Source: Sulfuricurvum sp. (lineage in GTDB: Bacteria > Campylobacterota > Campylobacteria > Campylobacterales > Sulfurimonadaceae). Taken from it: a stretch of 64,000 bases of DNA. Both the position numbers and the translations under genes were made by a program. Below the pieces are notes generated by a model. It did no database searches. It was given only the letters and a program-made list of their open reading frames with translations, and had not been told where the DNA came from. The stretch covers positions 62,001 to 126,000 of the forward strand of contig JAQTTG010000004.1 in the NCBI GenBank assembly GCA_028710885.1, in the 5' to 3' direction. Every line of letters begins with the position of its first letter. Within the stretch, counting starts at the first letter, position 1. This document shows positions 1 through 64,000 of this stretch, one piece after another.

Positions 1-313
1 CACTCGGTGTCAATGCTACTAGCCGTTCAGAAAGGCGGATCACACTTTCATGAGTAAATCCTGCCAATATAACATGTTCTAGTGTAGAGAGCTGCTCAAT
101 AATTTTTCCATTGATATATTGATTACAATGACCAAAAAGATTTACCCACCAGCTGCTAATCGCATCAATTATGCGATGACCGTCAAAATCTTCGAGATAT
201 ATTCCATCCGCTTTCGCAATCGGTACCAATGGAATTGTTTCGTGATCTTTCATTTGTGTACATGGATGCCACAAAACGTTCAAATCCCGCTTTGACATCT
301 CTAAATTATTCAT
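1..313 (-). CDS. bioA: Adenosylmethionine-8-amino-7-oxononanoate aminotransferase, N-terminal part
   Basis: Reads leftward from an ATG at 313 and runs off the window edge, so only about 104 N-terminal residues are visible. They contain LWHPCTQMKDHE, then GIYLEDFDGHR, then DAISSWWVNLFGH, a series typical of BioA, the PLP enzyme that transfers the amino group of SAM to KAPA (7-keto-8-aminopelargonate) in biotin synthesis. The catalytic lysine would lie outside the window. It diverges from ppiD across a 118-bp gap that must hold both promoters. The family call is firm; completeness of the gene cannot be judged. Confidence 0.9.
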   Translation of the reverse strand, partial: MNNLEMSKRDLNVLWHPCTQMKDHETIPLVPIAKADGIYLEDFDGHRIIDAISSWWVNLFGHCNQYINGKIIEQLSTLEHVILAGFTHESVIRLSERLVALTPS

Positions 314-431
314 CCGAAACCTCTTAATTTGAGTTATTATGTGATAACATGTGTTAGTCACACTCTATTTTCATCCAAGTTTAATGGTAAACTGAATAGA
401 ATATCTGAATTTTACAATAGGATCGTTTAAT

Positions 432-1898
432 ATGATTACTTGGATGCAACGCCATCGAAAATACTTGGTCATTACGATCTGGGTCTCTACGATTGCCTTT
501 ATCGGAGCCGGGTTCGTCGGATGGGGACAATATAGCTACGGAAATAAAGCCGGAGCAGTTGCCAAGGTAGGGGATGTTTCAATCACTTCTGGAGAACTTC
601 AACGAAGTTACACTAATCTTTTCAATCAATACAACCAACTTTTTCAAGGGAAATTTGATGAAAAGCAAGCTAAACAATTTGGTCTGCAACGTCAAGCACT
701 TCATCAACTTGTCAATCAAGCTCTCGTTTTAAATTTAGCGCACAGTTATGGTCTCATCGTCACGGATGAAGAGCTTTTGAGTCTCATCAAGTCTCAACCT
801 GTTTTTGCAAAAGACGGAGCATTCGATAAATCAGTTTATCAAAATGTTTTAAGTCAAAATCGGATGACCATCAAAGAGTATGAAGAAGGGATGAAAAAAG
901 AGTTACTGATCCAAAAAACGCTATATCTCCTCTCTTCAGGCAGCACCCCTATCGAAGAAAAATCTTTAGCTAGTGCAATGGGTATTTCTGACAAAATCAG
1001 CTATAAGCTTCTCACACCAAATATGATTTCGTTAACACCTAATGAAACTGAGCTCAAAGCATTCTGGGAAAAGAACAAACAGGAGTTTAAAACTGAACCA
1101 AGTTATACAATTAGCTATATAAAACAATCTCCAGTTTCACTCACACCATCAGATAAAGAAATTAGTGACTATTACGATAGCAACCGCCAATTGCTGAAAG
1201 ACCCTGCAGGAAAAGTATTAGAACTTTCACAAGCGCATTCAGCAATTATTCAATCACTTAATGACAAATCAACAGAAAAAGAAGCTCTACGATTATATAT
1301 TGATTACAAAAAAGGGACTCTCAAATCTGATATTCCTATTGAGAAAAAAACCTTTGTTGCTTCAGCATCGCCATTTACTCCGGAGCTAACAAAAGAGATC
1401 ACTGCACTCAGCAGTGATAAGCCTTTTCTTAAACCTCGTAAAGTTGGTAATGAGTATTTCATTGTAAAACTTGAAACATTCAATCCATCGGCAATCAAAA
1501 CATACGAAGAAGCAAAAACAAATGTTAGTGCTCTGTATAGTATTGAAGCCAAAAAAAGCAAACTCCAAGAGTTAGCTCAAAACAGTTATAAAAATTTTAG
1601 CGGTACGATAAGTGATTACTTAACACGTAATGATGGTGCTAAAATAGCACCATTGAGTACTCCTGAAGGAAATGAATTTCTCTCTAAACTTTTTGATTCA
1701 AAACAAAAACAAGGTTATATTACTCTCGAAAGTGGAAATGTTATAATCTATAACGTTTTGGAACAAAAGTTGCTTCAAAACAAAACAGCAGCCGATGAGA
1801 CAACCGTTGCGAAGCTCAAAGGGAGCTTGTTGGATGAGGGGCTTATGAAAGCACTTGAAAACAAATATCCAGTTGAAATCTATGTAGAGGGGATTTGA
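432..1898 (+). CDS. ppiD: PpiD/SurA-N type membrane-anchored periplasmic chaperone
   Basis: 488 residues. A short basic cytoplasmic end (MITWMQRHRKY) and one membrane segment at about 11-32 are followed by a SurA-N/PpiD-like helical chaperone region at about 40-165. The rest is periplasmic. PpiD homologues sit near the Sec translocon and assist folding of exported proteins. The part where a parvulin rotamase domain would sit (about 225-375) shows no clear rotamase signature, so isomerase activity is doubtful. The start ATG has AGGA at 419-422, and a -10-like TACAAT lies at 413-418. It is followed after one base by ftsA, an arrangement seen in other Campylobacterota. Family call is sure; activity is inferred. 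Confidence 0.88.
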   Translation: MITWMQRHRKYLVITIWVSTIAFIGAGFVGWGQYSYGNKAGAVAKVGDVSITSGELQRSYTNLFNQYNQLFQGKFDEKQAKQFGLQRQALHQLVNQALVLNLAHSYGLIVTDEELLSLIKSQPVFAKDGAFDKSVYQNVLSQNRMTIKEYEEGMKKELLIQKTLYLLSSGSTPIEEKSLASAMGISDKISYKLLTPNMISLTPNETELKAFWEKNKQEFKTEPSYTISYIKQSPVSLTPSDKEISDYYDSNRQLLKDPAGKVLELSQAHSAIIQSLNDKSTEKEALRLYIDYKKGTLKSDIPIEKKTFVASASPFTPELTKEITALSSDKPFLKPRKVGNEYFIVKLETFNPSAIKTYEEAKTNVSALYSIEAKKSKLQELAQNSYKNFSGTISDYLTRNDGAKIAPLSTPEGNEFLSKLFDSKQKQGYITLESGNVIIYNVLEQKLLQNKTAADETTVAKLKGSLLDEGLMKALENKYPVEIYVEGI

Positions 1899-1899
1899 T

Positions 1900-3297
1900 T
1901 TGAAACGAACCGTTTTAGCCATTGATATCGGCTCAACAAAAGTCTGTGCAATTATCGCAGAAATTGATGCTGATAACAGTGCACAAATTATCGGAGCAGG
2001 TATCGCAAAAGCACAAGGACTTCGCAAAGGCAGCATCACTAATATAGAGCTTGCATCCAAATCGATCAAAAGTGCGTTAAATGATGCAAAACGGGTAGCC
2101 GGAACTGAACTAAAAAGTGCTATCGTTACTATTTCCGGTGCTTACACCAAAAGTCTTAATTCAAGTGGCATCGTCAATATTCCTAATAAAGAGATAACTC
2201 TCAAAGAGATTAACCGTGTTATGCATACCTCTTTGTATAATGCAAATATTCCCAACGAATTTGAAGTACTGCATGCTCTCCCTTACAACTTTAAAGTAGA
2301 TGATCAAGATTTTATCGAAGATCCGCTTGGGATGAATGCTTCACGGCTTGAAGTAGAAACGCATATCATCACAACACAAAAAAGTAATCTCAACAATTTA
2401 CGTAAAGCAGTTAAAGCTGCCGGAGTGGATGTTGAAGGGGTTATACTAAGTGGTTATGCTTCTGCTATCGCGGTATTAAATAATGATGAAAAAGAACTTG
2501 GTGCTGCTGTCGTAGATATGGGTGGGAATACCAGCAACATTGTTATTCATTCGGGTCACGCGATCCGTTACAACGACTTTTTAGGAGTTGGTTCCAATCA
2601 TATAACCAATGACCTATCAATGGCATTACATACTCCACTTCATACAGCTGATAATGTAAAAATAAATTATGGTTCTTTGTATGCACCAAGTAATGATTTG
2701 ATCGAACTTCCAGTGATAGGTGATGAAAATACAACGCATGAGGTATCATTGGAAGTTGTTCATAACGTTATTTATGCACGAGTCGAAGAAACTTTGATGA
2801 TTATCGCCCAATCGATAGAAAAAAGCGGACTAAAAGATCATTTAGGAGCTGGGATTGTCCTAACTGGTGGATTTACAAAAATTGAAGGACTTCGAGAACT
2901 GGCCGTAGCCATTTTAGACAACATGCCGGTACGATTGGCTAAACCAACCGATATGGGTGGTCTATTTGATACATTACGCGATCCATCGTATTCAGGTGCA
3001 GTTGGTCTCATTAAATACATCGCCGGTGGATACACTCCATATGAAATTGATGTTAATAAACGAATGCGCCACGCAAGTGAAGAAATTTTCTATCGTCCTC
3101 AAATCCAAGAAGAGGTGCCAGAATTTGATGAATCTGCCATTCCTATTCCTCCAATAGCTGCTGAACCAGCTATCCAAGAAGATAAGAGGGCAGAAGTATC
3201 AAAAATGGTTAATATCGGGTCCAATAAACCTGTCCAACAACACGATCAACCAAATCCAATCGCCAAGTTTTGGAATTGGGCAACTCAACTTTTTTAA
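1900..3297 (+). CDS. ftsA: Cell division protein FtsA
   Basis: 465 residues, an actin-like ATPase that tethers FtsZ to the inner membrane and recruits divisome proteins. The nucleotide-binding motifs are DIGSTKVCAII near residue 8, VVDMGGNTSN near 205 and GIVLTGGFTKIEG near 317. The 1C/SHS2 region lies between the first two. The C-terminus ends in an aromatic, amphipathic stretch (AKFWNWATQLF), the expected membrane-targeting helix, after an acidic Pro/Glu-rich linker. The start is TTG at 1900, one base after the ppiD stop. The ppiD 3' end (GTAGAGGGGATT) supplies the ribosome site, implying coupled translation. ftsZ follows 18 bp later. Confidence 0.97.
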   Translation: MKRTVLAIDIGSTKVCAIIAEIDADNSAQIIGAGIAKAQGLRKGSITNIELASKSIKSALNDAKRVAGTELKSAIVTISGAYTKSLNSSGIVNIPNKEITLKEINRVMHTSLYNANIPNEFEVLHALPYNFKVDDQDFIEDPLGMNASRLEVETHIITTQKSNLNNLRKAVKAAGVDVEGVILSGYASAIAVLNNDEKELGAAVVDMGGNTSNIVIHSGHAIRYNDFLGVGSNHITNDLSMALHTPLHTADNVKINYGSLYAPSNDLIELPVIGDENTTHEVSLEVVHNVIYARVEETLMIIAQSIEKSGLKDHLGAGIVLTGGFTKIEGLRELAVAILDNMPVRLAKPTDMGGLFDTLRDPSYSGAVGLIKYIAGGYTPYEIDVNKRMRHASEEIFYRPQIQEEVPEFDESAIPIPPIAAEPAIQEDKRAEVSKMVNIGSNKPVQQHDQPNPIAKFWNWATQLF

Positions 3298-3315
3298 TCA
3301 CGTCAAGGAGCAAGC

Positions 3316-4452
3316 ATGGAACCATTTTCAATTGAAGAATCAAAAACGCTCACAGGAGCACGCATTGTAGCAGTAGGTGTCGGCGGCGGCGGCGGTAACA
3401 TGATCGGCTTTATGCTAAAAGATCAAATTCCTGGTATTGAGTTGATCATTGCCAATACTGATGCTCAAGTACTAGAACAAGGTTCTGCAGCAACCAAAAT
3501 TCAATTGGGTGCTAAACTGACTAAGGGTTTAGGTGCGGGAATGAAACCTGAAGTAGGCAAAGAATCGGCAATTGAAAGCTATGATGAACTTACTCGTGCA
3601 TTATCAGGTGCTGATATTGTCTTCGTTGCAGCAGGTCTGGGTGGTGGTACCGGTACAGGTGCTGCGCCGATAATTGCCAAATGTGCAAGAGACGTTGGAG
3701 CATTAACCATTGCTGTTGTGACCAAACCTTTTTCATTCGAAGGTAAAAAACGTCTTAAACTTGCTGAAGACGGTCTCCAAGAGCTTAAAAATGAATCTGA
3801 TTGTATTGTTGTTATCCCTAATGACAAGCTACTTTCAATTATTGATCCTAAATTAGGAATTAAAGACAGTTTCAAAATTGTAGATAGTGTCCTTGCTCGT
3901 GCTGTCAGCGGCACATCTGGTGTTATCCTCGCCAGCGGTGAAAATGATATCAATCTTGACTTTGCCGATTTAAAAACCGTTATGAGTCATCGAGGCTTAG
4001 CACTTATGGGTGTCGGCGAGTACAAAGGTGAAAACGCAGCATACGAAGCAATCAAAAATGCTATCGAATCACCACTATTAGACAATATGTCAGTGAATGG
4101 AGCACTCGGAGTATTGGTTCACTTCAGTATGCATCCGGAATTTCCATTTATGGAACTCTCTGCTGCTATGGATGTTGTCCATAACAGTGTTGATGACAGC
4201 GCTGATGTAATTTTCGGTACAACTACCGATGAAAACTTGGCAAAAGATTTTATCCGTATTACCCTAGTTGCTACTGGATTTGAAAAAAAAGCTGCTCAAA
4301 GTATCAACAACAGTGAATTTGAAAATAAAGAAGTTCTTGCTGCAGCTGCTGCAAAACCTCGTGTAATTGTTCGCCCGGCTATGGTTGCCAATGGCGATTA
4401 CAGTGAAGATTTCTTGGATGTACCAACATTTATGCGTCAACAAAAAGACTAA
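3316..4452 (+). CDS. ftsZ: Cell division protein FtsZ
   Basis: 378 residues, the tubulin-like GTPase that forms the Z ring. The glycine loop VGVGGGGGNM is near residue 20, the tubulin signature GGGTGTGAAP near 108-117 and the T7 synergy loop NLDFADL near 212. The variable linker ends in DVPTFMRQQKD, matching the conserved C-terminal peptide that binds FtsA and other tethers. A strong ribosome site (AAGGAG) precedes the ATG. Together with ftsA it forms the core divisome pair. No truncation or missing motif is seen. Confidence 0.98.
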   Translation: MEPFSIEESKTLTGARIVAVGVGGGGGNMIGFMLKDQIPGIELIIANTDAQVLEQGSAATKIQLGAKLTKGLGAGMKPEVGKESAIESYDELTRALSGADIVFVAAGLGGGTGTGAAPIIAKCARDVGALTIAVVTKPFSFEGKKRLKLAEDGLQELKNESDCIVVIPNDKLLSIIDPKLGIKDSFKIVDSVLARAVSGTSGVILASGENDINLDFADLKTVMSHRGLALMGVGEYKGENAAYEAIKNAIESPLLDNMSVNGALGVLVHFSMHPEFPFMELSAAMDVVHNSVDDSADVIFGTTTDENLAKDFIRITLVATGFEKKAAQSINNSEFENKEVLAAAAAKPRVIVRPAMVANGDYSEDFLDVPTFMRQQKD

Positions 4453-4464
4453 TTTTCCTTTTCT

Positions 4465-4755
4465 ATGCTCTCCTTTGACACACTTATGAAGGCCAAAACG
4501 CTCCTTGGCCTTCACGACAAAGTTACTCTCTTTGATATCAAATCCCGTTACAAAAATATGATGCAACAATGGCATCCCGATAAACACCCCGATGATACCG
4601 AGACGGCTCATGCTATGAGTACACAGATCAATGAAGCATATGCCACGCTCCTCGAATACTGTTCTAATTACGAATACAATCTGGAAGAAAATTTTTTAAA
4701 AGAGCAAACCCTCACTCCGCAGGAGTGGTGGGCTAAGAAGTTTGGGGGAAGATAA
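4465..4755 (+). CDS. Small J-domain (DnaJ-like) protein
   Basis: 96 residues made almost entirely of one J domain. It has the helix II lysine/arginine patch and the obligatory HPD loop (QWHPDKHPDD, HPD near residue 37-39), then a helix III region. There is no Gly/Phe region, zinc finger or C-terminal substrate domain, so it is probably a DnaK-recruiting adaptor rather than a full DnaJ. It lies 12 bp after ftsZ, probably as the last gene of the ppiD-ftsA-ftsZ run, and converges with the leftward ABC gene. Its client is unknown. Confidence 0.8.
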   Translation: MLSFDTLMKAKTLLGLHDKVTLFDIKSRYKNMMQQWHPDKHPDDTETAHAMSTQINEAYATLLEYCSNYEYNLEENFLKEQTLTPQEWWAKKFGGR

Positions 4756-4779
4756 AAGTTTTATTTTTAAATTGTGAAA

Positions 4780-5532
4780 CTAATGAAAGGCAATAGGTCC
4801 TTCTGAACGGGCATGTATAAACTGTTGCACTACTTCATTCGGTGAATTTCTAAAACTCTCTTTATCGCCTCTTTCTACAATAACACCATTAAAAAGCATG
4901 GCATAGTTATCACCTGCTTTAAAACTTTCAGAGATATCGTGGCTTATAAGAACCGATGTCATACCTATCTCTTCACGTAATCTACAAATCATTTGAGTAA
5001 TGAAGTCACTCGTAACAGGGTCGAGTCCAGATGTCGGCTCATCATAAAGAATCACTTCCGGTTCCAACGCGAGAGTACGAGCAAGCCCTACTCGTTTACG
5101 CATCCCACCACTAAGTTCCTCTGGATAAAGAGATTTAACAATCTTAGGGTCCAATCCAACCATAGTAAGCTTTTCATCGACTTTAAACTCCAACTCTTTT
5201 GAAGTCAACTTTTGATGTTCAAGCATAGGGAATGCAACATTTTCACTAATATTCATACTGTCAAATAATGCCCCACTTTGAAACAAAAAGCCGATCTTTT
5301 TACGTATTTCACGAAGTCTTGTTTCATCAGCATTATCGATACGCTCACCTTTATAGCTAATCGTTCCGCTATCAGGCTTGAGGAGTCCCACCATATGTTT
5401 AATAATAGTTGACTTACCACCGCCGGATACTCCAAAAATAACGGTTGTTTTACCTTTTTCAATCTCCAAGTTGACTCCGCGAAGAATTTCCCGTTTGCCG
5501 AATCGTTTTGTCACATTTTCAAATTGGATCAT
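4780..5532 (-). CDS. MlaF-type ABC transporter ATP-binding protein
   Basis: 250 residues, a single ABC ATPase domain. Walker A GVSGGGKST is at 34-42, followed by the Q-loop stretch FLFQSGALFDSMNISENVAF, which is characteristic of MlaF/Mkl ATPases. The signature LSGGMRKR is near 140, Walker B VILYDEPTSGLDP follows, and then the switch histidine LISHD. MlaF works with MlaE and MCE-domain MlaD in phospholipid movement between outer and inner membranes. Neither partner is in the window. It overlaps the upstream DUF4149-like gene by 4 bases, so the two are translated together. The transport direction and substrate are inferred from the family. Confidence 0.85.
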   Translation of the reverse strand: MIQFENVTKRFGKREILRGVNLEIEKGKTTVIFGVSGGGKSTIIKHMVGLLKPDSGTISYKGERIDNADETRLREIRKKIGFLFQSGALFDSMNISENVAFPMLEHQKLTSKELEFKVDEKLTMVGLDPKIVKSLYPEELSGGMRKRVGLARTLALEPEVILYDEPTSGLDPVTSDFITQMICRLREEIGMTSVLISHDISESFKAGDNYAMLFNGVIVERGDKESFRNSPNEVVQQFIHARSEGPIAFH

Positions 5533-6008
5533 TTATTACCTGCCATCAAATATGCTCTGCGAATGAATAATATGATAAGCATAACTAAAAGAAATTTAAA
5601 ATCGATTTCACTCGCTTTATGAAGAGCTTCAAACGATGCATCGATTGCATCTACACCACGTGATTGATACTCTAATATTTTCGGGACATATACTCCACTA
5701 AACATCAAAAGTGTTCCAATTGCACCCATCGCACTCAGTATAGAAATTTTATCAATCTGCATAACTTTATAACGTGACACCTCATATACTCCAATAACAA
5801 CACTCATAAAGTAAGCCCAATAGGAAAATCGGCGAAAGATTTCCCCCATTATTTTACCCTCTTCATAACGAGAAAGAAGCGGAATCGTCAAATAAGCTTC
5901 TGAATGAAAAACCACTGCAGTAACAAAAGCGCCTAAAACTAAAACAGCACCTGCTGTCATTCCAATAAAAAGAAGATACATTGTATCCATTAATACTTTT
6001 TTATTCAT
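5529..6008 (-). CDS. DUF4149-like four-helix membrane protein
   Basis: 159 residues with about four hydrophobic segments (near 8-30, 55-72, 85-105 and 135-155). The N-terminal block LLFIGMTAGAVLVLGAF and the central acidic/aromatic stretch GEIFRRFSYWAYF fit the DUF4149 (TMEM205-like) family, whose function is not known to me. It overlaps prmC upstream by 8 bases and the MlaF-like ATPase downstream by 4 bases. That suggests co-expression and perhaps a membrane role linked to the ATPase, which is an inference from position only. Confidence 0.65.
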   Translation of the reverse strand: MNKKVLMDTMYLLFIGMTAGAVLVLGAFVTAVVFHSEAYLTIPLLSRYEEGKIMGEIFRRFSYWAYFMSVVIGVYEVSRYKVMQIDKISILSAMGAIGTLLMFSGVYVPKILEYQSRGVDAIDASFEALHKASEIDFKFLLVMLIILFIRRAYLMAGNK

Positions 6009-6834
6009 GGTTTACCTTTAATGCAAATCCTCGATCAAACGAGGCCAAATCAGTATAAAATTCTAACGATTGTAGCGCAAACTTTTTAAGATACTCTTCG
6101 ACTTTTATACGCTGATCATACCCCATCTCACAAATAAACTGCGGAATTTTACGATTATACACTTCATCCAATAACCGACGTATAATTTCATCTCCACTTT
6201 TCCCTCCAAAAAGGGCATTTTGTGGTTCATAAGAGAGATTGCTCTCTAGTGGAGCATCAAGAGCAATATAAGGGGGATTTGAAACTAGTAAATCGATTTT
6301 TTCGCTCACACAAGAGAGTAAATCACCCTCACGTAATTCAATTCTTTCACTCAAACCAAATGCTTCTATATTTCGACGTGCTACACGGAGTGCATGTGGT
6401 GAAATATCGACGGCTATAAAACGAGCATAGGGCAGATGAAGCGCTAACATGATAGAAATAATCCCACTTCCTACTCCTACTTCAACTACATTAAAAGATG
6501 TATCAGCTGAAACTCGCGCCAACACTTCATCAATTAAATGTTCTGTTTCAGGACGAGGGATTAATGCACCTCCATCAATGTAAAACTCTCTGGAGTAAAA
6601 ACTGACACGATTTGTCAAATATTCCAACGGAATATTTTGACTTCGCTTTGCAACCCATTCCAAAAGCTCTGGATCTTTTTCATCGATCTGATCGTTCAAA
6701 TGGGTAATAAAGTAGAGTTGATCTTTTTTAAGATATCCCATTAGCAGAAGTTCTGCCTCACGGCGCGGAGATTCTACAACCCCTTTTAAAGATTGCGTAA
6801 TCTCTTCATGCAGTTCTTTTAATCGTTTGGACAT
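6001..6834 (-). CDS. prmC: Peptide chain release factor N5-glutamine methyltransferase
   Basis: 277 residues. PrmC methylates the glutamine of the GGQ motif in RF1 and RF2 using SAM. An N-terminal helical domain (1-75) precedes a Rossmann methyltransferase domain with the SAM motif VVEVGVGSGIISIMLAL near 113-130. The catalytic NPPY (LLVSNPPYIA) is near 186-189. Length is normal. The start overlaps the upstream M48 protease by 16 bases, and the end overlaps the DUF4149-like gene by 8, so this is a tightly coupled operon. Confidence 0.95.
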   Translation of the reverse strand: MSKRLKELHEEITQSLKGVVESPRREAELLLMGYLKKDQLYFITHLNDQIDEKDPELLEWVAKRSQNIPLEYLTNRVSFYSREFYIDGGALIPRPETEHLIDEVLARVSADTSFNVVEVGVGSGIISIMLALHLPYARFIAVDISPHALRVARRNIEAFGLSERIELREGDLLSCVSEKIDLLVSNPPYIALDAPLESNLSYEPQNALFGGKSGDEIIRRLLDEVYNRKIPQFICEMGYDQRIKVEEYLKKFALQSLEFYTDLASFDRGFALKVNHE

Positions 6835-8063
6835 GGGTCAGAATATCCTTCATCCGCATCTACATGAATATCTGCACCTAAAGCACGTAACCGATCCACT
6901 ACAGGAGGATGCGTTGTATGAAAAAAACGATACAAAGGATGAGAAAGAGGAAAACTTTTATTTTCACTTACCAATTTTTTTAAGGCATTTACCAAATGTT
7001 CCGCTCCGCCAAGTTCAGCACCGCTTCTATCTGCCTCATATTCATTATGACGACTAACTAATCCCATCAAAGGCATCATTACAAAGCTTACAACCGGCAA
7101 CAATAAAAGAAATAAAATCATAATCATCTGAGGAGATTGGGCTACACCCATCTCCATATAAAGGGTTTCAGGAAGATTGCCAAATAGTGCAAACATTCCA
7201 AATAACATTGCACCTACCATGACAATATTTTTATACAAATCACCATGAGCAAAATGTCCTAATTCATGACCAAGAACAGCAATCAGCTCACTGGGGGTAA
7301 GTTTTTGAATCAATGTATCAAACAATACAACCCTTTTGGATTTCCCGAGTCCTCCAAAATAAGCATTTAAACGCGCATCTCGCTTACTTGCATCGCTAAT
7401 AAATACACCGCTGCTGACGAAACCTGTTTTAGTCATCAGTTCTTCAATTTGCGTGCGAAGTTCAGGATTTTCTAACGGAGTCACTTTATCAAAAAAAAGT
7501 GCACGTATCGTTGGAAAAAACATATTAAGAGCAATAACTACCACAAAAATAAATGTAAAGCTCCACAACCACCACAATTGACTGGAAGTAATAATCATTG
7601 CAACAATATAAACGATCAAACTTCCGACAGCAAGGGTTAATAACATACCAATCAACGTGTCTTTAACAAACTGTGCTGCAGTAGATCGGTTAAATCCATA
7701 CTCGGCATCTATTTTAAATTTTGCGATCCATCCAAATGGAAGCATAATTAGAGCATTGATAAAAATCATCCCCATTACTACCATTATTGTATGTGTCATA
7801 ACATTTTGAACCATAAAAGCATTATCCAAGAAAGCGATAGCACCTCCTATCCAAACCAAAAACAATGCGTATTCAACCAATACTTCTTTAATGGCAAGTT
7901 TCTCTTTTGCTACAGCATAATTTCCTGCACTAAGATACTCTTTTGCATTCATCAAAATAGCATTTTTGCACTTGATATGGTTGATGTATCCAATTTGCAT
8001 TACGCTTACATAAAGTCGAATCAATATATAGAGGGTATATACCCCAATAAGTGTGGAAATCAT
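6819..8063 (-). CDS. M48 family zinc metalloprotease (Ste24/HtpX-like), integral membrane
   Basis: 414 residues with about six to seven membrane segments. The zinc site is HELGH at 266-270, with the third ligand in the NEYEADRSG block near residue 343. The N-terminal half resembles the Peptidase_M48_N helical region of Ste24 CAAX proteases, including the conserved EYGFNRST near 121-128. Such enzymes cleave membrane or misfolded proteins at the inner membrane. The C-terminal tail holds HTTHPPVVDRLRAL, typical of the family. It is the second gene of a leftward run begun by the small protein at 8095-8295. Confidence 0.92.
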   Translation of the reverse strand: MISTLIGVYTLYILIRLYVSVMQIGYINHIKCKNAILMNAKEYLSAGNYAVAKEKLAIKEVLVEYALFLVWIGGAIAFLDNAFMVQNVMTHTIMVVMGMIFINALIMLPFGWIAKFKIDAEYGFNRSTAAQFVKDTLIGMLLTLAVGSLIVYIVAMIITSSQLWWLWSFTFIFVVVIALNMFFPTIRALFFDKVTPLENPELRTQIEELMTKTGFVSSGVFISDASKRDARLNAYFGGLGKSKRVVLFDTLIQKLTPSELIAVLGHELGHFAHGDLYKNIVMVGAMLFGMFALFGNLPETLYMEMGVAQSPQMIMILFLLLLPVVSFVMMPLMGLVSRHNEYEADRSGAELGGAEHLVNALKKLVSENKSFPLSHPLYRFFHTTHPPVVDRLRALGADIHVDADEGYSDPCPND

Positions 8064-8094
8064 TTTGTCCCTTTTAAAAAAGAGAATTTTACCA

Positions 8095-8295
8095 TTATTT
8101 ACTCGGCACTTTCCCTATAGTATCATTCATAGGGAGTGAATCATTTACATTGGCATAATAAGTTTTGACTGCCAAAAAGATCACTCCTATCAGTAAGCCG
8201 CTAAGAATTACACTCCAAACAACACGTTTTTTTGACCCTTTTAACGTATCATAATCCTCAATCGAACTAAGAGTTGGTTCATTGTCTGTTTGCAT
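8095..8295 (-). CDS. Small single-pass membrane protein, unrecognised
   Basis: 66 residues: a polar N-terminal third, a KGSKKR basic patch near 20-24, one hydrophobic helix at about 26-45 (VVWSVILSGLLIGVIFLAV) and a short polar tail. I do not recognise a family. The ATG at 8295 has a good ribosome site (AGGAGATA). The stop lies 31 bp before the M48 protease start, so it probably heads that operon. It could be a protease partner or substrate, but nothing in its sequence shows that. Confidence 0.6.
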   Translation of the reverse strand: MQTDNEPTLSSIEDYDTLKGSKKRVVWSVILSGLLIGVIFLAVKTYYANVNDSLPMNDTIGKVPSK

Positions 8296-8372
8296 GGATA
8301 TCTCCTTGAATAAAATTTAGATACTGAATAGTAGCCATCTTATCCTACAAACGGTTAACGGATAGAGTCTAC

Positions 8373-8415
8373 AATGACGACTTAAGTTTAAATAATACTT
8401 TATTTTTTCGTCATT
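8373..8415. repeat. Inverted repeat between TonB receptor stop and small membrane gene
   Basis: Perfect 8-base arms AATGACGA (8373-8380) and TCGTCATT (8408-8415) enclose an AT-rich 27-base loop, just after the receptor stop at 8420 on the minus strand. It could act as a weak terminator for the receptor transcript, but there is no U-tract after the stem in that direction. Confidence 0.3.
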
Positions 8416-8419
8416 AAAA

Positions 8420-10510
8420 TCACCATTTCCCTTCTAAAGAGAGGAGAATTTGTGGTTTAGAATGTTCTTTGTCAAGTTGAGTGTTGGTGAGTATACCTGC
8501 AGTATCATAGAGATTAGAGGTTGTATCAATCGTATTACGAGTAATATTTTTAAGATTTACCTGAAATTTAAACGTATTATCCAGCCGCTTACTTGCATAC
8601 AGATCAAGTGTATCATACGCTTTTTGTGATTGTGAGATTCCATTTTCATCAATAGGATCATTATAGGCACCTACATAGCGATATGCCACTCCATAAGTAA
8701 TACGGTATGCTTTTAATGTATGATCAACTCCAATATTGGCAAGTACATTACTAGTCTGTTTAATCGGCCGTTTTAATCCGCTGACACTATTTGTCACAGA
8801 TGAATCTTGTAAGGTCATATTGCTAAATAAACCTAGCCCTTCTACATATGCATTAAGCGATTTTTTGAGCTCAAGCTCCAAACCCCATAAATTTCCTACT
8901 CCAGCATTTTCAGGACTTTGAACATAACGAGCAGTAGTCGTATTGTATTTTGTAATATTTTCAATCTTACCATCAATGTTACGATAAAAACCACCTAAAC
9001 TGGCTATCCCTTTATCTCCAAAATAATGTTCCAGACGCAACTCATAGCTCAATGCTTTCTCTTCACTCAAATTTGGATTACCGGTCATATCAGGGTGATG
9101 AACATCATTTCGATCCAATGAACTGTCAACACTCGATGAAAGTTGATCCAATCGAGGAAGTCTAATGGTTTTAGCCACACTGGCACGTAGATTATCATTA
9201 GGTGTCAGATGAGTTAATATATGCAGTGAAGGGGCAAAATAATTGATATTAGATGCTGCCCCGTAATCTCGTGAAAGTGCCTCATAACGAACACCCGGGG
9301 TTACTACCGTAGTCTCTCCGAAACTTATTTCATCCTGTACATAAATAGCACCTTTGTTCTCACGCATATGTACATTATCGGTTGGATTAGTTGTATCTAC
9401 GCCATTTAAAGAACGTTGTACCTCATCACGCTGACTTATTTGTTTAAGTTCGACACCAGTTTTATAAAAATGCTCTCCTGCAAGACGAGAATATATCCCC
9501 TCTATTCCTATCATCCGAGTAAAACTGTAATCTTTTTGTCTTTGATCATTGATTGTCGGTGATGATAATGAACTGTTCTCACCATTATTATCATTTTGAT
9601 GAAATTTAACCTTCCATTCTAACAACTCGGAACCTGAAAGATGATGTTCACCTTTCAAACCCGACCACATCATCATCCCTTTTGACTGATCATTACTGCT
9701 TAACTGACTATTTGAAGTTATTAAACCATTTAAATATGTTTTTGAATCGATTGTCTGATTGGTGTTATTAAACCCAATAGCACCATTATAGGTGTATTTA
9801 TCTTTGGACGAAGGGGCGAAAATCAATTTTGTCGATAGATTAAAATTTTGATAACGAGCAGCACTTTCACGAAGATCCTCGCTCGTAGATAACGCACTCT
9901 GTTTATACGTTGAAGTCGTATCAAGCTGTCGATTATCTGCGGCACTCATATTGATGAGATAAGCCAAATTACCTCGCTTGCCCTCTCTTTGTGCAAATAA
10001 ACTATCCATTGGAACATTACCACCATATGTTCCAACTACCCCTTTAATCGTTGTTGCACCTTGAGATTTTGGCTTTTTGAGAATAATATTAACAATTCCC
10101 CCCATCGATTCAGCAGTATATTCAGCTGAACCGTTTGTCATCACTTCGATTCGCTCAATCATGTCTGGCGATATTTGTTCCAACGGATTAACCCGTTTAG
10201 TCGCTGATGGAGTCTCATCACCGTCAATCAAGACAACGGTATACCCTTTACCTGGAGCAGATTTTTTACCTTTGCCATCTGCGATACTTACACCGGGTGT
10301 CCGTTTAAGAATTTCCAGTGCATTGAGATCACCATATTGAGTCAATTCTTCACCACCAATGATTCGTTTAGCAATTGAGTTCTCTTTACGATCTTCAAGA
10401 CTAATAGCATGATCTTCAACTTGAATAGCTTCAAGTGAAATACTATTCTCTTGCGCATATATAGATGAGAGACTTAAAAATATCAACGGGATCATAGGAC
10501 GGTAAATCAA
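8420..10510 (-). CDS. TonB-dependent outer membrane receptor
   Basis: 696 residues. A signal peptide (about 1-20, ending SIYAQ) precedes a plug domain near 45-155 (ALEILKRTPGVSI, VLIDGDETPS, IERIEVMTNGSAEYTAESM). A long beta-barrel ends in LSLEGKW, with the terminal aromatic residue expected for BAM insertion. Barrel landmarks such as APSLHILTHL and LSYELRLEHYF fit the CirA/FepA-like class, which imports ferric siderophores, cobalamin or similar ligands; the ligand is not evident. The start is TTG at 10510, chosen because AGGAAA sits 4 bases upstream and the signal peptide is then complete. A -10-like TAGAAT lies upstream. It diverges from the small Cys protein gene. Confidence 0.9.
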   Translation of the reverse strand: MIYRPMIPLIFLSLSSIYAQENSISLEAIQVEDHAISLEDRKENSIAKRIIGGEELTQYGDLNALEILKRTPGVSIADGKGKKSAPGKGYTVVLIDGDETPSATKRVNPLEQISPDMIERIEVMTNGSAEYTAESMGGIVNIILKKPKSQGATTIKGVVGTYGGNVPMDSLFAQREGKRGNLAYLINMSAADNRQLDTTSTYKQSALSTSEDLRESAARYQNFNLSTKLIFAPSSKDKYTYNGAIGFNNTNQTIDSKTYLNGLITSNSQLSSNDQSKGMMMWSGLKGEHHLSGSELLEWKVKFHQNDNNGENSSLSSPTINDQRQKDYSFTRMIGIEGIYSRLAGEHFYKTGVELKQISQRDEVQRSLNGVDTTNPTDNVHMRENKGAIYVQDEISFGETTVVTPGVRYEALSRDYGAASNINYFAPSLHILTHLTPNDNLRASVAKTIRLPRLDQLSSSVDSSLDRNDVHHPDMTGNPNLSEEKALSYELRLEHYFGDKGIASLGGFYRNIDGKIENITKYNTTTARYVQSPENAGVGNLWGLELELKKSLNAYVEGLGLFSNMTLQDSSVTNSVSGLKRPIKQTSNVLANIGVDHTLKAYRITYGVAYRYVGAYNDPIDENGISQSQKAYDTLDLYASKRLDNTFKFQVNLKNITRNTIDTTSNLYDTAGILTNTQLDKEHSKPQILLSLEGKW

Positions 10511-10662
10511 TGTGTTTCCTAAATGAAAGTATGGTGAAAATAAAATATCGCCATTCTATCCAATATTTAACTCATCTTTGAAACTGTTAATATGCGGTTA
10601 ATGCAATCATGCTACAGATTGTAATACAATAAAAAATCCTTATCCCTATGTAGGAGGTCAAG

Positions 10663-10815
10663 ATGAAAACGTTATGTAAACTAAAAAAAGCTGATTTAGC
10701 ATCCGATCTCAAAAAAATTATCAACATTACAAATGAACCAAAGTTCATTTGCACCAAATGTGCACGGGTAGCGAATGAAAAAAAATATTTATGCGAGCCC
10801 ACTAAGATGAAGTGA
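10663..10815 (+). CDS. 50-residue CxxC protein, unrecognised
   Basis: ATG at 10663 with a near-perfect ribosome site (TAGGAGGTC), 50 codons, stop TGA at 10813-10815. The N-terminal half is a lysine-rich helix. The C-terminal half holds FICTKCARVANEKKYLC, a CxxC followed by a third Cys ten residues after it, which looks like a small metal-binding or redox knuckle. I do not know a function. It lies in the gap between a TonB-dependent receptor and an export operon, so a link to metal handling is possible but unproven. The strong ribosome site and clean frame argue that it is real. Confidence 0.7.
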   Translation: MKTLCKLKKADLASDLKKIINITNEPKFICTKCARVANEKKYLCEPTKMK

Positions 10816-10882
10816 ATAGAAAGGTTAAATACATTTTATAACCATTTAAATTTCATTAACATCAGTATTACCGATATTAGAC

Positions 10883-10888
10883 TACAAT
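10883..10888 (+). promoter_or_regulatory. -10 element (TACAAT) six bases before the exporter operon start codon
   Basis: TACAAT ends at 10888 and the ATG of the TolC-like gene is at 10895. Only GAGAAC lies between them, so transcription would begin at or next to the start codon. No good ribosome site is visible. This points to a leaderless or near-leaderless mRNA. Confidence 0.45.
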
Positions 10889-10894
10889 GAGAAC

Positions 10895-12103
10895 ATGAAA
10901 CCTTATATTTTATTATTGCCTATACTATCGTTTCCATTGTGTGCAATAGATACGTCTCTTTTATCATCTGAAAAAAAAGCTTATTATGAACAACAAGAAA
11001 ATCAAATTAATGCAGGGTATGAAAAACTCCGTTACGATTGGATCTCACCTCTCACCCTAAAGGGATCGAATACCTATGAAAAGTCAGCAGCACTCGGTCT
11101 GCATGACACTCGCCAAAATCTGAGTGCTGGGATTGCACAGGATATTTTTCGTTCCGGCGGTATTACTTATTCCATAGACTATGCAAATGCCAAGAAAAAA
11201 GCCGATACGATCGGTATGGAAAAAGAGATTTCCCTTCTCAATCAGCAACTGGTTTCTTCTGTTTTAAACTACCGAAAAAATACTCTCTTATTACAACAAA
11301 GCGATCTTAAACTCAAAAATGCCTATATTGAAGTTTTTCTCAAACAAAAACAATACGAAGCAGGTGATATCGATATTACTTTACTCAACAATGCTTTGAT
11401 GAATCGCAGCATTGAACTAAAAAATAATGCCTCGATTCAATTTGCATTGTCTCAACAAAAATTTGAAGCAGCCAAATTTAGTGACCATTTTATCGATTCA
11501 ATCAACCTCCCGATCTTAACTCTTAACAAAAAAGAGACCTTCTTAAAAGAAGGATGGGATATCCGTTATGCTCAAGCACAAAGCCAAAGCAATGAGCTGC
11601 AATACAAACAAATCAAAAGCTCGTACTTGCCAAAACTCACATTGATTGGTGATATGGGACTACAACGCTACACTTCATATGATTTAAGTAATTCAAACTA
11701 TCAAGGAAATTATTACGATATGGGGCTACAACTATCAATACCACTTACCTATAATTCTTCTGCCGCTATCCAAGAGGCACAAAGTGCTTATCTAAAACAA
11801 CAATCTCAAATAGCTGACAGTAAACGACAGATGGATGCACTTTATGAGCAATCACTGTCTCATATTGCCAGCTACCAACACATTATTGACATTACAAAAG
11901 ATAACCTTAAATTTTATGAAGGATTAATCAACGCAACACAATCGGCAGTCAAAGCTGGTTTTAAAGCAGGATACGATCTGCAAACACTCCAAAATACCAA
12001 TGCAATCGAAGCGCTCGAAATCAACATTAACGAAATTAACATTCAAATCGAACTTTCAACCCTCCATTATCTCATGCACCCCTCACAGGAGAACTCGTTA
12101 TGA
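10895..12103 (+). CDS. TolC-family outer membrane efflux protein
   Basis: 402 residues. A signal peptide (about 1-17, ending PLCA) precedes two coiled-coil/OEP repeats rich in Gln, Ala and Asn. The second repeat carries the beta-barrel-like stretch GNYYDMGLQLSIPL and the helical AGFKAGYDLQTLQNT motif typical of outer membrane factors. It forms the outer channel of a tripartite exporter. It overlaps the adaptor gene by 4 bases (ATGA). Together with the next three genes it makes a MacAB-TolC-like operon. Its length is a little short for TolC, but both repeats are present. Confidence 0.88.
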   Translation: MKPYILLLPILSFPLCAIDTSLLSSEKKAYYEQQENQINAGYEKLRYDWISPLTLKGSNTYEKSAALGLHDTRQNLSAGIAQDIFRSGGITYSIDYANAKKKADTIGMEKEISLLNQQLVSSVLNYRKNTLLLQQSDLKLKNAYIEVFLKQKQYEAGDIDITLLNNALMNRSIELKNNASIQFALSQQKFEAAKFSDHFIDSINLPILTLNKKETFLKEGWDIRYAQAQSQSNELQYKQIKSSYLPKLTLIGDMGLQRYTSYDLSNSNYQGNYYDMGLQLSIPLTYNSSAAIQEAQSAYLKQQSQIADSKRQMDALYEQSLSHIASYQHIIDITKDNLKFYEGLINATQSAVKAGFKAGYDLQTLQNTNAIEALEININEINIQIELSTLHYLMHPSQENSL

Positions 12104-13317
12104 GTACAGAAAATATCGAAAATACACTTGGTATCGGGGAAAATACATCCTCTAAACGGTGGAAAAAAATTCTTATTATTTTTTTACTCATCGCTGTAGC
12201 TGGAGTAGCAACCATGTATGAAATTAACCGCAACAATAAAAGTACGATTATCTATACCTCTGTACCTCTCAAAATTAAAGACATTACCACAACCGTTTCT
12301 GCAACCGGTAATTTGGAACCGACCAATACCGTCGATGTAGGGATCGAAGTCTCCGGTACGATTAGCAATGTTTTAGTTGATTATAACGATCATGTTCATA
12401 TCAATCAACCATTGGCACAGCTTGATACGACTAAATTGAATGCCGTTGTTACCAGTTCTAACGCCAACTGGATGAAATCCAAAGCCAATGAACAAAATGC
12501 CAAAGCGGCATTGGACAATGCTAATATCGAAAATCAACGTTCTCTAAGTATGTATGCATCAACACAGGGAAATTACCCATCTCGTAAAGAGATGCAAACC
12601 TCATTAACAGCAGTGGAACAGGCAAAAGCATCACTTGCAGCGGCGAAAGCGCAAGTGGATCAATCGTTTGCACAGCTCAAAACTGATGAAGAAAATCTTA
12701 AAAAAGCGCTTGTCGTCTCTCCGATTGACGGAATTGTTTTATCCCGTAAAGTCGAATCGGGTCAAACCGTCGTTGCCGCGATGCAAACACCCGTCTTATT
12801 TACTCTCGCCGAAGATTTGACCAAAATGAAAGCAATCGTCAGTGTAGATGAAGCGGACATCGGCGGAGTCAAAGAGAATCAAAAAGTAAAATTCACCGTT
12901 GATGCCTACCCGAATCGAGAATTCGAGGGAAAAATTACCCAATTGCGCCTCAACTCCGCTGTCGTAAACGGTGTCGTAACCTACGAAGCGGTTGTTGAAG
13001 TTCAAAATAATAACCTCCTTTTGCGTCCGGGAATGACTGCTAATGCCTTGATCATAACCGATACACTTAAACATGTTACCGTTGTTCCAAATGCTGCCCT
13101 CCGTTTTACGCCACCCCTACCTGAAAATGGCACTAACAGCGATAAAAAGAAACATGCAACCGATGAAAATGATAAAGGGGATCATGTTTGGATAGTGAAA
13201 AACACTAAACCAATGAAAATAAAGGTAAATATTGGAAAAAGCGATGGTATATCTACGGTTATATTGAGTTCTCCTCTTAAAGCGGGAGATCTTATTATTA
13301 CCGGAATTGAAGAGTAA
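12100..13317 (+). CDS. MacA/HlyD-family periplasmic adaptor
   Basis: 405 residues. A cytoplasmic tail precedes one membrane anchor (about 24-43). Then come a barrel-sandwich half (SATGNLEPTNTVDVGIEVSG), an alpha-hairpin with Ala/Gln-rich coiled coil (about 105-205), the second lipoyl half (VVSPIDGIVLSRKVESGQTV) and a beta-barrel domain (MKAIVSVDEADIGGVKENQKVKF). This adaptor would bridge the MacB-like transporter and the TolC-like channel. A Lys/Asp-rich insert (about 345-360) sits near the C-terminus. The gene is 4 bases overlapped by the upstream TolC-like gene and 2 bp from the ATPase. Confidence 0.9.
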   Translation: MSTENIENTLGIGENTSSKRWKKILIIFLLIAVAGVATMYEINRNNKSTIIYTSVPLKIKDITTTVSATGNLEPTNTVDVGIEVSGTISNVLVDYNDHVHINQPLAQLDTTKLNAVVTSSNANWMKSKANEQNAKAALDNANIENQRSLSMYASTQGNYPSRKEMQTSLTAVEQAKASLAAAKAQVDQSFAQLKTDEENLKKALVVSPIDGIVLSRKVESGQTVVAAMQTPVLFTLAEDLTKMKAIVSVDEADIGGVKENQKVKFTVDAYPNREFEGKITQLRLNSAVVNGVVTYEAVVEVQNNNLLLRPGMTANALIITDTLKHVTVVPNAALRFTPPLPENGTNSDKKKHATDENDKGDHVWIVKNTKPMKIKVNIGKSDGISTVILSSPLKAGDLIITGIEE

Positions 13318-13319
13318 CG

Positions 13320-14018
13320 ATGAATCCCTTTTCTGCTGGTGTAATCGAATTTTTAGGAACCAAAAAATACTATGGTGAAGGGGAAGCTACCGCATATGCC
13401 CTGCGCGGAGTTGATCTCACAATTCACCAAGGAGAATTCGTCGCTATCATGGGACCAAGCGGATCAGGAAAATCCACCGCAATGAATATTATCGGGTGTC
13501 TCGATACTCCTAGCGAAGGCAAATATCTTTTTGAAGGAGTTGATGTCGGTACCCTCAGTCGAGATCAAAGAGCCCTACTCCGACGTAATTATATAGGATT
13601 TATTTTTCAGGGGTTTAACCTTCTGGGAAAAACATCTGCTATTGAAAATGTTGAGCTTCCCCTACTTTATCGAGGTATACCCGCAGCAGAGCGCCATAAA
13701 TTGGCTTTTGAAGCACTGCGCAGTGTCGGATTAGAACATGTTGCTCATCATACCCCATCTGAGCTCTCTGGAGGTCAACAACAACGTGTCGCCATCGCCA
13801 GAGCTATCGTCACTGATCCTCTAGTCCTGCTCGCCGATGAACCTACCGGAAATCTCGATACGGCAAAAAGTATTGAGGTAATGGAACTCTTGCAATCGTT
13901 TAATCGTAATAAAGGGATTACTATTATCATGGTTACTCATGAAATAGATATGGCAGCATACGCTTCACGAACTATCCATTTCCGTGACGGAGTTATCGAT
14001 ACAAAGGAAACACCATGA
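13320..14018 (+). CDS. MacB/LolD-type ABC ATPase
   Basis: 232 residues, a single ATPase domain. Walker A GPSGSGKST is at 45-53, signature LSGGQQQR near 150, Walker B LLADEPTGNLD near 170 and the switch MVTHE near 205. The sequence fits the lipoprotein-release/macrolide-export subclass. In classical MacB this domain is fused to the permease; here it is a separate gene overlapping the permease gene by 4 bases. It powers the mechanotransmission-type exporter with the neighbouring adaptor and channel. Substrate unknown. Confidence 0.93.
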   Translation: MNPFSAGVIEFLGTKKYYGEGEATAYALRGVDLTIHQGEFVAIMGPSGSGKSTAMNIIGCLDTPSEGKYLFEGVDVGTLSRDQRALLRRNYIGFIFQGFNLLGKTSAIENVELPLLYRGIPAAERHKLAFEALRSVGLEHVAHHTPSELSGGQQQRVAIARAIVTDPLVLLADEPTGNLDTAKSIEVMELLQSFNRNKGITIIMVTHEIDMAAYASRTIHFRDGVIDTKETP

Positions 14019-15223
14019 TTTGGAATGCGTTTCTGCTTGCCTTGCGTGAGATCCGACGTAGTGCCATGCGCTCGATTCTCACCACACTCGGAATTGTTAT
14101 CGGCGTAGCATCGGTTATCGCAATGGTCATGCTCGGCGATGCGACAACAGCTTATGTTACTAACAGTATCTCCAAACTCGGAAGCAATATGCTGATACTT
14201 CGTCCCGGACAGGATCGCCACGGTCCAGGTGGAGACACTACGGCAAAACGTTTTACCCATGATGACATTACTGCAATTAGACGTGAAATCAGTGGATTAA
14301 AGGGAGTTTCCCCTGTCTCATCCAAAGGGATGCAGGTTGTTTACGGAAATCAAAATTATTCTACATCGATCGATGGGAGTGATGACGATTATTTCACTGT
14401 CAAAGATTGGCAATTTGATGATGGCAGAGCTTTTACCCCTGCTGAACTCAAAGGTGGAAAAGCAGTTTGCGTGATCGGTGAAACAGTACGTAAAGAGCTT
14501 TTTGGAGAGCAAAATACTCTCGATGCTTCGATTCGATTACAAAATTTTTCATGCCAAGTGATAGGACTACTCCATCCTAAAGGCGCCTCAATGTTTGGAA
14601 TGGATCAGGATGATATCATCGTAGTCCCCATCCGAATGTTCCAACGCCGTATCAGTGGAAATCAGGATATTTCAACCATTATGATCTCGGCAAAAAATGC
14701 TTCAGGGGTCGAAAACATTAAAACCTCCGTTACTGCTTTAATGCGAGAACGCCGTCATATTCACATAGGTGATGAAGACGATTTTAACGTCCGTGATTTG
14801 CGTGAAGTCGTCCAAACACTCTCATCAACCACCAAAATGCTCACTCTATTATTGGGTGCCGTAGCGGCGATCAGTCTGCTCGTTGGCGGTATAGGTATCA
14901 TGAATATTATGTTAGTTTCAGTCACTGAACGGACTCGTGAAATCGGCATACGTTTGGCAATCGGGGCATTGGAACATGAAGTACTTCTTCAGTTTTTAGT
15001 AGAAGCAGTTGTTCTCTCTTCTTTGGGAGGGATAATCGGTATGGCTTTAGGAATTGGAATCGGTATTGGAATCAATCTTTTTTTTGATTTACCGGTTGTA
15101 TTTAATACGACTATCGTCATTATTGCATTTTTATTTTCGACAATCGTCGGTATTGTCTTTGGTTATTTCCCAGCACGTAAAGCAGCACGTCTTAACCCCA
15201 TTGATGCTTTACGACATGAATGA
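14015..15223 (+). CDS. MacB-like ABC permease (FtsX superfamily)
   Basis: 402 residues. One N-terminal membrane helix (about 20-42, containing LTTLGIVIGVASVIAMVMLG) is followed by a large periplasmic MacB-PCD domain (about 50-270). A C-terminal FtsX unit of three helices contains the signature LLVGGIGIMNIMLVSVTERTREIG and ends with PARKAARLNPIDALRHE. The topology and motifs are those of MacB without its ATPase. It is the last gene of the export operon; the next gene starts 40 bp later, probably with its own control. Confidence 0.93.
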   Translation: MIWNAFLLALREIRRSAMRSILTTLGIVIGVASVIAMVMLGDATTAYVTNSISKLGSNMLILRPGQDRHGPGGDTTAKRFTHDDITAIRREISGLKGVSPVSSKGMQVVYGNQNYSTSIDGSDDDYFTVKDWQFDDGRAFTPAELKGGKAVCVIGETVRKELFGEQNTLDASIRLQNFSCQVIGLLHPKGASMFGMDQDDIIVVPIRMFQRRISGNQDISTIMISAKNASGVENIKTSVTALMRERRHIHIGDEDDFNVRDLREVVQTLSSTTKMLTLLLGAVAAISLLVGGIGIMNIMLVSVTERTREIGIRLAIGALEHEVLLQFLVEAVVLSSLGGIIGMALGIGIGIGINLFFDLPVVFNTTIVIIAFLFSTIVGIVFGYFPARKAARLNPIDALRHE

Positions 15224-15263
15224 TTTTGACGATATATACTTTATACTAAATTAAAGGGTATTC

Positions 15264-15830
15264 ATGCAGATCAATACTACAACACCATCATTTAATCCTT
15301 ATACCCAAAGTGGTGTAATATTGAGTGCACCTGATAGCCAAGATTTTAAAGATAAAATTAAAAGTGGGGAGATTTCTAGCAAAACACTTTCCCAAGCTTA
15401 TCTAGTCCAATATTCCCAAACGGTTGAAAATTATTCAACAAATAATGCAGAGGCTCAAAGCGCCCCATTTGATCTTAAAAAAGTCCAAGATATCCTCAAA
15501 TCCATCGATTATAAAGCGATCGGATATACCGGTAAAGCAATCACAGATATGACGCCGGATGAAGCAAAAGCAGTAGTAAGTGAAAACGGCTTTTTTGGAG
15601 TGGCCCAAACCTCTGCACGTTTATCAGATTTCGTATTGAGCGGAGGCGGTGACAATATTGATAAACTGAAAGCTGGACGAGAAGGGATTATTCGCGGATT
15701 TAACGAAGCGGAAAAAATATGGGGAGGAAAACTTCCCGATATCTCCTACCAAACACTGGATAAAGCATTAAGCAAAATCGATGAAAAAATTGCCGCTCTC
15801 GGCGGCAGTATACTAGACACTACCGCTTAA
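15264..15830 (+). CDS. Unrecognised protein with flexible N-terminus
   Basis: 188 residues, no signal peptide or membrane segment. The first 25 residues are rich in Thr, Asn, Ser and Pro (MQINTTTPSFNPYTQ). The rest is helical and charged, with a Gly-rich turn (LSGGGDNID) near 126. I do not recognise a domain. A spaced ribosome site (AAAGGG) precedes the ATG, and TATACT-like -10 elements lie at 15235-15247, so it is probably transcribed on its own. It converges with mscL, 9 bp away. Confidence 0.65.
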   Translation: MQINTTTPSFNPYTQSGVILSAPDSQDFKDKIKSGEISSKTLSQAYLVQYSQTVENYSTNNAEAQSAPFDLKKVQDILKSIDYKAIGYTGKAITDMTPDEAKAVVSENGFFGVAQTSARLSDFVLSGGGDNIDKLKAGREGIIRGFNEAEKIWGGKLPDISYQTLDKALSKIDEKIAALGGSILDTTA

Positions 15831-15839
15831 ACGACTCCT

Positions 15840-16277
15840 TTACTGCGCGCTTTTGCAGTAAGGGCATGTTTTTGCCGCTAGAGGAATCTCCATTGCACAT
15901 TCTCCGCATACTTTTGTCGTCGGTGCAGCCGGTTCCGATTCCGGCTCAGCCTCTTTGAGTTTATTATAAGCTTTGACCATCATAAACATGACAAATCCCA
16001 AAATCGTAAATGAGATAGCATCATTAAAAAATACACCCAATTTAATAGCCGGAGCACCCGCTGCTTCTAATGCCGATAACGAAGGATACTCTTTACCATC
16101 CAATGCAATAAACAACGATGAAAAATCAACACCCCCCATCAAAAGACCAATCGGCGGCATAATGATATTCGCAACCAATGATTTGACAACAGTTGCAAAC
16201 GCTGCACCAAAAATAAATCCGACCGCCATGTCGACAACATTTCCTGAAATCAGAAATTTTCTAAATTCACTGAGCAT
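15840..16277 (-). CDS. mscL: Large-conductance mechanosensitive channel with C-terminal zinc ribbon
   Basis: 145 residues. The first ~105 are a standard MscL: the N-terminal amphipathic FRKFLISGNVVDMAVGFI, TM1 with the gate region GAAFATVVKSLVANIIMPP, a periplasmic loop and TM2 (GVFFNDAISFTILGFVMFMMV). The channel opens under membrane tension to release solutes during osmotic downshock. Instead of the usual short helix bundle alone, the C-terminus carries a Glu/Pro linker and a four-cysteine ribbon (Cys124, 127, 138, 141; CxxC-10-CxxC). This is a zinc-ribbon-like extension facing the cytoplasm. The channel call is sure; the ribbon's role is unknown. Confidence 0.95.
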   Translation of the reverse strand: MLSEFRKFLISGNVVDMAVGFIFGAAFATVVKSLVANIIMPPIGLLMGGVDFSSLFIALDGKEYPSLSALEAAGAPAIKLGVFFNDAISFTILGFVMFMMVKAYNKLKEAEPESEPAAPTTKVCGECAMEIPLAAKTCPYCKSAQ

Positions 16278-16299
16278 TCAATCCCCCTTTTATTACATA

Positions 16300-17808
16300 C
16301 TATACTATATCTTTAAATTGTTCGCGAATTGTTAAAAATTTATCCAAATGATTAAAGAAGATATCAATTAATTGCGGATCAAAATGTTTTCCCCTTTCTT
16401 CTCTAAAAAGGGTAAAAATTCGTTCGTCGTCCCATGCTTTTTTATACACACGATCACTTCCAAGTGCATCAAAGACATCAGCCAATGCTGTAATACGACC
16501 ATAAATATGTATATTTTCACCACTCAGTCCTCTAGGATATCCAGTTCCATCCCATTTTTCATGATGTTCATACGCAACCGTAGCTGCTGCTTTTAACAAT
16601 GACCGATTCGAATGCTTTAACATCTCATACCCAAGTGCTGCATGGGTATCCATAATACGCCGTTCTTCTTCATCAAAACGACCCGGTTTATTCAATACGG
16701 CATCAGGAATAGCAACTTTCCCTATATCATGCATCGGAGATGCCTGTCTGAGCATTTCAGATTCCTCTTCATTAAGACCATAATAGTTAGCTAATAGCTT
16801 TGAATACTCTGCAACCCTTTTGACATGATTCCCTGTCTCTTTAGAACGACTTTCTCCGATAGAGCCCATTGTAAAGACAACTTCACGTTGTGTATCTTCA
16901 ATCTCTTTGTTTAATTTAGTAATATCTTCTAAAGCATTATCCATCCCGCTAATCATTGTATTAAAAGCATTGGAAAGCTGTCCAATTTCATCGTCTCTAT
17001 GAAATGAAACCTGTTGAGTATAGTCTTGTGTAAGAGTAACAATTTTCGCTGTATCAGAGAGCTGTATAACCGGATGAATTAATCCTGTCGCGACATAATA
17101 AGCTGCTATTGAAATGAAAAGAGAACCTGCTATCAATAATAATACAAACCATTGTTCATATTTATATAGTAGACGATAAGCATAACTTTTCTCTTCTTCT
17201 AAAACAATCGTTAAATTTGGCAAAGTTTTAAGTGGTTTGGATACTTTTAACGATGCTTCAAAAACTCTCGTCTGCAAATCTATTTTGCCATCACGATGTA
17301 TAATATAAAAATTTAATTGTGGAGAAGTTGGAAGAAAAGATTTAAAATTTTCCAATGGATAAATCACAACCAGCTTCGCGATTTCGGTATGTGTCAGGTT
17401 TGATATAACAGGTATTTCAAAAAAAGAGGACAAGTTAAAAACTTGAGAAATCGCATTAAAGTCACTAGAAGCAATAATTTTACGATTTCTATCAACTACA
17501 TAAAAGTTCCCCTCCATCTTCATATCATTTTTTTTTGCCAATAACATGTTACTGATTCGACGGTCTAAATCCTGAGTATAAAAATCATTCATAACATCTG
17601 ATTGTGCTATAAATGCCATATCATCTTGTAATGTACTGATATGTTGATCAATCCGATCAACACTTAAAGATAATTGAGTATTTAACTCTTGAGTAACTGT
17701 TTTATGCTGTTCGTGTCGAAATGAATTACCTAATAAAAACATAGTAAGAGCATAAGGAATCAGGCTGACACTTAAAAATAGTAAAATAGTTTTAAGTCTA
17801 AAACTCAT
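16300..17808 (-). CDS. Membrane HD-GYP phosphodiesterase with periplasmic sensor and HAMP domain
   Basis: About 502 residues, starting at the ATG at 17808 (AAGG seven bases upstream) rather than the TTG two codons earlier. A membrane helix (about 5-25), a periplasmic sensor of about 190 residues, a second helix (about 218-240), HAMP and a short coiled coil come first. The HD-GYP domain follows, with HDIGKVAIPD and the diagnostic HHEKWDGTGYPRGL. Such proteins hydrolyse cyclic di-GMP. All metal-binding motifs appear intact. It overlaps the upstream periplasmic-binding gene by 11 bases, so the sensor may read a signal from that protein (inference). Confidence 0.92.
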   Translation of the reverse strand: MSFRLKTILLFLSVSLIPYALTMFLLGNSFRHEQHKTVTQELNTQLSLSVDRIDQHISTLQDDMAFIAQSDVMNDFYTQDLDRRISNMLLAKKNDMKMEGNFYVVDRNRKIIASSDFNAISQVFNLSSFFEIPVISNLTHTEIAKLVVIYPLENFKSFLPTSPQLNFYIIHRDGKIDLQTRVFEASLKVSKPLKTLPNLTIVLEEEKSYAYRLLYKYEQWFVLLLIAGSLFISIAAYYVATGLIHPVIQLSDTAKIVTLTQDYTQQVSFHRDDEIGQLSNAFNTMISGMDNALEDITKLNKEIEDTQREVVFTMGSIGESRSKETGNHVKRVAEYSKLLANYYGLNEEESEMLRQASPMHDIGKVAIPDAVLNKPGRFDEEERRIMDTHAALGYEMLKHSNRSLLKAAATVAYEHHEKWDGTGYPRGLSGENIHIYGRITALADVFDALGSDRVYKKAWDDERIFTLFREERGKHFDPQLIDIFFNHLDKFLTIREQFKDIV

Positions 17809-18199
17809 ACACAACCTTTACGCTGTTGTCCACCATAGTCGCGGGTATATATCCCATAGCCCCTTCGACATTTTGAACAAATGCTTTGACAGATTCCGCA
17901 GAGGGTTGAGTGATCGGAGGAGTCACCCCTTGAAAGTGTTGTTTGATCCAATATGCATTCAAGCGGTTTCGATCCATTTCCAAAACTAAAGATTCGAATG
18001 CAATTCGTAACGTATCCTCCCCGATAACATTAACAGGAATCAGTTTTTGGTCTTTAATCGTATGGCGTTTTTGCAAAAAAGCATCACGAACTTCTTGAGA
18101 AGTCAGTGTTGAAATAGGAACTTTTTTAGAAATAATCACACTGTATTCTGAACCTAAAACAAATGACACCAATGATAAAATCAAGACTAACTGTTTCAT
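17798..18199 (-). CDS. Short PstS-like periplasmic substrate-binding protein
   Basis: 133 residues with a signal peptide (about 1-16, ending VLGS). The mature part resembles one lobe of the phosphate-binding PstS fold: VIISKKVPISTLTSQEVRDAFLQKR, then an FESLVLEMDRNRLNAYW helix, then GAMGYIP near the C-terminus. It is too short to be a full two-lobed binding protein and no ABC permease is nearby. Position between a porin (1-base overlap) and an HD-GYP protein (11-base overlap) suggests a sensory role feeding c-di-GMP turnover rather than uptake; that is inference. Confidence 0.75.
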   Translation of the reverse strand: MKQLVLILSLVSFVLGSEYSVIISKKVPISTLTSQEVRDAFLQKRHTIKDQKLIPVNVIGEDTLRIAFESLVLEMDRNRLNAYWIKQHFQGVTPPITQPSAESVKAFVQNVEGAMGYIPATMVDNSVKVVYEF

Positions 18200-19185
18200 T
18201 AGAACAACACCGAAAAGGAGAATAGCAATCGGTTTTCACTATTTAATGAATGCCATTGATATTCCCCTTTTAAAGATACCGGGTATAAAGGACGGTAACT
18301 GTATCCTAAAACACCAATATTATCTTTATAAAGTGAATGGTGATCATTAAAATATTCATATCTTCCCACTACCGCATGTTCCGAAGTATATCGATACATT
18401 CCCTGTAAATATCCAGACAATGCAGAACCTTGTTGATTATTAGTATACTCACTTTTAGCAGCTAATGCTTCACCGAGAAATTGCCATGTACCATCATCAA
18501 ACTTTGAACTAACCTGCATATAGCGAGTTTTTTGATTCGTAAAAGTAATATATTCCCCAACACTTCCACCACCACTTAATTCATCATTCAACTCTTTTTC
18601 AACAGAAATACCGAAAAAATGGGTGTTAGGGATATTGACGTATTCATCATCAAAGTCATGATTATTTTGGCCGAAAAGATGATATTTTAGCCCTTGTGTG
18701 TTTGGAACGTAGCCGTTGATATCTATACCCGTTAAAAATCTCGGAAAAAGCAACGTAGAATAAAGAGGATTGGATGTAGTATCACGCAAAACATTAACCG
18801 GTTCTTTATTCCAATATCCGATCGGAGTAATCTGTTTTCCAAAACGAATATTAAAAGCGTCACTCATCCACATATCGCTATAAAGTCGTTCAATACGAAA
18901 AGTAAAATTTCTTTTTTCATCTCCATTCAAAAGACTTTTATTGTAAAAACCAACCGATTCTAATTCCCCAAAATAAGAGAACATAGAGTTAATATCCCCA
19001 TATGCCATTATGGCGACATCTTCGACAGATAAATTCTTTTTATTTGGCTTTGCATCATATTCTGTGGAGAAATAACCTCCGACAGTTAGAGAATCTCCTA
19101 ATGAAATACCTTGTCCTAGTGTATATGGATCGGCTATTGCCAATGCAGTTAAGCCAATCAGTGCACATACTTTTCGGACTATCAT
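18199..19185 (-). CDS. Outer membrane porin-like beta-barrel protein
   Basis: 328 residues. Signal peptide at about 1-18 (ALIGLTALAIAD), then alternating beta-strand sequence ending in RLLFSFSVLF, a C-terminal phenylalanine as required for outer-membrane insertion. Strand-like stretches such as FNIRFGKQITPIGYWN and AVVGRYEYFNDHH resemble phosphate/anion porin-like proteins. The ligand is not evident. The ATG at 19185 has GGGGTGA upstream. It is first in a three-gene operon with the PstS-like and HD-GYP genes (TAATG overlap with the next). Confidence 0.75.
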   Translation of the reverse strand: MIVRKVCALIGLTALAIADPYTLGQGISLGDSLTVGGYFSTEYDAKPNKKNLSVEDVAIMAYGDINSMFSYFGELESVGFYNKSLLNGDEKRNFTFRIERLYSDMWMSDAFNIRFGKQITPIGYWNKEPVNVLRDTTSNPLYSTLLFPRFLTGIDINGYVPNTQGLKYHLFGQNNHDFDDEYVNIPNTHFFGISVEKELNDELSGGGSVGEYITFTNQKTRYMQVSSKFDDGTWQFLGEALAAKSEYTNNQQGSALSGYLQGMYRYTSEHAVVGRYEYFNDHHSLYKDNIGVLGYSYRPLYPVSLKGEYQWHSLNSENRLLFSFSVLF

Positions 19186-19442
19186 CCATTCACCCCATAA
19201 AAATTAATATTGTAAATTTAACCTTTATAATAGCATATTTCATTAAAAGTTGCTTTCCACTTTTATAAATTGATCCACTTCTATCTATGATGATCATATC
19301 TATGCCCATGTTCACACCGCCAACTCCAGCACCTACGATACTTCCTAATAATGCCACTCTTTGAGAGAAATGATTAATAAAGCGAAAAAGACTCTAATAT
19401 AATATTTTTTTTCATTCTCTCGTTCCCTCAGTTCCTATCCGC

Positions 19443-19448
19443 TATAAT
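19443..19448 (+). promoter_or_regulatory. Consensus -10 element (TATAAT) six bases before a start codon
   Basis: TATAAT ends at 19448, and the ATG of the next gene is at 19455 with only TTGCGC between. No Shine-Dalgarno sequence is present. The expected transcription start coincides with the start codon, so a leaderless mRNA is likely. Confidence 0.5.
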
Positions 19449-19454
19449 TTGCGC

Positions 19455-19772
19455 ATGAATAATGAACACTTAACATTCCATATTGATCCGACTCCTTCCC
19501 TTCCGACACGCCAATGCCGATTTTTCGCACGGGTGTTGGGATATCTTCTCAGCTATGGAAATTATCTACTTGCATTATTAGTATGGTGGAGTATGGATTG
19601 GTTTATAGCAATTGGCATATTTTTATTAGGATTTATCCTCTTTGGAATTCTAAGATCGAAACTTCGAAATGATTCAATCCCTCTCTCCCAAAGAGAATAT
19701 AGCTACAACGATTATGCCATTGCAACTTGGTATCTCTCACGTACACATTGTATTACACTCCCTAAGGAATAG
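19455..19772 (+). CDS. Unrecognised two-helix membrane protein
   Basis: 105 residues from the ATG at 19455; the in-frame TTG two codons earlier lies inside the -10 region and is rejected. Two hydrophobic helices at about 27-45 and 46-66 (with WWSMDWFIAIGIFLLGF) are followed by a hydrophilic tail holding SQREYSYNDYAIATWY. No family recognised. The stop is 5 bp before the ABC-F gene, so the two are co-transcribed. Expression may be leaderless, given the consensus -10 just upstream. Confidence 0.6.
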   Translation: MNNEHLTFHIDPTPSLPTRQCRFFARVLGYLLSYGNYLLALLVWWSMDWFIAIGIFLLGFILFGILRSKLRNDSIPLSQREYSYNDYAIATWYLSRTHCITLPKE

Positions 19773-19777
19773 TATTT

Positions 19778-21736
19778 ATGGCATTAGTCGATTTACTCAA
19801 CGTCAGCAAACATTATGAAGCCCAAAAAATTTTAGAACATATCAACTTTCACATCGATGAAGGAGAGCGTATCGTTATCGTCGGTAAAAACGGCAGCGGT
19901 AAATCGACGCTGATGAAAATCGTCCACGGCTCTCTCGATGCCGATGAGGGGGAGCGGATCAACAGACAGGGGATCGAGATTAAAATGCTCTCCCAAGTCC
20001 CCGCATTCGACCCCTCCCATACCGTCCGTGAAGCGATCGAAGCGGGTCTGGGGGAATTGCGAACGGCAAAAATCCGTTTCGATGAGATATCCATCCTCCT
20101 CGCCGAACAATTTGACAATGAACTTCTGCTGCAAGAGCAATCGCGCCTCACCACCTTTCTCGATCACCACAACGCATGGAATCTGGATGATAAAATCGAA
20201 CGGGTGATGCACCACTTTATGCTCAAAGAATATGAGACGAAAAATGTCACGCTACTCAGCGGAGGGGAACAACGCCGTGTGGCTCTGGCCTCTTTGCTTC
20301 TCCTCAAACCCGATATTCTCCTCCTCGATGAACCGACTAACCATCTCGACGTCTACATGGTCGAATTTCTCGAAGAGCTGATCCTCAAAGAGCGTTTTAC
20401 ATTACTGTTTATCTCGCATGATCGTTATTTCATTGATCAGGTTGCGACCAAAACGATCGAAGTTGAAGATTGTTCCCTGCGCGAGTTTAACGGCGGTTAC
20501 AGCAACTACCTGGAACAAAAGCAGGAATTGCTTCGTACTATGGCACAACAGCATGACAATCTCCTCAAGCTTCTGAAAACAGAGAACGAATGGCTACGCA
20601 GAGGGGTCAAAGCACGCCTCAAACGAAATGAAGGACGCAAACAGCGGGTATTGCAACTGCGTGAAGATGCCAAAAACAACCCATCCAAAATCCGTAAAAT
20701 GAAACTCGAACTGGAGCGCGAAGCCAAACACTTTAACCGTGGCGAGGGTGTTAACCGCCAAAAGATGCTTTTCGAAATCGAGCATCTGGGACTGAAATTG
20801 GGAGATAAAACGCTGATTCGTGATTTTTCGACACGGATTTTACAAAAAGACGTCATCGCCGTCGTCGGTCCTAACGGCAGCGGTAAATCGACCCTCCTGA
20901 AAGCCCTTCTCGGACGGCTCAAACCGACCAACGGAATCATCAAGATGGGGGAACTCACCATCGGCTATTTCGATCAGCACCGCGAAATGCTTGATGATAA
21001 TCTCAACCTCATTGAAACCTTCTGCCCCCACGGAGGCGACCGCGTCGACGTAATGGGGCAGGATTACCACGTCTACGGTTATCTCAAAAATTTCCTCTTC
21101 CCGCGTGAATTCCTTGATAAAAAGGTAGGAGTTCTCAGCGGTGGTGAAAAAAATCGTGTTGCCCTCGCCTTGCTCTTTACCAAAAAAGTGGACTGTCTCA
21201 TACTGGACGAACCGACCAACGATCTTGATATCCCGACCATCAATATCCTCGAAGAAAAACTCCAAAACTTCCCCGGAGCGGTTATCCTCGTGAGCCATGA
21301 CCGCTATTTTGTAGACAAAATTGCGAAAAAACTCTTTATCTTCAAAGGGGACGGAACCATCGAAGAGAGCTATAAACCTTACAGCGAATACCTCGAAGAT
21401 GAAAAAGAGTTGAGCGAAATGGATGCGATGGAAGCCGAATTTGCCAAATACTCATCCACTGTCGTAGCAGTACAAGCTGAAAAACCGAAAGTTCTAAAAC
21501 TGACGTTTAACGAGCAAAAAGCACTCTCAACACTCCCCGCTGAGATCGACGCACTGGAAACTAAAATCGATGAGTTAAACGCCTCCCTTGCCGATCCGAA
21601 AAAATACGAAAAAATCGGAATCAGTGTTTTGGCCGAAGAGTTGGAGAAAACCAAAGCCCTCTATGAAGAGAAAGTGGATGCACTCCTAACGATAGAGGAA
21701 AAAGCCGAAGAGATCGAAGCACTCAAAAATTCTTGA
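19778..21736 (+). CDS. ABC-F family ATPase (Uup-like)
   Basis: 652 residues with two ABC domains and no membrane part. Domain 1 has Walker A GKNGSGKST, signature LLSGGEQRR and Walker B ILLLDEPTNHLD. Domain 2 has GPNGSGKST, LSGGEKNRVALA and LILDEPTNDLD. The linker between them is long and basic (WLRRGVKARLKRNEGRKQR), and a C-terminal coiled coil runs from about 575 to the end. This matches Uup, an ABC-F protein that acts on ribosomes and affects transposon excision in E. coli. Base composition is visibly more GC-rich than the flanking genes. Confidence 0.9.
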   Translation: MALVDLLNVSKHYEAQKILEHINFHIDEGERIVIVGKNGSGKSTLMKIVHGSLDADEGERINRQGIEIKMLSQVPAFDPSHTVREAIEAGLGELRTAKIRFDEISILLAEQFDNELLLQEQSRLTTFLDHHNAWNLDDKIERVMHHFMLKEYETKNVTLLSGGEQRRVALASLLLLKPDILLLDEPTNHLDVYMVEFLEELILKERFTLLFISHDRYFIDQVATKTIEVEDCSLREFNGGYSNYLEQKQELLRTMAQQHDNLLKLLKTENEWLRRGVKARLKRNEGRKQRVLQLREDAKNNPSKIRKMKLELEREAKHFNRGEGVNRQKMLFEIEHLGLKLGDKTLIRDFSTRILQKDVIAVVGPNGSGKSTLLKALLGRLKPTNGIIKMGELTIGYFDQHREMLDDNLNLIETFCPHGGDRVDVMGQDYHVYGYLKNFLFPREFLDKKVGVLSGGEKNRVALALLFTKKVDCLILDEPTNDLDIPTINILEEKLQNFPGAVILVSHDRYFVDKIAKKLFIFKGDGTIEESYKPYSEYLEDEKELSEMDAMEAEFAKYSSTVVAVQAEKPKVLKLTFNEQKALSTLPAEIDALETKIDELNASLADPKKYEKIGISVLAEELEKTKALYEEKVDALLTIEEKAEEIEALKNS

Positions 21737-21755
21737 ATGCTTCATGGAAAGAGTA

Positions 21756-22142
21756 TTAACGTCCCCCTTTGCCTCCACCCATTCCTCCGCCCATGCCTGA
21801 ACCCATTTTAGAGCCCATTCCATTTCCTTGCATCATCCCCTGACCTGAACCTTGGTTTTTCATTTTCGGTGTACGGTTTTCAGGTTTATTCATAAACTTT
21901 TCATGCTGCTCTTTCGTCATAGTTTGCTGACGGTTCATAAGCTCGTTATGAAGTGCTTCGCGTTCTTGTTGCGTCGTCATTGTTCCCCGTTTTTCGAGAA
22001 GCTCATCCGTTTTCATCTCTTTGAAATGGTTTTGAACTTCATGCTGCACTTCAACACGTTCCTGATTCATAGCCGGCATCTCCGCACATGCAATAGAAGA
22101 AAGTAAAGCCGAAGCTGATACGATTGTAAGTAACATTTTCAT
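21756..22142 (-). CDS. Exported Met/Gln-rich protein with Gly-Met tail, unrecognised
   Basis: 128 residues. Signal peptide about 1-20 (ending IACAE). A charged helical middle (EVQHEVQNHFKEMKTDELLEK) has many Glu, Gln and Met. The last 30 residues are low-complexity Gly and Met (MGSGMGGGMGGGKGGR). Met-rich periplasmic tails sometimes bind copper, but no conserved motif confirms that here. It has a ribosome site (AGGAG) 5-8 bases before the ATG and converges with the ABC-F gene. Confidence 0.6.
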   Translation of the reverse strand: MKMLLTIVSASALLSSIACAEMPAMNQERVEVQHEVQNHFKEMKTDELLEKRGTMTTQQEREALHNELMNRQQTMTKEQHEKFMNKPENRTPKMKNQGSGQGMMQGNGMGSKMGSGMGGGMGGGKGGR

Positions 22143-22232
22143 CGGAAACTCCTTTGAGTGGTTTCGATTATTGTAATACCATTTTGTTAATATAGTGTTA
22201 AGTAAGTTAATCTAATTTAAAATATATGAAAG

Positions 22233-22430
22233 CTAATTACTTCGTGCAAGTTTGGCGAAGTCAATCTCTTCAGCTCTATCTTCTACCTTTTTTTTATCCT
22301 CTTCATAGTTACCCGTCGTAAAAATAACTTCGGCACCTTTGTTGAGAATACACCCTTTTATGCCGGGTTGACAAGAAATTTTTAAAAGCTTACAAAATCC
22401 CTTGCTATCATGTTGACATGTCCAACCCAT
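22233..22430 (-). CDS. Small four-cysteine protein, unrecognised
   Basis: 65 residues. The first 27 hold four cysteines (positions 5, 13, 20 and 27: WTCQHD, GFCKLL, SCQPG, KGCIL), enough to bind a metal ion or small cluster. The rest is charged and helical. Start ATG at 22430 with AGGAAA upstream. It follows the Dabb-domain gene after 9 bp and is probably in its operon with gpsA. Function unknown. Confidence 0.6.
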   Translation of the reverse strand: MGWTCQHDSKGFCKLLKISCQPGIKGCILNKGAEVIFTTGNYEEDKKKVEDRAEEIDFAKLARSN

Positions 22431-22439
22431 CGCAATTTC

Positions 22440-22730
22440 CTATTTTAAGTAATCGACGACTTTTGAAAGAACGGTAACTTCTTTGATAACACTTACTACT
22501 TCTTGATGGGCCGGGTGAGGTACATAGATATCCAATCCGGCTTGATCATCAAAAATAGACGTAAGCACTAAATCAAATGATCGCTCACTACGGCTAATAT
22601 CGATACCAACTTCCATATTTTTAAGGGTATCAATTTTAGCAGGAAGAGATTCGAGCATCTCTTTTACCCGAATTAAATTAACCTCTTTATTCTCTTCTTT
22701 AAATTGAAACATTACAATGTGTACTAACAT
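22440..22730 (-). CDS. Dabb-domain (stress-responsive alpha/beta barrel) protein
   Basis: 96 residues forming a single dimeric ferredoxin-like barrel. It shows the family opening MLVHIVMFQFK, a central SLPAKIDTLKNMEVGIDISRSERSFDLVL, and a YVPHPAHQEVV segment whose H-P-x-H motif is typical of Dabb proteins. Biochemical roles vary across the family and are not predictable here. It lies 11 bp after gpsA on the same strand. Confidence 0.8.
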   Translation of the reverse strand: MLVHIVMFQFKEENKEVNLIRVKEMLESLPAKIDTLKNMEVGIDISRSERSFDLVLTSIFDDQAGLDIYVPHPAHQEVVSVIKEVTVLSKVVDYLK

Positions 22731-22741
22731 CTAAAAAGCCT

Positions 22742-23632
22742 TTATCGTTGTATTAAATCTTTTAAACTTTGTTGAGGAGATTTACCCTCCAAAATAGCGT
22801 ACACTTCAGCAGCTATCGGAAGATAAATACCACGTGAACGTGCGATTTCATGAAGAGCATACGCTGTCCCAATCCCTTCGCTCACTTCACCGATTTCAGC
22901 ACATACTGCCTCTTTGCTCAATCCCTTTGCAAGCCCCAACCCCACACGGTAATTTCGCGACATTGATGAGCTTGCAGTCAAAAACAGATCTCCCGCACCA
23001 CTAAGACCTAAAAAACTTTCAGGTAAAGCACCATAAGCACGTCCAAAACGTTCCATTTCGACAAGTCCTCTTGCAATTAAACTCGCAGCTGCATTATGAC
23101 CAAGCCCTAAACCTTCCGTAATACCCGCCGCTATCGCAATTACGTTTTTATAAGCACCAGTAATCTCAGCACCGATGACATCTTTACTAGTATAGGTTCG
23201 AATAAATGTTGGAAACAATGCAGCAAACTCTAATGCTGTATTCTCAGAAATGGAGTTAATAACCAATGCAGTAGGAAGAGATTGGATGACTTCAGCTGCA
23301 AATGAAGGACCTGACAAAAAGGCAAGATTTTCATCCGGAACGTATTGGCTGTAAATTTCATTTAAAAATTTTCCGCTTGTGGCTTCAATCCCTTTTGCCG
23401 CTACGAGAACTTTTTGCCCCGAAAAAACAAAATTTTCTTCCAACCAATTCCCAATCTGCTGAGCCGGAACCGTAATAATCAAGTATTCACAACTCAAAAC
23501 TTCTGTTAAAGATTTGAAATTTGTCCAATCACGATGCGTTCGAGAAGTGATAATTACCTTGTTTTTTTGACTCATAGCAAAAGCAAGAGCTTGACCCCAT
23601 TTACCTGCTCCGATTATTCCTACTCTGATCAT
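22742..23632 (-). CDS. gpsA: NAD(P)-dependent glycerol-3-phosphate dehydrogenase
   Basis: 296 residues. The N-terminal Rossmann motif is GIIGAGKWGQALA (about 6-18). The conserved FLSGPSFAAEV lies near 105, the lysine of GAYKNVIAIAAGITEGLGLG near 163, and GLSGAGDLFLT near 210. The enzyme reduces dihydroxyacetone phosphate to sn-glycerol-3-phosphate for phospholipid synthesis. It is slightly shorter than the E. coli enzyme but has all catalytic blocks. The start overlaps the TrkA-like gene by 4 bases. Confidence 0.95.
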   Translation of the reverse strand: MIRVGIIGAGKWGQALAFAMSQKNKVIITSRTHRDWTNFKSLTEVLSCEYLIITVPAQQIGNWLEENFVFSGQKVLVAAKGIEATSGKFLNEIYSQYVPDENLAFLSGPSFAAEVIQSLPTALVINSISENTALEFAALFPTFIRTYTSKDVIGAEITGAYKNVIAIAAGITEGLGLGHNAAASLIARGLVEMERFGRAYGALPESFLGLSGAGDLFLTASSSMSRNYRVGLGLAKGLSKEAVCAEIGEVSEGIGTAYALHEIARSRGIYLPIAAEVYAILEGKSPQQSLKDLIQR

Positions 23633-24330
23633 TTTATCACCCCTATCGCTTTGGATAGTCCCAAAATATTCTCATCATCTCCAACAACAACCAAAATATC
23701 ATGAAGGTCAATATGATGATTATGCCCATGTGCAGTAAAACTAAATCGAGTTGAGCCTTCATGATCGACAACGGCTAAAACTATAACATTATATTCTTTC
23801 GTCCAATCTATATCAAAAAGCTGTTTACCAATAATGTATGAATCCAAAGGAACAGTGATCTGAACAATTTTGATCGGTGAGTTTTCGTCAATGATATCGC
23901 GCATCACTTTAGTAACGATTGGTTTTTCCAACATTCCAGAGATCATATTTGCCGTGATTTGCAAAATTGGCATTACCTTATTTGCACCTGCATTTTTCAG
24001 TTTTCTCGCACTTTCATGGTCACCAGCGAGTGCGATAATCGGTAAATGCCAGAATACTGACCGCAAAGAAATTGTCAAGAAAACATTTTCGGCATCTTTG
24101 TCCAAAGCACAAAATACAACTAATGAATTCAAATCAAACCGTTTTTCAATTGACTTCCAGTTTTCACTTAAATCAAATAACTCGGTATCATATCCCGCTG
24201 CTTGAGCTGAGAGTCGTTCTTCTTCATTCATTACAAAAACACAAAATGAGAGATATGCTTCCGAAATCTGAAATACAATTTGTTTTGCATATTCATTAAA
24301 TCCAAAGACAATAGCACTTTGGTATTTCAT
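23629..24330 (-). CDS. TrkA/RCK-domain protein partnered with K+ channel
   Basis: 233 residues. An N-terminal nucleotide-binding-like fold (YQSAIVFGFNEYAKQIVF) lacks the full GxGxxG. It is followed by a C-terminal TrkA-C/RCK-C module (SPIKIVQITVPLDSYIIGKQL, HDILVVVGDDENI). There are no membrane helices. Such proteins gate potassium channels or transporters in response to nucleotides. It starts within the last codons of the channel gene (4-base overlap), which suggests that the two products act together at the membrane. Confidence 0.8.
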   Translation of the reverse strand: MKYQSAIVFGFNEYAKQIVFQISEAYLSFCVFVMNEEERLSAQAAGYDTELFDLSENWKSIEKRFDLNSLVVFCALDKDAENVFLTISLRSVFWHLPIIALAGDHESARKLKNAGANKVMPILQITANMISGMLEKPIVTKVMRDIIDENSPIKIVQITVPLDSYIIGKQLFDIDWTKEYNVIVLAVVDHEGSTRFSFTAHGHNHHIDLHDILVVVGDDENILGLSKAIGVIK

Positions 24331-25886
24331 CGATTACCTTTTTTATAAATCATCGCTTTAAATTCATCGATCAAAGCAGCTGTACCAATCACAATTGCCG
24401 CGTCTCCTGAACGGATTTCCAACTCCGACGAGGGATTAAATTGGAACTTGTCATTAAATGCCGTATATATCCCCAAAACTAGCAAACGTTTATGAAAAAG
24501 CGGCTGAGTAACCGTCTCAAAAAAGCGTGTTCGGGTTTTTGCATCCAAAATAATCTCTTCGATAAAAACCCCTTTCTTATCTGTATAAAGGGCATTGATA
24601 ACTTCAAAGGCAATCGGCTTTCCAATCTCTTGCTTGCTCATTAAGCCGATCAGTTCTTGTGTATAAACGATTTCACTGATCCCTGCCAGTAAAAGCTTTC
24701 GGCGATTCTCAAGTTGATTTAAAATAGAGAGAATCTTGATATGGTTTGAAATTTCCCGAATCGTCAAAGCAGTATAAACATTTAAGACATCGCTTTCTTG
24801 CAGTAAAATCACCGCTTCAACCTGTCGTTTAAAATCAATTTTTAAAGTATGATATGATGAGAGAGACGAAGAATCAAGTAATAATGCCATAAAACCAATC
24901 TTCTGAGCTTCATGCACTTTGGAAATATCTTTTTCCAAAATAACTACTTTTTTTCCACTTTTTATAAACCGTTCCACCACTTCGCGCGCCAGAGGGGTAT
25001 ACCCGCATACGATGTAGAATCGGCTCAGTTTTGATACATCATCGACTAATTTATCCTCTTTAATCTCATCAAGCTTCTCGGTAAATGCTGATACGACGAT
25101 CGATGTTGCGAATGATATCACTGCAATACCGGCAAAAATAATCACCATTGCAACCATTCGTCCTTCATCGGTTACCGGGACAAAATCACCATACCCTACA
25201 GTAAAAATTGTTACTACTGCCCAATAAACAGCATCAAACAACGTGTGTATCCTAGATTCAGGGTTGTTAGCTTCCATAATATAAATTAAAATGGCAGAAA
25301 CGACGATGATAACGGATGCAAAAACTAAAAGGGTAAATATCTCAAACTTTTTCGAAGATAGGATTGAAATAAACTGCGTTAAACTTTTTGTATAGCGAAA
25401 AAGTTTGAAGACACGAAACAAAATAAAGATTCGGAGCATTCGAAGCTCGTGAAAAAATGGCATAATCGCTAACAAATCGATAATTGCCGAAATGGAGAAG
25501 AGATATCCCGCTTTATTTTTCAAAATCAGATGGAGAGCCCATTTCCAGCGAAAAGGTCGCTGTAAAAAAAGATCGTGTTCATATTGTTCTGTAACAATTT
25601 TTGTCATATCGCTGTATATCCAAAATCTCAAGACATACTCTATAAGAAAAATGATAGAGATAATATAGTTATTGAAATAAATCCATTGGTTATTCACCTC
25701 ATGTTTAACATGACGGATCAAGATATAGACACTGACGATGATCAAAAGAATCATCATATAATCGAAAAATTTTTTATAAGGATACGCAGGATTTTCTAAA
25801 AGGTTATGAAAAAATCGTTTTGTATGCCGATAGCGCATAGATGCTTGAAGAAAAAAAGCGAGCCCTACTATCCATCGGCCAATCAT
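24327..25886 (-). CDS. Potassium channel with cytoplasmic RCK (TrkA-N/TrkA-C) domains
   Basis: About 519 residues from the ATG at 25886 (AAGG seven bases upstream; a GTG one codon earlier is less well placed). A voltage-sensor-like six-helix membrane region includes an Arg-spaced helix (LRMLRIFILFRVFKLFRY) and the selectivity filter TVGYGDF near 228-234. Then come TrkA-N (FYIVCGYTPLAREVVERF) and TrkA-C with SELEIRSGDAAIVIG near the end. It resembles Kch/Kv-type channels with an RCK ring. It is downstream of gatB by 9 bp and overlaps the second RCK gene. Confidence 0.9.
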   Translation of the reverse strand: MIGRWIVGLAFFLQASMRYRHTKRFFHNLLENPAYPYKKFFDYMMILLIIVSVYILIRHVKHEVNNQWIYFNNYIISIIFLIEYVLRFWIYSDMTKIVTEQYEHDLFLQRPFRWKWALHLILKNKAGYLFSISAIIDLLAIMPFFHELRMLRIFILFRVFKLFRYTKSLTQFISILSSKKFEIFTLLVFASVIIVVSAILIYIMEANNPESRIHTLFDAVYWAVVTIFTVGYGDFVPVTDEGRMVAMVIIFAGIAVISFATSIVVSAFTEKLDEIKEDKLVDDVSKLSRFYIVCGYTPLAREVVERFIKSGKKVVILEKDISKVHEAQKIGFMALLLDSSSLSSYHTLKIDFKRQVEAVILLQESDVLNVYTALTIREISNHIKILSILNQLENRRKLLLAGISEIVYTQELIGLMSKQEIGKPIAFEVINALYTDKKGVFIEEIILDAKTRTRFFETVTQPLFHKRLLVLGIYTAFNDKFQFNPSSELEIRSGDAAIVIGTAALIDEFKAMIYKKGNR

Positions 25887-25895
25887 CACCTAGCC

Positions 25896-27323
25896 TTACT
25901 GTGCTAATTTTGTTTGGAGAATTTCATTCAACGTATTAGGGTTTGCTGAGCCTTTGGATGCTTTCATCGCTTGACCTACAAAGAACCCGAAAAGTTTGTC
26001 TTTCCCCGATTTATACTCGGCAACTTTGTCGGCGTTAGCATTGAGAATCTCATCAATCAGCGCTTCGAGTGCACCCGTATCGCTCACTTGTTTGAGTCCG
26101 AGTTTTTCGATGACCTCGTCGATGTCTCCGCCATTTTCAAGCAGGTAATCAAGTACCTCTTTTGCCGCTTTTCCACTGATGACAGACTCTTCGATCCGCT
26201 TGACTAAAGTTCCGAGAGTTACCGCACTGATCGGTGAAGTCGATGGGGTGACACCGCCGCTTAGACGGCCTTGGAGTTCAACGATGAGCCATGTAACACC
26301 GTTTTTAGGGGAAATCCCCTGCTCTAACATCGCTTCAAAATAATGTGCATTTTCCAAATCAGCGGTGATCAGTGATGCATGATACTCGCTGATTCCAAAA
26401 TCGTTAACGAAACGTTCTTTTTTCACATCGGGAAGTTCAGGAATAGTGCACATATCGGCATACATCGCATCATCGACGACCACTTTGAGCAAATCGGGTT
26501 CAGGGAAATAGCGATAATCCGCCGCTTCTTCTTTTCCGCGCATTGAGCGGGTCTCTTGCTTTACCTGATCAAAAAGACGGGTCTCTTGAACAATTTCACT
26601 TTCATAAACACCATCTTCCCACGCCTCTTTTTGACGTGCTACTTCAATTTCGATAGCTCTTTGAATAAAGCGGAAGCTGTTGATGTTTTTAATCTCGACA
26701 CGAGTGTAGAGTTTTTCATCCCCTTTGGGACGGATAGAGACGTTAACATCGACACGAAATGATCCCTCTTGCATATTGGCATCGGAGATGTCGATGTAAC
26801 GGACAATAGAGTGGAGCTTTTTGAGATATAAAATTGCCTCTTCAGCCGAACGCATATCGGGTTCGGATACGATTTCGAGCAAAGGCGTCCCTGCACGGTT
26901 CAAGTCCACTTTCGAGATTGCGCCTTCATGAATGTTTTTTCCCGCATCGGCTTCGATGTGCGCACGGTTGATACGGATTGTTTTTTGGCTCCCGTCTTCG
27001 AAATCGATCACCAGTTTCCCATGTTCGACAACAGGGGTATAGAGTTGGGTGATTTGGTATGCGCTCGGGCTATCCGGATAAAAATAGCTTTTACGGTCAA
27101 AGAATGACGTACGGTTGATTGTCGCTCCCACTGCCGTCCCGAACATCCCTGCTTTACGAACCGCCTCTTTGTTCAGCACCGGAAGTGCTCCTGGAAGTGC
27201 CAAACACGTCGGACAGGTATTGGTGTTTTGTTCGTGATTAAAGCTGGTAGGACATGAGCAAAAAAGTTTTGACTGAGTATTGAGCTGGACGTGAACTTCC
27301 AAACCGATAATGGTTTCAAACAT
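25896..27323 (-). CDS. gatB: Asp-tRNA(Asn)/Glu-tRNA(Gln) amidotransferase subunit B
   Basis: 475 residues, normal length. It opens with [21 protein letters not shown], followed by the zinc-binding cysteines ([16 protein letters not shown]). The conserved blocks [18 protein letters not shown] and [11 protein letters not shown] come next, and a helical YqeY-like tail ends the protein. GatB binds the misacylated tRNA and passes ammonia from GatA. gatA is in this window but 32 kb away (59792-61132) and gatC is absent, so the subunits are not in one operon. Confidence 0.97.
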
Positions 27324-27340
27324 GTAAAAAAATCCTTAGA

Positions 27341-27892
27341 TTATATAAAATAGCGGATAGAGGCAAAGCCGTATGCACCGCACTCTTCAACCGCTTTGAT
27401 CTGCTCCTCAGTCGTAATTCCGCCGAGCGCAAAAATAGGTATCTCTATTTTATCCACAATTTCTTTTAAATCCTCTAAACCCTTGGGTTCTCCCTTATTC
27501 GGAGAGGGAAAAATCGGGCTATAGGTGATGGCATCGGCTCCGAGTGTTTGTGCCCTCACTGCTTCCTCATGGGTATGCGTACTGATGATGACATAGAGCC
27601 CGAGTTGTTTCGCCTGAGCTATGTCTTCAAACTGTGTCGAGGTGAGATGCACTCCATCGGCTTTTAGTTCCTGAGCAAGCGCATAATCATCATGAAGCAA
27701 AATACGCGGGATTTTATACTCCCGTGAGATCGTTACAAACGTCTGTGCAAGGGTAGAGTATTCGGAGGTCTGTTTATCTCTGTAGAGGGAAAAATCGGGA
27801 AGGTTATGCGAATAAACGACATCCAATGCCGATTCAAGATGATCGGGCGTAGTGCCGTAGTAAGCGGGGTCGGTGATCAAATAAGTTTTCAC
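27341..27892 (-). CDS. ThiE/TenI-like thiamine phosphate synthase family protein
   Basis: 183 residues, shorter than typical ThiE (about 210). It keeps the TIM-barrel landmarks ADGVHLTSTQ, IISTHTHEEA, DAITYSPIFPSPNKGEPKG and FALGGITTEEQI. ThiE joins HMP-pyrophosphate to thiazole phosphate. The shortened N-terminus and altered phosphate-site residues leave open a TenI-like role instead. It overlaps the upstream membrane gene by 4 bases. Confidence 0.75.
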   Translation of the reverse strand: MKTYLITDPAYYGTTPDHLESALDVVYSHNLPDFSLYRDKQTSEYSTLAQTFVTISREYKIPRILLHDDYALAQELKADGVHLTSTQFEDIAQAKQLGLYVIISTHTHEEAVRAQTLGADAITYSPIFPSPNKGEPKGLEDLKEIVDKIEIPIFALGGITTEEQIKAVEECGAYGFASIRYFI

Positions 27893-28167
27893 GCGTCTTC
27901 TGAAACTTCCTTGATACTATCACGAATCTCTTCGAGAAGTGCCGTTTGTTTGATTATCATCTCATGACGATCACGATACATAGCCATGCTTTCTAATATT
28001 AAAACAAGAAAAATTGCTAAAAAGAGGAAAAGAAAAGTAAACATCAATGCAGGGACAAGACCTAAAAAAAGAAAGGATTTAAAAGTCACCCATGTGCCTA
28101 CAATAATGAAGGCCCATGAGACACCGCCAAGGAAGCTTAAAAGTGCGTCAAACGTACTTCGCTTCAT
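27889..28167 (-). CDS. Small two-helix membrane protein, unrecognised
   Basis: 92 residues. Two hydrophobic helices at about 11-30 (LSFLGGVSWAFIIVGTWVTF) and 32-57 (FLGLVPALMFTFLFLFLAIFLVL) are followed by an amphipathic helical tail with many Glu and Ile. No family recognised. It lies 9 bp after atpB and overlaps the ThiE-like gene by 4 bases. Co-transcription with atpB is likely; a link to ATP synthase is not shown by the sequence. Confidence 0.65.
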   Translation of the reverse strand: MKRSTFDALLSFLGGVSWAFIIVGTWVTFKSFLFLGLVPALMFTFLFLFLAIFLVLILESMAMYRDRHEMIIKQTALLEEIRDSIKEVSEDA

Positions 28168-28176
28168 TGCGCTAAC

Positions 28177-28854
28177 TTAGTGTTCGTCGTGAAGAAGAAC
28201 CGCACCGCCGAGGTAAACGTAGGTGAGCATCATGAAGATAAACGCTTGCAAGAACGCCATAAACGTCAACAAAGCAAACGGTACGATCGGAAGGATCCAC
28301 GGAGCCAACATCAACAATACCATCAAGAACATGTCATCCCCTTTAACGTTACCGAACAATCGGAAGCTCAAAGAGATAATACGAGAGATGTGTGAAACGA
28401 TCTCGATTGGGAACATCAACCATGCTAACCACCATACAGGACCCATAAAGTGTTTAAAGTAGCTGATAATACCGTTACGACGGATACCTTCGAAGTTATA
28501 GTATGTAAATACTACCAAAGCTAGCGCAAGGGTAAAATCTAAAAATGCACTCGGAGCTTCAAAACCCGGAAGTACACCGATAACGTTTGCGATACCGACG
28601 AAAAGACCGATAGTCGCAACAAGAGGAAGATAACGGCGAGCTTCTGCTTTACCCATAACGTCCGCACCCATAGCAAGAACGCCGCTAAGATAAGCTTCCA
28701 TAACGTTTTGTGTTCCTGTTGGAACCAATCGTAAATTTGACGTCGCCATTTTCGCGATGATCAACACGATTGCTGCTGTAAGCAACATGTGTGTGAGGAA
28801 AATGAACGAATGTTCGTGGCTGATAAGGCCAAAGAAGGTAAACAACTCACCCAT
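28177..28854 (-). CDS. atpB: F1Fo ATP synthase subunit a
   Basis: 225 residues with five to six membrane helices. The essential arginine lies in the [17 protein letters not shown] block, the signature of subunit a, which forms the proton half-channels against the c ring. The loop [14 protein letters not shown] near residue 47 is also typical. No other ATP synthase gene is adjacent, in keeping with the detached atpB of Campylobacterota. Ribosome site AAGGAAC before the ATG; a -10-like TAAAAT lies further upstream (about 28890 on the minus strand). Confidence 0.97.
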
Positions 28855-29057
28855 AAGTAGTGTTCCTTTGCATTAAAAATTAGCGGGATTTTACCCTGTT
28901 TGAGATTAAATTCCTATAAACCCAGCTAATGAAGTTCCCTATTTGCGACTATATTATCATCATTGAGCGCTTTTTTAAACAATTTGAAGAAAGAATATTT
29001 CTAATACTGCATAAAAAAATGACAAAACACTCTATTTTAAATTAAAAAAAGAAGGAT

Positions 29058-29081
29058 TGGGGTGAAACCCCCGAAGGGGCT
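29058..29081 (-). terminator. Likely terminator of the cytochrome c gene
   Basis: Reading leftward after the cytochrome stop, a G/C hairpin (GGGG-GTTTCA-CCCC, preceded by CCCCTTCGGGG) is followed by AATCCTTC and a run of seven T. The remaining intergenic stretch up to the atpB start is AT-rich, with no gene seen. Confidence 0.6.
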
Positions 29082-29097
29082 ATGGAGAGAAAAAAAG

Positions 29098-29514
29098 TTA
29101 TTTTTGACCGAATGTCGTAACGATATAGTCCGCCATTTTTTCGTCGGAAAATTTACCTTCACGCTCTTCGACTTTCTTTAAATTTTTCTGCATTACAGAG
29201 TGCGCTGATTTACTGTCAAAATCTTTGTTTCTTAAATCTTTCAATTTAGCTACAAGTTCTTCTTTGCTCAATGTGGTTAAAGGCGGACCGTAAATATCCG
29301 CTTTTTCTTGTGATGACATCCCCTGCGCAGCAGCTTCTTCCACAGAAGTACCCGGCTGTTCCTTGAGTTTTGGAACTCCATCCGCTTTGACACCATGACA
29401 ATTAGCACAACGATGTTTATAAATCATACTCGGAGTTTCCAACGTTTTAGCGCTGCAAAAACTAGACATTAACATGGATGCAAGACCAATCACAAATAAG
29501 CCACGTGTTTTCAT
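29098..29514 (-). CDS. Periplasmic monohaem c-type cytochrome
   Basis: 138 residues. Signal peptide about 1-22 (ending FCSAK). One haem site CANCH at 36-40, inside YKHRCANCHGVKADG. The C-terminal helix EKMADYIVTTF is typical of small class I cytochromes, and the axial methionine is probably in SAHSVMQKNL. A charged insert between (about 50-110) is longer than in cytochrome c553. It would carry electrons in the periplasm; its partners are unknown. It stands alone with a terminator downstream. Confidence 0.85.
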   Translation of the reverse strand: MKTRGLFVIGLASMLMSSFCSAKTLETPSMIYKHRCANCHGVKADGVPKLKEQPGTSVEEAAAQGMSSQEKADIYGPPLTTLSKEELVAKLKDLRNKDFDSKSAHSVMQKNLKKVEEREGKFSDEKMADYIVTTFGQK

Positions 29515-29585
29515 TATTCATCTCCTTGATTAACATGATAAATGATAACGCTTTAGTATTAAAAAAGTCTTTAGTTTTCTGTCTT

Positions 29586-30413
29586 CTATAAACTGAGATG
29601 ACGAAGTTCTTTCTTTGCGCTTGATATATCGTCGTTAATGGCAATTTTGAGTGATTCAAGTGACTCAAACTTTTGATTTTTCCGTAAAAATTTTACAAAA
29701 CTGATAGATGCTTTTGAACATTCTCCTATTGATTCATCCAATATATGACTTTCAATCGCATAACTTCCATCAGTCGTAACACGATGTCCGACAAATACGA
29801 CACAGGGGTGATAATGTTCTTCTTCATCTAATCGTGTAAATGCAGCATAAACACCTTCATACGGAAGTAAGTATCCGCTACATTCGAGATTAATTGTCGG
29901 AACAAGATCGGTTTTCCCTATCCCCTGCCCTTTGACTACAACCCCTTTTATAGTGTAATTATGCGCCAGAAAGTGGTTGGCTCCACTGATATCACCAATT
30001 TGAATTTTTGCACGTATTTTATGGGAATGAACTGAATCTCCATCCAAACAAACCTCTTCAATCACTTTTACTTCACCGTCAAAAAAATCATGTAAATTTG
30101 CATGTGAATAACGACGATTTTTCCCAAAATGGAAATCATACCCCACGACAATTTTTTTAAGATTTGGGAATCGTTCTTTAAGCATAATTACAAAAGCTTC
30201 TCCCTCTAAATGACGGATATCTTCTAACGAATAATAGACTATCGGATAGTGAGTATAATGTTCTCTTTCAGTCGACGGGGTGAGATTGGCATACCCTGTT
30301 TCAATCACCACAATTGCACCGTTTTTGCCTAATGCTTCAAAAAGATGCTGATGACCTACATGCATCCCGTCAAATCCGCCGATGGCGATGGCATCAACCT
30401 TTGATAAAGCCAT
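29586..30413 (-). CDS. ribF: Bifunctional riboflavin kinase / FAD synthetase
   Basis: About 275 residues from the ATG at 30413, ten codons inside the longest frame. This start gives the usual N-terminus just before AIGGFDGMHVGHQHLF, the adenylyltransferase nucleotide motif. A riboflavin-kinase barrel follows (YTIKGVVVKGQGIGKTDLVPTIN). The enzyme makes FMN and then FAD. The start lies 20 bases inside the end of tlyA, so the genes are translationally coupled. Slightly shorter than the E. coli enzyme, otherwise complete. Confidence 0.93.
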   Translation of the reverse strand: MALSKVDAIAIGGFDGMHVGHQHLFEALGKNGAIVVIETGYANLTPSTEREHYTHYPIVYYSLEDIRHLEGEAFVIMLKERFPNLKKIVVGYDFHFGKNRRYSHANLHDFFDGEVKVIEEVCLDGDSVHSHKIRAKIQIGDISGANHFLAHNYTIKGVVVKGQGIGKTDLVPTINLECSGYLLPYEGVYAAFTRLDEEEHYHPCVVFVGHRVTTDGSYAIESHILDESIGECSKASISFVKFLRKNQKFESLESLKIAINDDISSAKKELRHLSL

Positions 30414-31104
30414 AACAAAACTCCTGATTTCCCTCTTTACCACTGATATGCGCTACCTCTTTTGCTACCAATTTCCATCCTAACAGTGCACACGCATCTT
30501 CGAAATGAATCATCGCTTTACCGATTGCCTTGTCATCTTTTACGACACCATTTTTGTCGCGTTTTACTTCACGTCCAACTTGAAACTGCGGTTTAAAAAG
30601 GATTACGATGTAGCGTGAAGCAAGACGATTAATCGATTCAATAATAAGTTCCAACGGTATAAAAGCGACATCGCAAGTAACAACCTCAAAAACTTTCTCA
30701 TCTGTAAATGTTCGTATATCTGTGTTTTCATAAACTGAAACTCTGGAATCGTTACGCAGACTCGTATGAAGCTGATCGCTACCAACATCAACGCACGTCA
30801 CAGAAGATACATCATTTTCCAATAGTATTTGGGTAAATCCACCTGTACTAGAGCCAACATCCAAAGCGTTCAACCCTTTTAAATCCCATTCTGTATACGG
30901 AAGAAATCCTTTGAGTTTAATCGCGGCACGACTAACATAAAGTTCAGCATCAGCAATTGCTACATTCATCACTTCGTTCACATCAAACGATACTTTATCA
31001 ACAATTTTTCCATCTACACTGACCGCATGATCTTTAATCAGCTGTTGCGCTTTATTTCGGCTCTCAACAAGCCCCTGTTCTACCAAATAACTATCAAGTC
31101 TCAT
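30394..31104 (-). CDS. tlyA: TlyA family rRNA 2'-O-methyltransferase
   Basis: 236 residues. An N-terminal S4 RNA-binding domain (RLDSYLVEQGLVESRNKAQQ, about 2-60) is followed by an FtsJ-like methyltransferase fold with LDVGSSTGGFTQILL near 80. The KD-K-E type catalytic residues include the lysine of LFKPQFQVGREV. TlyA methylates cytidines of 16S and, in some lineages, 23S rRNA. It overlaps the GGDEF/EAL gene by 4 bases upstream and ribF by 20 bases downstream. Confidence 0.92.
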   Translation of the reverse strand: MRLDSYLVEQGLVESRNKAQQLIKDHAVSVDGKIVDKVSFDVNEVMNVAIADAELYVSRAAIKLKGFLPYTEWDLKGLNALDVGSSTGGFTQILLENDVSSVTCVDVGSDQLHTSLRNDSRVSVYENTDIRTFTDEKVFEVVTCDVAFIPLELIIESINRLASRYIVILFKPQFQVGREVKRDKNGVVKDDKAIGKAMIHFEDACALLGWKLVAKEVAHISGKEGNQEFCYGFIKG

Positions 31105-33368
31105 TTACTTCCTTCTAAATAACGCTCAAAAAATTCCTCTACTTTAAGAGGACGATCAAAATAGAACCCTTGAAAAATATCACATCCGCTTTCACGAAGG
31201 ATTTCAGCCTGTGCCAGAGTTTCAACCCCTTCAGCTACGACGGATAACCCCAGTGTATGTGCCATCGCAATCACGGCGTTCGAGATAGCTCTGTCATTTG
31301 GATCACTCTCGATATCATTAATCAACAAACGGTCAATCTTGAGTTCATCCACCTTGAACCGTTTTAAATACCCTAAAGAAGAGTACCCAGTACCAAAATC
31401 ATCAATAGAAAGCTTTACACCTGAGCTTTTGAGCTGCTCTAACATCGAAACGGCACTGTGTGCATGGTGCATTAAAAATGTTTCTGTTAATTCAATCATA
31501 ATAAACGATGCTAAATCGATATTGACTCCAATAATCTTCAATAAACTTTTAATATCATCCTCATTGAGTTGACGCCCTGAAATATTTACAGAAATGGAAA
31601 AATCGGCACTAAATTCATTTCGCCACATTCGCAGCTGTTTAAAAGCACACTCCAAAACATATTCACCCATTTGAGAAATCAGCGAAGTTTGCTCAGCAAA
31701 TGAGATAAAATCACCTGGCATAATCAATCCTCGTGTTGGATGGTTCCAACGTATCAATGCCTCTGCTCCGTATAGTTTTCCACTCTTTGCATCGATTTTA
31801 GGCTGATAGTAAAGTTCAAATTCTCGTTCCCTCAAAGCCTGATAGAGTTCAGTTTCCAATCGAAGCGATTTTTTAGCCTGCTGAGTCATCTGGGTACGGT
31901 AAAAAACAATCTTTCGTTGAGTGTCTTCTTTTGCACGGTACATCGCTGCATCGGCATTTTTCAGCAGTGAATCACGTTCTTTCGCATCTTGGGGGTACAT
32001 CGAGATACCGATACTTCCTTGCAACTGAAAACTTTGCGACTCGATTTCAAAAGGGTCATTAAAAATACTTAAAAGTTTCTCAGCTACCGTTTCTGCTTCA
32101 CTAATATTTTGTAAATCCTCCAGCCAAATTACAAATTCATCCCCTCCGACACGTGCGAGCATATCGTTAGAACGGATACGGGTTGAAAGTCGCTCTGACA
32201 CCTCTACTAAAATTTTATCTCCATGAATATGTCCTAATGAATCATTGAGATTTTTAAATCGGTCCAAATCGAGATAAAGCAAGGCTGCAACAGTGTGATT
32301 TCGCTTCGACCGCTGAATACATTGATCGATCCGTTCAAACAGTTTGGTACGGTTTGCCAATCCGGTTAATGGATCATGAAATGCCATATAGGAGAGTTTC
32401 TCTTCACTCGCTTTTAGCGCACTGATGTCGAGAGTAACTGCGAGATAGTTTTTTTCACCGGTTTGAGGATGGGTAATGGCAGAAATACTGATCCATTGGA
32501 TGATTTCGATACCATCTTTTCGTCGATTCCAGATTTCACCGTTCCAATGTCCAGTATCGTTTATCGAATGCCACATCTGCTCATAGTAAAAACAATCATG
32601 ACGACCTGAAGAGAGTATTTTAGGATTTTTTCCAATAATTTCTTCGTGCGAATAGCCAAAAATTTTACTAAATGCCTGATTGATCTCTACTATTTGATTT
32701 TGTTCATCGGTGATTATAATCGCTTCATACGCATTTTCAAATGCTGCGCCCAACGTATTAATTCGCTGTTCGTGCTTTGAAATACGTTCATACTGTTCAC
32801 GTCGTTTTAAAATGATTCCAGTAATAAATGCCCCGATTTCAAGAAGATTTTTATGAAAACTATCAGGGATCCGTTTTTCAAATGAAGAGAGGGCAAATGT
32901 ACCAATAATTTTATTATTTTCCATTCGTATCGGCATAGACCAACAGGCTCCCAAACCGAATTTTTGCGCCACATTTCGTAACTCATCCCAGCGTGAATCA
33001 TTTACGATATCAGTTACAAATTGTGCTTCTTGTCGGTATATAACATTACCACAAGAGCCTCCGCCAGGACCTGGACGCAAGCCGTTTAACATATCTTTGC
33101 CACTATCTGGAATACTGGGTGCTTCCAATACATGCATCAATCCACTGGATTCATCCATCAACATGATTGATGCAACAGCTCCAGGAACTAATTTTTCTTC
33201 CATTTCACATAAATTTTTAAGCAGTTTAGTATCATCTGATCCTAAAGCTAGCAGTTCTAAAATATGGTTTTGTAATGCAAAAATTTCAGCATATTGATCA
33301 ACGCTTAACGTATCGTTTTCCATAACAGTATCTTCAAGCGAATGGCATACCGGCATTGTTTCGTTCAT
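31101..33368 (-). CDS. GAF-PAS-GGDEF-EAL cyclic di-GMP enzyme
   Basis: 755 residues, no membrane helix. A GAF domain (about 30-190) contains LRPGPGGGSCGNVIYRQE. A PAS/PAC unit (about 210-325) contains EAIIITDEQNQIVEINQAF. A GGDEF domain with intact RVGGDEFVIW is near 405, and an EAL domain with intact EALIRWNHP is near 535, followed by DDFGTGYSSLGYLKRF. Both catalytic signatures look active, so it may make and degrade c-di-GMP under control of the cytoplasmic GAF and PAS sensors. It is the first gene of an operon with tlyA and ribF. Confidence 0.95.
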   Translation of the reverse strand: MNETMPVCHSLEDTVMENDTLSVDQYAEIFALQNHILELLALGSDDTKLLKNLCEMEEKLVPGAVASIMLMDESSGLMHVLEAPSIPDSGKDMLNGLRPGPGGGSCGNVIYRQEAQFVTDIVNDSRWDELRNVAQKFGLGACWSMPIRMENNKIIGTFALSSFEKRIPDSFHKNLLEIGAFITGIILKRREQYERISKHEQRINTLGAAFENAYEAIIITDEQNQIVEINQAFSKIFGYSHEEIIGKNPKILSSGRHDCFYYEQMWHSINDTGHWNGEIWNRRKDGIEIIQWISISAITHPQTGEKNYLAVTLDISALKASEEKLSYMAFHDPLTGLANRTKLFERIDQCIQRSKRNHTVAALLYLDLDRFKNLNDSLGHIHGDKILVEVSERLSTRIRSNDMLARVGGDEFVIWLEDLQNISEAETVAEKLLSIFNDPFEIESQSFQLQGSIGISMYPQDAKERDSLLKNADAAMYRAKEDTQRKIVFYRTQMTQQAKKSLRLETELYQALREREFELYYQPKIDAKSGKLYGAEALIRWNHPTRGLIMPGDFISFAEQTSLISQMGEYVLECAFKQLRMWRNEFSADFSISVNISGRQLNEDDIKSLLKIIGVNIDLASFIMIELTETFLMHHAHSAVSMLEQLKSSGVKLSIDDFGTGYSSLGYLKRFKVDELKIDRLLINDIESDPNDRAISNAVIAMAHTLGLSVVAEGVETLAQAEILRESGCDIFQGFYFDRPLKVEEFFERYLEGSK

Positions 33369-33402
33369 TATCCATCTCTATTTTGCATCAATAATATTAC
33401 TA

Positions 33403-33408
33403 ATTATA
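33403..33408 (-). promoter_or_regulatory. -10 element of the GGDEF/EAL-tlyA-ribF operon
   Basis: TATAAT on the minus strand, 35 bases before the ATG at 33368. A TTGCTT about 15 bases further upstream could serve as a -35 element. It lies in the divergent gap shared with the NDH-2-like gene. Confidence 0.45.
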
Positions 33409-33482
33409 CCGTTCTATCCCTTCAAGCAATTGAGTATGGATGAAAATTCCGCTACCATTGCACAAAAATTTAGGGACACGCC

Positions 33483-36617
<3,135 letters not shown>

Positions 36618-36647
36618 TTATTGTCCATTTTCGATTTCCTTTCATAG

Positions 36648-36674
36648 TTAAAGCCTCACCACTTTCACCCCAAA
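36648..36674 (-). repeat. Shortest mutS2 tail vestige (copy C)
   Basis: On the minus strand it encodes FGVKVVRL and a stop. This matches the last codons of intact mutS2 (FGAKVVRL, stop) at 25 of 27 bases, with one A-to-V change and one silent Leu change. Identity fades upstream of that point. It is in the same orientation as mutS2 and lies between ligA and the Sel1 gene. Confidence 0.7.
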
Positions 36675-36693
36675 ATCACAAACGCATCTCAGA

Positions 36694-37650
36694 CTATTTA
36701 ATGCGATTTTCAATCATCTTCCACAACTTATCGATGTCTTGAATAAGTTTCTTTGCTTCATTGATTTGAAATGCACTTAGCTCTTTAACGATCGTATCCC
36801 GTATCGATTGAGCTGTTTCATTACCACTATCAACTGCCATATCTAACAATGCATACGATATTATTGGATCTTTTGTAATATGTTCTCCTATTGCAAACAT
36901 CAATCCAAGATTGGTTTGTGCTGTTGCTTCTCCTTGCATAGCTGCTTTAAAATACAATGGAATAGCTTTAGCAGGAGTCCTCGTTTCATAGATTTCCCCT
37001 AATAATCTTTGTGCAGGGGCATATCCTTGTTCATCCGCTTTTTGATACAAACCGATTGCTTTTACAATATCTTTTTGAACACCATATCCTTCAGCATACA
37101 TCATCCCAAGCCCCGCTTGGGCAGGGGCATAATTTTGCTCTGCAGCTCGTGTATACCATTTTATAGCACTCATATAATCTTGCTCAACACCTTTTCCAAC
37201 TTCATACATTATTCCAAGATTATATTGTGAATCTTCATAACCTTGATCTGCTGACCTACGATACCAACGAATGGCCTCTGCATAATTTTGGGGTATACCT
37301 TTGCCTTGGGAAAACATCCATGCAAGAAAATTTTGTGCATACATATCTCCATATCCAGCCGCCAACTGATAATAATATACAGCTTTTATCTCATCTTTTG
37401 CAACGCCATAGCCGTATTGATACATTTCACCAAGATGAGCTTGCGCACTGGGAAATCCTTGTTCTGCAGCTCTTTGATACCAATAAAATGCTTGTTCATA
37501 GTTCTGTCCGACATAAGTACCAAGATAATACATTTTACCCAATTGATTTTGGATACTTGGCTCACCTTTTTGTGCTAATTTCAACATTGTTTTAAATTTA
37601 CGTGCTTGTAGCAAAGGTCGAAAAATATTTGAAGTCATTTTCTTAATCAT
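36694..37650 (-). CDS. Sel1-like repeat protein
   Basis: 318 residues made of about seven Sel1 (TPR-like) repeats, each with the pattern A-x-x-x-L-G-x-M-Y. Examples are AQAHLGEMYQYGYGV, SQYNLGIMYEVGKGV and AQAGLGMMYAEGYGV. A charged helical tail follows. The N-terminus (MIKKMTSNIFRPLLQ) has no signal peptide, so it is probably cytoplasmic and binds other proteins. It is AT-rich between the GC-richer ligA and mutS2. Its ribosome site (GAAGGTG) directly follows the vestigial mutS2 stop of copy B, 13 bases before the ATG, marking it as an inserted passenger. Confidence 0.85.
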   Translation of the reverse strand: MIKKMTSNIFRPLLQARKFKTMLKLAQKGEPSIQNQLGKMYYLGTYVGQNYEQAFYWYQRAAEQGFPSAQAHLGEMYQYGYGVAKDEIKAVYYYQLAAGYGDMYAQNFLAWMFSQGKGIPQNYAEAIRWYRRSADQGYEDSQYNLGIMYEVGKGVEQDYMSAIKWYTRAAEQNYAPAQAGLGMMYAEGYGVQKDIVKAIGLYQKADEQGYAPAQRLLGEIYETRTPAKAIPLYFKAAMQGEATAQTNLGLMFAIGEHITKDPIISYALLDMAVDSGNETAQSIRDTIVKELSAFQINEAKKLIQDIDKLWKMIENRIK

Positions 37651-37663
37651 TTTTATTCACCTT

Positions 37664-37739
37664 CTAAAGTCTCACCACTTTCGCTCCGAATCCACCCAAA
37701 TGTTACGGAGCATCGGCAAAGCTTCTGCCATTTTGACAC
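37664..37739 (-). pseudogene. Vestigial mutS2 3' end (copy B)
   Basis: The first 60 bases (37664-37723) match the intact mutS2 end at 38811-38870 at 51 positions. On the minus strand they read SFADAP, stop, HLGGFGAKVVRL, stop, against SFADAPQHLGGFGAKVVRL in MutS2. Eight of the nine differences are silent wobble changes; the ninth turns Gln CAA into TAA. Weaker identity continues to about 37739 (GAGTGTCAA). The gap from there to 37857 has no gene that I can support. Confidence 0.85.
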
Positions 37740-37857
37740 TCTTTTTAAACTTGATAGCATGTTATGGGATTAATAAGCTTTGCGAACACATCATCCTCAT
37801 GCTATTGTTTTGAATCTTTTTGTTATTTTATCGTGACCAACCCTAAATCAAAATATC

Positions 37858-38148
37858 TTATGTGTCAACTTCATCTTTATAATCTTCATATTTGGTTAAT
37901 GCAAACACTTTTATTTCATCATCCACGATTTTGTAAACAATCGTATACCCTTTAAAAATCAAATCACGGATATTGTCATCGTTGTAATGGATTGAGCGGC
38001 GGCAACGATAGGGAAAATCGCTGAGAGCGTAACACTCGATTAGTATTTCTCTGCGAAAAGTATGTGCCGCACTTTTTTTGTCCGTAGCAATTTTTTCCAA
38101 AACTAACTGAAGTTTGGCTACAAAAGAGGGAAGAAGTCTAACGTTCAT
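37858..38148 (-). CDS. RelE/ParE-family toxin
   Basis: 96 residues, the usual size. It shows the family layout: a helical first half (LVLEKIATDKKSAAHTFRREIL), then DFPYRCRRSIHYNDDNIRDLIFKGYTIVYKI, the strand-rich core with basic residues, then IKVFALTKYED. Members cleave mRNA on ribosomes or inhibit gyrase; which applies here cannot be told. It overlaps its antitoxin gene by 11 bases and lies second, the normal order. It is part of the cassette inserted behind mutS2. Confidence 0.85.
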   Translation of the reverse strand: MNVRLLPSFVAKLQLVLEKIATDKKSAAHTFRREILIECYALSDFPYRCRRSIHYNDDNIRDLIFKGYTIVYKIVDDEIKVFALTKYEDYKDEVDT

Positions 38149-38443
38149 ACGAGTCGATCATCCGTTCGAGATAGGCATCTACTTCTTCTATCGAATAGCT
38201 CCGTGAACGCTCAATACTCTCATGCGCTTTTTGGAGGTATTCATGTTCACTCATCGTGTTCCAATACCGATAATCACGAAGCTGTTCGTATTCGAGTGCG
38301 CTGAGAACTACCGCTTCGGGTTTATTGTTTCGCAGTACACAAATCTTATCGACTTCGTGGCTTGCGAGTTTGGAGAGGACAGCTCCGAAGTTTTTCGCGA
38401 CATCGGTCGAACTCATCATTTCGTTGGACTTATAGGCTACCAT
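38138..38443 (-). CDS. Phd/YefM-family antitoxin
   Basis: 101 residues. The N-terminal DNA-binding fold is KSNEMMSSTDVAKNFGAVLSKL, followed by the family's DKICVLRNNKPEAVVLSALEYEQL. A charged, probably disordered C-terminal toxin-binding tail (SIEEVDAYLERMIDSYER) ends the protein. The ATG at 38443 has GGGAGA upstream. It probably represses its own promoter through the inverted repeat at 38455-38478. Confidence 0.87.
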   Translation of the reverse strand: MVAYKSNEMMSSTDVAKNFGAVLSKLASHEVDKICVLRNNKPEAVVLSALEYEQLRDYRYWNTMSEHEYLQKAHESIERSRSYSIEEVDAYLERMIDSYER

Positions 38444-38454
38444 CGTAATCTCCC

Positions 38455-38478
38455 GTATAATCTTACGGAATATTATAC
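38455..38478 (-). promoter_or_regulatory. Promoter/operator of the toxin-antitoxin pair
   Basis: Perfect 7-base inverted repeat GTATAAT (38455-38461) and ATTATAC (38472-38478) with a 10-base spacer. The upstream arm read on the minus strand supplies a TATAAT -10 element. A symmetric site over the -10, just ahead of the antitoxin start, is what Phd-type autorepression predicts. Confidence 0.6.
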
Positions 38479-38495
38479 AGGGTTTTTCAAAATTT

Positions 38496-38810
38496 TTATA
38501 AACCGTTTATAATCGCTTCTTTGATGATTCGGGCAACGGTTTCTCGATTAATGCCTCGTTCTTGACAATATGACGTTTGCAACCAAACAGAGAGTTGTTT
38601 TTGCCCTTTACTCGCATTACATCCACAACAGCATAAAGCGATATTTTCTCTGGTTATGATTTTGGCGTCATTGATGATATGTTCCCAACTGGCAGCTGTT
38701 TTTTTAGAAACTTTTGCTGATGTGAATTCAGCACCACAATAGACACACTGTTTATCTCGTTCGCGTACCTCTTTTTCAAGCCATGCAGGGATATTCCAAT
38801 TATTTGCCAT
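38496..38810 (-). CDS. Small HNH-type nuclease-like protein
   Basis: 104 residues. Two zinc pairs (CVYC at 22-25; CCGC at 61-64) frame the HNH residues: His44 in SWEHI, Asn56 in TRENIALC and Asn65 in CNASKG. This matches the compact HNH endonuclease fold. Its ATG (38810) directly abuts the mutS2 stop (TAA at 38811-38813), so the ribosome site must lie inside mutS2 and translation is probably coupled. No partner restriction or phage genes are present. DNA cleavage is inferred from the family. Confidence 0.8.
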   Translation of the reverse strand: MANNWNIPAWLEKEVRERDKQCVYCGAEFTSAKVSKKTAASWEHIINDAKIITRENIALCCCGCNASKGQKQLSVWLQTSYCQERGINRETVARIIKEAIINGL

Positions 38811-41030
38811 TTACAGCCTCACCACTTTCGCCCCAAATCCACCCAAATGTTGCGGCGCATCGGCGAAACTCTTGACACTCGGATGGGCTTTTAGAAACTC
38901 TTTGACCGCATACGAGAGTTTCCCCGTCCCGATCCCGTGATAGATAATCACCTCATCGAACCCTTGAAGCAATGCATCCGAGAGGAATTTGTCCATCCGC
39001 TCGCACGCCTCCTCGCCCCGTAATCCATGAAGATCGAGTTTGAGACCGCTTTTTTGATCGATTTGCGACGTGACGGTAACTTTGGGCTTTTTCGGGAGAT
39101 TGCCGCTCGGCTTGAGATCGGTGAGTTTGACCCGCAGCCGCATCCCCTCCACTTCGATCATCGCATCTTTCGCCCCGACACTCACGACGCTACCGCGCTG
39201 AGAGCGGTATTTTACCGCCTGCCCTACTGTATAGATGATCGGTTCTGGTTCAGCGATTTTCGGGACTTCGACTTTCGGCAATTTCGCCTGCGCCTTGTTC
39301 AGCTGACGGTGGATTGCCGCCATATCATGACCTCGCGCCGCCTCCTTGGCTTCGCGGATCGCAATGTCGTATTCGGCGTGCAGGCGGTTTTTCTCTTTGT
39401 CCAACTCGGCTCGCAGATGCTCACGCGCCTCTTTGAGATCACGTTCTTGCGCGACCAATGCATCGAGTTTTTCATCGACTGCACGGTTTTTCCGCTTTAG
39501 CTCACGTTCCAGTTCACTCCCCCGCTCGATGAGGACACTCAGTTTTTCGTGATTCTCGCCATAGAGGGCTTTGGCACGGGTGATGATGGCGGGATTGATC
39601 CCATAGCGCGACGCCGTCTCAAACGCGTAGCTCTTGCCGATCACCCCTTGCAAAAACTCATAGGTCGGAAGGCGGCGCTCTTCATCGTATAGTGCCGCCA
39701 TCAGCTCCACATCGTCACGATCCGCCATCAGTGCGGCGAGCCGTTTGTGGTGGGTGGTGACGATAATCTTCTGACCCCGTTTGATCAGCTCATCGAGGAC
39801 AATGGCAAAGAGTGCCGCCGCCTCGTCGCTGTCGGTTCCCAGTTCGATCTCATCGACCCCCACAAGGGCGCTTTTGTGTTCAAACAGATGGCTAAACTGC
39901 ACCATCCGTCCCGCAAAGGTGGAGATGTCGTTGCTCACGCTTTGGGGATCGTCGATCACCGCTTCGATCCGTTTAAAACTCCCGATCCGCGATTTGTTGG
40001 CGTTGATCTTCATCGGGATGAGATATTTCGCCATCAATGCCGCCGAAAGGAGCGATTTGAGGAGCATCGTTTTACCCCCCGCATTGACCCCCGTAATCAT
40101 CAGGAGGTTGGAACGGAAATCGACGCTGATCGGCTTGGGTTTGTGGATAGCGGGATGGGAGAACTCTTCGAGAACTACATCGGCGTTGTTTTGGGGTTTG
40201 AGGATGGCAAAATCACGTGCACGGGCAAAGAGGACACGCGCTTGGTAGTGGTCGTACCGCTCAAACTCACGGTCGATAAATCCGATAAACGGAACGAGAT
40301 TGGAGAGCTTCGCAGAAAACCGTTTCGCGTATTCGTAAAGCTTGGTTTCACGCTCTTGGAGCACATAACGGAGTTGTTCTTTGGAGCGAAGTACCGAATC
40401 GGGGGCAACATAGAAAAATCCCGCACCCGTCCGCCCGACGACGGAGCCTTTGAGAACATGGTTGAACCCGCCGCGCACCAAGAGAGTCTCTTCGTCATTG
40501 ATGTAGTGAATCTGGGTATCGACGAGATAAGGGGTCAGTTTTTGGGTGTGAAAGAGGCGCTTGATCGAGTCGTTGATCTCGGTTTTGATCGCTTTGATCC
40601 GTATCGAGATTTTGTGTAACTCCTCGTCGCGCGATTCGATGAAGTTCCCCTCATGATCGAAATACTCCTCGATCTCGTTAAAGGGTTCGGGGATGATGAT
40701 CGTCCCCATCCACTCGCCGATAATTCCCGCAAAGTTTTGGTTGTGCATAAGGCGGAAATAACGGACTACTTTGAGCAGTTCGAAAATATCGTCAAAGCGT
40801 AAAACACCCTGTTTTTTCAGATGGTTGATGATCGTCTCAAACCCGACACTTTTCGGCGGGGCTTTAAACTCCAGCGCATCGAGGGCTTGGATATAGCGGT
40901 AATGCCGCTCCTGATCTCCCGGTATCGCGATATTTTGTTCACGGGAGAAAAAGTGCTCCAAAGAGGCAATATGAGAGAGAAGATCAAGCTTTCCGAAAAG
41001 CTCGGCGAGGTTAGCGGAGAGGCGGCTCAT
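38811..41030 (-). CDS. mutS2: MutS2 family ATPase with Smr domain
   Basis: 739 residues. The MutS core/lever region comes first, then the ATPase domain with Walker A GVNAGGKTMLL near 314 and Walker B ALVGVDEIELGTDSDE. A long coiled coil (about 490-590) and a C-terminal Smr domain (LDLHGLRGEEACERMDKFL, then IYHGIGTGKLSYAV) follow. MutS2 proteins act in recombination control or rescue of collided ribosomes. The last 20 codons are the sequence found again as vestiges at 37664 and 36648. It sits 13 bp after murC in the operon. Confidence 0.95.
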   Translation of the reverse strand: MSRLSANLAELFGKLDLLSHIASLEHFFSREQNIAIPGDQERHYRYIQALDALEFKAPPKSVGFETIINHLKKQGVLRFDDIFELLKVVRYFRLMHNQNFAGIIGEWMGTIIIPEPFNEIEEYFDHEGNFIESRDEELHKISIRIKAIKTEINDSIKRLFHTQKLTPYLVDTQIHYINDEETLLVRGGFNHVLKGSVVGRTGAGFFYVAPDSVLRSKEQLRYVLQERETKLYEYAKRFSAKLSNLVPFIGFIDREFERYDHYQARVLFARARDFAILKPQNNADVVLEEFSHPAIHKPKPISVDFRSNLLMITGVNAGGKTMLLKSLLSAALMAKYLIPMKINANKSRIGSFKRIEAVIDDPQSVSNDISTFAGRMVQFSHLFEHKSALVGVDEIELGTDSDEAAALFAIVLDELIKRGQKIIVTTHHKRLAALMADRDDVELMAALYDEERRLPTYEFLQGVIGKSYAFETASRYGINPAIITRAKALYGENHEKLSVLIERGSELERELKRKNRAVDEKLDALVAQERDLKEAREHLRAELDKEKNRLHAEYDIAIREAKEAARGHDMAAIHRQLNKAQAKLPKVEVPKIAEPEPIIYTVGQAVKYRSQRGSVVSVGAKDAMIEVEGMRLRVKLTDLKPSGNLPKKPKVTVTSQIDQKSGLKLDLHGLRGEEACERMDKFLSDALLQGFDEVIIYHGIGTGKLSYAVKEFLKAHPSVKSFADAPQHLGGFGAKVVRL

Positions 41031-41043
41031 AGAACGTTCAATC

Positions 41044-42354
41044 TCACTTGGTTCCCCGCAGTTGATAGGTCAAATCTCCCGCACCGAATCCGACGATGAG
41101 ATCACGATTGTACGTCTCTACAACGGCATCATTACGCACCGTTTCGATGGTATCACCGGCGCGATGAAGCTTATCGCACATGGTGAGATTGTAGTGTCCG
41201 AAACGCCCCTCAAAATCGATCTCACGAGGCTCTTCGCTCGCCGCCCATACGGGGAGGATAACGAGTTCATCACACCCTTCGAAACACGCCACAAACGCAT
41301 CGAGGTTATCGATGGTGCGGGAGTATTTGTGCGGCTGCCAGATCGCAATGATACGATCGAACCCTTTGAGCTTGGCATAGGTTATGAGCGATTCCATTGT
41401 CGCTTTGATCTCGGTCGGATGGTGAGCATAATCGTCGATGATAACGCGGTCACTTCCTTTAAAAATGACGTCAAAACGTTTTTTGATCCCTTTGAAATGA
41501 AGCAGATTCGCACGGATAGCCGCAACACTCATCGTCTGAGCCGCCGCGAGAATCGCGAGTGACGCATCCATCGCGATGTGCTCACCGAATCCCCACACTT
41601 CGAACTCTCCCAAATTATTGAGGGTAAAGCGGGTATAGGGTTCATCATCGATGAGGGTATAGTGAATATTAGAGATATCTTTGCTCGGATACAAACGGAT
41701 CGCATCGCACTCAAGCGTCGCCATAAACGGATCTTCGGCATTGATAACACGCACAGGCGCCATCTCGACGAAACGGCGATAGGCATTGTGAAACTCATCG
41801 AGATTGTAGTGATAATACTCCATGTGCTCCGGTTCGGCGTTGGTGACGATTGCGCAGTAAGGGTTAGAGTTGAGAAAGCTTCCGTCGCTTTCATCCGCTT
41901 CGAAAAGCATCACGTCGGTGCTTCCGTCATAGCGAACGTTGGAGCCGAAATCTTTGGACTCCGCACCGATGATCGCGCTACCGCTCATAATAGAGGCTAA
42001 AATAGCCGTCGTCGTACTCTTGCCATGCGCGCCGCACACTGCATAGACTTTTTTCTCTTTGAGGATACGGAGCAATGCATCACGTCGGTGGAGCACTTCG
42101 ATCCCGCGCGCTTTAGCCTCGATCACTTCGACATTGGTATCACGGATAATCGCCGAATGGATAACGAGATCACACCCCTCAGGAATATTCGAGGCATCGT
42201 GACCGATAGAGACTTTGATCCCTCGATCAATCAAGCGCTGAGTGATATGAGTCGCTTTCATGTCCGATCCGCTCACCTCATGACCGCTGAAACGGGTATA
42301 TTTCGCCAATCCTGAGATGCCGATTCCGCCGATCCCGATAAAATGAATTTTCAT
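41044..42354 (-). CDS. murC: UDP-N-acetylmuramate--L-alanine ligase
   Basis: 436 residues. The N-terminal Rossmann block is IHFIGIGGIGISGLAKY. The ATP loop AVCGAHGKSTTTAI is near 112, EADESDGSFLN near 175, and YAHHPTEIKAT near 315. MurC adds the first amino acid of the peptidoglycan stem peptide in the cytoplasm. It overlaps the preceding hypothetical gene by 4 bases and is followed by mutS2. All Mur ligase motifs are present. Confidence 0.97.
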   Translation of the reverse strand: MKIHFIGIGGIGISGLAKYTRFSGHEVSGSDMKATHITQRLIDRGIKVSIGHDASNIPEGCDLVIHSAIIRDTNVEVIEAKARGIEVLHRRDALLRILKEKKVYAVCGAHGKSTTTAILASIMSGSAIIGAESKDFGSNVRYDGSTDVMLFEADESDGSFLNSNPYCAIVTNAEPEHMEYYHYNLDEFHNAYRRFVEMAPVRVINAEDPFMATLECDAIRLYPSKDISNIHYTLIDDEPYTRFTLNNLGEFEVWGFGEHIAMDASLAILAAAQTMSVAAIRANLLHFKGIKKRFDVIFKGSDRVIIDDYAHHPTEIKATMESLITYAKLKGFDRIIAIWQPHKYSRTIDNLDAFVACFEGCDELVILPVWAASEEPREIDFEGRFGHYNLTMCDKLHRAGDTIETVRNDAVVETYNRDLIVGFGAGDLTYQLRGTK

Positions 42355-42818
42355 TGTGCGATCTCCTTTTTGAAAAAACTGATATAAAATTTTCCACTGC
42401 TTTGCGTCATTGCCAAATCAGCATATTCATCGATAAAATCATCAAACGCTATTTGGGCGTCACACCCTGCTCTATGCACTGCCATCGCTTCACTAAACGC
42501 TTCGTCGTTGCTGATCCCGCCGAGGACTTCGAACAATGCACTCGCATCATGTGCACTTCCCGCACTGTAATGCTCGATCGCGTATTCGTACAAGGCACGA
42601 AGGGTTGCAAAATCCTGCACTTCGTTCATATCGAGACGTTCCATATTTTCCAAAGCATTTGTCATTCTCTCCAACGCCAAATCAAGGATATTTGCATAAA
42701 ACGCCATCAATGTATCTTCGTCAAAATGTTCATGTGCCTGTGCTTCGAGAACGTACAATGAGGCAATATCCCCCTCGTTTTGAGCGTCGTAAATTTTTTT
42801 CTTCAACTCTTCGGTCAT
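42351..42818 (-). CDS. Acidic helical hypothetical protein
   Basis: 155 residues, strongly acidic and predicted helical, with no signal peptide or membrane helix. It carries AQAHEHFDEDTLMAFY, ERLDMNEVQDFATLRALYEYAIEH and a C-terminal GKFYISFFKKE. I do not recognise a family. It overlaps the aminotransferase gene and murC by 4 bases each, so it is certainly co-translated with cell-wall genes. Any role in that pathway is inference from position. Confidence 0.65.
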   Translation of the reverse strand: MTEELKKKIYDAQNEGDIASLYVLEAQAHEHFDEDTLMAFYANILDLALERMTNALENMERLDMNEVQDFATLRALYEYAIEHYSAGSAHDASALFEVLGGISNDEAFSEAMAVHRAGCDAQIAFDDFIDEYADLAMTQSSGKFYISFFKKEIAQ

Positions 42819-43951
42819 GATAATGCCTCCTTTAGGCGATTAAGTGCTTGGATAGTACGAACCGTCTCTTCGACGAGGGCGATGCGGATATAGCCGATGC
42901 CGGGATTTTCACCTGAAGCATCGGTGCGTGCCAAAAATTCACCCGGTAAAACTTTGACGTTATAGTCACGATAAAGGCGTTGGGTAAATTCGAGAGCATC
43001 ATCCACTTTGAGCCAGAGATAAAAGGTCGCATCGGAGGTTGTTATCCCTAAAATCTCCTGCGCCGCTTTAAAATTCTCCGCGTACACTGCGCGGGCTTTC
43101 TCAACATGATAATCATCCGCCCATGCCATCGCCGCCGCCATCTGTAGCGGAAGAGGTGAAGCGCATCCGACGTAGGTTCTATACTGCGCGTACCCTTTGA
43201 GTATCTCTGCATCCCCCGCGATAAATCCGCTACGCAATCCCGGAGCGGAAGAGCGTTTGGAGATCGAGTTGATCACGAGAACGTTTTTGAACGACGTATT
43301 GCCGACATAGAGTGAGGCTTCGAGGAGCGAAGGGATTTTCTGATCGGTGTAAATCTCACTGTAGCACTCGTCGTTGATGAGGCAAAAATCGTGTTTGAGG
43401 GCAAGGCGAACCCATTCGCCTAACTCTTCGAGGCTCAGAACCGATGCCGTCGGATTGTTTGGGAAATTCAAAATCACCAAATCGCATTCGGCGAGTTCCG
43501 CTTCATTGATAGTCGGTTTGAAGTTGTTTTGCTCGGTGAGGTTGAGATGGATGACCCGTGCACGTGACGCAATCGCCGCACCCTCATAAATCTGATAAAA
43601 CGGGTTGGTGTACGCCATCACAGGGCTTTGTTTGTCGAACAGATAGTATTGCGGGAAATTGAAAAGCACTTCGCGTGTCCCGAACGCACTCACCAATTCA
43701 GCGGGTTTTAGCTTCACACCGAAACGGCGTTCGACGAAACCGAGCATTGCACTATTGAGTTCCGATTCACCTGCCGTTTTCGGATAATAACGGAGTTTTT
43801 CGGAGTGTTTGGAGAGCGATTTTTGGATAAAAGCCGGAGTCTCGAACTGCGGCTCACCGATGGTCAGAGCAATCGGTGAGTAGTCGCTGTTTGGGGTAAT
43901 CCCCGCCAAGAGAGAGGTAAGTTTTTCAAATGGGTATGGTTCAAAATGCAA
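42815..43951 (-). CDS. dapC: PLP aminotransferase, probable succinyldiaminopimelate transaminase
   Basis: 378 residues, fold type I. Motifs include SDYSPIALTIGEPQFETP near 22, VILNFPNNPTASVLS near 160, the PLP-lysine segment INSISKRSSAPGLRSGF near 232, and a C-terminal GYIRIALVE. It resembles DapC enzymes of Campylobacterota, which make diaminopimelate for lysine and peptidoglycan; its place ahead of murC supports that. The start is TTG at 43951 with no strong ribosome site, chosen because no closer Met exists and MHFEPYPFEKL is a typical N-terminus. Confidence 0.8.
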   Translation of the reverse strand: MHFEPYPFEKLTSLLAGITPNSDYSPIALTIGEPQFETPAFIQKSLSKHSEKLRYYPKTAGESELNSAMLGFVERRFGVKLKPAELVSAFGTREVLFNFPQYYLFDKQSPVMAYTNPFYQIYEGAAIASRARVIHLNLTEQNNFKPTINEAELAECDLVILNFPNNPTASVLSLEELGEWVRLALKHDFCLINDECYSEIYTDQKIPSLLEASLYVGNTSFKNVLVINSISKRSSAPGLRSGFIAGDAEILKGYAQYRTYVGCASPLPLQMAAAMAWADDYHVEKARAVYAENFKAAQEILGITTSDATFYLWLKVDDALEFTQRLYRDYNVKVLPGEFLARTDASGENPGIGYIRIALVEETVRTIQALNRLKEALS

Positions 43952-43984
43952 AGGACAGTCTTTGTAATGGAATTAATTACCTAT

Positions 43985-43990
43985 ATTATA
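43985..43990 (-). promoter_or_regulatory. -10 element of the dapC-murC-mutS2 operon
   Basis: Perfect TATAAT on the minus strand, 33 bases before the TTG start at 43951. No convincing -35 box is present, as is common in Campylobacterota promoters. This promoter would also drive the passenger genes behind mutS2. Confidence 0.5.
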
Positions 43991-44008
43991 GCGGCTTGAT
44001 GCTGACAT

Positions 44009-44803
44009 TTAGTATTTGACAATCTCTTTTTTAGAGGGATTCATCCGATCTTCCGTTCCATCCACCATGTGTTCAAAGTCTTTGATCGAGTGTTTGCTGA
44101 TGACCATATAGCGACCTTCAGCCATTATGTTAGCACTTGAGGCAGCATGACGCCGATCAATCGTAAATGCGGCCGAATATCCGGCTTTCTTCGCATCGAC
44201 AAGGAGCGCATCATCGTAAATACCGAATACCCATGCGAGGTATTTAATCTCATGTCCCATTTTCTCTTCGAGTTTTTTCTTCGCACCGCCGAGCTGTTTA
44301 TCGACAAATTTAGCATATTCTTCAGGAGAGAGTTTTTTCTTCTCATGGTTGAAATTTGGATGCCAATAGGTATGTGATTCCACATGGAAAAGTTTCGTCG
44401 ATTCTAATTCATGAAGTTGTTCCCACGTCATCGCATACGCAGCGTTTGAGATCGCACTCGGATAGATGAAGAGCGTTACGGGGACCTTGTATTTCTTGAC
44501 TATCGGAGCCATATCGCTGTAAACACTTTTGTGTCCGTCATCGACACTAATCACAACCGATTTTGCAGGAATGGTTTTCACGTTCCCCGTCACATATCCT
44601 ATTGCCGTGTCGAGCGGGATCACACTATAGCCGTTGGATTTCAACCATGCCATTTGCTCTTCAAATACAGAGGTTTTGATACTCATTGAATCGAGCTCTC
44701 CGCTGCTAAAACGGTGATAACATAAAATCGGAACTTTTCTCTCAACCCCAACCGCCCATAATGAGCCTAATAAGACTAACCAAATCATAATCAAACGCAT
44801 CAT
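44009..44803 (-). CDS. Exported polysaccharide deacetylase family protein
   Basis: About 264 residues from the ATG at 44803, which gives a clean signal peptide (MIWLVLLGSLWAVGVE) and has AGGA ten bases upstream. The longer frame would add 15 untypical residues. NodB-fold motifs follow: VPILCYHRFS, VVISVDDGHKSVY (catalytic DD) and a HVESHTYWHPNF zinc-binding H-x3-H. It would deacetylate a surface or peptidoglycan glycan. The usual first motif T-F-D-D is S-V-D-D here. It is monocistronic, next to an efflux operon on the other strand. Confidence 0.87.
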   Translation of the reverse strand: MMRLIMIWLVLLGSLWAVGVERKVPILCYHRFSSGELDSMSIKTSVFEEQMAWLKSNGYSVIPLDTAIGYVTGNVKTIPAKSVVISVDDGHKSVYSDMAPIVKKYKVPVTLFIYPSAISNAAYAMTWEQLHELESTKLFHVESHTYWHPNFNHEKKKLSPEEYAKFVDKQLGGAKKKLEEKMGHEIKYLAWVFGIYDDALLVDAKKAGYSAAFTIDRRHAASSANIMAEGRYMVISKHSIKDFEHMVDGTEDRMNPSKKEIVKY

Positions 44804-44883
44804 GCATATCCATCCTGAAAAAATTGAGCGGATTATACTCCAAGTCATTGAGCTTTATGATTAACATTATTAACATTCTGCTC

Positions 44884-44913
44884 TTGACTTTCACACCTAA
44901 AATAAATTAGAAT
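44884..44913 (+). promoter_or_regulatory. Promoter of the marR efflux operon
   Basis: -35 TTGACT (44884-44889) and -10 TAGAAT (44908-44913) with an 18-base spacer. Predicted transcription start near 44920, 37 bases before the marR ATG, with CAGGAG as ribosome site. Confidence 0.65.
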
Positions 44914-44922
44914 TCGGCCAAT

Positions 44923-44940
44923 TAGTTGCATAGTCAACTA
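44923..44940 (+). promoter_or_regulatory. MarR operator candidate
   Basis: Perfect inverted repeat TAGTTG-catagt-CAACTA, 18 bases, placed just downstream of the -10 and over the predicted transcription start. Size and symmetry fit a MarR dimer site, so MarR binding would block the operon that encodes it. Confidence 0.65.
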
Positions 44941-44956
44941 TTTTCAGGAGCTACTC

Positions 44957-45418
44957 ATGAATCGATGTGAATGTCCGACGCTAGAATCTTTGGGATGCTT
45001 AAGCAACCATGCTGCATACGCTGCCCGAAATTATCTCACTCGGCAACTGGAAGAGAACGGCATCGATATGACAATCGAGCAGTTCAAAGTGATGGTCGTA
45101 TTATGGAAAGAGGGAACCTCTACCCAGCAAAATATTGCCGATTTTGTCGGTAAAGACAAAGCCAGCGTTACCCGTCTAATCGCAGGATTGGAAAAACGCT
45201 CCCTCATCCAAAGAGCAACCGCATGTCAGGACAAACGGTGTAATCATGTCACCCTCACTCCACAAGGGATCGCATTGGAAAAACCGACAATGGCAGTTTT
45301 AGCAGAATCAACCCGTTATCTTCATCAAGGGATCGATCCAAATGAACTTGCCATTACATTACGCGTCTTGAAACAGATGTGTCTTACCCTCAACTACACT
45401 TTAAAGGAACCCGAATGA
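44957..45418 (+). CDS. MarR family transcriptional regulator, cysteine-rich
   Basis: 153 residues. It has the winged-helix core TSTQQNIADFVGKDKASVTRL (helix-turn-helix about 55-75), the wing QRATACQDKRCNHVTLTPQG, and flanking dimerisation helices. Six cysteines occur at 4, 6, 14, 90, 95 and 142, more than usual and grouped at the N-terminus and in the wing, so thiol-based sensing is possible. It overlaps the adaptor gene by 4 bases and probably represses the whole efflux operon through the palindrome at 44923-44940. Confidence 0.9.
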   Translation: MNRCECPTLESLGCLSNHAAYAARNYLTRQLEENGIDMTIEQFKVMVVLWKEGTSTQQNIADFVGKDKASVTRLIAGLEKRSLIQRATACQDKRCNHVTLTPQGIALEKPTMAVLAESTRYLHQGIDPNELAITLRVLKQMCLTLNYTLKEPE

Positions 45419-46545
45419 ACCGACTATCTATTATCACTTTGTCAACACTTGCTGCATTACTCATCAGCGGATGTGAACGCCCAAAAGCCGCAGGGATGGA
45501 AAAGCCGCCTGAAGGTCCGGTACCCGTCACTGTTACCGAAGTAAAATCAGGTAATTTTCCTGCTCTTTTAGAAGCGACAGGTCAAACACAAGCATTTTAC
45601 ACAGTACAAATTTTTGCCCGCGTTAATGGCTATCTTCAAAAAAGAGCTTATGTAGAGGGTTCAGCAGTTAAAAAAGGAGAAACATTATTTATCATTGACC
45701 CAAGTGATCTAAAAAATGCTCTTGCAAGTGCCCAAGCTGCGTATGATCTCGCATCCGCCAACTATACCAATGCCAAAGCAGTACTTAATCGTATCAAACC
45801 GCTCGCAGAAGCCAATGCCGCCAGCCAACAGGATTTAGATACCGCAACCGCCAATGAACGTAACTCTGCTGCAGCCGTATCAGCAGCAAAAGCTTCACTC
45901 GAACAAGCAAAACTCAACCTCAGTTACACAACAGTCACCTCACCTATTAATGGATTTGTCGATAAATCCAAAATCGACGTTGGTACCTATATCGCAGCTG
46001 GAGCTAATGGACTTTTGACAACCGTGTATCAAACTGATCCGATGTATGTCAATTTTACTTTTAGCGAAAATGAAAAAATTGCCCGTCAAGATGCAATTGC
46101 AAGCGGTAAGTTGAGTGCTCCGAAAGACGGAAAATACGAAGTCGAATTAACTCTCAGCGACGGAACAACCCTTGCACGCAAAGGCTCAATCAATTTTATT
46201 GCACCATTTATCGATTCCACGACAGGGAACATCACCTACCGTGCCGTGATCGATAACAGTGACCATAAACTCCTCCCAGGTCAATTTGTCCACGTCAAAG
46301 TCAAAGGAATGGAGTGGAAAAATGCTCTCTATGTTCCTCAAAAAACAGTTCTCACAGGAGACAAAGGGAAATTTGTTTATTCGATCGAAGCAAACAATAC
46401 CGTTACTCCTAAACCTGTCGTTGCAGGAGCATGGGTCGGTGAAAACATTCTGATCGAAAGTGGTGTCAATGCCGGAGATAAAATCGCTTCCGACGGTCTC
46501 CCTAAACTCAAACCGGGAGCGGAAGTCATTCCGAACACCAAATAG
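45415..46545 (+). CDS. RND efflux periplasmic adaptor, lipoprotein
   Basis: 376 residues from the ATG at 45415, which overlaps the marR stop (ATGA) and gives a lipoprotein signal with lipobox LLISGC. The 12-codon longer frame is rejected. The lipoyl half QIFARVNGYLQKRAYVEGSAVKKGE, an alpha hairpin rich in Ala (about 95-160), YTTVTSPINGFVDKSKIDVG and a beta-barrel follow. It links the RND pump to the outer-membrane channel encoded downstream (AcrA/MexA type). Confidence 0.93.
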   Translation: MNRLSIITLSTLAALLISGCERPKAAGMEKPPEGPVPVTVTEVKSGNFPALLEATGQTQAFYTVQIFARVNGYLQKRAYVEGSAVKKGETLFIIDPSDLKNALASAQAAYDLASANYTNAKAVLNRIKPLAEANAASQQDLDTATANERNSAAAVSAAKASLEQAKLNLSYTTVTSPINGFVDKSKIDVGTYIAAGANGLLTTVYQTDPMYVNFTFSENEKIARQDAIASGKLSAPKDGKYEVELTLSDGTTLARKGSINFIAPFIDSTTGNITYRAVIDNSDHKLLPGQFVHVKVKGMEWKNALYVPQKTVLTGDKGKFVYSIEANNTVTPKPVVAGAWVGENILIESGVNAGDKIASDGLPKLKPGAEVIPNTK

Positions 46546-46547
46546 TC

Positions 46548-49500
46548 ATGTTTAGTAAATATTTTATTAATCGTCCTATATTATCATCCGTTATCGCCAT
46601 GATCATTATGTTGCTTGGATTTGTAGCAATTAAAACGCTACCAATCTCACAGCTTCCCAATCTCACCCCTCCGACTGTCGTCGTCTCGGCACAGTATCCG
46701 GGTGCTGATGCGCAAACCATTGCCAATACTATCCTAACCCCACTAGAGTCTCAAATCTCCGGTGCGGACGGACTCATGTACATGAGTTCCAAAGCTGCCG
46801 CTTTGCCGGGAAGTGCCAGTATCACCTGTACTTTTAACATCGGTGTCAATCAAGATTTGGCCGCAGTCGATGTACAAAACCGTATCAACTCCGTTATTGC
46901 ACAGCTTCCTCAAAGCACTCGCGATCTTGGTGTAACCGTACAGAAAAAGACGTCTGATATTTTGTTATTGGTTGCGATCACTTCACCTGATGGCAGCTAC
47001 GATTCCACACAAATCAGTAATTACATCTCAGCAAACCTTCTCGACGAAATCAAAAAAACACCAGGTGCCGGACGAAGCCAAATTTTTGGTCAGCGCGATT
47101 ACGCGATGCGCATTTGGCTTAATCCAGACCGTATGGCATCTTTGGGTGTTAGTCCTGCAGAAATTGCGGCTGCAATCAAGGATCAGAATATTCAAGTCTC
47201 TCCGGGACGTTTAGGGCAAGCACCTACCAATGATGAGCAAATGTGGACAATGCAGCTCACTTCCAAAGGGCGTTTTTCTACCCCTGAAGAGTTTCAAAAT
47301 ATCATTGTCCGTGCAAAAGGAGACGGTTCATTTCTCCGGCTTAAAGATGTTGCCCGTGTAGAACTCGGAAGTCAAAACTATGAATTTTTCGGACGGGTAA
47401 ACGGTAAACCGGCAGCCATGATCGGTATTTTTGCCGATGTTAATGCCAACGCACTCGACACTTCTGCCGCAATTGCCGCAAAAATGGAAAAACTCTCCAA
47501 AAAATTCCCGAAAGGGATCGCTTATGACATCCCTTACGATACGACCGATTTTGTTAAAATCTCTATTGAAGAGGTTGTCTTTACCCTTCTTGCTTCTATT
47601 GTTTTAGTCAGTTTGGTTATTTACCTCTTTTTACAAAGCTACCGAGCAGCGATGATTCCGATCATGTCGATTCCGATCTCATTGACGGGTGCATTTATCG
47701 GAATGTACCTACTCGGATATTCAATCAATACCCTCACCCTTTTCGGATTGGTTTTGGCGATCGGAATTGTCGTCGATGATGCTATCGTTGTCATTGAGAA
47801 TATGGAGCGGATATTACAACATGAAAAACTCTCACCACGTGAGGCAGCGATCAAGGCAATGGGCCAAATTTCAGGGCCTGTCGTTGCAATCGTCCTTGTC
47901 ATGTGTGCCGTTTTCATCCCTGCAACATTCCTTGGCGGTATGACAGGGCAACTGTATAAACAATTTGCCGCTACTATTGCCATTTCCGTCGTATTTTCAG
48001 GCTTTATGGCACTTACCTTTGCTCCAGCTATCGGTGCATTGATTCTCAAACACCATGAAAATGAGCCTCTGGCATTTTTCCGATGGTTTAATCGTGCATT
48101 TGGTCGAATGACTGAAAATTATGTCCGCCGATCAGGATTTATGATCCGTAAATCATTTATCTTTTTACTTATCTATCTCTCCACATATGGTTTTATCGCA
48201 TATTTCCATAAAACCCTCCCTACCGCATTTTTACCGATGGAGGATCAGGGGTATTTTATCACCAGTGTTAACCTCCCAGACGGAGCAACCGCCAACCGTA
48301 CATTGGAAGTGGTCAAACAGGTTGAAGCCGTATTAAGTAAACAAGAAGGGGTGTACAAATACACCGCTATTACAGGGCTTAATATTTTGACATTCTCTCA
48401 AGAGCCTAACTCTGCCGTTATTTTTACACGCTTAAAACCATGGTCTGAACGAACCACAAAAGAACTCAAAGTATTTGGTATTCTTGGCTCTCTAGGACCG
48501 AAGTGGGGAGCCATTAAAGAGGCAAAAGTCTTTTCAATGCCTCCGCCTCCGATCCGTGGTATGGGACCATCCGATATGTTTAGTTTACGTTTATTACAAC
48601 CTGGTAATAACGATTTTAGCAAGCTATCAGCCGCAACAAATGCATTTGTAGGCGAGCTTCGTAACGATCCGAGTATCAAAAACCCGATGACTACCATGAA
48701 TAGCAGCACTCCAACATTGAGTGTCGAAGTAGACCGTGAAAAAGCGAAAATGATGGGTCTCTCCATTTCTGATGTTTATCAAACCCTGCAGGCGACCATC
48801 GGAGCAATGTATATTAATCAGTTTGATAAAAACGGTAAAATCTACTGGGTACAGATGCAATCGGATTCTCCGTATCGAGCAACGCCTGAGGATATTGGCA
48901 GAGCATGGGTTCGTTCCAGTACCGGTCAACTAGTCCCACTCTCATCTATCGTACACGTCACTATGTCAAGTGCTCCATCATCGATTGAACATTTTAACGG
49001 TGTACTCAGCACCACTGTTATGGGCTCACCCGCTCCTGGATACAGTTCGGGTGATCTTATTAAAGTAATCGAGTCAAAAGCGGATACCCTTTTACCATCT
49101 ACAATGAGTTACGATTGGGACGGTCTGTATCTCCAAGAGAAACTGGTCGGTTCAAAAGCACTTATGATTATGGCATTTGCTTTAGTTTTAGTTTATCTGA
49201 TTTTGAGCGCATTGTATGAGAGATGGACATTACCGATATCGATTATGCTTGCTGTACCGTATGGTATTATGGGAGCATATACGGTAGTATGGTTAATCCC
49301 GTTTCTCAATAACAATGTATTTTTCCAAATCGGATTATTGACATTGATCGCCCTTTCAGCAAAAAATGCCATTTTAGTCGTCGAATTTGCGGAAGAACAA
49401 CGTCACGGAGGCAAAAGCATTTATGATTCGGCAATGGAAGCGGCACGACTAAGATACCGCCCGATGATGATGACGTCATTTGCCTTTTTAGCAGGGATGC

Positions 49501-49679
49501 TACCACTGATCCTCAGCTCCGGTGCCGGAGCCATGGGACGATTTTCGATCGGAGTAGCCATGTTTGGCGGGATGTTGGCAGCAACCTTTATCGAACGTTA
49601 TTTTATTCCGTTTCTTTATTACTGGGTTGCTACGGCTCAGGAAAAATTTAGCCCCGAAAAAGGAGCCGATCATGAATAA
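46548..49679 (+). CDS. RND multidrug efflux permease (HAE1/AcrB type)
   Basis: 1043 residues, full length, with twelve expected membrane helices and two large periplasmic loops. Landmarks are the opening FINRPILSSVIAMIIMLLGF, the porter-domain AQYPGADAQTIANTILTPLE, and the TM4 proton-relay pair of aspartates in GIVVDDAIVVIENMERI. The C-terminal repeat contains LLTLIALSAKNAILVVEFAEE. It exports hydrophobic or cationic drugs and solvents using the proton gradient. It starts 2 bp after the adaptor and overlaps the channel gene by 8 bases. Confidence 0.97.
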   Translation: MFSKYFINRPILSSVIAMIIMLLGFVAIKTLPISQLPNLTPPTVVVSAQYPGADAQTIANTILTPLESQISGADGLMYMSSKAAALPGSASITCTFNIGVNQDLAAVDVQNRINSVIAQLPQSTRDLGVTVQKKTSDILLLVAITSPDGSYDSTQISNYISANLLDEIKKTPGAGRSQIFGQRDYAMRIWLNPDRMASLGVSPAEIAAAIKDQNIQVSPGRLGQAPTNDEQMWTMQLTSKGRFSTPEEFQNIIVRAKGDGSFLRLKDVARVELGSQNYEFFGRVNGKPAAMIGIFADVNANALDTSAAIAAKMEKLSKKFPKGIAYDIPYDTTDFVKISIEEVVFTLLASIVLVSLVIYLFLQSYRAAMIPIMSIPISLTGAFIGMYLLGYSINTLTLFGLVLAIGIVVDDAIVVIENMERILQHEKLSPREAAIKAMGQISGPVVAIVLVMCAVFIPATFLGGMTGQLYKQFAATIAISVVFSGFMALTFAPAIGALILKHHENEPLAFFRWFNRAFGRMTENYVRRSGFMIRKSFIFLLIYLSTYGFIAYFHKTLPTAFLPMEDQGYFITSVNLPDGATANRTLEVVKQVEAVLSKQEGVYKYTAITGLNILTFSQEPNSAVIFTRLKPWSERTTKELKVFGILGSLGPKWGAIKEAKVFSMPPPPIRGMGPSDMFSLRLLQPGNNDFSKLSAATNAFVGELRNDPSIKNPMTTMNSSTPTLSVEVDREKAKMMGLSISDVYQTLQATIGAMYINQFDKNGKIYWVQMQSDSPYRATPEDIGRAWVRSSTGQLVPLSSIVHVTMSSAPSSIEHFNGVLSTTVMGSPAPGYSSGDLIKVIESKADTLLPSTMSYDWDGLYLQEKLVGSKALMIMAFALVLVYLILSALYERWTLPISIMLAVPYGIMGAYTVVWLIPFLNNNVFFQIGLLTLIALSAKNAILVVEFAEEQRHGGKSIYDSAMEAARLRYRPMMMTSFAFLAGMLPLILSSGAGAMGRFSIGVAMFGGMLAATFIERYFIPFLYYWVATAQEKFSPEKGADHE

Positions 49680-51111
49680 ATATACACTAAGCCTCGCCCT
49701 TCTATCTTCCCTAATTTTAGGCGGATGTGCTATCGGACCAGACTATGTCAAACCAGATGTTAGTGTGCCGGAAACCTTTACAAACAGTGATCAAAATAAA
49801 ACTGCTCAACAAAGTATCAATTCCCAATGGTGGAAACAATTTAATGATCCAATATTAACCCAAGCAATTGAAAGTGCACTCATTGCAAACTATGATATAC
49901 AAGCTTCGGAAGCTTCAGTCAATGCTATACTCGGAAAATTTGATCAGGCAAAATCTTATCTCTACCCTCAGATCAACGGTTCTGGATCATTAGATCGTAA
50001 AGGGGTCAATAATGCCACTACAGGTGGCTATCAGCTCCATGAAGGTGTAACCTCTACTTATGCAGGGTCATTGGCCCTAGCAAGTTACGAGATTGATCTG
50101 TTTGGCAAAGTACGTCGCGCGAACGAAGCGGCGCGTGCTACACTTCTCTCAAGCGAATACGCATCACAAACGGTAAAACTTTCCATTGCATCCAATGTTG
50201 CCGCTTCCTATATCAAGCTCTCATCGATTCAAGGTCAAATAGATTTAGCACTTGAAAATCTAACCGTTACACAAGATATTGCTAACCTAAATGCATTTAA
50301 ATACAAACAAGGTGTTATTGCTGAAAATATTTATCTTCAATCATTTTCAGAAGTAGAAAGTGCCAAAGCAACCCTCTCTCAACTCGAAGCTTCAAAAATT
50401 GCAGAAGAATCAACTTTCAATCTATTACTGGGGCGTAACCCATTATCGGTTAAAGCTTCTCACATTGATTCAATAATGGTTCCAGAAGTCCCTACTGCTT
50501 TACCTTCTGATATTTTAAATAACCGTCCGGATATTGCGTCAGCCGAACAAAATCTGATTGCAGCTAATGCACAAATCGGTGTCGCACACGCTGCTTACTT
50601 TCCAAGTATTAAACTAACAGGTATGTTAGGGGTACAAAGTATGGAATTAAGCAATTTCGTTTCTAATCCTGCAAGAATTTGGGACTTGGCTCCATCAGTC
50701 AGTATACCAATCTTCTCAGCAGGTTTAATTGCTGGACAAATCAAAACTGCTGAAGCTGATCACAATCAAACACTAGCTATCTACAAAAAAACTATTGTAA
50801 GTGCTTTTAATGATACCAATAATGCTCTCGGACAAACCACAAAAGCTAAAGAACAAATAACGTACCAAAAAGCACGCACCGATGCTATAAAAAAAGCACT
50901 CTTACAAAGTAAGTTACGTTATCAAGTAGGTACGATTGCCTATAGCGATATGCTTCTTGTCCAGCAGCAATGGTTACAGGCGTCACAACAACTTATAATC
51001 GCAAAACAAAATGCCCTAATATCAACAATTTCACTCTACAAAGCTTTAGGGGGAGGATGGAGTCAGGATCAAACACCTCCTCTTCCCAATTTACTTCCTT
51101 CCGGACGATAA
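49672..51111 (+). CDS. NodT-family outer membrane factor lipoprotein
   Basis: 479 residues from the ATG at 49672. It has lipobox LILGGC followed by AIGPDYVKPDVSVPE, the standard opening of CusC/OprM-type channels; a longer frame upstream is a shadow of the pump gene. Two OEP repeats carry the SYEIDLFGKVRRANEAARA and NRPDIASAEQNLIAANAQIG signatures. The ribosome site GGAG lies in the pump gene end. It completes the tripartite RND system and is followed by a strong terminator. Confidence 0.95.
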   Translation: MNKYTLSLALLSSLILGGCAIGPDYVKPDVSVPETFTNSDQNKTAQQSINSQWWKQFNDPILTQAIESALIANYDIQASEASVNAILGKFDQAKSYLYPQINGSGSLDRKGVNNATTGGYQLHEGVTSTYAGSLALASYEIDLFGKVRRANEAARATLLSSEYASQTVKLSIASNVAASYIKLSSIQGQIDLALENLTVTQDIANLNAFKYKQGVIAENIYLQSFSEVESAKATLSQLEASKIAEESTFNLLLGRNPLSVKASHIDSIMVPEVPTALPSDILNNRPDIASAEQNLIAANAQIGVAHAAYFPSIKLTGMLGVQSMELSNFVSNPARIWDLAPSVSIPIFSAGLIAGQIKTAEADHNQTLAIYKKTIVSAFNDTNNALGQTTKAKEQITYQKARTDAIKKALLQSKLRYQVGTIAYSDMLLVQQQWLQASQQLIIAKQNALISTISLYKALGGGWSQDQTPPLPNLLPSGR

Positions 51112-51112
51112 A

Positions 51113-51175
51113 AAAGGAGGAAATTCGTTATAGCTATTCTCAATAGCTATACGAAAACTTCCTTTTCCTTTCACA
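51113..51175 (+). terminator. Terminator hairpin of the efflux operon
   Basis: A perfect 10-base stem (TATAGCTATT / AATAGCTATA) with CTC loop is extended by further imperfect pairing (AAGGAGGAAATTCG against CGAAAACTTCC) and followed by T-rich sequence. It begins two bases after the channel gene stop. Confidence 0.75.
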
Positions 51176-51360
51176 CTGAAATGCCTCTAAAAAGATAACA
51201 CTTAGTAAACAAATATTAAAAAGATAAAAAAAAAGATATTGTTAATATTTTTTTCTCTTCATTTTATCAATTTTTTGACCCTTTTTTTAAATAAATTTTA
51301 TTCTAAAAACGCCTATTTTAGGGGGTTTAAAAAAAGATTTATAAATTTAATCAAAACCAC
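51176..51360. other. AT-rich gap without a gene
   Basis: Between the efflux terminator and the next promoter lies extremely AT-rich DNA with runs of A and T and no supported reading frame on either strand. It may act as an upstream promoter element for the lipoprotein gene or bind nucleoid proteins; nothing more is visible. Confidence 0.5.
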
Positions 51361-51391
51361 TTGACAAGGATGGGGGGAGTAGTGGTATACT
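51361..51391 (+). promoter_or_regulatory. Promoter of the Ala-rich lipoprotein gene
   Basis: TTGACA (51361-51366) and TATACT (51386-51391) with a 19-base spacer, one of the few consensus -35 boxes in the window. A strong ribosome site (AAGGAG) stands before the ATG at 51420. Together with the downstream terminator this suggests a short, abundant single-gene mRNA. Confidence 0.6.
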
Positions 51392-51419
51392 TCCGCCATA
51401 TTTTTTAAGGAGCCTTACC

Positions 51420-51659
51420 ATGTTGAAAATCGTTTCTGCTTTGCTTTTAGCTGCTATGTTTATCGGATGCAGCGAGTCTGCTACTACTGAAGCTGCACCT
51501 GCTACAGAAGCAGCTGCACCTGCTGCTGAAGAAGCTGCACCTGCTGCTGATGCTGCTGCTGCAACTGACGCTGCTGCACCTGCTGCTGACGCTGCAACTG
51601 ATGCTGCTGCACCTGCTGCTGATGCTGCACCTGCTGCTGAAGCTGCACCTGCTAAATAA
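51420..51659 (+). CDS. Small low-complexity Ala-rich acidic lipoprotein
   Basis: 79 residues. The signal LLLAAMFIGC is a lipobox (Cys17). The mature part is almost only Ala, Pro, Asp, Glu and Thr in repeats like AAPAADA, so it is acidic and probably unfolded. Its DNA holds five exact copies of GCTGCACCTGCTGCTGA. It has its own consensus promoter and a perfect terminator, and may be an abundant Lpp-like or spacer lipoprotein; no family recognised. Confidence 0.7.
   Translation: MLKIVSALLLAAMFIGCSESATTEAAPATEAAAPAAEEAAPAADAAAATDAAAPAADAATDAAAPAADAAPAAEAAPAK
51489..51655. repeat. Tandem imperfect 17-base repeats inside the lipoprotein gene
   Basis: GCTGCACCTGCTGCTGA occurs five times exactly, with GCTGCAACTGA-like variants between. 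Unit gain or loss by multiples of three would keep the frame and change the length of the protein. Confidence 0.8.
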
Positions 51660-51676
51660 GTTTTTACTTAGCGGTT

Positions 51677-51728
51677 TGTTTCGCACTCCGGTGCGAAACA
51701 TTTTTCTTTCTTTCTTTCTTCTTTTTTT
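51677..51728 (+). terminator. Intrinsic terminator of the Ala-rich lipoprotein gene
   Basis: Perfect 10-base stem TGTTTCGCAC / GTGCGAAACA with loop TCCG (51677-51700) followed directly by a long T-rich tract to 51728. This is a textbook rho-independent terminator. Confidence 0.9.
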
Positions 51729-51785
51729 AAATCAAATACAAACTAACTTATCGTAAACTGACCTAAATTATTTTAGGAGTATTAA

Positions 51786-52226
51786 ATGAAATACATTCTC
51801 TCTATTGCCTGTTCTATTCTACTACTTGGTTGCAGCAACTCATCCACAGAAAATACGGTTACTGAAGCAACTACACCGCAGACACCAATATCTACTACAA
51901 TATCTGAACCCAATGCTACAACAGCAGTAGAAACAAATACTAATAATGAAAATACACCTGAGCAACCAGTTACGTCGGCAGCAGTAGATGGTGGATCATT
52001 GTTCACACAAAAATGTGCTGCATGTCATGGAAGTAAAGCTGAAAAATCAGCCCTGAATAAATCTCAAATTATTGCCAATTTCAATGAACAACAAATAAAA
52101 GATGCACTTCACGGTTATCAAGCAGGAACCTATGGTAAAGAGATGAAAGCCCTTATGCAAGGGCAAGCCAAAGGGCTCAACGATGAACAAATTGATGCTC
52201 TAGCCAAATATATCCCTAGTATTTAA
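51786..52226 (+). CDS. Lipoprotein c-type cytochrome with long tether
   Basis: 146 residues. The lipobox ILLLGC has Cys16. A Thr/Glu/Asn/Pro-rich linker of about 50 residues follows, then one class I haem domain with CAACH at 77-81 (LFTQKCAACHGSKAEK). The small C-terminal helix ends DALAKYIPSI; the axial Met is probably in MKALMQGQA. It is a membrane-tethered cytochrome whose linker lets the haem reach partners. The stop overlaps the end of the convergent ThiF-like gene by 4 bases. Confidence 0.87.
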   Translation: MKYILSIACSILLLGCSNSSTENTVTEATTPQTPISTTISEPNATTAVETNTNNENTPEQPVTSAAVDGGSLFTQKCAACHGSKAEKSALNKSQIIANFNEQQIKDALHGYQAGTYGKEMKALMQGQAKGLNDEQIDALAKYIPSI

Positions 52227-52900
52227 CGTTCACATTTAGGTAACGCAAATTTTTGCGTTACCAATTCACCTTCATTATTAAAGAAAAGATAGTATAAAGT
52301 ATCTTTCTTAACACTCCAACCGCACAAATAACGTAATGCTAAATTTGCTTGTAATGAAGCAATATGCATAACTATTGGAGCAGCAATACCAGCAGGTGTT
52401 TTTTGAGTAATTTTAAACAATTCATTAAAAGATGCCTCTTCAAAAAAACATACTTGACCATTAAATGCCTCTACCGATCCATACACCCATGGTAAATGAT
52501 GCAATTTAGCATAAGTATTGATTTCACCACGTGATGGCAAATTATCGGTTGCATCGATGATTAAATCAACTTCGATATTTTTTAAGATAAACTCCTCAAA
52601 GCGGCAAACATGAGCAAAAGCTTTAACAAAAGGGGATCGTTCTTCTATTAGCTGTGCAGCAACTTCGGATTTAAATTTTCCTTCATCACCCATTTTAAAA
52701 GCAATTTGACGATGAATATTATGCAAACTTACCGTATCAAAATCAACCATATGAATCTCACCGATACCGGATGCACCTAAAGCGAATGCTAACGAGGAGC
52801 CCAAGCCTCCACTTCCAATAATGGCTATCCGTTTAGATTGTAAAGAGAGCTGTACATCTTCACCCCACAATTGTATTTGACGATGAAAATAATTAGTCAT
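52223..52900 (-). CDS. ThiF/MoeB/HesA-like E1 family protein
   Basis: 225 residues. Adenylation fold with IAIIGSGGLGSSLAFAL near 26, the Arg-containing NIHRQIAF near 63, and DLIIDATDNLPSRGEIN near 115. Full MoeB and many ThiF proteins carry two CxxC zinc pairs and a catalytic cysteine; here only isolated cysteines are seen and the TPAGIAAPIV segment has none. It probably activates a ubiquitin-like sulfur carrier or acts in another adenylation, but the target is unclear. It lies 3 bp after the histidine kinase gene. Confidence 0.8.
   Translation of the reverse strand: MTNYFHRQIQLWGEDVQLSLQSKRIAIIGSGGLGSSLAFALGASGIGEIHMVDFDTVSLHNIHRQIAFKMGDEGKFKSEVAAQLIEERSPFVKAFAHVCRFEEFILKNIEVDLIIDATDNLPSRGEINTYAKLHHLPWVYGSVEAFNGQVCFFEEASFNELFKITQKTPAGIAAPIVMHIASLQANLALRYLCGWSVKKDTLYYLFFNNEGELVTQKFALPKCER
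52239..52262. terminator. Long perfect hairpin at a convergent gene junction
   Basis: GGTAACGCAAA-TT-TTTGCGTTACC, 11-base arms, 13 bases after the cytochrome stop and inside the last codons of the ThiF-like gene. There is no long T-tract after the stem, so it may protect or pause transcripts rather than terminate them alone. Confidence 0.55.
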
Positions 52901-52903
52901 TTT

Positions 52904-54886
52904 TTATACTCCTTCTGATATATTTTTCATTTCATTGGATTTTTCCGCAGGTAAAACAATAATAAATCGAGCTCCATTAGCAAAATTTTCCACTGATATT
53001 TTTCCTCCGAAACTCTCTTCAATAATGTATTTTGACATATGTAATCCGATGCCGGTACCATGATCAGGATCTTTTGTTGTAAAATAAATATTAAAAATAT
53101 TATCCATTAAACTTGGAGCTATCCCTCCTGCATTATCATCTACCGTTACTTTTACATCTGAGCCTATATCTTCTACATTAATTACGATATTACCATCTTT
53201 CATCCCCTGCTCAATAATAGCATCATGTGCATTTTTTATTAAGTTCATAAGAACCTGTATCATCTCATTTTTAGCTATATTTACTTTACGGGTTGTTGAC
53301 ACATCTAAGTGAGTTCTAATTTTTGCATATTTTAAAAACACATCACTCAATCGTAATGCATCAGCAGCTAAATTTCCCACATCTTCAAGTGATTTTGATT
53401 TATCAGTTTTATAAAAATTACGAAAATCATCAATCGTTTTTGAAAGGTATTGAAGATGCTCATCAATCCTATTATGGCTTTGATCGAAACATTCTCCATC
53501 ACACTTGCCCAACTTGTATTTAACATACATATCCTGATTGATTAAAGCCAATGTATTTAGCGGCTGACGCCATTGGTGAGCTATTTGTTCAATCATTTCT
53601 CCCATCGCAGCAAGTCTTGATTGTTGCACAAATAAACGATCTTTTTTTCGTGCTTCATTTAATGCGATATTGACCTTTTCACTAAGCGTATCATTCAAAA
53701 GATTCAATTTCTCAATGTATTCACGTTGAAGTAAATAGACCCTATCAGCCAACGCCAAGGATAAAAAAATCATCTCAATTGCTGAACCAATCTGTTGCAC
53801 ATGATTAACTCCATAAAAACTTGGAATTAAATCAAATTTATTAAAAGCAAAAATCAAAGTCGCAATTAACAATGAGCTCCATCCGGCAACATAAAAACGT
53901 GCCGCTCTATATTTATGCCGCATTACAGCCAAACCAGAAATAAGCAATATTATCGGTATTGTTAGTGCCAAAGAGGTATTAAAAGGTATCATTTTCCCAT
54001 ATGGCAAAACAGATGAGAAAATCACCAATCCAAAACTGATAAACATAATAGCTATGATTATCTTGTCTATTTTTGGACTATAAAAAGATGTATTTAAGAA
54101 GTGACGGCTAAAGTAAAGAGCAGAAAATGCAGACAATGCGATAAAAGCACTTGAACCGTGTTCTATTAGCCATCGTGTATCTCCCCAAATATATTTAATT
54201 CCTATCCCATCAAATGAAATTTGCCACAAAATAAATGAGACGATAAATAAAATATAGCGGAGATAATTATGATCGAACGTATATATAAACAAAACAATGT
54301 TGTATAACAAGACAATAAAGAAAATTCCATAATACAGTCCCACAAAAAAATTACTTTGTTCTATCTCTTCAATAAGATTTTCAGATGAAAAAATAGAAAT
54401 TGGCAACTGCATGGAGCTTTGTGTCTTGACTCGTATTAGTAAGGTAGCATTAGCAATATTTTTTAGTGGTAATTCAGCAATAAAATTATGAGATCTAATT
54501 TCACGTGAATTAAATGGTTGTGACGTTCCCATACGACTATGTTTGATCAATTTTCCATTAGGTTCAATCAAATACATGTCAATCCGTTCGAGGAGCGGAT
54601 AATCGATTTTCATCCACCAATGCGTGTCTAATGTTGAAGAATAATTACACAAGTCTATCTTAAACCAATACACCGAATCAGTAAATCCGAAATTAACACT
54701 TTGTTCTTGAATATAGGGGATAAATAGCTTGGAGTCAGCTTGTTGATATGTTAAAAGACCTTGTTTGTCCTCAAAATATGAGATTGTATCTTCTATCGAA
54801 ATAGAAGTATTGTTATGTAATTGTAAAATAGAACCATTCAGACTACTAACAACAAAAATTATAAATAAAAAAATTAATTTTTTCAA
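52904..54886 (-). CDS. 7TMR-DISM sensor histidine kinase, orphan
   Basis: 660 residues. A signal/anchor (about 1-18), a 7TMR-DISMED2 periplasmic domain (about 25-165), a seven-helix 7TM-DISM membrane block (about 175-385) and a coiled coil precede the HisKA-like segment with phospho-acceptor His in IAHQWRQPLN near 437. The HATPase domain has NLIKNAHDAI, VDDNAGGIAP and TTKDPDHGTGIGLHMSK. It should autophosphorylate in response to an external ligand. No response regulator is adjacent. It lies 1 bp after the nitrilase-like gene, in an operon that otherwise holds metabolic genes. Confidence 0.93.
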   Translation of the reverse strand: MKKLIFLFIIFVVSSLNGSILQLHNNTSISIEDTISYFEDKQGLLTYQQADSKLFIPYIQEQSVNFGFTDSVYWFKIDLCNYSSTLDTHWWMKIDYPLLERIDMYLIEPNGKLIKHSRMGTSQPFNSREIRSHNFIAELPLKNIANATLLIRVKTQSSMQLPISIFSSENLIEEIEQSNFFVGLYYGIFFIVLLYNIVLFIYTFDHNYLRYILFIVSFILWQISFDGIGIKYIWGDTRWLIEHGSSAFIALSAFSALYFSRHFLNTSFYSPKIDKIIIAIMFISFGLVIFSSVLPYGKMIPFNTSLALTIPIILLISGLAVMRHKYRAARFYVAGWSSLLIATLIFAFNKFDLIPSFYGVNHVQQIGSAIEMIFLSLALADRVYLLQREYIEKLNLLNDTLSEKVNIALNEARKKDRLFVQQSRLAAMGEMIEQIAHQWRQPLNTLALINQDMYVKYKLGKCDGECFDQSHNRIDEHLQYLSKTIDDFRNFYKTDKSKSLEDVGNLAADALRLSDVFLKYAKIRTHLDVSTTRKVNIAKNEMIQVLMNLIKNAHDAIIEQGMKDGNIVINVEDIGSDVKVTVDDNAGGIAPSLMDNIFNIYFTTKDPDHGTGIGLHMSKYIIEESFGGKISVENFANGARFIIVLPAEKSNEMKNISEGV

Positions 54887-54887
54887 T

Positions 54888-55679
54888 CTATTTACGTTTT
54901 CGTAACGCCTCTTTAAAACCCCATCCTTTACGTGATTCTATGATACTTTTTCGCTCAATATCCATAATTAACAACTCTTCCGTATTACCAAGATCTGCTT
55001 CAATCTCCCCATCAGGAGAAACAACCATCGAATCACCATAAAACTTCCACGCATGATGCTCGTCAAAGTACTCTCCCACACGATTGGCTCTAAGGATATA
55101 GCAGTTATGGGTAAAAGCTCTGGTTTTAATGAGTTCACGCCAGCGGTTATGCGATTCAAACGTAGATGCACTCGGAACTAAGACCGCATCGACTACTTTT
55201 GACGTCACCGCTTCCCACATCGGATCAAAATGAGTCTCAAAACCTCCCATTACGGCAAATTTGAATCCGTCACACGAAAAAATCATCGGTGGTTTCACCG
55301 CTTCGATAGGGTTGTTAAAAAACTTCTCTTCATTCCAATGTGGGTAATTAATCAAGAATTGCTGAGGATAGTAGGTAACACTACGAGCATTCACCTTGGC
55401 TATCATCTTGGTGCACTCTTTTTTCTTGACAGTCACAATCGGAGCGACAAAGGTGAGTTCGTATTTGACGGCTAACGCTTTAAGCGTTTCGATTTGATGA
55501 GCGCTTTGTTCGGCGATCATGGAGACCGGTGTTTGGATCAACTCTTTAAAAAACGGGTTGAGTAGGTATTCCCCCATTAAAACAAGCTTAACCCCTTTTT
55601 GGCTCGCTACACGGGCATAATTTTCGAGTTTATTGCTCCCCATTCCGATGGAAGGGAGTTGGAGTATGGCGACACGCAT
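54888..55679 (-). CDS. Nitrilase-superfamily protein lacking catalytic Cys and Lys
   Basis: 263 residues with the carbon-nitrogen hydrolase fold: VAILQLPSIGMG start, the glutamate motif LMGEYLLNP (Glu37), GDSMVVSPDGEIEADLG and a final KGWGFKEALRK. At the catalytic cysteine position (usual pattern GV-x-I-C-Y-D) it has FAVMGGFETHFD, with glycine at about 146. At the lysine position (Y-x-K-x-x-L) it has YYPQQFLI. So only the glutamate remains and hydrolysis is unlikely. It overlaps xseB by 1 base and probably has a structural or regulatory role. Confidence 0.75.
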   Translation of the reverse strand: MRVAILQLPSIGMGSNKLENYARVASQKGVKLVLMGEYLLNPFFKELIQTPVSMIAEQSAHQIETLKALAVKYELTFVAPIVTVKKKECTKMIAKVNARSVTYYPQQFLINYPHWNEEKFFNNPIEAVKPPMIFSCDGFKFAVMGGFETHFDPMWEAVTSKVVDAVLVPSASTFESHNRWRELIKTRAFTHNCYILRANRVGEYFDEHHAWKFYGDSMVVSPDGEIEADLGNTEELLIMDIERKSIIESRKGWGFKEALRKRK

Positions 55680-55873
55680 TATTGCTCCTGATTTTTGATG
55701 ATTTGGATCTGCATCTGTGCATTTTGGAGCATGGTTTCGGCATTTTTAAGCTCTTTCATCCCCTCTTCATACGCTTTAACACTCTCATTCATCGGCAAAG
55801 CCGGATCCATTAATTTTTCCAGAATCGCTTTAGCGTTGGCAATTTTTGTTTCAAAACTCTCTTCATTATTCAT
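55679..55873 (-). CDS. xseB: Exodeoxyribonuclease VII small subunit
   Basis: 64 residues, the expected size. Two-helix coiled protein with FETKIANAKAILEKLMDPALPMNESVKAYEEGMKEL, where the pattern L-x-DP-x-LP-x-x-E-x-x-x-x-YE-x-G is the XseB signature. It partners XseA (not in the window) to degrade single-stranded DNA. It overlaps metX by 4 bases upstream and the nitrilase-like gene by 1 base. Confidence 0.9.
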   Translation of the reverse strand: MNNEESFETKIANAKAILEKLMDPALPMNESVKAYEEGMKELKNAETMLQNAQMQIQIIKNQEQ

Positions 55874-56967
55874 AGTGCACTCCGAACGTAATTCTCTATT
55901 TTATCAATTTCTACCAAAAAGGCATCATGACCGTAATCGCTTGCAACTTCGAGATAATTGCTGTTTGTTTTCCCTATCTCTTTCATCGTTCTATGGATCG
56001 ATTCCATCTCACTTGGCAAGAAAAGGAAATCTTTTTCAAAACTGATCAGATAGAGTTCCGCATTGATTTTTGAGAGCGCATCTTCCATCGAATCAAACCC
56101 TCGTGAGAGATCGTAGATGTTAATCGCTTTGGTGATATAGAGGTACGAAAGCGGATCAAACCATTTCGTAAAATTATAGCCATTGTACTCCAAATACGAT
56201 TCGATTTGAAACTTGCCAAAGAGCTCATACAAACCGTCATTTCGTTTGTATTCACGTCCGAATTTTCGCTCCATCGAATCAGGGGACAAAAAGCTGATAT
56301 GCCCAGCCATACGCCCTATTGCCATACCGCTGAGACCATTTTCACGGATCACTTCCGGATCATAGTAACCGTTTTTAAACTCAGGGTCTTTGAGGATCGC
56401 TTCTTGGGCTACTTTGTTAAATGCGATTGCCCACGGCTGTGTTGCGGCAGTTGTTGCCATCGCAATGATTTTTTTAGCAAAGTTGGGAAAAAAGACACCG
56501 AATGCCAACGCCTGCATCCCCCCCATCGATCCGCCGATAATTGCATGAACCTGATGTATGCCCAAACGATCAAATAAAATCCGTTGTGCTTTCACCATAT
56601 CCAAAATAGTCACAACCGGAAATTTGTAACGGTACGGTTCATTATAGGGATAACGCGGTGACATAGGCCCCGTACTACCGAAGCAGCTTCCGATGACGTT
56701 GGTACAGATCACGAAAAATTTGTCGGTGTCGACCGCTTTTCCCTGACCTATGAGTCCGTCCCACCAGCCGCTTTTATTATCTCCCTCATACGTCCCTGCA
56801 GCATGATGCGATCCGGTAAGGGCATGACAAATTACTATGACATTATCTTTCGCTTCATTAAGCTCCCCGTACGTCTCATAGATAATATCGTAAGGTTCCA
56901 AGATACGTCCGCTCTCCAAATAGAGCGGATTGGTAAAATGTTCACTGGCGGTTTGAAGGTTTAACAT
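55870..56967 (-). CDS. metX: Homoserine O-acetyltransferase
   Basis: 365 residues, alpha/beta hydrolase fold. The oxyanion part VIVICHALTGSHHAAG is near 45, the nucleophile Ser in HAIIGGSMGGMQAL near 145, the Asp in the late SFEKDFLFLP, and the His in ASDYGHDAFLVE near 345. It acetylates homoserine for methionine synthesis by direct sulfhydrylation. It lies 10 bp after metY. Succinyl specificity cannot be excluded by eye, but the neighbour fits the acetyl route. Confidence 0.94.
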   Translation of the reverse strand: MLNLQTASEHFTNPLYLESGRILEPYDIIYETYGELNEAKDNVIVICHALTGSHHAAGTYEGDNKSGWWDGLIGQGKAVDTDKFFVICTNVIGSCFGSTGPMSPRYPYNEPYRYKFPVVTILDMVKAQRILFDRLGIHQVHAIIGGSMGGMQALAFGVFFPNFAKKIIAMATTAATQPWAIAFNKVAQEAILKDPEFKNGYYDPEVIRENGLSGMAIGRMAGHISFLSPDSMERKFGREYKRNDGLYELFGKFQIESYLEYNGYNFTKWFDPLSYLYITKAINIYDLSRGFDSMEDALSKINAELYLISFEKDFLFLPSEMESIHRTMKEIGKTNSNYLEVASDYGHDAFLVEIDKIENYVRSAL

Positions 56968-56977
56968 AAAGCCCTTT

Positions 56978-58243
56978 TTATGCGTTTAACGCTGCTTTTA
57001 GATCATTGATCAGATCTTCGGATGCTTCTAATCCGATACTCAGGCGGATTAATCCTGAAGGGACACCGCATGCAATCAACTCTTCATTAGAGAGTTGCTG
57101 ATGGGTTGTCGATGCCGGATGGGTAATAATCGATTTTGAGTCCCCAATGTTCACGACAAGAGAGAACAGTTTCGTTGCATCAACGATTTTTTTCGCCACT
57201 TCAAAACTCTCTACTTCAAAACTAAGCAATCCGCTTGACATACCGTTTTGGAAATAACGTTGCGCGTTCGCGTAATTGCTGTTGCTTTTGAGCCCCGGAT
57301 AGTTCACTTTTTTCACGTTAGGATGAGACTCTAAAAACTCCGCAACGGCTTGTGCATTGCGTGAATGTTCTCTCATACGTAGGCTAAGAGTTTCGATCCC
57401 CTGAATAAAGAGCCATGAGTTAAACGGCGATACAACCGCGCCTAAATCCCGTAATAATGACAAACGTGCTCGCAAACAAAAAAGTGGTAATGGCACATCC
57501 ACATACACCAAACCGTGATAACTCTCATCGGCTTCATTAAACTGCGGATAGCGAGCGTTTCCTTTGATAAAATCGACCAATCCTTGACGCTCTACCATGA
57601 TCCCGCCGATTGCAAGACCTTGCCCCGTCGTGTATTTACTCGCACTGTGAACAACGACATCGACACCATGTTCAAGCGGTCGGCATAGAACCGGAGTCGC
57701 TACCGTATTATCGACGATAGTGAGAATCCCATGTTTTTTGGCGATTGCCGTGATCGCTGCAATATCGGCAACATCGATACTCGGATTGGTCAATGTTTCA
57801 AAAAAGATCGCTTTGGTTTTATCATCCACCAATGCTTCGATCTCGCTTGGGTTTTGGACATCAAAATAACGAGCTTGAATCCCGAAACGTTTTAGCGTAA
57901 AAGATGCTTGGGTCAATGTTCCGCCATAAAGCTGTTTAGCGCAGATGATATTGTCTCCAGCTTCTGCCGTATTGGCAATCGCGTAAAAAATAGCCGCCAT
58001 ACCGCTAGAGGTTGCCAAGCCTGCTGCTCCACCTTCCAACGCTGCAAAACGCTTCTCGAATACATCGGTGGTCGGATTGTTCAAACGGGTATAAATGTTA
58101 CCCAGTTCTTTGAGGGCAAACAGATTTGCCGCATGTTCGACATCCCGAAACTCGTATGCCGTCGTTTGATAAATAGGAACTGCCATCGTACTTTGGGTAT
58201 CTTTATCGTATCCCGCGTGTAACGCTTCGGTTTGAAGTTGCAT
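56978..58243 (-). CDS. metY: O-acetylhomoserine aminocarboxypropyltransferase (sulfhydrylase)
   Basis: 421 residues from the ATG at 58243, which has AAAGG six bases upstream; an ATG two codons earlier sits too close to it. Cys/Met PLP fold with TRLNNPTTDVFEKR, GLATSSGMAAIFY and the PLP lysine in VVHSASKYTTGQGLAIGG near 205-222. The C-terminal THPASTTHQQLS is typical. It makes homocysteine from O-acetylhomoserine and sulfide. With metX it forms a direct-sulfhydrylation pair suited to a sulfide-rich life. Confidence 0.94.
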   Translation of the reverse strand: MQLQTEALHAGYDKDTQSTMAVPIYQTTAYEFRDVEHAANLFALKELGNIYTRLNNPTTDVFEKRFAALEGGAAGLATSSGMAAIFYAIANTAEAGDNIICAKQLYGGTLTQASFTLKRFGIQARYFDVQNPSEIEALVDDKTKAIFFETLTNPSIDVADIAAITAIAKKHGILTIVDNTVATPVLCRPLEHGVDVVVHSASKYTTGQGLAIGGIMVERQGLVDFIKGNARYPQFNEADESYHGLVYVDVPLPLFCLRARLSLLRDLGAVVSPFNSWLFIQGIETLSLRMREHSRNAQAVAEFLESHPNVKKVNYPGLKSNSNYANAQRYFQNGMSSGLLSFEVESFEVAKKIVDATKLFSLVVNIGDSKSIITHPASTTHQQLSNEELIACGVPSGLIRLSIGLEASEDLINDLKAALNA

Positions 58244-58305
58244 GTTCATCCTTTAGGTTGTTTTGCGCAATTGTATCAGCATAGAGTCCATTTTCCCATG
58301 TTTCC

Positions 58306-58327
58306 CCAATGGCTTAATGGCCATTGG
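58306..58327. repeat. Inverted repeat between guaB and metY
   Basis: CCAATGGC-ttaatg-GCCATTGG, perfect 8-base arms, 15 bases after the guaB stop in the direction of reading. There is no T-tract. It could be a weak terminator for guaB or an operator for metY. Confidence 0.4.
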
Positions 58328-58342
58328 ATTAATAAGGATTAT

Positions 58343-59791
<1,449 letters not shown>

Positions 59792-61132
59792 TTATCCTTT
59801 TAGTGTGGTTTCGAGGCTCAATGCCCCGTTAAAGAGTGTTTGCTCCGCATAGGGAGCGGCTATAAGTTGTAGTCCGACCGGCATACCGTTTGACGCGGTA
59901 TCCACCGGGATCGAAATCGCCGGAAGTCCCGCCAAATTGACCGAAATGGTATAAATATCGCTCAAATACATCTCCAGCGGATCGCTCAGAACACCAAATT
60001 CGTAGGCTGTACGAGGTGCAACCGGAGTCAAAATAAGATCAACCTCTTCGAAAATCTTATTATACTCCTCTTGGATCAATGAACGTACTTTTTGTGCTTT
60101 GACATAATAGGCATCATAATACCCCGATGAGAGGACAAAATTTCCGAGCATAATACGACGTTGAACTTCAGCACCGAAACCTTTGGAACGGGTTTGCAAA
60201 AACGTATCTTTGAGATTATCCCCTTCTACGCGGTTACCATAGCGAATACCGTCATAGCGGGCAAGATTTGTTGTCGCTTCCGCTGTTGCGGTGATGTAAT
60301 AGGCTGAAATGTCGTATTTCGGATCCATCAACGATTTTTCGACGATGGTATGTCCAGCGTTTTTAAGGGCTTCTACCGCTTTGTCATACGCTTTGCGGAC
60401 ATCTTCGGAAGCGTCTTTGACGTAGTCAGGAACAATAGCGATTGTAAGTTTGGCGTTAGAATCGAGTTTATCACTCACACTGCCGTCGTTACGCTCAGCC
60501 GAAGTGGAATCTTTTGGATCATACCCTTGGATGATATCGTACAAAATCGCCGCATCTTCGACGTTTTGGGTCATCGGTCCAATCTGATCGAGCGAACTTG
60601 CATAGGCGCCCAATCCGTAGCGGCTCACACGGCCATACGTCGGTTTCATCCCGACGATTCCGCAAAATGCCGCCGGCTGACGGATCGATCCGCCGGTATC
60701 ACTGCCCAGTGCCGCTACCGCAAGCCCCGCCGCTACCGCTGCCGCCGAACCGCCTGAACTTCCTCCCGGAACACAGTTGTGGTTGAGAGGGTTAAGTGTT
60801 TTACCGTAACAGCTGCTTTCGGTCGTAGAACCCATCGCAAACTCATCCATATTGGTACGACCAAACGGTGACATACCGTTTGCCAAAAGTTTTTCAATAA
60901 CCGTTGCATTATAGGGAGCAATGTACCCCTTGAGGATATTAGAACCAGACGTGACCGACCATCCGGTAACTTGGATGTTATCTTTGATCGCGATTGGGAT
61001 CCCCTCACCGATGTTGAGCACGTCGATGTATGCATTGAGTTCAGGATTGGCGGAGATTTTGGCTTTTAACTCTTCTTTGAGTGATACCAGTTCTTCTTTT
61101 GAGAGCTTAAGCGCCTCTTTGAGTGTGATCAT
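59792..61132 (-). CDS. gatA: Asp-tRNA(Asn)/Glu-tRNA(Gln) amidotransferase subunit A
   Basis: 446 residues, amidase signature family. The Ser-cisSer-Lys triad: lysine in [12 protein letters not shown] near 52 (variant IPIAIKDN), the serines in [17 protein letters not shown] near 127-140 and [16 protein letters not shown] near 148. It hydrolyses glutamine and passes ammonia to GatB. gatB lies elsewhere in this window. It overlaps the 41-residue membrane gene by 4 bases. Confidence 0.97.
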
Positions 61133-61254
61133 ACACTCTCCTTTCTACGTTTTGCTTGTTTAACCATCATAATACCCAAGGCGATAACGATAAAAATAAC
61201 TCCGACCGTTTCAGCAACAAAACCGAGTGGAACGGGTTGTGCGACATCGATCAT
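61129..61254 (-). CDS. 41-residue single-pass membrane protein between ileS and gatA
   Basis: ATG at 61254-61252 shares one base with the ileS stop (TAATG). The stop TGA at 61129-61131 overlaps the gatA ATG (ATGA). The peptide has a short polar start (MIDVAQPVP), one helix at about 11-31 ([20 protein letters not shown]) and a basic end ([10 protein letters not shown]), so it sits with its C-terminus in the cytoplasm. No family recognised. The tight coupling on both sides and the clean helix argue for a real gene. Confidence 0.7.
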
Positions 61255-64000
61255 TATGCTACTACCTGCGCACAACGAGGGCATAATGTCTCTTCATCTT
61301 CGCTGTGATATTTCCAACAGCGAGGGCATTTGGCTTTGGAAGCAAGCGCGATATTAAACTGCTCTCCCTCGATCTCAAATGTCCCTAAAATATCTTTGAG
61401 TTCACAGGCACACCATTTTGAGATAACCAAATACTCTTCGATGTCCGCTTTCTTCATCGATTTCGCAACCGTTGATGTTGTAGAGATAACGAGTTCAAGG
61501 GTATTTTTGATCACTTTCTCTTTTTTCAATCCGTCCACGATCTCATTGAACTTTTCACGGATCATTTTCATCGTTGCTTCATCCCAAGTACTCTCAAGCG
61601 GATCAATAGTAGCATAGACGACGTCAAAAATATCGGTTGCAGACCCTTTAATCACAGACGGAGCGTTTTCGAAAATCTCATCGGCAGTGTACGTCAAAAT
61701 CGGAGCGATCAGTCCGAGCATAGAGCGGGCAATGATCGCCATCGCACTTTGCGTCGAACGGCGTTCCGCCGAGCTTGCACCCTCACAATACATACGATCT
61801 TTGGTAATATCGATATAAACCCCGCTAAGCTCATTAACGATGAAATAGTTTAAGGCGCTCATGCCGTGGACGAAGTTGTATTCACCGAACAGACGGTGTG
61901 TTTCATCAAACACCTCTTTGGCCTTGGCAACGATCCATTTATCGATCTCACCCATCTCTGAGTAAGGGACAACCGCTTCCAAACCATCGAGATTCGCGAG
62001 CATAATACGGAAAGTATTACGCAGTTTGCGGTATTGATCAGCCGTTTGTTTGAGAATATTATCCGAGATTTTCAAATCTCCCTGATAATCGCTCATAGCC
62101 ACCCATAGACGTAATATCTCACTTCCATACTCTTTGAGTACTTTCTCAGGGGCGACGACGTTCCCTTTGGACTTGGACATCTTCTCACCCTTCTCATCAA
62201 CGGTGAATCCGTGAGTGAGGAGCGCTTTATACGGAGCGATATGCTCTACCGCCGTACTTAAAAAGAGGGAGGATTGGAACCATCCGCGATGCTGGTCAGA
62301 ACCCTCGATGTACAAATCGGCCGGATAGGTCCCTGCATCATAGTTGCGTGATTTCAGTACCGCATTCCACGTCGAACCGCTGTCGAACCATACATCGAGA
62401 ATATCGGAGACTTTTTCAAGTTCATCGGCTTTGTGCCCTGATCCCGGATAGAGAAGCTCTTCGATACTCATCGAGTACCACGCATCCGAGCTGTGCATCT
62501 CGAAAATCATCGCGATATAGTTGAGAACTTTCTCATCCAAAATCACTTCACCCGTTGCTTTAACACGGAAGAATGCGATTGGAACACCCCAATCACGCTG
62601 ACGAGAGATACACCAATCGGGACGATTTTCGACCATCGAGCCCAAACGGTTGCGTCCGGTTTCGGGATAAAACGCCGTTTTTGCGACTTCGGCTTGAGCA
62701 ATCTCGCGAAGTGTTTTGGTTTCTCCCTCAGGGGTACCGTCCACACTGATAAACCACTGCTTCGTTGCACGATAAATGAGTGGCGTATGGCTTCTCCAGC
62801 AGTGCGGGTAGGAGTGACGAAATTTGCTCACTTTGAGTGCTTTATCCCCCAATAGAGAGATAATCGGCTCATTCGCTTTGAAAATGTGCATCCCCACAAA
62901 CGCTTCCGCATCGGGGAGTAGGTTTTCGCGAACAACCGTGTTATCGTAACATCCTGTCTCATCGACCGGCATAACGACTTCGAGATTGTAACGAAGACCG
63001 ATACGGTAGTCATCTTCCCCATGTCCCGGTGCAGTATGGACACATCCTGAGCCGTTCTCCATCAAAACATGCTCACCAAGAACCAAATGAGACCCGCGAC
63101 CGTTCAGAGGGTTGATCGCATAAAGATTTTCAAATTTTTTCGCTTCAATTTTTTGTACGACGGTTCCGGTAAACACACCCTCTTCAATAAGAGCATTGAA
63201 GCGTTTTTCCGCGACAATATACCCATCCGAAGTTCGTACGTAAACTTCATCTGGATTAAGTGAGATTCCCGTATTTGCAGGTAAAGTCCACGGAGTTGTG
63301 GTCCAGATTACGATTGCAGCATTTCCCTCGATTCCGGCACGTACTTTTGCTTCATCGCTCAGTTCAAACGCGACATAGATCGAGTAGTCCTCTTTGTCTT
63401 CGTATTCGACTTCCGCTTCAGCCAGTGCCGTACGTTCTGCCCAACTCCAATACACCGGCTTAGAACGCTCAATCAACAACCCTTTTTTAGCAACCGAGCA
63501 AAGGGTACGGTAGATGTTCGCTTCAAATTTGGAATCCATCGTCAAGTACGGGTTGTTCCAATCGGCAACGATACCCAATTTTTTAAACTCTTCGCGCTGA
63601 ATGTCAACAAACTCACGTGCATGATCGCGACACATTTGGCGCACTTCTGCGGTGCTTAAAGCCTCTTTTTTCTGTTTTCCGCCCAGTTTTTTCTCGACTT
63701 GCTGCTCAATCGGCAATCCGTGACAATCCCAGCCAGGGGTAAAACGTACCGATTTACCGTTAAAATAGTGGTATTTGACAATAATATCTTTGAGAACTTT
63801 ATTGAGAGCATGACCGATATGGGTATGACCGTTGGCGTACGGAGGGCCATCGTGCAACGTAAAGCTTTGTGCACCTGCTCGCGCAGCTTTCATACGGCCG
63901 TAAACATCTTTGGCAATCCATGCCGCATAACGCTCAGGCTCATTTTGAACCAAGTTCCCTCGCATCGGAAATTCGGTCTGAGGGAGAAGAAGAGTCTCTT
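61254..64000 (-). CDS. ileS: Isoleucyl-tRNA synthetase, N-terminus cut by window edge
   Basis: About 915 residues visible. The frame runs on past an internal Met to the edge (ETLLLPQTEFPMRGN), so the true start lies just outside. Class I motifs are DGPPYANGHTHIGHAL and GEKMSKSKGNVV. The CP1 editing domain carries WTTTPWTLPANTGISL, and the C-terminus has the zinc pairs CPRCWKYH and CPRCAQ. It charges tRNA-Ile and edits valine. It is upstream of and coupled to the small membrane gene, then gatA and guaB. Confidence 0.97.
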   Translation of the reverse strand, partial: ETLLLPQTEFPMRGNLVQNEPERYAAWIAKDVYGRMKAARAGAQSFTLHDGPPYANGHTHIGHALNKVLKDIIVKYHYFNGKSVRFTPGWDCHGLPIEQQVEKKLGGKQKKEALSTAEVRQMCRDHAREFVDIQREEFKKLGIVADWNNPYLTMDSKFEANIYRTLCSVAKKGLLIERSKPVYWSWAERTALAEAEVEYEDKEDYSIYVAFELSDEAKVRAGIEGNAAIVIWTTTPWTLPANTGISLNPDEVYVRTSDGYIVAEKRFNALIEEGVFTGTVVQKIEAKKFENLYAINPLNGRGSHLVLGEHVLMENGSGCVHTAPGHGEDDYRIGLRYNLEVVMPVDETGCYDNTVVRENLLPDAEAFVGMHIFKANEPIISLLGDKALKVSKFRHSYPHCWRSHTPLIYRATKQWFISVDGTPEGETKTLREIAQAEVAKTAFYPETGRNRLGSMVENRPDWCISRQRDWGVPIAFFRVKATGEVILDEKVLNYIAMIFEMHSSDAWYSMSIEELLYPGSGHKADELEKVSDILDVWFDSGSTWNAVLKSRNYDAGTYPADLYIEGSDQHRGWFQSSLFLSTAVEHIAPYKALLTHGFTVDEKGEKMSKSKGNVVAPEKVLKEYGSEILRLWVAMSDYQGDLKISDNILKQTADQYRKLRNTFRIMLANLDGLEAVVPYSEMGEIDKWIVAKAKEVFDETHRLFGEYNFVHGMSALNYFIVNELSGVYIDITKDRMYCEGASSAERRSTQSAMAIIARSMLGLIAPILTYTADEIFENAPSVIKGSATDIFDVVYATIDPLESTWDEATMKMIREKFNEIVDGLKKEKVIKNTLELVISTTSTVAKSMKKADIEEYLVISKWCACELKDILGTFEIEGEQFNIALASKAKCPRCWKYHSEDEETLCPRCAQVVA

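Follow-up and report, generated by a model that had tools for sequence, protein, structure and literature searches.

The large-conductance mechanosensitive channels (MscL; PF01741, TIGR00220) of E. coli and M. tuberculosis share with the protein described here an N-terminal helix, TM1, a loop, TM2 and a basic stretch after TM2, while they end in a pentameric helix where the present MscL has a Cys4 ribbon. According to the available portions of the papers cited here, the C-terminal helical bundle is a stabiliser and molecular sieve (PMC5722894), gating is possible without it and it is missing from some homologues (PMC6167328), tail truncation is tolerated in the MscLs studied (PMC6167328, PMC4569298), its effect on the threshold is species-dependent (PMC6167328, PMC5722894, PMC9322971, PMC4569298), and the role of the C-terminal domain is disputed (PMC6167328, PMC5722894). 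As stated in the available part of PMC9030384, MscL has no known endogenous ligands; the ribbon-tailed MscL is a candidate for having one. The MscL of M. acetivorans (MaMscL) resembles the one reported here in having no C-terminal helix but, unlike it, is described in the consulted part of PMC6167328 as being without a C-terminal domain altogether. Zinc is not mentioned in the available portions of PMC9322971, PMC6167328, PMC5722894 and one further MscL paper, and none of the PDB MscLs matches the ribbon part of the ribbon-MscL profile, the eight sequences that match this profile all stopping by position 126 of 150. No description of a ribbon-tailed MscL was found in the open-access PMC literature, and by that literature the ribbon-tailed MscL is an undescribed variant of a known family and not a new kind of system.

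The window, which is the whole 64,000-nucleotide stretch of Sulfuricurvum sp. DNA analysed here, carries the gene mscL on the reverse strand (15840..16277, stop codon at 15840-15842), and a genome search found this ribbon-tailed gene to be the single MscL of the genome. The 145-aa product of this open reading frame is matched by PF01741 (E 2e-36, residues 1-126, 125.5 bits against a cut-off of 27.4) and by TIGR00220 (100.7 bits against a cut-off of 71), and it stays below the respective cut-offs of seven narrower NCBIfam MscL models. The canonical C-terminal helix was not treated as defining for MscL, since some members are without one, as noted in the accessible part of PMC6167328. The channel core, residues 14-107 (15957..16238, reverse strand), comprises TM1, a periplasmic loop and TM2, and is supported by the model helices and by alignment to PDB MscL chains; alignment and model together give an N-terminal helix, two long TM1/TM2 helices and the conserved TM1 motif. 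In the AlphaFold2 whole-chain model, the long helices span residues 14-46 and 80-109, and the mean pLDDT of 83 rises to about 90 over residues 121-140 and falls to 73 over residues 111-120.

Behind the core lies a variable Glu/Pro/Ala linker, residues 108-121 (15915..15956, reverse strand), followed by a zinc-ribbon-type tail, residues 122-143 (15849..15914, reverse strand), which is supported by the conservation of its cysteines and by pLDDT. The end of the protein reads EAEPESEPAAPTTK-VCGECAMEIPLAAKTCPYCKSAQ, the linker thus being followed by CxxC-10-CxxC, and the ribbon is C124-GE-C127-AMEIPLAAKT-C138-PY-C141-KSAQ before the stop. Its Cys codons, all on the reverse strand, are 15906-15908 (C124), 15897-15899 (C127), 15864-15866 (C138) and 15855-15857 (C141). 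Gene reading and conservation both bear out the preliminary description, which had reported an MscL with a CxxC-10-CxxC ribbon after a Glu/Pro linker; the range given there for the tail, 15840-15905, starts one codon late, leaving out C124.

The tail alone (30 aa) was predicted as a hairpin with strands at residues 6-8 and 15-17 (pLDDT 94). When the predicted tail was searched with Foldseek, the top 12 rows were all zinc-binding folds (RanBP2/NZF-type fingers, RadD, archaeal ribosome), superposing at 0.5-1.6 Å over 25-28 columns, matches that are weak for so small a fold (best E 0.83); the VIA Z of the tail against the compared folds was 3.7 at most. Any likeness of the predicted backbone to RanBP2/NZF-type zinc fingers, ribosomal eL40 and the RadD ribbon is at the level of the fold only. 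Sequence matches of the tail profile to metal-binding chains in the PDB are likewise weak, the best being archaeal RNA polymerase subunit P (10 residues, E 0.0042), followed by RadD (E 0.027) and eL40 (2ayj, E 0.074). Among Pfam families, the tail has the two CxxC knuckles of the short zinc ribbons UPF0547, DZR and Zn_Ribbon_1 (PF10571, PF12773, PF13240), yet differs from them in falling under their curated cut-offs: UPF0547 matches at E 1.8e-5 with 25.4 bits against a cut-off of 29, and the other three zinc-ribbon families compared also match below theirs. At E 0.01 or better, PF10571 matches 39 of 49 tails and DZR 41 of 49. The tail is accordingly best described, at the level of prediction, as a C4 zinc ribbon with no more specific assignment; its cysteines are putative metal ligands, and zinc is the presumed metal. 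Haem attachment was considered and rejected, as a His directly follows a CxxC in only 3 of 251 ribbon tails and nowhere in the tail of the window.

Ribbon-type tails are often seen on database MscLs. Here, 339 loci were fetched and 338 MscLs were read (one locus, L029, gave no MscL frame), a set that includes near-copies and repeats (L027, the same as L032 of Sulfurospirillum diekertiae and as L172; L034, the same as L164) and holds each survey seed twice, for example as L040 and L190. Their tails comprise 251 ribbons (CxxC-x10-CxxC), 85 canonical helices (LLxEIRDLL) and two degenerate helices, and none has both. Ribbon and helix are mutually exclusive in the MscLs read, so that the ribbon occupies the place taken by the five-helix bundle in the channels of E. 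coli and M. tuberculosis. This is also the situation in the window, where LLxEIRDLL is absent and the ribbon stands in its place. The earlier view of a ribbon added to an otherwise normal MscL is thus not upheld, as the ribbon replaces the standard C-terminal helical bundle; that the tail is widespread and is such a replacement goes beyond the preliminary description and weighs more.

The spacer between the two CxxC pairs is 10 residues in 251/251 ribbon tails. These contain 226 distinct 18-residue ribbon strings, in which only the four Cys and one Ala (Ala135) are common to all; the Cys invariance among the strings follows from the pattern used, and the real test is whether partial ribbons occur, of which none, with some Cys lost, was found among the 338 MscLs read. 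The preliminary description had called for a search of MscL homologues for the extension and had named cysteines not conserved in orthologues as evidence against it; the search found the ribbon in 251 of 338, with exact spacing in each, and a broken ribbon occurs only outside this set, in L352 (G1258), where the first CxxC is kept and unrelated sequence follows, owing to a broken gene or an assembly error. Chance occurrence of the cysteines is excluded by their conservation in the genus and among the 338 MscLs. The stretch of 12 residues after TM2 holds on average 3.1 Lys/Arg in ribbon tails and 3.3 in helix tails.

In the genus, sampled by 37 genomes including that of the window, 24 possess a full-length MscL, and the ribbon is present in 24/24. 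G004, whose locus is L029, has a weak MscL fragment, and 12 of the 37 genomes, some with a listed completeness of 99-100%, gave no MscL match, suggesting that MscL is often gained or lost in the genus. Another 23 genomes of the same order yielded MscL in four, two with the ribbon (L003, L027) and two with the helix (L001, L002). Mean pairwise identity among the 24 congeners is 0.89 for the core, 0.79 for the ribbon and 0.58 for the linker, which has no invariant column. Pairwise dN and dS have medians of 0.099 and 1.30 in the ribbon, and of 0.069 and 1.74 in the core, taken over the pairs giving values (115/276 and 152/276, respectively). Within the genus, purifying selection acts on the ribbon while the linker drifts. 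In the 26 ribbon MscLs of genus and order, each Cys codon varies between TGT and TGC and Cys is always kept. A 54-row alignment of proteins 45-75% identical to that of the window likewise has all four Cys in every row, an invariance that is partly by selection because the rows were chosen among ribbon loci.

Beyond the order, MscL passes the cut-off in 112 of 397 genomes of the window's phylum, and the 90 of these 112 MscLs that were read (the other 22 being left out) divide into 47 ribbons and 43 helices. A ribbon-MscL profile was also searched against the contigs of 84,980 species; among the best 80 of at least 579 confirmed relatives, 77 have the ribbon, a figure that is no measure of the ribbon's share because the relatives were ordered by their similarity to a ribbon query. 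These 77 loci carry 20 NCBI phylum names, with nine loci having no phylum assignment. The share was instead surveyed with the 54-row ribbon-MscL profile in genomes sampled evenly across seven further phyla, where any core match counted as MscL and a match reaching position 146 of 150 as ribbon, two adjacent match pieces on one contig being joined. By this criterion, the ribbon is present in 230 of 502 MscL-bearing genomes, counts that include the survey seeds (one per phylum, all ribbon) and come from a profile built of ribbon MscLs, which favours finding ribbon MscLs. Per phylum, with group names being those of the seed loci, the ribbon was found in 7/105 MscL genomes of Pseudomonadota (249 searched, with 15 first-look candidates scored per larger genome), 19/42 of the Bacillota group (149 searched), 29/109 of the Bacteroidota group (148 searched), 72/84 of Chloroflexota (151 searched), 34/52 of the Desulfobacterota group (148 searched; one more, the broken G1258, is not among the 34), 21/41 of the Cyanobacteriota group (117 searched) and 48/69 of Acidobacteriota (119 searched). 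Cases with only the C-terminal part matching were dropped beforehand (Pseudomonadota 3, Bacillota 1, Bacteroidota 1, Chloroflexota 1 plus G1050, Desulfobacterota 7, Cyanobacteriota 8, Acidobacteriota 4), and G1497, whose match runs to position 145 with two stops, was left out of the ribbon count. The profile criterion agrees with direct reading at 150 loci from the first five phyla surveyed (110 ribbon, 40 not). The counts, which lean somewhat towards the ribbon, suggest that the channels on which work has been done to date, all with helix tails, represent only about half of MscLs across the eight sampled phyla, that of the window and the seven others.

The tail does not simply follow the phylogeny of the channel. 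On a quick tree of 207 channel cores, from which the tails were excluded, the tail type must change no fewer than 16 times, where 50 label shuffles give 40-47; the tail therefore partly follows descent, yet has changed many times. A careful tree of 45 rows gives five tail changes, at least four of them forced by starred branches; it was built on about 108 columns and its support is thin: of 41 inner branches, 12 are starred and 17 drawn open, and the chosen outgroup is not cohesive. In this tree, the clade around the window contains 32 ribbon and six helix rows, the helix rows being nested at two or three places, two on starred branches (98/83 and 95/95) and the third at 92/73. A single ribbon origin was rejected on the 16 changes of the quick tree and the four or more of the careful one. 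By parsimony, which is not proof, the ribbon would be the older state within the window-phylum clade, while the root of the family is not settled by the tree. Ribbon and helix have been exchanged repeatedly over closely related cores, for instance between L181 (helix) and L147 (ribbon), with 90/105 core residues identical, and between L002 (helix) and L142 (ribbon), with 89/107. Such swaps over cores up to 86% identical provide matched natural pairs for testing the disputed role of the C-terminal domain, and their recurrence in many bacterial groups amounts to a natural experiment on the role of the channel end.

Its conservation, its mutual exclusion with the helix, its swapping on the tree and the confident prediction of a hairpin together mark the ribbon as a conserved substitute for the helical bundle. 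The fixed spacing, the predicted stand-alone fold and the exchange with a helix make a structural cap or docking end, stabilised by metal, its most likely role. The explanation that we favour, with a probability of roughly 0.55, is a tension-gated MscL pore in which a folded C4 ribbon replaces the five-helix bundle and does a cap-like job without any switching. Under this explanation, the pore would be gated normally by tension and its cytoplasmic end would be an independently folded C4 zinc ribbon, whose four Cys would coordinate a structural zinc, one in each subunit. Below the pore, five ribbons would hang from linkers that are flexible and, in the window, 14 residues long. There they would do work of the same kind as the bundle: they may order the cytoplasmic ends, act as a sieve or cap at the mouth of the pore, adjust subconductance and perhaps dock a partner, and they would not switch the channel. 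The ribbon is predicted to fold as a monomer, which does not in itself imply an assembly of five in the manner of the helices. Since truncation is tolerated in studied MscLs, according to the available portions of PMC6167328 and PMC4569298, "the same job" might mean little job.

A different and clearly less probable explanation is that the ribbon mainly binds a cytoplasmic partner, protein or nucleic acid, and thereby places the channel or couples it to a process. Binding modules are among the closest folds (RanBP2 fingers with Ran-GDP, NZF with ubiquitin, ZRANB2 with RNA, and ribosomal proteins), although function is not shown by a shared fold. Also in its favour, the last Cys is followed by a TS pair in 159 of the 251 ribbon tails, and ribbons matching the same profile occur on the unrelated proteins of L342, L343, L346, L350 and L355; from the latter, the module appears to be one that is common in bacteria and has been recruited by MscL. 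Against this, a conserved operon partner was sought and rejected, no neighbour being constant within about 1.5 kb in 28 loci, that of the window included; an adjacent 188-aa gene occurs in 11/28 and an HD-GYP-like gene in 7/28. The partner would also need to be dispensable, because lineages swap the ribbon for the helix. In the genome of the window, the idea that ribbon tails are common was discarded, as a UPF0547 search at E 10 gave only MscL and one fragment at chance level (E 0.55).

Unlikely, in our estimation, is a larger claim, namely that these channels form a large undescribed MscL class whose cytoplasmic zinc-ribbon receptor end gives ligand, partner or metal/redox input. If it were true, the valve would not be purely tension-gated and lineages would toggle the input by swapping tails.

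Less likely than a cap, and improbable in our estimation, is the gate suggested in the preliminary description, in which the tension threshold would shift when zinc is lost or the Cys are oxidised. Cys4 sites are oxidisable, and five of them would lie near the gate. Ribbon tails are frequent in the samples of Chloroflexota and Desulfobacterota and account for roughly half of the MscLs that were read in the window's phylum, and many members of these three groups are anaerobes or sulfur-cyclers. However, the constant spacing in 251 tails and the confident stand-alone fold resemble a structural site, the variable linker is poorly suited to tight coupling, and no accessory gene is fixed nearby in the 28 loci; tight zinc/redox gating and one fixed operon partner are both disfavoured by the variable linker and the absence of a constant neighbour gene. 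The least probable explanation, that any small soluble module preventing aggregation or degradation of the C-terminus suffices and the ribbon has no specific role, draws on the frequent exchange of tails on both trees and on the tolerated truncations (available portions of PMC6167328 and PMC4569298), but the constancy of Cys, Ala135 and spacer across 226 different ribbon strings, the ribbon loci in at least 20 named phyla and a dN well below dS in the genus point to a selected structure.

Several minor observations concern the surroundings of mscL and other ribbon-bearing sequences. The 188-aa protein, which has no assigned family, is encoded at 15264..15830 on the forward strand and converges on mscL, and its 11 loci all lie in the genus. 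Upstream of the MscL region, four adjacent genes on the forward strand (10895..15223), read from their ORFs as TolC-like, HlyD/MacA-like adaptor, ABC ATPase and MacB/FtsX-like permease, may form a putative tripartite export system. The unrelated proteins with ribbons appear, by their sequences, to be short PspC-like membrane, SPFH-like and ankyrin-membrane proteins. L342 (G1230) and L343 (G1215) are neighbouring short proteins with the ribbon joined to a putative PspC-like membrane domain, and L355 (G1195) reads as an SPFH-like protein with three successive CxxC-type ribbons at its end. At G661:C1:2490685-2491041, a second, broken MscL-like match (positions 21-144, three stops) that ends on the ribbon side and was not counted as ribbon lies beside an intact helix-type MscL. 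Finally, in six small genomes of the Cyanobacteriota group (G1302, G1319, G1354, G1389, G1310 and G1377), other frames match the ribbon part of the profile, and two such matches stand side by side in G1302:C1 and in G1389:C1, in frames of the same length.
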